Shown here: one piece after another, positions 1-32,585 of the stretch
How positions within the stretch are numbered: position 1 is the first letter of the stretch
Layout of the letters: each line of letters begins with the position of its first letter
Origin: Elusimicrobiaceae bacterium
GTDB lineage: Bacteria > Elusimicrobiota > Elusimicrobia > Elusimicrobiales > Elusimicrobiaceae
Direction of reading: 5' to 3'
Length of the DNA stretch: 32,585 bases
Assembly: GCA_028700325.1 (NCBI GenBank)
Contig: JAQVSV010000017.1
Coordinates: 1-32,585 of the forward strand
Translations under genes and position numbers: made by a program
The notes under the pieces: model-generated
Databases searched by the model: none
Told to the model about the DNA's origin: nothing
Seen by the model: the letters and a program-made list of their open reading frames with translations, nothing else

Positions 1-664
1 CCACCTTTGCGCCGGTCCTGATATCCATGGCCACGCAGGCGAACGGAATCCTCAGATCGCTAAACTGCATGTCGCCAATGCTGGTGTTGATAAAATCCTC
101 CATGCTGCTGGAGGAAAACAGCCGTTCCGCCGTAACCAGCCGGATCAGGCCAATCGCGTTCACGTCGTTCGTGGCGTACCGCAGCGACGCTTTCCGCCCG
201 ATATCCCATAACTTTTCCACCGACATGCCCGACGAGAACAAAGAACCCACCACCGCGCCCATTGAGGTGCCCGCCACCAGATCAATCGGAAACGCGTTAT
301 AACGCAGCACCTCTATCACACCCACATGCGCGAATCCGCGCGCGCCGCCGCCCGACAACACCAGCCCGATCCGCGGCCGGCTGTCCTGCGGCAGGCTCCG
401 GAATTGCGCCCACAGCATTTCCCGGGCCATAGCGTCCGGATCGGGCGAGAAAGAAATATACAGGTCGTCGTAATTTTCCGGCCAGAGTTCTTCGGCCGGG
501 GTTGCGGCGCAACCCGGCGCGCCGCAAAAACCAAGCGCCGCAACGGCCAGCGTCAGCCTAAGCAACGCTCCGCTCACGGACTTCGCGCGCCGCGCAGTCC
601 GCTTTGCGCTGTCCGCGCAGCCGGCGCCGGACAACCGTAATATGGTTTCAGGGATTATAGCCAT
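1..664 (-). CDS. Patatin-like phospholipase, exported (3' end outside window)
   Basis: The gene runs off the left edge; 221 residues are visible. The patatin lipase signature is clear: the oxyanion-hole loop SGGGARGFAHVG at about residues 104-115 and the nucleophile elbow GTSMG at 132-136 with Ser134. The catalytic Asp of the Ser-Asp dyad would lie beyond the edge. The N-terminus has a basic stretch followed by a hydrophobic segment (about 32-53), so it is probably exported to the periplasm or membrane. The family hydrolyses acyl ester bonds of lipids. The ATG at 664 has no strong Shine-Dalgarno; a GTG at codon 30, just before the hydrophobic core, is an alternative. It starts 22 nt after the TolC-family gene stops, so cotranscription is likely. 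The family call is firm, the substrate unknown. Confidence 0.88.
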   Translation of the reverse strand, partial: MAIIPETILRLSGAGCADSAKRTARRAKSVSGALLRLTLAVAALGFCGAPGCAATPAEELWPENYDDLYISFSPDPDAMAREMLWAQFRSLPQDSRPRIGLVLSGGGARGFAHVGVIEVLRYNAFPIDLVAGTSMGAVVGSLFSSGMSVEKLWDIGRKASLRYATNDVNAIGLIRLVTAERLFSSSSMEDFINTSIGDMQFSDLRIPFACVAMDIRTGAKV

Positions 665-686
665 TGGCCGGTGAAAAACAGAACGA

Positions 687-1988
687 TCATTCGTAAGCCA
701 GTTCCTGCCCGATCGCCCACTCGATTTCCGCGCGCGCCGCCAGCTGGTTCTTCACAGCTTCCAGATAGGTCGAACGCGACAGGAATACCGCCTGACCAGC
801 CTGCAGAGCGTCAAGCCCGAGCTTGTCGGTTTTCAGCGCGGACTGATAGGTTTTCTCCAGCCGGTCGCATGTGTTTTTGCGTTTCTCGGATTCGGACTGC
901 CAGAAAACGAGATTTTCATAGGCCTGCCGCACTTCCATCCGCACGGTGTCTTCCACCGACGCGCGCACCAGATCGCCCTGCCGCTGCTCCGCGCGCCTGG
1001 TTTTGAGCTTGGTCCACAAATCGTAAGAAATGGGCAGCCGTACCGCCAGCGTCGCCGCCCAGCTGTTGGACTCCAGCGGAAAAGTATTGCCGACGATATC
1101 GTAATTCACGCCCAGGTCAACAGACGGATAATTACGGGTCTTGGCCAGATTCACCGCAATTGATTCCATCTGGGCTTTGTAAATCTGGGTTTTAAGTTCA
1201 GGCCGGTACTCCATCGCCCAGACCAGCGCCTTGTTCAGGTCAACCGTGGCGGGCAACGCCTCAAACTGGTCATCCACGTCTATATTCTCGCCAGTCTCCC
1301 GGTTAAGCAGCCGCACCAGGTTGAGTTTCTGCGTGTTAAGATCACGGGTCGCCTCTTCCATGCGGCCGGTCATATTCTCGATTATCCCGTCCGCCGCGAT
1401 CGCGTTCCAGGAATTCAGCTGCATGGTCTGCCGCTGCCCCGACATAAGCCCCAGCCAGCGCGCCGTTTCAGCCTGTTTCTGCTTGAGATAAAGCGTTTCA
1501 TAAAACGCGCGCTTGAGATCGCGCTCCACGCGCCGGCGAATCTCCTCATACAAAGAACGCGCCTTTTCAAACCCTGCCTTGGCCATATTATAACCGTTGA
1601 CAATCCGCCTGCCCCGGAAAAGCGGCTGGGTAAGCATCATCCGCACGGAATAGAAATTCTCGTAATCGCTGGGATTGATCAGCTGCGCCCCGTATTCAAC
1701 GGGCAGAATCATTGGCGCCTTGGCGTTGAACTTTGACGCGCTGCCCGACACGCTCGGCTGCGGAAGAAACTGGAATCTCGCCTCGTTCACCTGCTGCGCG
1801 GCGATCAGCACATCCTGCTCGGCGGTAAGCAATTCGGTGTTGTTATCAAGCCCCATCCGCACCGTGCGGGACAGGTCGAACTGCTCCACGGTATTGTCGC
1901 GGTAGGAAAAATCAAGCGCGCCGGCTCCCGCGCACCACCCGCACAGAACCGCCACGCCAATCAAACCGTTTCTTTTCATCTTATGCAC
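687..1988 (-). CDS. TolC-family outer-membrane efflux protein
   Basis: About 433 residues, the usual size of a TolC/OEP subunit. A signal peptide (MKRNGLIGVAVLCGWCAGAGA) leads into repeated long helices with the OEP look: LFRGRRIVNGYNMAKAGFEK, LNLVRLLNRETGENIDVDD, and a second repeat containing RPELKTQIYKAQ and YPSVDLGVNYD. These proteins trimerise into an outer-membrane barrel with a periplasmic alpha-helical tunnel and serve as exit duct for inner-membrane exporters. I chose the GTG at 1988 because a GGGGGAG Shine-Dalgarno sits 6-7 nt before it; the ATG three codons later (1979) is the alternative. No adaptor or RND pump is adjacent; the only exporter-like protein nearby is the degenerate ABC protein at 6566-8281. 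Which pump it serves is unknown. Confidence 0.9.
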   Translation of the reverse strand: MHKMKRNGLIGVAVLCGWCAGAGALDFSYRDNTVEQFDLSRTVRMGLDNNTELLTAEQDVLIAAQQVNEARFQFLPQPSVSGSASKFNAKAPMILPVEYGAQLINPSDYENFYSVRMMLTQPLFRGRRIVNGYNMAKAGFEKARSLYEEIRRRVERDLKRAFYETLYLKQKQAETARWLGLMSGQRQTMQLNSWNAIAADGIIENMTGRMEEATRDLNTQKLNLVRLLNRETGENIDVDDQFEALPATVDLNKALVWAMEYRPELKTQIYKAQMESIAVNLAKTRNYPSVDLGVNYDIVGNTFPLESNSWAATLAVRLPISYDLWTKLKTRRAEQRQGDLVRASVEDTVRMEVRQAYENLVFWQSESEKRKNTCDRLEKTYQSALKTDKLGLDALQAGQAVFLSRSTYLEAVKNQLAARAEIEWAIGQELAYE

Positions 1989-2071
1989 TTGACTCTCCCC
2001 CGTTTCCGCATCACGGACTTGCGGACGGCATCCCGTGGCGCCCGCGCGGAGCCGTTCGCCCGTTCGCCCTG

Positions 2072-2659
2072 TCAAACTTTGAACGCGGAATTCAGCGCGC
2101 CCGCGGAATCCGCCGCCTGCAGCAGCTGTTTTTTCAGTTCCGCGCCGTCAGCCTGATCAGCCAATTTCGCCAGCGTTCCCTTCAGCTCAAGCGCTTTTTC
2201 GCGCTCGGCGGAAACTTGCGCACCCAGCCGGCCGGCCATCGAGTTGACCGCATCGCGCAGATCGGTCATCTGATCATGCTTGCGCAGGAAAACCCGGTGC
2301 GACAGATCGCCTTCGCCTATCACGCCAAGGCTCTTCTCGATCTTGAATATCGGACCCGCCATCCTGTGCGAAATAACGCCCGACACGATCAGCACAATCG
2401 CCAGATAAATCAGCACCTTTATGCCTATAACCGGCAGCATCGGAGCCATCTCCGTAAACAGCGGCTCGATCAGCACGGGCCGCTGCGAAAATACGCGGGA
2501 AAAGCTCCACACCAGTTCAAGCGCCACCATAAGGAAACCAGCCAGCACGCTGAAAAAGATCAGCGCCATATAGCGGTACTGGATATGTTTTTTTATCAGT
2601 ATCGTCTGGCGTTGAAACCCGCCCGGCGCGCCGGGCCCGGCCGCAATCTGCTCGCTCAT
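2072..2659 (-). CDS. Stand-alone membrane HAMP-domain protein
   Basis: 195 residues. Two hydrophobic segments (about 30-52 and 77-97) flank a short loop and are followed by a HAMP domain (about 98-150, beginning SHRMAGPIFKIEKSL and including GEGDLSHRV). A charged helical, probably coiled-coil tail follows. HAMP domains normally relay signals from membrane receptors to kinase, cyclase or methyl-accepting domains, but none of these follows here. It may pair with a separate protein or be a membrane scaffold. The start is supported by GGAAGG 7 nt upstream of the ATG. It lies 40 nt after the phosphofructokinase gene and 83 nt before the TolC-family gene, same strand. The domain is clear; the function is unknown. 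Confidence 0.85.
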   Translation of the reverse strand: MSEQIAAGPGAPGGFQRQTILIKKHIQYRYMALIFFSVLAGFLMVALELVWSFSRVFSQRPVLIEPLFTEMAPMLPVIGIKVLIYLAIVLIVSGVISHRMAGPIFKIEKSLGVIGEGDLSHRVFLRKHDQMTDLRDAVNSMAGRLGAQVSAEREKALELKGTLAKLADQADGAELKKQLLQAADSAGALNSAFKV

Positions 2660-2699
2660 AATAAAGCCTTCCCGCGTTTTTCGCCGCGGGCGATATCTT

Positions 2700-3731
2700 T
2701 TAAAACATCTTCCGTGCCAGATCCAGCCACTGCTGCGGCACGGTTTTAAGCTGGCCCACCGCCGTCTGAAGCGGCACGGGCACGATCCGGTCGGCGCAAA
2801 GGCCCGCCATCACTCCGAATTTGCCCTCGTGCACGAACTCCATCGCGCCGATACCCACCCGGGTTCCTAAAATCCGGTCAAACAGCACCGGCGAACCGCC
2901 CCGCTGGATATGCCCTATAACGGCGTGCCGGCATTCGATCTTCGTTGTTTTCTCTATCAGCGAACTGAGCTTTTCACCAACCGCGCGGTCTTTAAGCACC
3001 ACATGCCCGAAATCGTCCAGCGTCTGCACCTGCCCGGCTTCGGTGGTTGGCAGATCAATCGCCTCGCTGGCCACGATCAGGGCATAGCCTTTTTCGGCGT
3101 AAGCGGCTTTGACCCGTTTCATCATGTCGTCCACATCAACGGTTTTTTCCGGCACGCACAGGTAATCCGCCGCGCCCGCTATCGCCGTAAACAAAGCCAC
3201 CCAGCCGGCGTGCCGGCCCATCACTTCCAGCACGATCGCCCGGTGATGGCTGCGCGCAGTGTCGCGCAGGCGCTCAAGCGCGTCAACCGCGACGGCCACG
3301 GAAGTGTTGAACCCGAACGTGTATTCGGTGCCGGACAGGTCGTTATCCATGGTCTTCGGCACTCCGACCACCGGGAATTTGAAATCGTTATAAAGATTGT
3401 TCGCCACGCCAAGCGTGTCCTCGCCGCCCATCGCGATCAGCGCGTGCAGACCAAGCCGGTCAAACGTCTCGCGCGCGGCTTCAACTCCGCCTTCGCGTTT
3501 ATAGGGATTGGTGCGGGATGTGCCCAGACAGGTTCCCCCAACCGAAATAATATCGCGCACCGCCGCCCGGTCAAGCGGCATGGTATTGCCCTCGATAAGG
3601 CCTTTCCAGCCGTCTTTAAACCCGACGCACTCGTAACCGAGGCCGATGGCGGTCAGAACCGCGCCGCGGATCGCGGGATTGAGGCCGGGGCAGTCGCCGC
3701 CGCCGGTAAGAACTCCTATTTTCTTTGCCAT
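2700..3731 (-). CDS. pfp: 6-phosphofructokinase, probably PPi-dependent type
   Basis: 343 residues, a complete PfkA-superfamily enzyme that phosphorylates fructose 6-phosphate to the 1,6-bisphosphate in the cytosol. Seen motifs: LTGGGDCPGLN at 8-18 (phosphate donor site), GGEDT at 102-106, PKTMDNDL at 125-132 with the catalytic Asp, MGRHAGW, and GHIQRGGSP near the sugar-phosphate site. At the two positions that separate donor types (Gly104 and Gly124 in E. coli PfkA), this protein has Asp105 and Lys126, the pattern of pyrophosphate-dependent enzymes. That implies a reversible, ATP-sparing glycolytic step; this is inference from family knowledge. Some enzymes of this subgroup use ATP, so the donor needs assay. 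Start: ATG with AAGGAG about 11 nt upstream. It sits between an outer-membrane barrel gene and a HAMP gene, both unrelated to glycolysis. Confidence 0.93.
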   Translation of the reverse strand: MAKKIGVLTGGGDCPGLNPAIRGAVLTAIGLGYECVGFKDGWKGLIEGNTMPLDRAAVRDIISVGGTCLGTSRTNPYKREGGVEAARETFDRLGLHALIAMGGEDTLGVANNLYNDFKFPVVGVPKTMDNDLSGTEYTFGFNTSVAVAVDALERLRDTARSHHRAIVLEVMGRHAGWVALFTAIAGAADYLCVPEKTVDVDDMMKRVKAAYAEKGYALIVASEAIDLPTTEAGQVQTLDDFGHVVLKDRAVGEKLSSLIEKTTKIECRHAVIGHIQRGGSPVLFDRILGTRVGIGAMEFVHEGKFGVMAGLCADRIVPVPLQTAVGQLKTVPQQWLDLARKMF

Positions 3732-3762
3732 TATTCTTTCTCTCCTTGGAGTTTGGTGCCTG

Positions 3763-4542
3763 CTAAAAACTGGTGTTGTAGCGCAGCTGCACGATCCGCT
3801 CCGGCTTGTCCGGCTGGCCGTTTGAAAATACGGTGTTTTTCCCGATTTCCCGGACCGCCAGATCTATATGGAAAAACGGCGACACATAAAACCGGCCGCC
3901 CGCGTTGAACCGGCTTTCGTCTATCCGCTGGATAGCGTCCCATTCCAGCATCAGCGAAAAGGAATTCTCCACCGTATAGTTCAGCCCGGCGAACATGTAC
4001 ACCCCGTTATGCTCGAAGTCCGACACGTTCACGCCCGGATGAAAAAACAGGCCCGGAAACAGGATCTCCTGCGAGCCGGCCAGATACAGCCCGCGCCCCT
4101 CCTCCAGATACTTCGATTCCCCGCGATCGTAATAATAACCCTGCCCGTCGTAACCGATCGCAAGGGCCGGGATATAGCGCGCGCCGTCGTACAGCCGGTA
4201 TTTGGCCTGTATCTCGGGACGCACGAAACGCACGTCGTTGCTGGTGCCGATCAGGTTTTCCGCCGAAATCGTCGCGCCCAGATTAAGCCGCGGCAGCACC
4301 CCGAACCCGACACCAAGCAGCACTCCGCCGTTTGAAAACGCGCGCGTGCGCACCAGAAGCCCGTAATAATCCAGCACGCCGGCGGTAGGCGTATCAATAA
4401 GATCGGTGTCCGGCACGATAACGCCGGATTTCTGCGACGACCGGCGCGCCTTTTCCGCCAGCGCCGGCGTCCCGCAAACCGACAGCAGAACAGCAACAGC
4501 CAAAAGTCCCGGCAGTATTTTTACAAGCGCGTAATATTTCAT
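3763..4542 (-). CDS. Predicted outer-membrane beta-barrel protein
   Basis: 259 residues. A cleavable signal peptide ends at about TPALA (residues 25-29). The rest is rich in alternating aromatic and small-residue strands (for example GGVLLGVGFGVLPRLNLGAT and YIPALAIGYDGQGYYY). The chain ends in Phe, the C-terminal aromatic typical of BAM-assembled barrels. The GVLDYYGLLVRTRAFSNGG segment faintly resembles YjbH-like barrel proteins, which I would not rely on. The ATG at 4542 is preceded by AGGGG; a longer frame upstream would remove the signal peptide from the N-terminus and is rejected. It lies 35 nt after the DUF190 gene and 31 nt before phosphofructokinase. Function unknown. Confidence 0.8.
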   Translation of the reverse strand: MKYYALVKILPGLLAVAVLLSVCGTPALAEKARRSSQKSGVIVPDTDLIDTPTAGVLDYYGLLVRTRAFSNGGVLLGVGFGVLPRLNLGATISAENLIGTSNDVRFVRPEIQAKYRLYDGARYIPALAIGYDGQGYYYDRGESKYLEEGRGLYLAGSQEILFPGLFFHPGVNVSDFEHNGVYMFAGLNYTVENSFSLMLEWDAIQRIDESRFNAGGRFYVSPFFHIDLAVREIGKNTVFSNGQPDKPERIVQLRYNTSF

Positions 4543-4551
4543 AGTACCCCT

Positions 4552-4581
4552 ATTATATAAAAATGCCGTCCGCGCCGTCAG
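4552..4581 (-). promoter_or_regulatory. Possible promoter of the beta-barrel gene
   Basis: On the minus strand CTGACG (4576-4581), an 18-nt spacer and a perfect TATAAT (4552-4557) precede the barrel gene. The predicted transcription start falls only about 3 nt before the ATG, which would exclude the AGGGG Shine-Dalgarno. Either the message is almost leaderless or this is an AT-rich coincidence within a longer operon. Confidence 0.3.
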
Positions 4582-4937
4582 GAAACATCGCACGCCTGCT
4601 CGCCGGGATGCGCGCGGTAAAACCGGATATCCACATCCTCAAGCGTGGCCAGTCCGCCCGGTATCGCGTTTTCAGTATGCGCGAGAAATTTCTCGATCTT
4701 CTCCGGCGTATCCACCAGCTCCACCACGACCGGCAGATTCCCGGAAATATCTATGATCTTGGCCGTATGGATCCGGGTGCTCGCGCCAAACCCCTCAACC
4801 CCGCGCAAAACGGTCGCACCGGACATATGCATCCCGCGCGCCTGCAGCACCAGCCACTCGTAAAGCGGGCGCCCTTCATGCCGCGTGTGTTCGCCTATGT
4901 ATATGCGCAGCAGTTTCCCTTTCTTCTCGTTAAACAT
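4578..4937 (-). CDS. DUF190 family protein, CrcB partner
   Basis: 119 residues of the DUF190 family. Recognisable stretches are GKLLRIYIGEHTRHEGRPLY, GMHMSGATVLRGVEGFG and PVVVELVDTPEKIEKFL, with a ferredoxin-like, GlnB-resembling pattern. DUF190 genes very often sit next to crcB, as here: the crcB stop is 8 nt upstream, and the Shine-Dalgarno (AGGGGGG) overlaps that stop codon, so translation is probably coupled. A regulatory or accessory role in fluoride export is the usual suggestion, but unproven. The ATG at 4937 is chosen for this ribosome-binding site; a longer frame to 4979 would overlap crcB. Confidence 0.9.
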   Translation of the reverse strand: MFNEKKGKLLRIYIGEHTRHEGRPLYEWLVLQARGMHMSGATVLRGVEGFGASTRIHTAKIIDISGNLPVVVELVDTPEKIEKFLAHTENAIPGGLATLEDVDIRFYRAHPGEQACDVS

Positions 4938-4945
4938 GTTCCCCC

Positions 4946-5341
4946 CTATATGACTCTTGAAACCGCCATCCCCGCCCACACAGCCAGCAGCCCGCCGGCT
5001 ACGGACGCCAGCACATTCACGGAAAACCTCAAATACCCTCCGCCCGCCAGCAGTTCCGCCGACTCGTACGCAAAAGACGAAAACGTGGTAAACCCGCCCA
5101 ATATTCCCACCATGAGAAACAGCCTGGCCTGCGAAGACAGCACCCCCCGGTCACGCGCCAGCGCGGCAAACAGCCCGATAAAAAAACAGCCGGTGAGATT
5201 TACCAGCATCGTCCCCACCGGAAAATCCTGAGCCGGGCTCGCCCGCTGCACCGAAGCCGACAGCAGATACCGGCACACCGCGCCTATCATTCCGCCCGCG
5301 CCGACAGCGGCCAGATCCAGAAACGTAACCCAGTGCCGCAT
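4946..5341 (-). CDS. crcB: CrcB/Fluc fluoride ion channel
   Basis: 131 residues, the normal size of a single-domain Fluc that works as an antiparallel dimer in the inner membrane and lets fluoride leave the cell. Family motifs are intact: GAGGMIGAVCRYLLS near the N-terminus, GTMLVNLTGCFFIGLF (conserved Asn in TM2), and GGFTTFSSFAYE carrying the phenylalanine ladder and the central Na+-site region. Four hydrophobic segments are visible. The ATG lies 1 nt after the stop of the upstream glycosyltransferase, whose last codons supply GAGGG as ribosome-binding site. There is therefore no room for a dedicated fluoride riboswitch, unlike many crcB genes. Confidence 0.95.
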   Translation of the reverse strand: MRHWVTFLDLAAVGAGGMIGAVCRYLLSASVQRASPAQDFPVGTMLVNLTGCFFIGLFAALARDRGVLSSQARLFLMVGILGGFTTFSSFAYESAELLAGGGYLRFSVNVLASVAGGLLAVWAGMAVSRVI

Positions 5342-5342
5342 C

Positions 5343-6554
5343 TTACTGCCCTCTCACAAAATCATAAAGCTGCTGATGGCGCAGCATAAACGCGTTTTCG
5401 GAAAACCGGGTAAACCCGTTCGTATCGGGTTCAGCCATCCATTCCCGCCCGGCCATGCCGAGATTGGCGCGCAGGCCCGGATCAATGATAATTGACAGCA
5501 GCGCGCCCGCCAGGCTCTCCGCCGAACCAGCCTGCGCGATCAGCGCGGTTCGCTCCGGCTCGACATATTCCGTCAAACCGCCGGCATCGGCGCAGATGAC
5601 GGCCAGCCCGGCCGCCTGCGCCTCTATCACCGCGCGGGCGGCCGGCTCACCGCGCGACGGCTGAACCAGCGCGTCGCACGCAGACATCAAACCCGCCGCG
5701 TCATTGCGCCAGCCGGCGAAAACAATCCAGTCCGCCACACCATGCCGCTCAGCCAGCAGTTCAAGCGCGCGCTCATCCGGCCCTTCTCCGGCCATTACAA
5801 GCCGCACTTTAAATTCAGGATCAAGCTCGCCCTGACCGCACATGCCGCCAACACGTTTTTTCACAACCGCAAGCGCGGTGACCAGCGTGTCCAGCCCGCG
5901 GCCCGCCACCAGCTTTCCGCAATACAGCAGAACCACCGCGTCCGCCGGCACGGCCAGCTCCTTGCGCACACCGGCGCGATTGGCCTCGAATTTTTCGTAA
6001 TCCGCAAACTCCTGCGCGAAATTTTCCTTTATGCCGGGCGGAATGACCACCCACTGCCCCGCGCAGCCGATTCCGGCGCGCAGGTTTTCGTTCTTTTCAG
6101 CCCGGCTCAGCGCTACAAGCGCGTCGCTGAAATGCGCCAGAACCCGGTCGGCAAATGTTTCCGCCGCGCGCCGCGCGCCAACCCGGCCCAGCGCGCCGTG
6201 CGGCGTATACACCAGCTTCACCCGCCGTCCCCCGCCGAAATATTTCCATGCAATGACGGCGAACCGCGCAAGCAGACCGGCGCGGAACCCGTGCGCATGC
6301 ACTATGTCCGGCCGGGCCTGCCGCAAAAATCCGTAAATTCCGCGCAACGCGGCGCACGCGTTTGCGCGGGCGGACAACCCGGAAACGACCGTCACCGCGC
6401 AACCAGCCGCGTCCACCTCGGCCCGCACGCGCGGAGAAACCGCGCCGCATAAAATCACGCCGTCGCGCCCAGGCCCTCCGGCCACGAGCAGAACGCTCCG
6501 GCCGGGTTCTCCGCCGTCTATTTCATCTATCGCGTATACGATCATCTGCCGCAT
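5343..6554 (-). CDS. GT4-type glycosyltransferase
   Basis: 403 residues with a GT-B fold of the GT4 family. The N-terminal Rossmann domain has RPDIVHAHGFRAGLLARFA (about 81-99). The C-terminal donor domain has LLYCGKLVAGRGLDTLV, RLVMAGEGPDERALE and the E-x7-E motif in EPAARAVIEAQAAG, whose glutamates bind the nucleotide sugar. There is no membrane segment, so it is cytosolic or peripheral. The start ATG follows the ABC gene stop by 11 nt with a GGCGG-type Shine-Dalgarno; a second ATG three codons on is possible. Tight linkage to an ABC transporter gene upstream suggests they act on the same glycan or glycolipid, but donor and acceptor cannot be read from sequence. Confidence 0.9.
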   Translation of the reverse strand: MRQMIVYAIDEIDGGEPGRSVLLVAGGPGRDGVILCGAVSPRVRAEVDAAGCAVTVVSGLSARANACAALRGIYGFLRQARPDIVHAHGFRAGLLARFAVIAWKYFGGGRRVKLVYTPHGALGRVGARRAAETFADRVLAHFSDALVALSRAEKNENLRAGIGCAGQWVVIPPGIKENFAQEFADYEKFEANRAGVRKELAVPADAVVLLYCGKLVAGRGLDTLVTALAVVKKRVGGMCGQGELDPEFKVRLVMAGEGPDERALELLAERHGVADWIVFAGWRNDAAGLMSACDALVQPSRGEPAARAVIEAQAAGLAVICADAGGLTEYVEPERTALIAQAGSAESLAGALLSIIIDPGLRANLGMAGREWMAEPDTNGFTRFSENAFMLRHQQLYDFVRGQ

Positions 6555-6565
6555 AATTACCGCCG

Positions 6566-8281
6566 CTACCGCGCCAGCTTAACTCCCGCCGCGCCGGCAC
6601 CGAACACACCGTCAAGAAAGTTGTCAGCGCCGGCCGCGCCGGCCTGATAAAGCGTCACCCCGTTCACTCCGCGCAACGCGCAGATATAATCGGCGCAGAC
6701 GGCCGAAGAACGGCGTCCGGCGACCGCTATCACCGTCATGCCCGGAGAGAACCGGCGCAGCGCGGTGAAAAACGCCGCTTCCTCAAACGGCGCGAGCGGC
6801 TGCATGATTGTATCAAGTATAAGTATCCTCGGCCGGCCGCACAGCGCGCGCGCAAGCATTATTCTGGCGCGCACGCTCGCGGTAAGCTCCGTCATGCCCG
6901 GCGAAACCGGCGTCGCCAGGCCAGCCGGCATTGACGCGATAAACCGGGCCAGTCCCGCCGCTTCCGCCGCCGCGGCCAGCTGCGCGCCGTCGAGCGCCGC
7001 GCCAAACCTGATATTTTCCTCAAGCGTGCCGGTAAAGATATCCGGCGTTTCCGGCACGAACGCCACTTTGGCTCGAAACGAAGAAAGGCTCAGTTCGTAA
7101 ATATTCTGCCCGTCTATGTCAATACGACCGGCCTGAGGAGCGGCCAGCTTCGCCAGCATCCTGACAAACGCGGTTTTCCCGGAAGCAGACGCGCCTGCCA
7201 CCGCGATATGCTTGCCGGTCGGAATGGAAAGAGTTACCCGCGAAAAAACCGGCCGGCCGCCGCTTTCCAGCCCCACCCCGGAAAGTGCGATGTCTCCTCC
7301 TGAAAGAATAAGCGGTTTCCCCGTGTGCCGCCGAACCGGTTCATAGCTTTCAAAAAGCCTTCTGATGCAGGCAAGCGAAACTGACTGCCGGGCCAGCTCC
7401 CGCACCAGCGCCGCTATCCGGCTCACGGCAAACGCCATCAACGCTATAAGCGAAACCGCAGCAAACAGCGAAGCCGGATTAGAGTAACCGTCCGAATAAA
7501 TCCCTGCCGCGCGCAATAACGCGAAAAACGCCAGCAGAACAGGCATAACCGCCACAAACAGTTTCGCGGCAAAAACCGCGATGCCGTCTTCTTCGGACTC
7601 AGCGGCATACCCCGGCAGCGAGGCTTCGTAAGCCGCGGCGGTTTCCTCCTCCCGCCCGCAGGCTTTTATTCCGTCAAGCCGGCGCATTGTTTCCAGAATG
7701 CGGTCGAGCCGGCGGATAGCCGCGGCGGCGGCGCGCGCCGATCCGGCCCGGAGCTTTTCAAACTGATACGCGAGCGGCAAAAAACACAGTACCGGAATCA
7801 GCAGGGCAATAACGCCGAATTCGGGTCTTATGAAATATGCCAGCGCCAGCGGCGCCAGCAAACCGGCGCTCCACAAAACAGCCGAAGGGCCTGTCACCGC
7901 GCAGGCCGACGCGGCGGTTTGCACGTCCGCGTCCAGCGCGCGGACAACGGAGCCGCCGCTTCTGTCATATTCCAAAAGCTTCTGCGCGAACAGTACGCGC
8001 GGAACCAGCTCGCGCAGCCATTCTCCGGCAAGATCGGACTTCAGCCCGGCCATGACGGCACAGGCCTTGTATCCCGCCCAGACGATACCGCCGGCCAGAA
8101 AGACACACGAAGCCGCCACACCGGTCAGCCCGAACTCCGCGCCCGCCGCCAGCCGCGCCAGCAGAAACACAGCCGCCAGAATCATACACGCCAGCGCGCC
8201 GGCCAGCCCCGCAAGCCGCCAGAATTCGCGCCGCCGCGCCGCCAGCAGAGGCGCGATTGCCCGCCAGCCGTCCCTAATCAT
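6566..8281 (-). CDS. ABC exporter half-transporter with degenerate ATPase domain
   Basis: 571 residues: an N-terminal exporter-type membrane domain (about 20-300, with hydrophobic stretches near 24-43, 53-78, 136-170, 240-260 and 270-296) fused to a nucleotide-binding domain (about 325-535). Walker A is mostly kept (GASASGKT, 363-370). The other catalytic motifs are altered: Ser340 where the A-loop aromatic is expected, Glu411 for the Q-loop Gln, LTASV (466-470) for LSGGQ, Thr491 for the Walker B catalytic Glu (LILDT), and Gly522 for the H-loop His (AVAGRRSS). It may bind ATP but should hydrolyse it poorly unless paired with an active partner, and none is encoded here. The reading frame is intact and its start overlaps the MORN gene stop by 1 nt (TGATG), so it is translated as part of the operon and not obviously decaying. 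Confidence 0.9.
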   Translation of the reverse strand: MIRDGWRAIAPLLAARRREFWRLAGLAGALACMILAAVFLLARLAAGAEFGLTGVAASCVFLAGGIVWAGYKACAVMAGLKSDLAGEWLRELVPRVLFAQKLLEYDRSGGSVVRALDADVQTAASACAVTGPSAVLWSAGLLAPLALAYFIRPEFGVIALLIPVLCFLPLAYQFEKLRAGSARAAAAAIRRLDRILETMRRLDGIKACGREEETAAAYEASLPGYAAESEEDGIAVFAAKLFVAVMPVLLAFFALLRAAGIYSDGYSNPASLFAAVSLIALMAFAVSRIAALVRELARQSVSLACIRRLFESYEPVRRHTGKPLILSGGDIALSGVGLESGGRPVFSRVTLSIPTGKHIAVAGASASGKTAFVRMLAKLAAPQAGRIDIDGQNIYELSLSSFRAKVAFVPETPDIFTGTLEENIRFGAALDGAQLAAAAEAAGLARFIASMPAGLATPVSPGMTELTASVRARIMLARALCGRPRILILDTIMQPLAPFEEAAFFTALRRFSPGMTVIAVAGRRSSAVCADYICALRGVNGVTLYQAGAAGADNFLDGVFGAGAAGVKLAR

Positions 8282-9039
8282 CAGTATTTCTTCTCATACT
8301 GCAGTTTGCCGTTCTTCTTGTAAGACCTGCGTGAAAGCTGCTGCCCGTCTTTGTACACGTCCTCGTACATAAGCGCCCCCGACTCGAAATACGTTTTCAC
8401 CACGCCGTCGAAATTATTGTTTTTGAAATTGCCTTCGATCTGCGGTTTCCCGTTCTCGAAATACAGCCTGGTCGGCCCGTTTTTTACGGAATTTTCATAG
8501 GTTACGGTGTCATGCACCTTGCCGCTTTCGTAATAACCGGTGGAAACGCCGTTAATCTGCCCGTTCGAGTACGGCTCGGTGTTGGTCAGTTTCCCGTCGG
8601 GGCTGTAGACCCGGTATTCCCCCTCCCATCTGCCGTCTTTGCAGGAATAGGTTTCGCGCTGTTTGCCGCTGTCGTAAAACATCGCCACATCGCCGTTGCA
8701 TTTGCCGTTTTTCAGCATGGCGCGTGAATACAGCCTGCCTTTCTCGTCGTACATTTCCATCAGGCCGTTTTTATCGTTGCCCCTGAACGTGGTCATGCGC
8801 CTGAGCTTGCCGTTGGGATAATACTCGTTTACCGGGCCGTCCGGAATTCTGCCCGTAAACTTGAGCGTGCCGCCTTTTTCGGTAAGCGTTTTACGGGCCA
8901 CTTCCTTTCCGTCCCGATCGTAAACAATTGCCCGGGGCGCGCCGTTTTCAAAAATCCCGTCGTTACGGACGGTCACTTCCGCAAAACACGGCGTCGCCAG
9001 TACGGCAGCCGCCAGCATGGTTGTCAATGCGTGTCTCAT
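8281..9039 (-). CDS. Secreted MORN-repeat (YwqK-like) protein
   Basis: 252 residues. A signal peptide (MRHALTTMLAAAVLATPCFA) precedes a chain of MORN_2-type repeats of about 20-24 residues with the pattern Y-x-x-(S/N/D)-GK. Examples are EYYPNGKLRRMTTFRGNDKN, MFYDSGKQRETYSCKDGRWE and YYESGKVHDTVTYENSVKN. Such repeats form elongated beta hairpin rods. Annotations as YwqK-family antitoxin reflect repeat similarity and do not demonstrate a toxin partner here. It is probably periplasmic or cell-surface. The ATG has GGAG 7 nt upstream and lies 1 nt after the HD-GYP stop codon. Confidence 0.88.
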   Translation of the reverse strand: MRHALTTMLAAAVLATPCFAEVTVRNDGIFENGAPRAIVYDRDGKEVARKTLTEKGGTLKFTGRIPDGPVNEYYPNGKLRRMTTFRGNDKNGLMEMYDEKGRLYSRAMLKNGKCNGDVAMFYDSGKQRETYSCKDGRWEGEYRVYSPDGKLTNTEPYSNGQINGVSTGYYESGKVHDTVTYENSVKNGPTRLYFENGKPQIEGNFKNNNFDGVVKTYFESGALMYEDVYKDGQQLSRRSYKKNGKLQYEKKY

Positions 9040-9040
9040 T

Positions 9041-10246
9041 TTATTCTCCGTGAATGCTTCGGTTGCCCGCCGCCTGAGCGTCCGGGTTTGGCGCCGAGAG
9101 CAGCTTGAACTCGGCAGCGCGGACGACTTCCTCCGCGTCGGTGTTTTCGTCGTACAGACGGCGCACGAACGGAAAAATCCGCTCGAACGCGGCCGTCACC
9201 TCCGGGTCGAACGCTTTTCCGGCCTGACCGCTTATATACTGCCCCGCGACCTCGGTCTTCCAGGCGGCTTTGTAAACGCGGGGCATGCACAGCGCGTCGA
9301 ACACGTCCGCCACCGCCACAATGCGCGCCTCGCGCGAAATATCGCCGCCCTTTAACCCGGACGGATAGCCCGTCCCGTCATATTTCTCGTGATGCTGGGC
9401 CGCCACGCGGTAAGCCGCCTGCAAAAGATCGCTTTCCGCGTTCGCCAGTATCCGCGATCCGTAAACGGCGTGCCGCTTCATCTCCTCGTATTCCGGCTCC
9501 GTGAGTTTGCCGGGCTTGAGCAGTATCGCGTCCGGCAGCGCGACCTTGCCGATATCGTGCAGCGGACTCGCCAGTTTGATTATTTCCGACTCCTCCGCCG
9601 AAAGCCCCAGCGCCCTGCTCAGCAGATAAGAAAGCACGCTTATGTTCTTCAGATGCCGCGCCGTGTCCTGCTGGTCGCGGTATTCCGCGGTGACAGCCAG
9701 CCGGTAGATGGTTTCAAGCTGCGCCTTGCGGAGTTTCTCGTACAGCCGCGCGGTCTCGACCGTGTTGGCCGCCACCGTGCCCAGCAGATGCAGAATCCCT
9801 TCGTCTTCCTGGGTAAAACTGGTGCCGTCAAGCTTGTTGAGCACCTGGAACACGCCTATTATCCCGCCCCGGTTATCGCGCAGCGGCACCGCCAGAATAT
9901 TGCGCGTTTTATAGCCGGTCACCCGGTCAATATCCACGGTAAAACGCGGATCGGAATAGGCATCGTCAATATTGATCGGGCGGCCGCTTTCGGACACAAG
10001 CCCGGCGATGCCCTTGCCGCGCGGCATCATGATCTCCTGCTGATCCAGGCCCTGCGCCAGTATTGACCACAGATTGCCGGTCGCCGCATCCACAAGGAAA
10101 ACGGTGCACCGGTCCGCATTCAATATCTCGCGGACCTGTTCGCCGATCAGCCGGGTCAGCCGGTCCAGCCTCGGCTCCCGCGCGATCTCGCCGCCGAACC
10201 GTATCAGCAGCTGCAGTTTTTTACCCGCGCTAAATTTTGTCGGCAT
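9041..10246 (-). CDS. GAF / HD-GYP c-di-GMP phosphodiesterase
   Basis: 401 residues. A GAF sensor domain occupies about 15-180 (RCTVFLVDAATGNLWSILAQ, RGKGIAGLVSESGRPINIDD, NILAVPLRD). A C-terminal HD-GYP domain occupies about 185-370, with DTARHLKNI, SPLHDIGKVALPD (metal-binding HD pair), HHEKYDGTGYPSGL (GYP motif) and ARIVAVADVFDAL. The catalytic set looks complete, so hydrolysis of cyclic di-GMP to GMP is expected, under control of the GAF ligand. There is no membrane segment, so it is cytosolic. The ATG at 10246 is chosen for the GGAG 8 nt upstream; the gene overlaps the end of glcF by 17 nt. Linkage to glycosyltransferase, ABC and outer-membrane genes suggests control of surface properties (inference). 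Confidence 0.92.
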   Translation of the reverse strand: MPTKFSAGKKLQLLIRFGGEIAREPRLDRLTRLIGEQVREILNADRCTVFLVDAATGNLWSILAQGLDQQEIMMPRGKGIAGLVSESGRPINIDDAYSDPRFTVDIDRVTGYKTRNILAVPLRDNRGGIIGVFQVLNKLDGTSFTQEDEGILHLLGTVAANTVETARLYEKLRKAQLETIYRLAVTAEYRDQQDTARHLKNISVLSYLLSRALGLSAEESEIIKLASPLHDIGKVALPDAILLKPGKLTEPEYEEMKRHAVYGSRILANAESDLLQAAYRVAAQHHEKYDGTGYPSGLKGGDISREARIVAVADVFDALCMPRVYKAAWKTEVAGQYISGQAGKAFDPEVTAAFERIFPFVRRLYDENTDAEEVVRAAEFKLLSAPNPDAQAAGNRSIHGE

Positions 10247-11588
10247 GAAATTTCTCCTGCACACAATTACGCAGCACCACGCAGTAATGCGCCGCGCCCG
10301 CGCCCGCGCAGTAGCGCCGCAACCCGGCGCCTATCCACTCGGCTTCCGCCACCGTGGCGGTGACGGTGAGCGAAGCCTGCACCCCGGCTATGTTTTCCGC
10401 CTTGCGCCTGAGCAGCCGGTTCGCCAGCCCGATATTCACGAACGGATAGCCGCCATACGCGCCCGACGGCATCGCGCTTTCCCTATGCGGATGATACCCG
10501 CTCCCGAAAATGCGGTCAAGCAGCGTTTCCGCGCAGGCCGCCGTTTTCGCGCTGCGGCCCAGTCCGGCGGGAAAATGCCCGGTCGCCACAAGCGGCGCCG
10601 CTTCGCCGCAACCCTGCGGCTCGAAAAATTCCGGCGCCATCAGTTCCGCCACTTCGCGCACATTGGCCGCCAGCCGGGCCGCGCGCGGCCGCATCTCATC
10701 GCTTTCAGAAAACAGCTGCTCGGCCATACGCAGAAATCCCGCGCAGTCGGCGCAGGCGCAGACGAGCGGCAGTTCGCGCGAACCGCTGATTTTTTCATAT
10801 TTTTCAATAACCGCGCCAAGCGCCGCGCGCGCCGCCTCGATATCGCCCGCCATGAACGCGTAAAATCCGCAGCAGTTGCCGCTCATGACCACGGGCCAGC
10901 CCACGAAAGTCCTGATCAGCAAAAGCGCCGACGAGCCGGTTTCCGGCGAAACATATTCCTCGGAACAGGAGGCGAAATAAATGCAGGCGGCATTTTCCGG
11001 AGCAGCCTGCTCCGTTTCATGCAGCTCCAGAAACCTCAGCCTCGGCCTGCCCAGCACAGCGCCCGCCGGCACGCCCGCATCCGACGAACCGCCACGCCGG
11101 AACATCCCGGCCGCCTTGCGCATTAAATTGTACACGCGCATAACCCCGCGCATGGATTCACGGTCCGTCGCCAACCGCCGCAACACTCTCCTCAATCCGG
11201 CGGGAAAGCGTTTTATGCCAAGAACGCGCAGGCCTTCCCATACATGAAGCGGCGTACGCACCGCCGTAAAACACGCCCGTTCGCAGGCTCCGCACAGCAG
11301 ACAGTCATCCAGCAGCCGGCCTATTCCGGCGCCGCTTTCCGAAGCGCGCAGCCGGCCGTTCATCAGCATCCGCATCAGCTGGTTGCGCCCGCGCGCGGAT
11401 TCGCCCTCCCGCCCCGTCAGCCTGAAAGTCGGACAGACCTGCGCGCAGTAGCCGCACCTGTTGCACTGGCACACGGAATCGTAAAGACTGCGCGCGCCCT
11501 GCCCAGTAAGCAGCGCGCCAAGATGCGCCGGCGTGTCTTTCGGCTCGTACAGCGCGGTGTAGTCGTACAGATGCGGCACGTCAGTCAT
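10230..11588 (-). CDS. glcF: GlcF-like iron-sulfur subunit of 2-hydroxyacid oxidase
   Basis: 452 residues. Two ferredoxin-type [4Fe-4S] motifs are present: CNRCGYCAQVCP (42-53) and CLLCGACERAC (96-106). They are followed by two cysteine-rich (CCG) domains. The first is complete (C208, CCG at 239-241, CADC at 279-282). The second is degenerate: SGAYGGY (376-382) replaces the CCG box and the final CxxC is missing. The protein passes electrons from the FAD subunit to the quinone pool during oxidation of glycolate, lactate or a similar 2-hydroxyacid. The ATG at 11588 overlaps the end of the GlcD-GlcE gene by 8 nt and has GGAG 6 nt upstream. The assignment as partner of the upstream gene is secure; the substrate is not. 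Confidence 0.92.
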   Translation of the reverse strand: MTDVPHLYDYTALYEPKDTPAHLGALLTGQGARSLYDSVCQCNRCGYCAQVCPTFRLTGREGESARGRNQLMRMLMNGRLRASESGAGIGRLLDDCLLCGACERACFTAVRTPLHVWEGLRVLGIKRFPAGLRRVLRRLATDRESMRGVMRVYNLMRKAAGMFRRGGSSDAGVPAGAVLGRPRLRFLELHETEQAAPENAACIYFASCSEEYVSPETGSSALLLIRTFVGWPVVMSGNCCGFYAFMAGDIEAARAALGAVIEKYEKISGSRELPLVCACADCAGFLRMAEQLFSESDEMRPRAARLAANVREVAELMAPEFFEPQGCGEAAPLVATGHFPAGLGRSAKTAACAETLLDRIFGSGYHPHRESAMPSGAYGGYPFVNIGLANRLLRRKAENIAGVQASLTVTATVAEAEWIGAGLRRYCAGAGAAHYCVVLRNCVQEKFHADKI

Positions 11589-13623
11589 TATCCGCTCCGA
11601 AAATCCATGGATTGAACAGATTACGCGGATCAAACACGGCCTTCAGTTTCCGGTGATAATCATTCGGCGTAAAAAACGAAAACGCCGGGATATGCCGCTC
11701 GCCCACGAACGGATAAGGCGACAGTTTCAGCGTGGCCGCCAATATTACCCCGTACGCGCCCTGACTGCCGATCAAAAATCTGCTTATATCATAGCCGGCC
11801 GCGTTTTTTACCACCTTGCCGCCGAAACTGGCGACCCGTCCGTCCGACAGAAGCAGCCGCGCGCCGATTATCAGGTCGCGCAGGCCTTGCCAGCGCCGGC
11901 ACGCCAGCGCGCCGCCAAGCGTGCCCGGCATCGGCGGCGCGTAAAGATACGCCTTTTCACCGGCAAGCAGCCGCGCCAGCGCGGCCAGCGTTATGCCGGC
12001 TTCCACGGTGATGGTGTAGTTGGCGCGGTCCCAGTCCAGCACCGCGTCGGCGGCCCTGAGGCTCAGCGCGGTGCCGCGGTGCGCCCTGAAAACTTTATCT
12101 TCAATGGCGGAGCCGGTTCCGGTAATCAGCGACGGCGCACCCATATTCGCGCGAGAACGCACGGTATCAATAACTTTTTTAGCGCCCGCCGAAAATTCCG
12201 GCGGGGCGGGCCTGATCAGCAGGTCATCCGCTCCGGCAACCGGAAGAATCTTGTCGGGATTGGCGATGCCGGCCGGGTCAACCGCGTCCTTCACCGCCCG
12301 GAACAGGCCAAGCGTGTCCGCGTCGAACAACCACGACATCGCCACCCGCTTGTCCAGCCCCACCCCGTGCTCGCCCGTTACCGAACCGCCGGCGCGCACG
12401 CACGCTTTCAGTATTTCGTGGCCCGCTTTTTTCACGCGGTTCGTTTCGAACTGGTTGCGCTCGTCAAAAATGACGTTCGGGTGCAGATTGCCGTCGCCCG
12501 CGTGAAACAGAAGCCCCGCGCGGATATTATGCCGGGCGGTTATATCGCGCACTTCCTTAAGCACTTCCGGCAGCTTGGGGCGCGGCACGACTCCGTCCTC
12601 AACCGCCACGTTGGGCGCGAGCCGGGCCATCGCCGCGTACGCGCCGCGCCGCCCCTCCCAGATTTTCCGCCGCCGGACCTCGTCCCCCGCAACTTGCCAG
12701 TGCAGCAGATCAAACTCCCGGCACACGGCTTCGGCTTTTTTCACTTCCGTTTCCGTTTCGTGCGCCGTGCCGTCGAATTCGATTACCAGCACGGCTTCCG
12801 CGTCCATCGGATAGCCGGCGTGCGCATACGCCTCCACCGCCGACACCGTCAGCCGGTCAAGCGCCTCTATCGCGCACGGCACAACGCCGCCGGCGATCAT
12901 TTTAGACACAGCGCCGATCGCGCCTTCAATGCTGCCGAACGCCGCCAGCACCGTTTTAACCGCGGGGCTGAGTTCGGTGATCCGCAGCCACAGCCGCGCA
13001 ATCACTCCCAGTGTGCCTTCCGAGCCTGTCATAAGCGCGGTAAAATCCGGGCCGGGATCGTCGGCGGAAAAATGTTTCAGCTCGCCCTGCGGCGTAACCA
13101 CGTCCATCGCCATCACATGATTGACTGTAACCCCGTATTTCAGGCACCTCGGCCCGCCCGCGTTGGTGCCCGCGTTGCCGCCCAGCGTGCAGACTTTGCT
13201 GCTCGCCGGATCCGGCGCGTAAAAATAGCCGAACTCGGCCAGCCGGTCCTGCAGATGCTGGTTCACCACGCCCGGTTCGACCAGCGCGTATTTTTTTTCG
13301 GTGTTGATTTCAATAATGCCGGTCAGCGGAGCCAGATTGAGCACCACGCCGCCTTTAAGCGGCACGCAGCCGCCGGACAGGCTGGTCGCGGCGGCGCGCG
13401 GCACAAACGGAACGCCGGCATCGTAAAGAATTTTTACAACCGGCTGGAGTTTGCGCCAGTCCGTTATCCGCACCACCCCTTCCGGCCGGGCGCGCCCCAG
13501 CGAAGAATCATAGGAATATAAGGCAAGGCTTGTCTGGTCGGACGAGACGTTTTCGCGTCCCGCCTCGGCCGCCAGCTGTTTCTCGACCAGCCGGAACCGG
13601 TCCGTTGAAAGAATAGTCGTCAT
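11581..13623 (-). CDS. glcD: GlcD-GlcE fusion, FAD-dependent 2-hydroxyacid dehydrogenase
   Basis: 680 residues, longer than any single subunit. Residues 1 to about 455 are a full GlcD: PCMH-type FAD domain with ATSLSGGCVPLKGG, DPASSKVCTLGGNAGTNAGG and TGSEGTLGVI, then the C-terminal catalytic part with HAGDGNLHPNVIFD and GEHGVGLDKR. Residues about 475-680 are GlcE-like, a second FAD-binding domain with TITVEAGITLAAL, PPMPGTLGGALACRR and GGKVVKNAAGYDISR, ending DPRNLFNPW. In E. coli these are separate polypeptides that assemble with GlcF. The likely reaction is glycolate or D-lactate oxidation at the inner face of the membrane. The ATG overlaps the stop of the 49-codon ORF upstream (ATGA), implying translational coupling. 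Confidence 0.93.
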   Translation of the reverse strand: MTTILSTDRFRLVEKQLAAEAGRENVSSDQTSLALYSYDSSLGRARPEGVVRITDWRKLQPVVKILYDAGVPFVPRAAATSLSGGCVPLKGGVVLNLAPLTGIIEINTEKKYALVEPGVVNQHLQDRLAEFGYFYAPDPASSKVCTLGGNAGTNAGGPRCLKYGVTVNHVMAMDVVTPQGELKHFSADDPGPDFTALMTGSEGTLGVIARLWLRITELSPAVKTVLAAFGSIEGAIGAVSKMIAGGVVPCAIEALDRLTVSAVEAYAHAGYPMDAEAVLVIEFDGTAHETETEVKKAEAVCREFDLLHWQVAGDEVRRRKIWEGRRGAYAAMARLAPNVAVEDGVVPRPKLPEVLKEVRDITARHNIRAGLLFHAGDGNLHPNVIFDERNQFETNRVKKAGHEILKACVRAGGSVTGEHGVGLDKRVAMSWLFDADTLGLFRAVKDAVDPAGIANPDKILPVAGADDLLIRPAPPEFSAGAKKVIDTVRSRANMGAPSLITGTGSAIEDKVFRAHRGTALSLRAADAVLDWDRANYTITVEAGITLAALARLLAGEKAYLYAPPMPGTLGGALACRRWQGLRDLIIGARLLLSDGRVASFGGKVVKNAAGYDISRFLIGSQGAYGVILAATLKLSPYPFVGERHIPAFSFFTPNDYHRKLKAVFDPRNLFNPWIFGADND

Positions 13624-13769
13624 TTCCCGGCCGCCGGAATATTGAACAGGTTGTGATGCGTGGCGGCCGGCATCTGCCCGCGCTCCGCGCCGGTAGTGAA
13701 CCCGAGCGGCCCGACCATTTTGACTTTATGAGGTTCAATGATCGTTTTCCATTTCCAGTCTGCCGGCAT
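13620..13769 (-). CDS. 49-residue ORF resembling the tryptophanase N-terminus
   Basis: The ORF begins MPADWKWKTIIEPHKVKMVG and ends NLFNIPAAGK. It has a clear ribosome-binding site (GGAG 8 nt before the ATG), stops in an ATGA overlap with the glcDE start, and lies just downstream of a good promoter. The segment EPHKVKMV-x-P-x-x-x-TT-x-A-x-R, then N-x-F 14 residues after the TT, aligns without gaps to the first ~40 residues of tryptophanase/tyrosine phenol-lyase (E. coli TnaA, from memory: EPFRIRVIEP, TTRAYR, NPF). None of the PLP-binding enzyme follows. It may be a truncated remnant kept as a leader ORF, or a small protein in its own right. Translation is likely; function unknown. Confidence 0.65.
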   Translation of the reverse strand: MPADWKWKTIIEPHKVKMVGPLGFTTGAERGQMPAATHHNLFNIPAAGK

Positions 13770-13832
13770 AGTCTGATCTCCATGAAAGCGATAGCCGCGC
13801 CTGCAACTCCGGCCTCCGGCGCATTACAAGGT

Positions 13833-13868
13833 ATTATATAAATATTACCCGCGCGTTCCAAATGGAAC
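13833..13868 (-). promoter_or_regulatory. Sigma70-like promoter of the glc operon with overlapping inverted repeat
   Basis: Minus strand: TTGGAA (13856-13861), a 17-nt spacer and a perfect TATAAT (13833-13838). A 6-2-6 inverted repeat, GTTCCA-AA-TGGAAC on the plus strand (13855-13868), covers the -35 box and could be an operator. The predicted transcript would start near 13826, about 57 nt before the 49-codon ORF. Confidence 0.6.
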
Positions 13869-13914
13869 CGTGCCCCGAAAACCGGCCGCCGGGACTTGCA
13901 ATGTTTTTATATGT

Positions 13915-13920
13915 TAAAAT
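13915..13920 (+). promoter_or_regulatory. Possible -10 box for the DUF1646 gene
   Basis: TAAAAT lies exactly 6 nt before the ATG at 13927, with no Shine-Dalgarno in front of that ATG. If used, transcription would begin at or next to the start codon, giving a leaderless message. No good -35 box is spaced correctly (TTGCAA at 13896 is only 13 nt away), so this is weak. Confidence 0.25.
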
Positions 13921-13926
13921 ATTTAT

Positions 13927-14991
13927 ATGGATTTTTCTTCAGTCAACGGCGGAATGACTACAGTAGCCGGGCTCGGAGTGATAATGGCGCTGGTGCTCGT
14001 TCTTCCGTTTTCCGTAAAGAAAGTGGAAGAGGAACTGGAAGCCTTCCTGTTCCTGATGGGAGTCACGGCGGTCAGTTTTGCTGGTGCCTGGGACTGGCAT
14101 CTGGTAAAAGAAGCCTTGCGCGAGCCGCTCGGCATCTCCCTGACGGTTTTATTCGTAGGCCTGCTGTTCCGGCATTATCACCGCCGCATAGCCCATTTCA
14201 CGAAAAAAATGACCGGCCGGCTGGGGCTGGAACTGTCGGCTTTCATCATCATCGTCACGCTGGGCCTGCTGTCAAGCCTGATCACCGCGATAATAGCGGC
14301 GCTGATACTGGCGGAAATCGTGAGCGCGCTTAACCTCGACCGGGAGTACGAGATAAAATTCGTCGTCTACGCCTGTTTCGCCATAGGGCTGGGCGCGGCG
14401 CTCACCCCGCTTGGAGAACCGCTGTCTACGGTGGTGGTGGCAAAACTGAAAGGCCCCCCGCACAATGCGGATTTCTTCTTTCTGCTGAAAATGCTGTGGG
14501 AATGGGTTGTGCCGGGCATTCTGCTCATGGCTTTCCTGGCGACCCGGCATAAAGGCCACAAAGTGTCCCTGCGCGACAGCCTGCACATCTCCGAAACCGA
14601 ATCGGTGAAAACCATTCTGCTGCGCGCGGGCAAAGTGTATCTGTTCGTTATGGCGTTACTGTTTTTGGGCGCGGGCTTGAAAGCGCTGGCGGAAGCCGTG
14701 ATCGCGGCGATCCCGGACTGGCAGCTGTTCTGGCTCAACTCCATTTCCGCCGCGCTCGACAACGCGACGCTCGCCGCGTCCGAAATAACGCCTTCCATGA
14801 CGGCCCATAAAATCGAGTACATCCTGCTGGGGCTTCTGGTGTCGGGCGGCATGCTTATCCCCGGCAACATACCCAATATAATCAGCGCGGCCAAACTCGG
14901 CATCAAAAGCCGCGAATGGGCGAAAATCGGCCTGCCGCTCGGCGGCGCGCTGATGCTGGTTTATTTTCTGCTGCTTACGGCTTTTGCGTAA
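13927..14991 (+). CDS. DUF1646 family transporter (predicted cation transporter)
   Basis: 354 residues, almost entirely membrane-embedded with about nine or ten hydrophobic segments. The DUF1646 hallmark LVLVLPFSVKKVEEELEAFL follows the first helix. ITAIIAALILAEIV, GAALTPLGEPLSTVVV, ALDNATLAASEI and GGMLIPGNIPNII match the ion-transporter-superfamily plan of paired re-entrant regions with conserved Gly, Pro and Asn. The family is annotated as predicted cation transporter without a proven substrate. The ATG lacks a Shine-Dalgarno; another ATG at codon 10 is possible. It diverges from the glc operon and is followed after 26 nt by the aminotransferase gene. Confidence 0.85.
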   Translation: MDFSSVNGGMTTVAGLGVIMALVLVLPFSVKKVEEELEAFLFLMGVTAVSFAGAWDWHLVKEALREPLGISLTVLFVGLLFRHYHRRIAHFTKKMTGRLGLELSAFIIIVTLGLLSSLITAIIAALILAEIVSALNLDREYEIKFVVYACFAIGLGAALTPLGEPLSTVVVAKLKGPPHNADFFFLLKMLWEWVVPGILLMAFLATRHKGHKVSLRDSLHISETESVKTILLRAGKVYLFVMALLFLGAGLKALAEAVIAAIPDWQLFWLNSISAALDNATLAASEITPSMTAHKIEYILLGLLVSGGMLIPGNIPNIISAAKLGIKSREWAKIGLPLGGALMLVYFLLLTAFA

Positions 14992-15017
14992 AATAGCCTC
15001 ACGAAACGGAGAACGTA

Positions 15018-16142
15018 ATGACAAACACCAATCCCATCCCGCTGTTCAATCTTAACAAACAGCACTCCTCCCTGCGGGCCGAGCTTAATGAAGCCGCCAT
15101 CCGCGCGCTCGACTCGATGCACTGGATACTCGGCCCGGAAACCGAAGGGTTCGAGAAAGAATTCGCGGCGCTGATCGGAGTAAAGGACTGCATCGCCTGC
15201 TCGTCCGGCGCGTCGGCCATTCAGATCGCGCTGGGCTCGTGCGGCATAGGCAAAGGCGATCATGTCATCACCTCGCCCTTCACTTTTATCGCGACCACGT
15301 CCTCAATCTCGCTGACCGGCGCGGAGTTTTCGTTCGCCGACGTGGATCCCGTGACGGGCAATCTCGATCCGGCAAGTGTTGAAAAACACATCACAAAAAA
15401 AACGAAAGCGATCCTGCCGGTCCACATCTACGGCTATCCCGCCGACATGGATAAAATCATGGCGCTCGCAAAAAAACACGGGCTGAAAGTGATCGAGGAC
15501 TGCGCCCAGTCGCATCTCGCAGAATACAAAAACAGAATGACCGGCGCCATCGGCCATGCGGGCGCGTTCAGCTTCTACCCCAGCAAGAACCTCGGCGCGT
15601 GCGGAGACGGGGGGGCCGTAGTCACCAGCGATCCCGCGATCGCCGCCGCCGCGCGCAGCCTGCGCCACTGCGGTCGCAAGCCCGACAGCGCGTACGAATA
15701 CGGCTGCGAAGGCTCCACCCTGCGCATGGACGACGTGCAGGCCGCCATTCTGCGCGTGAAGCTCAAACATCTCAAGGACTGGACTGCGCGGCGCAAAGTA
15801 GTGGCCGCCATGTATGACAAAGCGCTGGCCGGCCTGCCGGTCACCACTCCGCCCGATCCGGGCGAAGGCTCAAGCCAGTCATATTACGTTTACACGATCA
15901 AAGCGCCCCGGCGCGACGAACTGGCGAAGTTTCTGGCCGCCAACAAAATCGGCAACGCGATCTATTATCCGATGCCGCTTTACAAACAGCCGGTTTACAA
16001 AAATCTCGGTTTTAAGGCCGAGGACTATCCGAACACGGAAAAGCTGACCGCCGAAGTGCTGTCGCTGCCGATGTTCCCGGAACTGACCGACGAACAGGTA
16101 AACACCGTAGCCGCGGCGATAAAAGAATTTTACGCCAGCTGA
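15018..16142 (+). CDS. DegT/DnrJ/EryC1/StrS-family sugar aminotransferase
   Basis: 374 residues, the usual family length. A PLP-dependent fold type I enzyme: GPETEGFEKEFA near the N-terminus, CSSGASAIQIALGSCGIGKG (cofactor phosphate site), SPFTFIATTSSI, VIEDCAQSHLAEY (PLP-ring Asp), and SFYPSKNLGACGDGG with the Schiff-base lysine. These cytosolic enzymes transaminate keto-sugar nucleotides to amino sugars for lipopolysaccharide, capsule or glycoprotein glycans. Start ATG has GGAG 7 nt upstream. The glycosyltransferase and GmhA-like isomerase that follow fit a surface glycan pathway; the exact sugar cannot be told. Confidence 0.92.
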   Translation: MTNTNPIPLFNLNKQHSSLRAELNEAAIRALDSMHWILGPETEGFEKEFAALIGVKDCIACSSGASAIQIALGSCGIGKGDHVITSPFTFIATTSSISLTGAEFSFADVDPVTGNLDPASVEKHITKKTKAILPVHIYGYPADMDKIMALAKKHGLKVIEDCAQSHLAEYKNRMTGAIGHAGAFSFYPSKNLGACGDGGAVVTSDPAIAAAARSLRHCGRKPDSAYEYGCEGSTLRMDDVQAAILRVKLKHLKDWTARRKVVAAMYDKALAGLPVTTPPDPGEGSSQSYYVYTIKAPRRDELAKFLAANKIGNAIYYPMPLYKQPVYKNLGFKAEDYPNTEKLTAEVLSLPMFPELTDEQVNTVAAAIKEFYAS

Positions 16143-16154
16143 ACGCATCTTCGC

Positions 16155-16186
16155 GCGCGGGGGCCGCTTCACCGCGGCCCCCGCGC
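16155..16186 (+). other. Perfect 13-bp GC hairpin abutting the glycosyltransferase start
   Basis: GCGCGGGGGCCGC (16155-16167) and its exact inverted complement (16174-16186) flank the loop TTCACC. The stem ends 3 nt before the ATG at 16190, where a Shine-Dalgarno should be, and there is no U-tract, so it is not a standard intrinsic terminator. It could damp translation of the downstream gene or stabilise the 3' end of the aminotransferase message. Confidence 0.6.
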
Positions 16187-16189
16187 CGC

Positions 16190-17317
16190 ATGCAAATGAA
16201 AATACTTTACCTTATCACCTCCACAACGCGCGGCGGCGCGGAAAACACGCTGCGCAGCCTGCTTGCGCGGCTGGACCGCGGCTCATTTGAACCGGCCCGG
16301 GTGATAAGCCTAAAACCGCCCGGCCCCGTAGCCGACAGCATCCGCGCGCTTGGCGTGCCGGTGCAGAGCCTTGATATGGGCTATTTCCCCGCGCCCGGCG
16401 ATTTCGCCGCGGTGCGCGAAGCGATACGGGCAACCCGGCCCGATATCGTGCACGCTTTTCTGTACCGCGCCATCCAGTTCGCGCGCGCGGCCAAAACGCC
16501 GGATTTCAAGCTGATCGCCTCGCCGCGCGTCAACTACCGCACGCGCAGCCCGCTGATCCGGCTGTATGATCGCATGACCTGCGCCAAAGACGATCTGGTG
16601 ATCAGCGAATCGGACTCCAGCCGCGAATTTCTCATAACCGGACAGGGCTACAATTCCGCCAAAGTTATCACCATCCGCAACGGAGTGGACTCCGAATTCT
16701 GGCAGCCCGGCGAACCCGAACGCGCCGAGGCACGGTTCCGGGCCGACATAAAAGACGGCGAACTGCTGCTTTTCTCAAGCGGCCGGCTCGACACCCAGAA
16801 AGGCTACGAATACCTTTTAACCGCGCTCGCCCGCATCCGGCGGAAAACACCGCGCCTTAAAACCGTTATCGCCGGGGCCGGCCCGCTTGAAAAACGCCTG
16901 TTCAAACTTATAGCCGCGCTGGAACTGGATGGCTGCGTAAGGCTGGCCGGCGAGCAGCAACACATCCGGCCCTGGCTGAACGCGGCAGATATTTTTGCGC
17001 TGCCGTCGCTGTGGGAAGGCGTGCCGAACTCGCTTCTGGAAGCGATGAGCATGGGCAGACCCTGCCTTGCCTCCGGCGTAGACGGCGTGCTGGAAGCCGC
17101 CCGGCCCAATGCGGAAATCCTTGTCGCGCGGCCTGCCGACCCGCAGGATCTGGCCGATAAACTGCTCGCGCTTTATAACGACGCGCCGCTGCGCGCCCGG
17201 CTCGGGCAAGCCGCCGCGGAAGCGGCCCGGCAAAGGCTGGCGATGCCGGCGATGATTGCCGCCTATGAAACCGCATACCGGAATATTTTAAATCCAGACA
17301 AGAGGGAGAGCTTATGA
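16190..17317 (+). CDS. GT4-type glycosyltransferase
   Basis: 375 residues, GT-B fold. The N-terminal domain opens with KILYLITSTTRGGAENTLRS (the glycine-rich acceptor-side loop) and has RPDIVHAFLYRAIQFARA. The donor domain shows VITIRNGVDSEFW, LFSSGRLDTQKGYEYLL, TVIAGAGPLEKRL, ADIFALPSLWEGVPNSLLEA and the E-x7-E motif within it. No membrane segment. Start is ATG 16190 or ATG 16196; neither has a Shine-Dalgarno because a strong hairpin occupies that position. The end overlaps the SIS gene by 4 nt (ATGA). It probably adds one sugar during assembly of a surface polysaccharide or lipid-linked glycan. Confidence 0.9.
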   Translation: MQMKILYLITSTTRGGAENTLRSLLARLDRGSFEPARVISLKPPGPVADSIRALGVPVQSLDMGYFPAPGDFAAVREAIRATRPDIVHAFLYRAIQFARAAKTPDFKLIASPRVNYRTRSPLIRLYDRMTCAKDDLVISESDSSREFLITGQGYNSAKVITIRNGVDSEFWQPGEPERAEARFRADIKDGELLLFSSGRLDTQKGYEYLLTALARIRRKTPRLKTVIAGAGPLEKRLFKLIAALELDGCVRLAGEQQHIRPWLNAADIFALPSLWEGVPNSLLEAMSMGRPCLASGVDGVLEAARPNAEILVARPADPQDLADKLLALYNDAPLRARLGQAAAEAARQRLAMPAMIAAYETAYRNILNPDKRESL

Positions 17318-17886
17318 ACGATTGCGCCGCGGAATTTTTCAGTGCCGTAGCGGCCGCCATTAAAGAGGCGGCCTGCACACAGGAAGGCCGCCAGATACCG
17401 TTGAACGCCGGAGTGACCGCTTTCCACGACGCGGCGCGCAAATGCGCCGAAGCTGGCCGCAAGGTGATTTATATAGGCAACGGGGGCAGCGCGTCCATTG
17501 CAAGCCACATGTCGGTGGATTTGTGGAAAAACGGCGGCATAAAATCACAGTGTTTTAACGACCCGTCCCTGCTTACCTGCCTGGCAAACGATCTGGGCTA
17601 CGAGCATGTCTTCTCAACGCCGGTGGAAAGTTTCGCCGAATCCGGCGACATGGTGGTGGCGATCAGCAGCTCCGGCAAATCCGCCAACATCATAAACGCC
17701 GCCCAGACCGCACTGGAAAAAGGCTGCCTGCTGGTCACCTGCTCGGGTTTCGGGCCGGACAATCCGCTGCGGAAAATGGGCAATCTGAACTTTTACGTTC
17801 CGTCCAGAATTTACGGAGTGGTGGAAACGGCGCACTCCGCAATCTGCCACGCTGTTGTTGACTGCGCAATCAGCTGCCGGAAATAA
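17314..17886 (+). CDS. gmhA: SIS-domain sugar isomerase, GmhA-like
   Basis: 190 residues, the length of sedoheptulose-7-phosphate isomerase GmhA, which starts ADP-heptose synthesis. A SIS fold is clear: VIYIGNGGSASIASHMSVDL, VVAISSSGKSANIINAAQTA, and VETAHSAICHAVV with both C-terminal histidines. Aligned by eye to E. coli GmhA, catalytic Glu65 is Asp here and Gln172 is Glu, so activity on heptose or on another phosphosugar is open. No other heptose genes lie in the window. Start ATG has GGGAG and overlaps the glycosyltransferase stop (ATGA), so the two are coupled. A strong terminator follows. SIS isomerase is certain, gmhA itself moderately so. Confidence 0.8.
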   Translation: MNDCAAEFFSAVAAAIKEAACTQEGRQIPLNAGVTAFHDAARKCAEAGRKVIYIGNGGSASIASHMSVDLWKNGGIKSQCFNDPSLLTCLANDLGYEHVFSTPVESFAESGDMVVAISSSGKSANIINAAQTALEKGCLLVTCSGFGPDNPLRKMGNLNFYVPSRIYGVVETAHSAICHAVVDCAISCRK

Positions 17887-17913
17887 TGCGTTCCGGGAAA
17901 TTGACCGGCTCGT

Positions 17914-17947
17914 GAAAAAAGCCGCCCCGTCAAGGGCGGCTTTTTTC
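17914..17947. terminator. Bidirectional intrinsic terminator
   Basis: A perfect 14-bp inverted repeat, GAAAAAAGCCGCCC (17914-17927) with its complement at 17934-17947 and a 6-nt loop. It presents a U-tract on both strands and lies between the convergent gmhA-like and amylase genes, so it can end transcription from both sides. Confidence 0.9.
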
Positions 17948-18077
17948 AAATACCGTTTATGCGGCAGCGTTTTCCAATTCCGTTCACAAACCCCGGAACC
18001 GGCGGGCAAACCGTAATTATCGCTGACAGCCCAAAAAACGCAGCCGGGGAAACTTGCCGGATCACGGATTTGCCGCG

Positions 18078-19460
18078 CTATCTGACCCACACGGCATAGT
18101 TTCTGCCGGAAACAGCCAGTTTCCAGTCCGGCCCGGGCAGCCAGTCCGCCGGGCCGATTTTTACAACCGTATTATTGCCGATCAAAGCGGCGTACAGATT
18201 GGTTTCGGCTTTAAGAATACGCACCGGACTGACCGCGTTTATCGCCTGCGCGCGACGCAGTTTTATAAGTCTGTTTATTTCGTCCTTCATGTCCCAGTCG
18301 AAATAATGGGGCCAGTAAACGCATGGAACACCCGGATGGGTCAGAATATAGGCGTAGCCCTGCATGACGTGCTGGGCCGGAAACGGCCAGTGGCTCTGCC
18401 CGCCGCCGGGCGAAGAGCCGGTATCGTGGTTATCCACAAACGTCACGGTTTTGGCGGGCCACCAGCCGAGCAGGCCGGCGGGTTTGCCGGCATTGTCCCG
18501 CAGCCGCCCGTATTCACCGGTGGTAACCGCGTATTGGAGCAGGCCCTTGGTGGTGAAATCAAACGCGGAAGACCGGCCGCCCGCCGAATCCATCCAGTCG
18601 CAGATGCGCTGGCGGTTAGCGTCAGGATTATTCACGTCCAGATCGGTCCATATTTCACCCACTCCGAACGCCGGGCTGGTGGCATCGCTGTAATAAGCAA
18701 GATATTTGCCGGAGTAGCCCTTGGCGTAATCATAACGCCAGCCGTCATACCCGATAGAATCGCGCAGCCATAGCATCCATTTCACGATGCTCTTGCGGAC
18801 ATATTCTTTGGAATGGTCTATATCGCGGGCGGCGTTAAACCCGTCGCCGGAATCTTTGGCCCCTTTCGCGCCGGGCCATTCGTCGTCAGAACAGACGGCG
18901 TCAGGCCCCCATTGCGGATTGGTGAAATCCGCCCAGTTGGTCGAACCGACCCGGTGATTGATAACCATATCGCCGATAGCCAGCACATTATTGGAATGCA
19001 GCGCGGCAATCGCCGCTTTCAGCTGCGCCTCGGTTCCGTACAGCGAGTTCTGGTTATAATACTGGACCGGCATGTAGCCCTCGTCACTCGCCGACTGACC
19101 CGACGGCGGAAGCCATACCATATCAAACCCGGCACGGCCGATCTCCTGAGCGCGGGCGGCCAGCACGTTCCACCACGGCGCGGTCTGGTGCGACTCCCAG
19201 TGAAACCCCTGCAGCATTATAACGGCCGCCATATCCTTGCGGGGCCGCTTATGACGCGCCGGCCTGGGATAAAACGAAAACTCTTCGCCGCTACCGCTGG
19301 TTCCGGCCCGCGCGGCCGGCAGCACGCCAGCCGCCTCCGCAACCTGACCGCCCGACTGCTGCAAAGCCGATACCAGCCCCCCGGCGCAGCCGAAAACCGC
19401 CAGCGGCAACGCCGCCGCCAGCATTTTAAAACAAATCTTTCCGTTTCCGCCGGTAAGCAT
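18078..19460 (-). CDS. Alpha-amylase, GH13 plant-type (subfamily 6-like), lipoprotein or exported
   Basis: 460 residues. N-terminal signal with AVFGC, a plausible lipobox at Cys25, then a ~50-residue linker. The (beta/alpha)8 catalytic domain begins at VIMLQGFHWESH. GH13 conserved regions: DMVINHR, GWRYDYAKGYS (Asp nucleophile), VGEIW (acid/base Glu) and TFVDNHDTGS (third Asp). WPFPAQHVMQGYAYILTHPG and the closing beta-sheet domain ending RNYAVWVR are typical of plant-type alpha-amylases. It should hydrolyse alpha-1,4 glucan outside the cytoplasm, tethered to a membrane if the lipobox is used. Start: ATG with AGGAG 5 nt upstream. Monocistronic, between a bidirectional terminator and its own promoter. 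Confidence 0.93.
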   Translation of the reverse strand: MLTGGNGKICFKMLAAALPLAVFGCAGGLVSALQQSGGQVAEAAGVLPAARAGTSGSGEEFSFYPRPARHKRPRKDMAAVIMLQGFHWESHQTAPWWNVLAARAQEIGRAGFDMVWLPPSGQSASDEGYMPVQYYNQNSLYGTEAQLKAAIAALHSNNVLAIGDMVINHRVGSTNWADFTNPQWGPDAVCSDDEWPGAKGAKDSGDGFNAARDIDHSKEYVRKSIVKWMLWLRDSIGYDGWRYDYAKGYSGKYLAYYSDATSPAFGVGEIWTDLDVNNPDANRQRICDWMDSAGGRSSAFDFTTKGLLQYAVTTGEYGRLRDNAGKPAGLLGWWPAKTVTFVDNHDTGSSPGGGQSHWPFPAQHVMQGYAYILTHPGVPCVYWPHYFDWDMKDEINRLIKLRRAQAINAVSPVRILKAETNLYAALIGNNTVVKIGPADWLPGPDWKLAVSGRNYAVWVR

Positions 19461-19470
19461 AACAACTCCT

Positions 19471-19487
19471 CTCCGATTATACTATAG
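19471..19487 (-). promoter_or_regulatory. Promoter core of the amylase gene, shared 17-nt element
   Basis: Minus strand CTATAGTATAATCGGAG contains a perfect TATAAT (19476-19481). The same 17-mer, with one mismatch, occurs at 24240-24256 before the TPR gene pair. A recognisable -35 box is absent (TTTTAT at 17 nt). The predicted 5' leader is only about 10 nt and consists largely of the Shine-Dalgarno. Confidence 0.55.
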
Positions 19488-19568
19488 CAGGAAAATGAAT
19501 AAAAACCAGGTGCTTTGGACCTATATAAACCCTCCCGGTCGCCTCCCCGAAAGACCCGGACGGAAACT

Positions 19569-19611
19569 GGCGGAAAAAAGCGCGGAGCCGTGGCTCCGCG
19601 CTTTTTCCGCC
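19569..19611 (-). terminator. Intrinsic terminator of pruA
   Basis: Complementary arms centred on AGCGCGGAGCC and GGCTCCGCGCT with a 2-nt centre, extended by A/T runs and GGCGG/CCGCC, with a single-base bulge in the A/T run. On the minus strand the stem is followed by six T. It starts 12 nt after the pruA stop codon. The opposite strand also shows a five-T run. Confidence 0.85.
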
Positions 19612-19623
19612 AAACCCAAGGCG

Positions 19624-21255
19624 TTATTCTTCGTCCATGAACGGATAAGTGTAATCCAGCGCGGGCACAAAGGTTTCCTTGACCGCGCGCGGGCTTGTCC
19701 AGCGCAGCAGATTGAGCATGCTGCCGGCCTTGTCGTTCGTGCCGGACGCGCGCGCCCCGCCAAACGGCTGCTGGCCCACCACCGCGCCGGTGGGCTTATC
19801 GTTGATGTAAAAATTACCGGCTGAATTTTCCAGCGCGCGGCTCATCTGAACGATGGCGGCGCGTTCGCGCGCGAAAATCGCGCCGGTCAGGCCGTATGCT
19901 GACGAGCTGTCGCACAGCGCGAGTGTTTCCTCAAGTTTACGGTCGTCATACACATAGACGGTGATTACCGGCCCGAAAATCTCCTCCACCATGGTTTTGA
20001 AATCCGGTGTTTTTGCCAGTATGACGGTGGGATAGACGAAATAGCCCACACTGTCGTCGCATTTGCCGCCGACGATGATTTCGGCGTCTTTGGATTTCGC
20101 GGCATGGTCAATATAACCCTTGATCGTCCTGAAGGCGTTTTTATCTATCACCGCGTTGACATAATTGCGGAAATCCATGATATCGCCTACCGCTATGGAG
20201 TTGGCCATTATCTCGACCTGCCCGCGCACCGCCGCCCAGAGCGATTTCGGAATATAGGCGCGGCTGGCGGCCGAACATTTCTGGCCCTGGTATTCAAACG
20301 CGCCGCGCACTATGGCGACAGCCACGGCCCGCGCGTCGGCCGAAGGATGCGCGAAAATGTAATCCTTGCCGCCGGTTTCGCCCACCAGACGCGGATAGGT
20401 ACGGTATCTGGAGATATTCCTGCCGACCGTGGACCACATCTGCTGAAACACTTTCGTGCTGCCGGTGAAGTGGATGCCGGCGAGATGCTCGCTTTCCAAA
20501 ACGGGATCGCCCACTTCCGCGCCGGAGCCGGGCACCATGTTGATCACGCCGTCCGGCAAGCCGGCCTCCTTCAGAATTTTCATGACGTGGTACGCCGAAT
20601 AAACCGCCGAGGACGCCGGTTTCCACAGCACCACATTGCCCATGATCGCGGGCGCGGTGGGCAGATTGCCCGCGATGGAAGTGAAATTGAAGGGAGTGAC
20701 CGCAAACACAAAACCTTCCAGCGGACGCTGCTCCACATAGTTCCAGACGCCGCGCGGCGAAACCGGCGGCTGCTGCGCGTAAATCTCCTGCGCGTAATGC
20801 ACGTTGAACCGCCAGAAATCCGCCAGTTCGCACACGCAGTCTATCTCGGCCTGAAACGGGTTTTTCGACTGACAGAGCATCGTAGCCGCATTCATCACCG
20901 CGCGGTAAGGCCCGCTCAGCAGATCGGCGGCCTTTAAGAAAATCGCCGCGCGCGATTCAAAAGGCATGGCGGCCCACGCCTGCCGCGCGCCCAGCGCGGC
21001 TTTTATCGCCAGCTCCACTTCTTTCGCGCCGGCGCGGTGATAGGTGCCCAGAATATGGCGGTGATCATGCGGACAAACGCAGTGTTCCGTCTTGCTGGTG
21101 CGGATTTCCCTGCCGCCTATAATAACGGGAATGTCGAGCTTGCTTTCCATCTGCCGGTGCAGTTCCTGCTTCAGCGCCTGCTTCTCGTCGCTCGCCGGCG
21201 CATAGCCGTGCACCGGCTCGTTCACCGGCGCGGGGATAACTGGCCTTCCGTTCAT
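19624..21255 (-). CDS. pruA: L-glutamate gamma-semialdehyde (P5C) dehydrogenase
   Basis: 543 residues, the size of the stand-alone ALDH4-type enzyme found in some bacteria and mitochondria. It oxidises glutamate semialdehyde to glutamate with NAD+ in proline breakdown. Seen: FAVTPFNFTSIAGNLPTAPA (cofactor domain), VLWKPASSAVYSA, FTGSTKVF, VGETGGKD (general-base Glu region), EYQGQKCSAASR with the nucleophilic Cys, and EEIFGPVITVYVY and FGGARASGTNDKAG near the C-terminus. There is no proline dehydrogenase domain or gene in the window, so the substrate might come from arginine or ornithine, or from PutA encoded elsewhere. Start ATG has GGAGGAG 6 nt upstream. Own promoter and terminator: a single-gene unit. 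Confidence 0.95.
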   Translation of the reverse strand: MNGRPVIPAPVNEPVHGYAPASDEKQALKQELHRQMESKLDIPVIIGGREIRTSKTEHCVCPHDHRHILGTYHRAGAKEVELAIKAALGARQAWAAMPFESRAAIFLKAADLLSGPYRAVMNAATMLCQSKNPFQAEIDCVCELADFWRFNVHYAQEIYAQQPPVSPRGVWNYVEQRPLEGFVFAVTPFNFTSIAGNLPTAPAIMGNVVLWKPASSAVYSAYHVMKILKEAGLPDGVINMVPGSGAEVGDPVLESEHLAGIHFTGSTKVFQQMWSTVGRNISRYRTYPRLVGETGGKDYIFAHPSADARAVAVAIVRGAFEYQGQKCSAASRAYIPKSLWAAVRGQVEIMANSIAVGDIMDFRNYVNAVIDKNAFRTIKGYIDHAAKSKDAEIIVGGKCDDSVGYFVYPTVILAKTPDFKTMVEEIFGPVITVYVYDDRKLEETLALCDSSSAYGLTGAIFARERAAIVQMSRALENSAGNFYINDKPTGAVVGQQPFGGARASGTNDKAGSMLNLLRWTSPRAVKETFVPALDYTYPFMDEE

Positions 21256-21294
21256 ATGTAACTCCTCCTTGATAAAATACTGTCTGAAAACCGT

Positions 21295-21323
21295 ATTTAA
21301 GACCGCAAAACCGCCGCTTTCAA
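21295..21323 (-). promoter_or_regulatory. Probable pruA promoter
   Basis: Minus strand TTGAAA (21318-21323), a 17-nt spacer and TTAAAT (21295-21300), about 40 nt before the pruA start. The -35 matches consensus at 5 of 6 positions, the -10 at 4 of 6. Confidence 0.45.
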
Positions 21324-21337
21324 CTCATCTTATCATA

Positions 21338-21378
21338 AAACCCGAACGGGATTACAGCATGCCGGGCCGGACGGGTTT
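21338..21378 (-). terminator. Possible terminator after the cupin gene
   Basis: AAACCCG and CGGGTTT arms (21372-21378 and 21338-21344) enclose a GC-rich loop and are followed by a short T-run on the minus strand. The stem touches the cupin stop codon. It is weaker than the other terminators here. Confidence 0.35.
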
Positions 21379-21740
21379 CAGACGAGTTTATCGCACTCCG
21401 GCGTCCAGCCGGGGTCAACCATGCAGACAAATTCAAGTTCCTCTTCGCCCGCGTTTTCGATATACTGCACCGCGCCCGGCGGAATGTAAACCGTGGCGCC
21501 GGGCGTGACGGCGCGGCTTTCCGCATCAATATGCATAACGCCGGACCCGGCGATTATGTAATAGACTTCGCTCCTGTCCAGCCGGTGCGGCAGTGAAGCC
21601 GACCCGGCTTGAAGCGCGGCGTGCGCAAGGCTGTATCCGAGCTTGAACGCCGGATCCGCGGCGGGGTTGAAAATCTCGCGCAGGGCGCAGCCGTCCGCGC
21701 TTGTGAATTCCCTGAATTCCGTGAAATGCCTGGCGAACAT
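21378..21740 (-). CDS. Small cupin-domain protein
   Basis: 120 residues, a single cupin beta-barrel. The first cupin motif is LPHRLDRSEVYYIIAGSG, with metal-ligand candidates His and Glu, and the second is PGATVYIPPGAVQYIENAGE, where the usual final His is Gln. Such proteins bind metals or small ligands and act as isomerases, dioxygenases or sensors; the role is not readable here. No signal peptide, so cytosolic, unlike the exported TPR proteins upstream. The ATG follows the TPR gene stop by 3 nt and has GGAG 8 nt upstream, so it is the last gene of that operon. Confidence 0.85.
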   Translation of the reverse strand: MFARHFTEFREFTSADGCALREIFNPAADPAFKLGYSLAHAALQAGSASLPHRLDRSEVYYIIAGSGVMHIDAESRAVTPGATVYIPPGAVQYIENAGEEELEFVCMVDPGWTPECDKLV

Positions 21741-21743
21741 GTT

Positions 21744-23357
21744 TTACACTCCGTATTTTTTGAGCAGATCCTTGAATCCGGCTTCTATGGTAAACCTGCG
21801 CAGGAAATAGCCGAACCGCGCGTTGTCATAAAAAACATTCGCGTCCTTAAGGCCCAGCCGCAGCGCCTGTTCCGCATATTCAAGTGCGGCGGCGGTATCC
21901 TTCACATAATGCCAGTAGTAACAGGCCAGCGCGACCGAGGTCTGCGGATCGGTCGGCGCCATTTCAAACGCCTTCACAAAATCCTGCCGGGCCTCTTTTC
22001 CCCGCTCAAGCCGCAGAAACAGCAGGCCCCGTTCAATGTAGGTCACATAATCAACGCGGCGCAGATCTATCGCCTTGCTGTAGGTTTCCGCGGCCTGTTT
22101 GTATCTGCCGAGTCCGGCATAGACCTTGGCCAGTTCCACCCGGTATTCCACCATAAGCGGAGCCAGCCGGACAGCCTGTTCATAGTCTGCTGCGGCCTTG
22201 TCATACTTTTTCAAACCCGCAAAAACCGCCGCGCGCACCGCATATACATCGGCGGTTTTTCCGCCTTTGGCGAGCGCGACCGACACGTCTTTCTCCGCCT
22301 GATTGAATTCGCCCCTGCGGGCTCTTACTTCCGCGCGGGTGACATAGGGCAGCGGACTGGCCGGCTCCAGCCTGACAGCCGAGGAAAAATCCGCCAGCGC
22401 GCTGTCCAGATCGCCGGACTCGGCGTAAACCACTCCGCGGCCCAGGTAATAGGTCATGCCGGACGGCGCGTTCCTGATCGCCTGAGCGTAGTTCGCCAGC
22501 GCCTGCGGATACATCTTCAGCTGCCGATACATTTCGCCAATCCGCGCGAACACTTCCGGCTGGCCCGGCGCCAGTTCTATTGACCGCCGGTAACTGTTCA
22601 GCGCCTGCTGCGGCTGGCCCTGCGCCTGATACACATTGCCGATCCCTTTGTAAATGCCGGGATTGTACGGCTGAAACCGGGCGGCGGCATTATAATCGTC
22701 CAGCGCGGCGGAATAGGCCTCTTTTGAAAACGCCAGATCGCCGCGCGCGCGATAGGCGTCAGCGTAGCCGGGAGCCAGCCGGAGCGCGGTGTCGAGATCG
22801 GAATAAGCCTGCTCCGTCAGCCCCATTTTAGCGGCCGCGCTGCCGCGGTAATAAAACTCCACGGCGGTTCCCTTGCCTTTAAGCACCAGCGTCTGATCGA
22901 AATCCATCAGCGCGGCTTTATAATTGCCGGCGTCATAATTGATTATGCCCCGGTTGTAATAGGCCGCAGGATCCTGCGGGGAAATCTTAAGGGCGCGATC
23001 AAGATCGGCCAGCGCAGCGGCGTTATTGCCCAGCGAATGCAGGCCGAGCCCGCGGTTTGAGAGATATCCGGGATTGTCCGGGTCAAGCGCGAGAGCCTTG
23101 TCAAAATCCGCGACCGCCTGTTTGTATTTACCCTGCTGGTACAAAGCCAGGCCCCGGTCGTTATAGGTCACGGCATGAATCGGCATCAGCTCGATAGCTT
23201 GCGTAAAATATTTTTCGGCTTTGTCGAACCGGTTGCCGGCAAACTCCTGCTTGCCGCGCAGGTACAGTTCGTTCGCCTGCTGTGGCACGCTTTTTGGCGA
23301 TGCGCCAGCGCAGCCGCACGCCAGCGAAGCGGCCGCCAATAATACGGGCACCAGCAC
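21744..23357 (-). CDS. Large TPR-repeat protein, probable lipoprotein
   Basis: About 537 residues. A hydrophobic signal (VLVPVLLAAASLACGCAG) with candidate lipid-acceptor Cys leads into roughly a dozen and a half tetratricopeptide repeats of 34 residues, such as AVTYNDRGLALYQQGKYKQA and AAYYNRGIINYDAGNYKAAL. It closes with a conserved cap (LGLKDANVFYDNARFGYFLR) also found in the neighbouring TPR protein. TPR arrays are protein-docking scaffolds, here likely facing the periplasm. The start is uncertain: GTG 23357 directly follows the upstream stop (TAAGGTG); TTG 23381 would add Arg and Lys to the signal; ATG 23447 would overlap the upstream gene by 89 nt. Confidence 0.85.
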   Translation of the reverse strand: MLVPVLLAAASLACGCAGASPKSVPQQANELYLRGKQEFAGNRFDKAEKYFTQAIELMPIHAVTYNDRGLALYQQGKYKQAVADFDKALALDPDNPGYLSNRGLGLHSLGNNAAALADLDRALKISPQDPAAYYNRGIINYDAGNYKAALMDFDQTLVLKGKGTAVEFYYRGSAAAKMGLTEQAYSDLDTALRLAPGYADAYRARGDLAFSKEAYSAALDDYNAAARFQPYNPGIYKGIGNVYQAQGQPQQALNSYRRSIELAPGQPEVFARIGEMYRQLKMYPQALANYAQAIRNAPSGMTYYLGRGVVYAESGDLDSALADFSSAVRLEPASPLPYVTRAEVRARRGEFNQAEKDVSVALAKGGKTADVYAVRAAVFAGLKKYDKAAADYEQAVRLAPLMVEYRVELAKVYAGLGRYKQAAETYSKAIDLRRVDYVTYIERGLLFLRLERGKEARQDFVKAFEMAPTDPQTSVALACYYWHYVKDTAAALEYAEQALRLGLKDANVFYDNARFGYFLRRFTIEAGFKDLLKKYGV

Positions 23358-23358
23358 C

Positions 23359-24204
23359 TTACGGCCTGCGGGACCGGGCAACAAACGCCTCAAAACCCGC
23401 AGTGCTGTTAAGCCCGCGCAAAAAATAACCTGCCCCGTTTTCATCATACAAATCCGCAGTGTCGCGCAGCCCGACGCGCAGCGCGCCCGCCACGTTCTCA
23501 AGCGCTTTCCTGCTGTTTTTCCGGCCTGCCCACCAGTACCCGGCGATATTAAGATACGCGGCCGGGAAATTCTTCTCCAGCCGCAGCGCGGCCCGGGCGT
23601 CATTAAAAGCCTCGGTCCATTTGCCGAGCCTTAAGTACGCGTAGGCCCGGTCATTGCGGGTAATCGGATCGGTTTTGTCCAATTCAATCGCGGCGGTATA
23701 GTCCTTCACCGCTTTTGCGTACTCCCCGCTTCTGGCGTAATATATCCCGCGCCAGTGCAGATAGGAACCCATGCCCGGCGCCAGCGCAACAGCTTCGCCG
23801 GCGTTTTTGACGGCGCGCTGATAATTCCCCAGCGCGGCATAAGCCCCCGCGCGCAAAAAATAATACCGTGCCGTCGCGGCAGACCGGTTGACCGCTTTGG
23901 TAAAAAAGGAAATCGCCTCATCAATGCGGCCCTGCCGCATCCGCGTCTGGCCCAGTCCCGCCAGCGCGGCGGCGCCATCGGGCTCCGCGTCAAGCGCGCG
24001 CTGGAAATCAGCCTCGGCTTTGGCGGTTTCGCCCAGCTCCAGCTGCAATTCCGCCCGGCCGGAAAGCGCGGCGGCGTCAGCCGGATTTTTTTTAATCGCC
24101 GCGTTTAAAACGGCAAGCCTTGCGCGTGCGCCCGCGCTTTGGCCCGCCTCCGCCAGCGGCGCGGACGCAAGAACCGCGAAAATGATTAAAATAGCCTTTT
24201 TCAT
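23359..24204 (-). CDS. TPR-repeat protein, exported
   Basis: 281 residues. Signal peptide MKKAILIIFAVLASAPLAEA, then about six TPR units (for example AKAEADFQRALDAEPDGAAA and YLHWRGIYYARSGEYAKAV). The C-terminal cap VGLRDTADLYDENGAGYFLR corresponds to that of the downstream TPR protein, so the two are probably paralogues from a tandem duplication. Likely periplasmic binding scaffold; no enzymatic motif. The ATG at 24204 is chosen for its signal peptide, with a GGA-type Shine-Dalgarno close by. The next gene begins 1 nt after the stop. Confidence 0.87.
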   Translation of the reverse strand: MKKAILIIFAVLASAPLAEAGQSAGARARLAVLNAAIKKNPADAAALSGRAELQLELGETAKAEADFQRALDAEPDGAAALAGLGQTRMRQGRIDEAISFFTKAVNRSAATARYYFLRAGAYAALGNYQRAVKNAGEAVALAPGMGSYLHWRGIYYARSGEYAKAVKDYTAAIELDKTDPITRNDRAYAYLRLGKWTEAFNDARAALRLEKNFPAAYLNIAGYWWAGRKNSRKALENVAGALRVGLRDTADLYDENGAGYFLRGLNSTAGFEAFVARSRRP

Positions 24205-24239
24205 ATCCGTCCGGCGCGGCATACGCCGCGTATTTTCCA

Positions 24240-24256
24240 CTCAGATTATACTATAG
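24240..24256 (-). promoter_or_regulatory. Promoter core of the TPR genes, shared 17-nt element
   Basis: Minus strand CTATAGTATAATCTGAG with a perfect TATAAT (24245-24250) differs at one base from the amylase element at 19471-19487. It overlaps the stop codon (TAG) of the upstream membrane-protein gene, so the TPR genes may have an internal promoter as well as readthrough. No good -35 box. Confidence 0.5.
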
Positions 24257-24976
24257 TGCAAACCGTATGAGCAGGATTGTCGCCGCCAGCAGAACCAGCG
24301 CCGCGAACCTTACCGCAAGCCGCACCGCCATAAGCCGCAGCCTGATACCCGCCATGACTGAAAGAAATAACACGACACGGTCGCCCGCAATAACCGCAGC
24401 GCGGCAGCCTCCGCTTTTAACCGCAGCCAAAGCGCGCTTGCTCAGCACCGGGCGTATGATTCCGAACAAAGCACGGACAAGCGTTTTATACATGGCGCCG
24501 GGAGCCGGGCCCGCAACTTCGAGTTCAGCGCGCGCCACCCCGCTGCGTACGGCGCCCGTCACCGCGGCGGGCGCACACAGCCCGCTCAGTTTCGCCAGCT
24601 GGTCTTCCACGGCTTTCAGCGCCGCTTTCAACGCGACGCGCACCGCCGCTTCAACAACGCCGATCAGCGCGTTAGCGGCGGAAACCGCAGCGTCCACCGT
24701 GCCAAGCGCGGCGCCCGCCAGCAGGTAACCCGCCACAATGCCTGCGCCCGCCAATGTTTTCAAAACCGCCCGCGCATGAACATAACACGAGCCGTAATGC
24801 CACAACAGCCAGCCAGCGCCGCTGAACACGGCGGTATAAAACAGCACAAGCGGCAGGCTTACCGCCAGAGCATGCCGCACCGACAGTCTGGCCGTACCGC
24901 CCGCCGCGCGGCGCAAAAGCTGGCCGACAGACGCTTCGAACGGAAGATTCCCGCCGCATTTACCGGGCAGGCTCAT
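24251..24976 (-). CDS. Unknown alanine-rich membrane protein
   Basis: 241 residues that I do not recognise. Hydrophobic stretches lie near 35-58 (AVSLPLVLFYTAVFSGAGWL), 70-92, and at the C-terminus (about 195-241, ending ATILLIRFAL). The middle is an Ala/Val-rich amphipathic helix region (SAANALIGVVEAAVRVALKA, KAVEDQLAKLSGL) and probably contacts the membrane or oligomerises. It lacks the motifs of transporters I know. The ATG at 24976 is 20 nt after the stop of the Cys/His-rich small ORF; the ribosome-binding site is weak. Its stop codon is embedded in the promoter element of the TPR genes. An inner-membrane location is likely, function unknown. Confidence 0.65.
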   Translation of the reverse strand: MSLPGKCGGNLPFEASVGQLLRRAAGGTARLSVRHALAVSLPLVLFYTAVFSGAGWLLWHYGSCYVHARAVLKTLAGAGIVAGYLLAGAALGTVDAAVSAANALIGVVEAAVRVALKAALKAVEDQLAKLSGLCAPAAVTGAVRSGVARAELEVAGPAPGAMYKTLVRALFGIIRPVLSKRALAAVKSGGCRAAVIAGDRVVLFLSVMAGIRLRLMAVRLAVRFAALVLLAATILLIRFAL

Positions 24977-24996
24977 TTTACCAGGGAAACAGCCCG

Positions 24997-25161
24997 TCAA
25001 TGCCCGCCGTGCGGACAGGAACCGCCGCAACAGCCGCCATGCGGGCAGGAAGGCGAGTCGGACCGGGTAACCGAAGTTATTTCGTCCGATATTTTCACCA
25101 CTTTTCCGGTTTTTTTGTCGTACACATATCTGCCTGTAGTTTTATCGGTTTCTTCTGGCAT
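24997..25161 (-). CDS. 54-residue protein with Cys/His/Gly-rich tail
   Basis: A short, easily missed gene with a strong Shine-Dalgarno (AAGGAG, 5 nt before the ATG). The N-terminal 35 residues are charged and polar, with RYVYDKKTGKVVKIS predicted as a beta hairpin. The C-terminus is CPHGGCCGGSCPHGGH (residues 39-54), with two CPHGG boxes, four Cys and three His: a compact potential metal site (Zn, Ni or Cu). No signal peptide, so cytosolic. It is first in the operon with the unknown membrane protein and TPR genes. I do not know a named family; metallochaperone or metal-buffer is only a guess from composition. Confidence 0.7.
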   Translation of the reverse strand: MPEETDKTTGRYVYDKKTGKVVKISDEITSVTRSDSPSCPHGGCCGGSCPHGGH

Positions 25162-25238
25162 AACCGCTCCTTGGCCGCACTCTCTTATTATTCTATAACA
25201 ATATGGAGAATCTTTGCACCCCGCAAAACCGCCAAACG

Positions 25239-25273
25239 AAAGCCGGTTCCGCTTATTTTGCGGAACCGGCTTT
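25239..25273 (-). terminator. Stem-loop after the hydrolase pair
   Basis: A perfect 14-bp inverted repeat (AAAGCCGGTTCCGC, 25239-25252, with its complement at 25260-25273) and a 7-nt loop, 23 nt past the hydrolase stop codon. On the minus strand the stem ends in CTTT with only a short U-run; on the plus strand an A-run follows. Probably an intrinsic terminator or mRNA 3'-end stabiliser. Confidence 0.7.
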
Positions 25274-25296
25274 AAAAACCGCGCTGCGCCTGCCGC

Positions 25297-26433
25297 CTAT
25301 CTGAACTGCGGCAGAAAATACTTCCGCACAACATCATTGCGGTAGCTTTTGTTCATGGATTTGAAATTGACCACAACACCCGAAAAATAAGAACCGTGCC
25401 AGACAACGGTGGAATTAAGCAGTTTCAGATCGCTTCTGGCCTGCCGGTAGCCGGACGGCATATCCTTGTCGTTTTCGGCCTCGCCGTCCATCCGGGCGTT
25501 AAACTCCTCGCTTGAAATGCCCAGCATGGTTTCACCGTCGTACCGGGCCGAAGCCGCCCTGCCGGGTTTTGCCGCAGCGTGTTTCGCCCGGCGCCGCGAG
25601 TCTATGATTTTACGCAGCGCGGAACGATAGCGGTCAGCGTCCTCGTCCACCCTTATATTGGCATCAGCCGCCGGTATCGCGTTGGAAATGCGGTCGCGCA
25701 GCGCCCATAGATTAACCCAGTATTTAACGTTGGCCGGCTTGTGCACCTTTAATTCCAGTCCCGATTTGACAAGACCTATTTCAGTTCCCACTTTCATCCA
25801 GAAAAAACTGGGCCGCAGAGGCGAACCCATCGTCACCCATTTTTCAATCCGCACAGGCGAGTTTTTTTCCGCCAGCCGGTTAAGCGCCGAATGCATCAGC
25901 ACCGAACCCCAGCTGTGCGCCACTATGTAAACAGGCTTGTGGTATCTGGCCGCCATGTCATAAGCCTTTTCCGTCCACTGTTCAATCAGTTCGCACTGGC
26001 GGCGGCTGTCGTCCGCGTCGCGGTTCCAGTCCAGCGGCACGATGGCGAATTTTCTGCCGGTTTCCGGCATCCTGACTTTCAGAAAATCGCCCAGATAGCT
26101 GTCCGGGATATACAGCGGCTCCGCATAGGAATAAGGATCCGCCTGGCGCAGCACCGACATGAACTGCTCAAACCCTTTCATGTTGGAGATATCGTTTTTA
26201 TGGCCGGAAAGGTAGTCAACGGCGCCCTTGATGTGCCTGAGCTCGATACCGTAGCCGAACCGGATAAAACTCAGTCCGCGCACGGACAGCAGCACCGCGT
26301 CCGAACCGGCTATCTCCGCCTCGTTCAGCTTAAACGTACCGGACGTTACCGCCAGCACATCCACCCCGAGCGTGCCCGCGAAACCGCCGGGACAAAATAA
26401 CAGCAGCGCTGCGACAACAAACGCTCTTCGCAT
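25297..26433 (-). CDS. Secreted alpha/beta hydrolase, paralogue A
   Basis: 378 residues. Signal peptide MRRAFVVAALLLFCPGGFAG. The nucleophile elbow is VAHSWGSVLMH (Ser at the G-x-S-x-G position, with Ala as first residue), as in lipases and esterases. Conserved WALRDRIS could supply the acid and NSTVVWHGSYFSG the catalytic His; both are shared with the neighbouring gene. A lipase- or esterase-like enzyme acting in the periplasm or outside; substrate unknown. The ATG at 26433 has GGAGG 6 nt upstream. The gene follows its paralogue by 50 nt, so the pair is probably one operon with the stem-loop at 25239 as its end. Confidence 0.85.
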   Translation of the reverse strand: MRRAFVVAALLLFCPGGFAGTLGVDVLAVTSGTFKLNEAEIAGSDAVLLSVRGLSFIRFGYGIELRHIKGAVDYLSGHKNDISNMKGFEQFMSVLRQADPYSYAEPLYIPDSYLGDFLKVRMPETGRKFAIVPLDWNRDADDSRRQCELIEQWTEKAYDMAARYHKPVYIVAHSWGSVLMHSALNRLAEKNSPVRIEKWVTMGSPLRPSFFWMKVGTEIGLVKSGLELKVHKPANVKYWVNLWALRDRISNAIPAADANIRVDEDADRYRSALRKIIDSRRRAKHAAAKPGRAASARYDGETMLGISSEEFNARMDGEAENDKDMPSGYRQARSDLKLLNSTVVWHGSYFSGVVVNFKSMNKSYRNDVVRKYFLPQFR

Positions 26434-26483
26434 AACCGACCTCCGCAATATGACCTCAAAAATACAAACCGTTTTCCGCACAG

Positions 26484-27662
26484 TCACTTCAGCAACGGAA
26501 GCATATACTCGCGCACAACATCGTTGACGTACACCGAATCAAGAGTTTTCAGGTTAATCTGCACGCCTGAAAAATACGCCCCGTGCCAGACGGAAGTGGA
26601 ATTGAGTTTCTGCAATTCCCGCCGCGCCTGCGTGTAATCGCCGAGCTTTTCCCGATCCGCCTGCTCGCCGGCCAGCATGCGTGCGGCGAATTCCTCTTTC
26701 GATATGCCCGCCATTCCTTCGGCGTCATATTCCTCAAATTTCCCGCCGGCTTCCTTCCCGGCGAATTGGCCGCGCAGTCTGGAATCTATTATTTTGCGCA
26801 GCGCCGCCCGGGCGGGATCGGCGGTGGCGTCCACCCGTATGTTCAGGTCGGCGGCGGCTATGTCGCTTGAAACACGGTCCCGCAGCGCCCACAGGTTTAT
26901 CCAGCGGCCCACATTGCCCGGCTTGCGCGCTTTCAGAGGAAACAGTTCCTTTATCAGGCCGATATCAACAGCCGCACGCATCCAGAACGGCCCCGGCGCC
27001 AGCGGAGAACCCATCGTGATGAATTTTTCCACCCGCACCGGCGAATGCCGGGCGGCCAGCCGGTTAAGAACGCAGTGCATCAGCACCGATCCCCAGCTGT
27101 GCGCCAGCACATAAACCGGCTTGTTATGCTTTGCGGCGACAGCATACACCTGCTCCATCCAGCCGGAAAGCATCCGCGCCTGGCTGAAACTCTGATCCCA
27201 GTCACGGCTCCAGTCAAACGGCACAAGCTCGTATTTCCGGCCTGTTTCCGGCAGCCGCGCTTTTAAAAATTCCGTCAGATAATCAGGCGGAAAATATAAC
27301 GGTTTCTCAACAACATAAGGATCGGTCTGCTTCAAAAACTCCAGATACCGCTCAAGACCCTCCTGCTGGATAACACCCAAATCCTTTCCGGCCAGATAAT
27401 ACAGCGCCGCCCGTATGTGCTTGAGTTCGACACCGTAGCCAATCTCGCCGAAATTAAGGCCCCTCACGGAAACCAGCACCGCGTCCGAAGCGGCTATCCC
27501 GGCTTCATTAACGGCCAGCGGTTTATCCGCTTTTTCAAAGCCGTCACCGGCGGGCCCGGCAACCGCGACACCCGTATAAAACAAAAAACACGCAAACAGA
27601 ACATTCGCCGCTCGCGCAATACCCGTCCGTGTCACATGACTCTGCGTTTCAAAGCTGTGCAT
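26484..27662 (-). CDS. Secreted alpha/beta hydrolase, paralogue B
   Basis: 392 residues, colinear with paralogue A over the whole mature length. Shared blocks are AGIAASDAVLVSVRGLNF, RLPETGRKYELVPFDWSRD, VYVLAHSWGSVLMH, FITMGSPLAP, WINLWALRDRVS, LRKIIDSR and LNSTSVWHGAYFSGV. A hydrophobic signal near residues 20-37 follows a longer N-terminus than in A. Start uncertain: ATG 27662, GTG 27671 or GTG 27635, none with a good Shine-Dalgarno. It starts about 60 nt after the terminator of the candidate noncoding RNA. Expected to be an exported esterase or lipase; substrate unknown. Confidence 0.83.
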   Translation of the reverse strand: MHSFETQSHVTRTGIARAANVLFACFLFYTGVAVAGPAGDGFEKADKPLAVNEAGIAASDAVLVSVRGLNFGEIGYGVELKHIRAALYYLAGKDLGVIQQEGLERYLEFLKQTDPYVVEKPLYFPPDYLTEFLKARLPETGRKYELVPFDWSRDWDQSFSQARMLSGWMEQVYAVAAKHNKPVYVLAHSWGSVLMHCVLNRLAARHSPVRVEKFITMGSPLAPGPFWMRAAVDIGLIKELFPLKARKPGNVGRWINLWALRDRVSSDIAAADLNIRVDATADPARAALRKIIDSRLRGQFAGKEAGGKFEEYDAEGMAGISKEEFAARMLAGEQADREKLGDYTQARRELQKLNSTSVWHGAYFSGVQINLKTLDSVYVNDVVREYMLPLLK

Positions 27663-27722
27663 GGCTTTCACTTTTAGGAAGTTTATAAAATAATAACAGG
27701 CAACGCATGGGCCGTTGGGCCC

Positions 27723-27757
27723 AAAAAAGGGACCCGCGCCATTAAGGCAACGGGTCC
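27723..27757 (-). terminator. Intrinsic terminator of the candidate noncoding RNA
   Basis: Minus strand: GGACCCG (27751-27757) pairs with CGGGTCC (27730-27736), extended by GCC/GGC, and is followed by six T (27723-27728). A second small hairpin, GGGCC-CAAC-GGCCC, follows directly. Confidence 0.85.
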
Positions 27758-28394
27758 TCTAGTAACTACCCACCTAACACCTCCATGCCTGCTCACGGCG
27801 GGGTACTGCACCCTCCACACAGCCCGCGGGACCGCGCACCTGCCGGGCTCTACAACCAACTTCCCCTCACTCGCCTCTAAACCGGCCGGACCGGCCGTTA
27901 CGAGGCACCACGCCCCGCCTGCTAGGAGTTCCGAACCCTGTTCCAGGGCGGTCCGGCTAAAACGCCAGATGGCGCGCCCAAGACTACGGAAACCCCGATA
28001 TGTCACGGTCAAAACCGGGCCCAGAACGGAACCCGCTCCCCAGGGAGCCGCGATTCCCGGCAACACCGGCGGACGACCGTCAACATTTCAAAGAACTGCT
28101 CCTTCCATACTGACGCAAACAGCCTTGCAACAGCTTCGCCCAAACCCTTCCGTTTCTGCACTCAACCGGTTAAGCTACTCCCTCCCAACCCCCCGCAAAT
28201 CAATCCGCTCATGACAACCGGCCGCCAACCGGCGGCCCTCGCTGAAGAGGGGCGCGCAAACTGTCCTGACCGCAACAGCCGCACTGACAGCACGCCTAAC
28301 CGCACTCCCGCCACTCTGACAAAATTCGCGAGTCGGCGACCCTAAAGAGGTCTTTTGCAAGCCCGCATGTTCGCGGGTCCGTTATAGCCGACCC
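27723..28394 (-). ncRNA. Candidate large structured noncoding RNA, about 670 nt
   Basis: About 885 nt between hydrolase B and the M3 peptidase hold no credible gene. The stretch is bounded by a consensus promoter (28400-28427) and an intrinsic terminator (27723-27757) on the minus strand. The transcript is G-rich and dense in short helices. The 5' domain pairs 28387-28394 with 28330-28337 around an inner stem 28362-28366/28373-28377. GGCCGCC-GGTT-GGCGGCC lies at 28220-28237. A junction is closed by 28075-28080/28005-28010 with an inner stem at 28035-28048. CGCC-ATCT-GGCG lies at 27963-27974, a two-tier hairpin at 27873-27906, and AGCCCG/CGGGCT at 27821-27849. I find no RNase P, tmRNA, SRP or T-box signature. 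It could also be a very long, attenuated leader of the hydrolase operon. Confidence 0.7.
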
Positions 28395-28399
28395 ACGAT

Positions 28400-28427
28400 A
28401 GTATACCCGGAAAACGCTCGTTGTCAA
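28400..28427 (-). promoter_or_regulatory. Consensus sigma70 promoter of the noncoding RNA
   Basis: Minus strand TTGACA (perfect, 28422-28427), a 16-nt spacer and TATACT (28400-28405). The predicted start is at about 28393. This is the best promoter in the window and it faces the gene-free region. Confidence 0.8.
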
Positions 28428-28459
28428 CCCCTCAATTTTTTCAGGCCGGAACAAGCCTA

Positions 28460-28489
28460 TTGCCATAAGAGGAATTTGATTAATAGAAT
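28460..28489 (+). promoter_or_regulatory. Promoter of the M3 peptidase gene
   Basis: TTGCCA (28460-28465), an 18-nt spacer and TAGAAT (28484-28489), giving a leader of about 50 nt before the ATG at 28548. It diverges from the noncoding RNA promoter 33 nt away. Confidence 0.55.
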
Positions 28490-28547
28490 TGTCTTGGCGG
28501 GCCGCAGCCGACCGGCGCGCCGAACGCTTCGCCAAGGAGATCCAGCA

Positions 28548-30506
28548 ATGGCCGGAAATACCTTTTTGAATTTCGACTATACACCCACCTCAATCCGGGA
28601 AACAGGCGAAGCCGCGCGCGCCGAATATGAAAAACAGCTGGCGAAGATTGCCGCCGTCGCGGCGGGAACCCGCACTTTCGAAAACACCGTTCTCGCGCTG
28701 GAAAACGCCGGCGCGGATTATAGCGACGCCATAGCCGTGCCCGGCGCGCTCGCCTATTTCTCGCCCGATCCGGCCGTGCGGGACGCGGCCGCCGCATTTC
28801 AGCTGGAAACCAGCCGGTTCGGCATAGAGGTTTCCGCCCGCCGCGATATCTACGCGGCGCTTTGCCAGTACGCCGGCTCCAAGCCCACCCTGCAGCCCGA
28901 TGAACGCCGCCTGCTCGACCAGATGATGCTGGATTTCAAGCGCGGCGGCCTGCAGCTTGCGGATCAGGATCTTGAGAACGTGAAAGCCCTCAGAAAAGAA
29001 CTCGCCGCATTTCAGATACAGTTCACAAAAAACCTCGCCGCGGTAAAAGACGGCATAACCCTCCCCGCAGACCGCCTCGGGGGACTTCCCGAAACCTATA
29101 CTGACGGGCTTGAGCGCCGGCCCGACGGAACCCGCTTCATTTCGCTGGATTATCCGGACTACCTGCCCTTCATGGACGATGCCGACGATGCCGAGGCGCG
29201 CCGCGAACTGGAATTCAAATTCAACAACCGCTGCGCGCAGGACAATGTGGCGCTGCTGGAAAAAACGCTGCGGCTGCGGCATCAGATCGCGGTCAAACTG
29301 GGCTACCGCTCGCACGCGCATTTCATGCTTGAAGACCGCATGGCAAAAACTCCGCAGACGGTGGAACTCTTTCTTGACAACCTGCGCGACAAACTGCGCG
29401 GCAAAGCGCAGGACGAACTGCGCGAAATGAAACTGCTTAAAAACAACGAAACCGGGCAGGGCGGCTCGATGGCGGCATGGGAGTGGCGTTACTGGAACAA
29501 TAAAATCAAAAAAACCTGCTGCCATGTGGATCACGCGAAAATAAAGGAATACTTTCCGGTTCAGGCGGTGACGCAGGGCCTGCTGTCGCTGTGCGAGAAC
29601 CTGTTCGAGGCGGAATTCAGGCGCGCGGAGCTGCCCGTCTGGCACCCGGACGTGCAGGCCTATGAACTGCGCGAGAAAAAATCCGGCGCGCTGACGGGCT
29701 GTTTTTATCTCGACCTTTATCCGCGCGACGGCAAATACAAGCACGCCGCCTGCTTCGCCCTGCGCGACGGCCGCGCGCTGCCCGGCGGCCAGTATCAGAA
29801 ACCATGCGCCGCGATTGTGGCGAATTTTCCGAAACCCGCGCCGAACGCGCCCTCTCTGCTCACGCATGACGACGTGCAGACCCTGTTTCACGAGTTCGGC
29901 CACGTTATCCATACGCTGTTTACAACCGCGCGGTTCGGCCGGTTCTCCGGCACCGCGGTGGCTCGCGATTTCGTAGAGGTTCCTTCGATGACGCTGGAGG
30001 AGTGGGCGTGGGAGCCTGCGGTGCTGAAAGCCATTTCCTCGCATTACAAGGATCCGGCCGCGAAACTGCCGGATTCCGAGCTCGACCGCCTCGTCGCGCA
30101 TAAAAACAGCGACGCCGGCCTGACCCGCCTGCGGCAGCTGTTTTTCAGTCTGCTCGACATGAAATACCATCTCGCGGAAACAACCGACACCACCGCGCTG
30201 TATGAACAGTTGATGAAGAAAATCTCGCTTATCCCGATGACGCCGGGCACCCACCCGCAGGCCGGTTTCGGCCACCTCATGGGCGGCTACGACGCCGGCT
30301 ATTACGGATACCTGTGGGCGGCGGTCATCGCGGCCGATATTTTCGGCGAATTCAAGCGCACGGGCGTGTTCTCGCCGCAAACCGGCAGGAAGTTCCGTGA
30401 TCTCATACTCGCGCCCGGCCGATCGGAAGACGAAGTGGTGCAGGTGGAAAAATTCCTTGGCCGCCCCGCCAACGACACGGCTTTCATAAAAGGAATGGGG
30501 TTATAA
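28548..30506 (+). CDS. M3-family oligopeptidase (oligopeptidase A / thimet type)
   Basis: 652 residues, normal for M3A metallopeptidases, which clip short peptides in the cytosol. The zinc site is HEFGHVIH, with His448, Glu449 and His452; the third ligand is the Glu in DFVEVPSMTLEEW, about 25 residues on. FSGTAVARDFVEVPS and the C-terminal GHLMGGYDAGYYGYLWA, which contributes substrate-binding His and Tyr residues, are family hallmarks. No signal peptide. The ATG at 28548 is chosen for AAGGAG 8 nt upstream; an in-frame extension to 28476 starts before the predicted transcription start. Converges on cysS. It recycles peptides left by larger proteases (family knowledge). Confidence 0.95.
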   Translation: MAGNTFLNFDYTPTSIRETGEAARAEYEKQLAKIAAVAAGTRTFENTVLALENAGADYSDAIAVPGALAYFSPDPAVRDAAAAFQLETSRFGIEVSARRDIYAALCQYAGSKPTLQPDERRLLDQMMLDFKRGGLQLADQDLENVKALRKELAAFQIQFTKNLAAVKDGITLPADRLGGLPETYTDGLERRPDGTRFISLDYPDYLPFMDDADDAEARRELEFKFNNRCAQDNVALLEKTLRLRHQIAVKLGYRSHAHFMLEDRMAKTPQTVELFLDNLRDKLRGKAQDELREMKLLKNNETGQGGSMAAWEWRYWNNKIKKTCCHVDHAKIKEYFPVQAVTQGLLSLCENLFEAEFRRAELPVWHPDVQAYELREKKSGALTGCFYLDLYPRDGKYKHAACFALRDGRALPGGQYQKPCAAIVANFPKPAPNAPSLLTHDDVQTLFHEFGHVIHTLFTTARFGRFSGTAVARDFVEVPSMTLEEWAWEPAVLKAISSHYKDPAAKLPDSELDRLVAHKNSDAGLTRLRQLFFSLLDMKYHLAETTDTTALYEQLMKKISLIPMTPGTHPQAGFGHLMGGYDAGYYGYLWAAVIAADIFGEFKRTGVFSPQTGRKFRDLILAPGRSEDEVVQVEKFLGRPANDTAFIKGMGL

Positions 30507-30619
30507 CTCCGCGCCGGCGATTGCTGCTGGCGCGCTGAAATTTCTCCGGCCGCGCCAAGGTCTGTGCGCCATGCCGCTGTTTTGCTGACCGGGCACGGTA
30601 TTTGCGGGCGGATTTCAGG

Positions 30620-32044
30620 CTAGACGATATTCCACCCGGTCGTGCCGTCAGGCCTGTCCCTGAGAGTCACGCCTTTTTCAAGCAGCGCCTTGCGCAGTTC
30701 GTCCGCCCTGGCGAAATTTTTTTCGCGCCGGGCCGCGTTGCGCGCTTCAATAAGCTCCATGATTTCTGGCGGAGCCTGTCCGCCGTCCGCCGGCTTATGC
30801 TCCGGCGCAAGCAGATCAAGTCCCAGCACCGAATCCGCGTGCGCTGCGAACGCCAACAACTGGTCCGGCGGCAGCGTTTTATCCTTCGCCGCTTCCCACA
30901 TAACCGCCACGGCTTTCGGCAGATTAAGATCGTCGGCAACAGCGGCTCCGAAGCGGACGGCATGATCAGCCGGCCAGCCCTGATTGCCCGCGCCCGCAAC
31001 TCCGGCCGCCCGGCTTTTCTCCTGCGCGGCGTGAATCAGGGCGCGCAGGTTCGACAGGCTTTTTCTGGCAAAATCCAGCGCATCCCACGAAAACACCAGC
31101 TGGGTTTTATAATGCGCGCCCAGACACAGATACCGGTAATCAAGCGGGCTGTAGCCTTTCTTCGCCAGCACCGGAACCGTCAGGAATTCGCCGGACGATT
31201 TCGCCATCTTCTCCGAATCTTTCGTTACCAGAAACTCCCCGTGCACCCAATACCGCACATAAGGCTTGCCCGTGGCGGCCTCGCTCTGGGCGATTTCGTT
31301 GGTATGATGCACGGCGATATGGTCCACGCCGCCGCAATGCATATCCAGCGTTTCGCCAAGATACTGCATGGCCATGGCCGAACACTCTATATGCCAGCCG
31401 GGAAACCCGGTTCCCCACGGCGACGGCCACTCCATCTGCCGCTTTTTGCCAGCCGGGGAAAACTTCCACAGCGCGAAATCCGACGGATTGCGTTTCTCCC
31501 CGTTAAATTCCACCCGCGCGCCCGAACGCAGGCCTTCGATATGCGCTTTGCCCGCCAGCGCGCCGTAAGCCGGAAACTTCGACGTGTCAAAATACAGCCC
31601 GTCGGAAATGCGGTAGGCGAACCCTTTTTCATCCAGCGTTTTGACCAGCCGGATCATCGCCTCGATATGCTCGGTGGCCCGGCAGATTCTGGTCGGATCC
31701 ACGCAGTTGAGCGCGTGAAAATCATCAAAAAACGCCTTCGTGTAAAACTCCGCTATCTCCCAGGCCGTTTTGCCCTCGCGCGCGGCGCCGCGCTCCATTT
31801 TATCCTCGCCGCTGTCGGCGTCGGACTGGAGATGCCCCACGTCGGTAATATTCATCACATGCGACACCTTGAAACCCTCAAGAACCAGCGCGCGCTTGAG
31901 CAGATCCTCGAAGATATAAGTGCGCATGTTGCCGATATGCGCGTAATTGTAGACCGTCGGGCCGCAGGTGTAAAGCGAAACCGCGCCTTTGTTCAGCGGC
32001 TTAAATTCCTGCTTGGCTCTGGCAAGCGTATTGTATATCCTCAT
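30620..32044 (-). CDS. cysS: Cysteinyl-tRNA synthetase
   Basis: 474 residues, a complete class I synthetase charging tRNA-Cys with cysteine. Seen: TCGPTVYNYAHIGNMRTY (first zinc-ligand Cys and HIGH motif), FPGWHIECSAMAMQYLG (zinc-ligand Cys), CGGVDHIAVHHTNEIAQSEA (further zinc ligands), and SEKMAKSSGEF, the KMSKS loop. The C-terminal DALR-like helical domain ends with NAARREKNFARADELRKAL, the usual CysRS tail signature. Its ATG overlaps the stop of the small lipoprotein gene (ATGA), which in turn overlaps ispF. An ispF-cysS neighbourhood is common in bacteria; the inserted lipoprotein gene is not. Confidence 0.97.
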   Translation of the reverse strand: MRIYNTLARAKQEFKPLNKGAVSLYTCGPTVYNYAHIGNMRTYIFEDLLKRALVLEGFKVSHVMNITDVGHLQSDADSGEDKMERGAAREGKTAWEIAEFYTKAFFDDFHALNCVDPTRICRATEHIEAMIRLVKTLDEKGFAYRISDGLYFDTSKFPAYGALAGKAHIEGLRSGARVEFNGEKRNPSDFALWKFSPAGKKRQMEWPSPWGTGFPGWHIECSAMAMQYLGETLDMHCGGVDHIAVHHTNEIAQSEAATGKPYVRYWVHGEFLVTKDSEKMAKSSGEFLTVPVLAKKGYSPLDYRYLCLGAHYKTQLVFSWDALDFARKSLSNLRALIHAAQEKSRAAGVAGAGNQGWPADHAVRFGAAVADDLNLPKAVAVMWEAAKDKTLPPDQLLAFAAHADSVLGLDLLAPEHKPADGGQAPPEIMELIEARNAARREKNFARADELRKALLEKGVTLRDRPDGTTGWNIV

Positions 32045-32472
32045 GGCTTTGCGTACCCCGCCGCCGGATACTGCGGCAGCAGAAGCTCTATGAACTGGCG
32101 GCAGAACCGCGCGCTGAAATCAGCGGCGGCCTCCCGGCTGAGCAGACAGTCAACCTCGACGCTGGAAAACGGGTTCACCGCGCCCGCCGGAGTGACGGCG
32201 TAGGAAAACCCCTCCGGCAAATGCTCCGGCCCGCCAGCCTTTTCGATCACCGCGGCCTGCGCGGTTTCAAGCGCGCGGTAAAACCGGTTGATCTCGCCCT
32301 GCCCGGGCGCGCGGCCCAGCATGAACGTCGCCGACGAAACGACCGCCGCGGCGCTTTTGGAAAGCGGTCCGTCGTCCGGCGCGGCGAGCGTCCGCCCGGA
32401 GCCGGTCCTGACGCCTTGCGCGCACGCGCAGGCAAGCGTCGCGGCAAACAGAACGGCAACGGCGCATTTCAT
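32041..32472 (-). CDS. Small predicted lipoprotein of unknown function
   Basis: 143 residues. Signal MKCAVAVLFAATLACACAQG with two candidate acceptor cysteines (LAC, LACAC). The rest is soluble and mixed helical (GRAPGQGEINRFYRALETAQ, EAAADFSARFCRQFIELLLP) and resembles no family I know. It overlaps both neighbours by 4 nt (ATGA at each end), wedged between ispF and cysS, so it is translated with essential housekeeping genes although it should be exported and membrane-anchored. Function unknown. Confidence 0.75.
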   Translation of the reverse strand: MKCAVAVLFAATLACACAQGVRTGSGRTLAAPDDGPLSKSAAAVVSSATFMLGRAPGQGEINRFYRALETAQAAVIEKAGGPEHLPEGFSYAVTPAGAVNPFSSVEVDCLLSREAAADFSARFCRQFIELLLPQYPAAGYAKP

Positions 32473-32585
32473 CCGACTTCCGCCGTGGCGATCGCCTGGC
32501 AGGCGATCGCGTCGCCGTGGCCGATATCGCCCATGCCTTCATAGCTTTTCGCCTTGACATTCACCGAATTTTCGTCGAGCCTGAA
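32469..32585 (-). CDS. ispF: IspF, C-terminal part (5' end outside window)
   Basis: The 38 visible residues include VNVKAKSYEGMGDIGHGDAI and end CQAIATAEVG. This matches the C-terminus of 2-C-methyl-D-erythritol 2,4-cyclodiphosphate synthase, where the pattern is VN-(I/V)-KA-T-x-E-x-(L/M)-G-x-(I/L)-G-(R/H)-x-(E/D)-G-I-A. The enzyme makes the cyclic diphosphate intermediate of the MEP isoprenoid pathway. The gene could be a stand-alone ispF or the end of an IspDF fusion; the window edge hides this. The stop overlaps the lipoprotein start (ATGA). Confidence 0.85.
   Translation of the reverse strand, partial: FRLDENSVNVKAKSYEGMGDIGHGDAIACQAIATAEVG

Follow-up and report, generated by a model that had tools for sequence, protein, structure and literature searches.

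The ~670 nt between positions 28395 and 27723 on the minus strand of the window (the whole analysed stretch of 32,585 nucleotides from an Elusimicrobiaceae bacterium) are best explained, with about even chances, as a free-standing, lineage-specific noncoding RNA gene, an orphan recognised from its sequence. A promoter and a terminator are present, coding is absent and short hairpins occur in excess. In the proposed mechanism, RNA polymerase carrying the housekeeping sigma factor would start near 28395 on the minus strand, ~670 nt would be transcribed and decoded by no ribosome, and transcription would halt at 27723, where the intrinsic terminator lies. The RNA would fold into a series of short hairpins rich in GC together with a few longer helices, which would provide stability, and it would presumably act in trans, the simplest possibility being that a protein or other RNAs use it as a platform to bind to. 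A near-perfect and rare promoter, a strong terminator at the right distance, a long GC-rich gap, six noncoding frames and a density of short hairpins equal to that of RNase P count in favour of this explanation; no homolog, an ordinary fold energy and a G/U-rich, A-poor make-up unlike that of RNase P count against it.

The promoter is of the sigma-70 type and is located at 28427-28400 on the minus strand, with the -35 element TTGACA (28427-28422) separated by a 16-nt spacer from the -10 element TATACT (28405-28400) and a match to 11 of the 12 consensus positions. Sites of this grade, defined by at most one mismatch and a spacer of 16-18, number 20 among 1.65 million sampled strand-bases of the genome, about half of them being intergenic. 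The start of the RNA was placed at ~28395 (+/- ~3), a few bases past the -10 element. At the other end of the unit, the intrinsic terminator (27757-27723, minus strand) is composed of a 10-11 bp stem (27757-27730) followed by TTTTTT (27728-27723); it reads GGACCCG-TT-GCC-TTAAT-GGC-GCGGGTCC, amounts to -20.9 kcal/mol and shows pairing probabilities of at least 0.9 in the fold prediction. Between the two elements codon usage gives no coding signal, the log-odds falling below zero in each of the six frames of 27720-28469. The first-pass annotation had described a TTGACA/TATACT promoter with a spacing of 16 nt, a textbook terminator on the minus strand and about 670 nt devoid of a believable ORF, and all three prove to be real features of this DNA, the small ORFs that do occur scoring below real genes.

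The RNA unit sits in an 876-nt gap between the genes of an M3 peptidase and of an LCAT-like hydrolase, which is the 5th longest among the 516 gaps of an 826-kb genome sample. The GC content of its interior is 0.62 versus a gap mean of 0.54, and its edges are sharp against AT-richer flanks. Structured RNAs tend to occupy long GC-rich gaps, at least in AT-rich genomes (PMC11109978). The 826-kb sample contains 86 gaps that measure 250 nt or more. Only two of them, namely the candidate's gap and one tRNA-gene gap, carry on one strand both a promoter (at least 10 of 12 consensus positions) and a strong terminator separated from it by 150 nt or more. The unit thus combines what characterises a stand-alone noncoding RNA gene, i.e. 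a promoter and a terminator of its own and no coding. Because these signals coincide, are rare among gaps and enclose no coding sequence, a free-standing noncoding transcript running from 28395 to 27723 is likely, and the earlier proposal of such a unit, to which the long GC-rich gap lends further weight, is well supported.

Local hairpins with at least 4 Watson-Crick pairs and a loop of up to 8 number 30 in the candidate RNA versus 14.9 expected from dinucleotide shuffles (z 3.3), a count reached by 1 of 1000 shuffled sequences. The same measure gives z 3.2 for the RNase P of this genome, a mean of 0.2 for coding sequence and a mean of 1.1 for other gaps. By contrast, the energy of the whole fold with G-U pairs is ordinary, with z values of -0.4, -0.77 and -0.85 in three calculations and of 0.06 once the terminator is removed; counting Watson-Crick pairs only, z is -2.1. 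As yardsticks, RNase P reaches z -5.0 and tmRNA z -2.9. Since the candidate strand is rich in G and U (and, unlike RNase P, poor in A), its shuffled copies pair almost equally well. The densest hairpins among the gaps tested belong to a different locus of the same survey, L115 8560-8975 (G000 C21; z 3.9 and 5.1), a GC-rich inverted-repeat stretch with a strong terminator at ~8924-8951 and no Rfam match, which is possibly another undescribed small RNA.

With respect to individual helices, those of the first-pass annotation that were checked are all present as complementary sequence. The hairpin GGCCGCC-GGTT-GGCGGCC (28237-28220, minus strand) is predicted with a pair probability of 0.92-0.98. 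The best local fold is a long imperfect stem-loop at 28093-27996 on the minus strand, formed by ATGT..ACGGTC / GACCGT..ACAT and inner helices, for which the pair probability is 0.63-0.74 and the enclosing 150-nt window has z -2.0. For 27976-27881 (minus strand) either a GC-rich hairpin cluster or a multibranch closed by GCCGGACC/GGTCCGGC is predicted. The 5′ segment (28394-28330, minus strand) may adopt a three-way junction, in which GGGTCGGC/GCCGACTC closes two hairpins, or else fold back as GTGGGTC/GACCCGCG into a 5′ hairpin; both alternatives are complementary, the local fold yielding the junction and the longer fold the hairpin. The outer 5′ helix 28394-28387/28337-28330 is a perfect complement with a probability of ~0 in the full-length ensemble, and the multibranched arrangement that had been described is therefore devoid of energetic support. 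Of the large ornate RNA postulated in the first-pass annotation, the excess of short hairpins thus stands, whereas the fold as a whole is energetically ordinary and energy does not back a multibranched architecture; the ornate reading draws on helices which a single G- and U-rich sequence easily gives, and is not established.

Two further observations concern the interior of the RNA. Its 5′ end, GGGTC (28390-28394), can pair with GACCC either of its own 5′ hairpin or of the 5′ arm of the terminator (27752-27756), and in the fold models this alternative pairing could possibly act as a switch or as a closing helix. At about 28185-28160 on the minus strand, the sequence GTAGCTTAACCGGTTGAG is reminiscent of a tRNA D-arm; it was considered as half of a tmRNA-like molecule and rejected, as neither ARAGORN nor Rfam reports a tRNA or tmRNA here and the real tmRNA is located elsewhere.

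Searches for relatives of the candidate returned none. Rfam, which the first-pass annotation had recommended as a check for a standard RNA, gave no match at the gathering score and just two chance eukaryotic models up to E 10, and the candidate is none of the standard RNAs; RNase P and tmRNA each occur once above cut-off in the genome, on contigs C1 and C3, away from the candidate, which is itself single-copy. Blastn against 341 genomes of the phylum revealed no homolog; weak DNA matches in eight other genomes (E 0.004-0.01) were dismissed as chance, those inspected all lying within protein genes. Single-sequence structure models of two sub-domains, R1 (stem-loop 27996-28093) and R2 (27881-27976), found no credible match in 235 genomes of the class. 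An R1 match of 24 bits in G109 was attributed to chance, as it coincides with open reading frames next to the start of a gene, and the top R1 and R2 matches in G003, the nearest relative compared as judged by M3 identity, are inside genes. Within about a third of the G003 genome no gap with a comparable promoter and terminator was seen. Likewise, no similar record emerged from phage and plasmid searches, no match to four exact patterns in viral contigs, and nothing similar to the candidate RNA from 80 named M3 loci.

As a yardstick, blastn recovered RNase P from 57 of 60 relatives and tmRNA from 39 of 60. Conservation in relatives, on which the first-pass annotation had made its RNA depend, was accordingly not found in the 341 phylum genomes while RNase P and tmRNA are readily found; because the same blastn detects these two RNAs, the candidate RNA, as judged from sequence comparison, is either restricted to its lineage or evolving faster than tmRNA. 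The host belongs to the Elusimicrobiota, the named neighbours of its M3 protein being Elusimicrobiales and Elusimicrobiaceae MAGs. Its genus has no other species among the genomes compared, the M3 protein is only ~50% identical to those of relatives, and these ~50%-identical peptidases have different genes upstream.

The candidate is flanked by protein genes on either side. An LCAT-like alpha/beta hydrolase (27671-26484, minus strand; Pfam LCAT, E 1.7e-4) starts 51 nt past the terminator and is followed by a tandem paralog (26487-25297, minus strand) that is 52% identical to it. A third LCAT-like paralog, 46% identical, is encoded elsewhere (G000 C7:44678-45655), and close orthologs of these hydrolases were absent from the other class genomes searched, the best match showing ~42% identity over a partial protein. 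The divergent neighbour is an M3 family metallopeptidase (28548-30506, plus strand; Pfam Peptidase_M3, E 2e-131) with a possible promoter TTGCCA-18-TAGAAT at 28460-28489 on the plus strand (10/12 match), which points away from the RNA promoter. Elsewhere in the genome, L111 6695-13082 (G000 C16) comprises 6.4 kb at 38.7% GC in a 58% GC genome; the codon model calls no gene in it, and it was probably acquired from elsewhere, with a codon usage foreign to this genome.

This arrangement of genes bears on an alternative in which the candidate would belong to the hydrolase genes (27671-25297) as their very long 5′ leader, the promoter would drive leader and operon together, and the terminator 27757-27723 would be an attenuator that is controlled by the leader, be it through a ligand, a protein or ribosomes, with partial read-through. 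Although unlikely, it deserves real weight because the same-strand hydrolase gene begins 51 nt beyond the end of the terminator, with no good promoter of that strand visible in between, and because the RNA's 5′ end offers a possible pairing partner to the 5′ arm of the terminator. When the 3′ arm of the terminator is omitted, 27756-27753 pairs with 28390-28393 at a probability of 0.97-0.99, and a competing helix is hence at least possible. However, this helix would have 4-5 bp versus the 10-11 bp of the terminator, which appears unconditional; moreover, the 670 nt would make an unusually long leader and match no riboswitch or leader family, and the third hydrolase paralog lacks such a leader.

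Rather unlikely, too, is that the 670 nt are functionless as RNA and represent a relic or a fast-drifting spacer, for instance a gene decayed beyond recognition, with a promoter and a terminator that are real or left over. This view retains some probability because nothing conserved was found, and it agrees with a fold energy resembling that of shuffled sequence and with an AT skew like that of nearby synonymous sites. Yet a relic would hardly be expected to show a GC-rich interior with sharp edges against its flanks or an excess of short hairpins, a six-frame comparison with the predicted proteins of the 826-kb sample uncovered no gene remnant, and a strong, matched pair of promoter and terminator is unlikely to persist around dead DNA. 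Very improbable, finally, is an mRNA for one or more small proteins, such as those of the 50-codon frame 28161-28009 or the 127-codon frame 28066-27683. Weak ribosome sites do accompany a few small frames, but each frame scores below at least 99% of real-gene fragments of equal length, the 127-codon frame crosses the terminator, and the frames match no NCBIfam or PHROGs family.

Should the transcript of the preferred noncoding RNA gene exist, the Elusimicrobiota, on which no study at the RNA level surfaced in a text search of open-access papers, would gain a large noncoding RNA. If it were in addition a conserved ornate RNA, it would enlarge the handful of large RNAs in bacteria that have no known role. 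We consider it quite improbable that the candidate is a large structured RNA of a new class, limited to a lone genus-level lineage of the Elusimicrobiaceae, an abundant scaffold or RNA-only particle comparable to OLE, GOLLD or ROOL and unrelated to them. An elaborate working RNA and a young or decaying spacer transcript are readings that both stand.

The candidate resembles OLE, GOLLD and ROOL in its size class of roughly 600-800 nt, in being noncoding and in having many short helices per transcript, while the Rfam covariance models of all three give no match to it even at E 10. OLE RNA is linked to the gene of a partner protein, OapA; the immediate neighbours of the candidate encode the M3 peptidase and the LCAT-like hydrolases. 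GOLLD and ROOL reside in phages and prophages, often near tRNA islands, and for OLE, GOLLD and ROOL alike the structures are supported by covariation (PMC12286853). In contrast to GOLLD and ROOL, the candidate has an ordinary chromosomal context with metabolic flanking genes and no tRNA in the window; the tested frames have no PHROG match, and no similar phage record was found. Furthermore, it is a single sequence for which no homolog was found, and hence no covariation alignment can accompany it.

RNase P and tmRNA of the same genome are likewise stand-alone structured RNA genes, and RNase P equals the candidate in its density of short hairpins; they differ from it in folding far better than shuffled sequence and in being conserved in relatives. 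With attenuated leaders and riboswitches the candidate shares the order of promoter, structured segment and terminator, with a same-strand gene 51 nt on, but it is far longer, matches no family and offers no convincing anti-terminator. Its closeness to the orphan noncoding RNA candidates of the GC-IGR pipeline lies in a long, GC-rich, noncoding gap with transcription signals (PMC11109978). Those candidates were accepted on their conservation in other genomes (PMC11109978), of which the present one has none; it is best filed not as a discovery but as a well-delimited orphan, like the finds of such intergenic surveys (PMC11109978).
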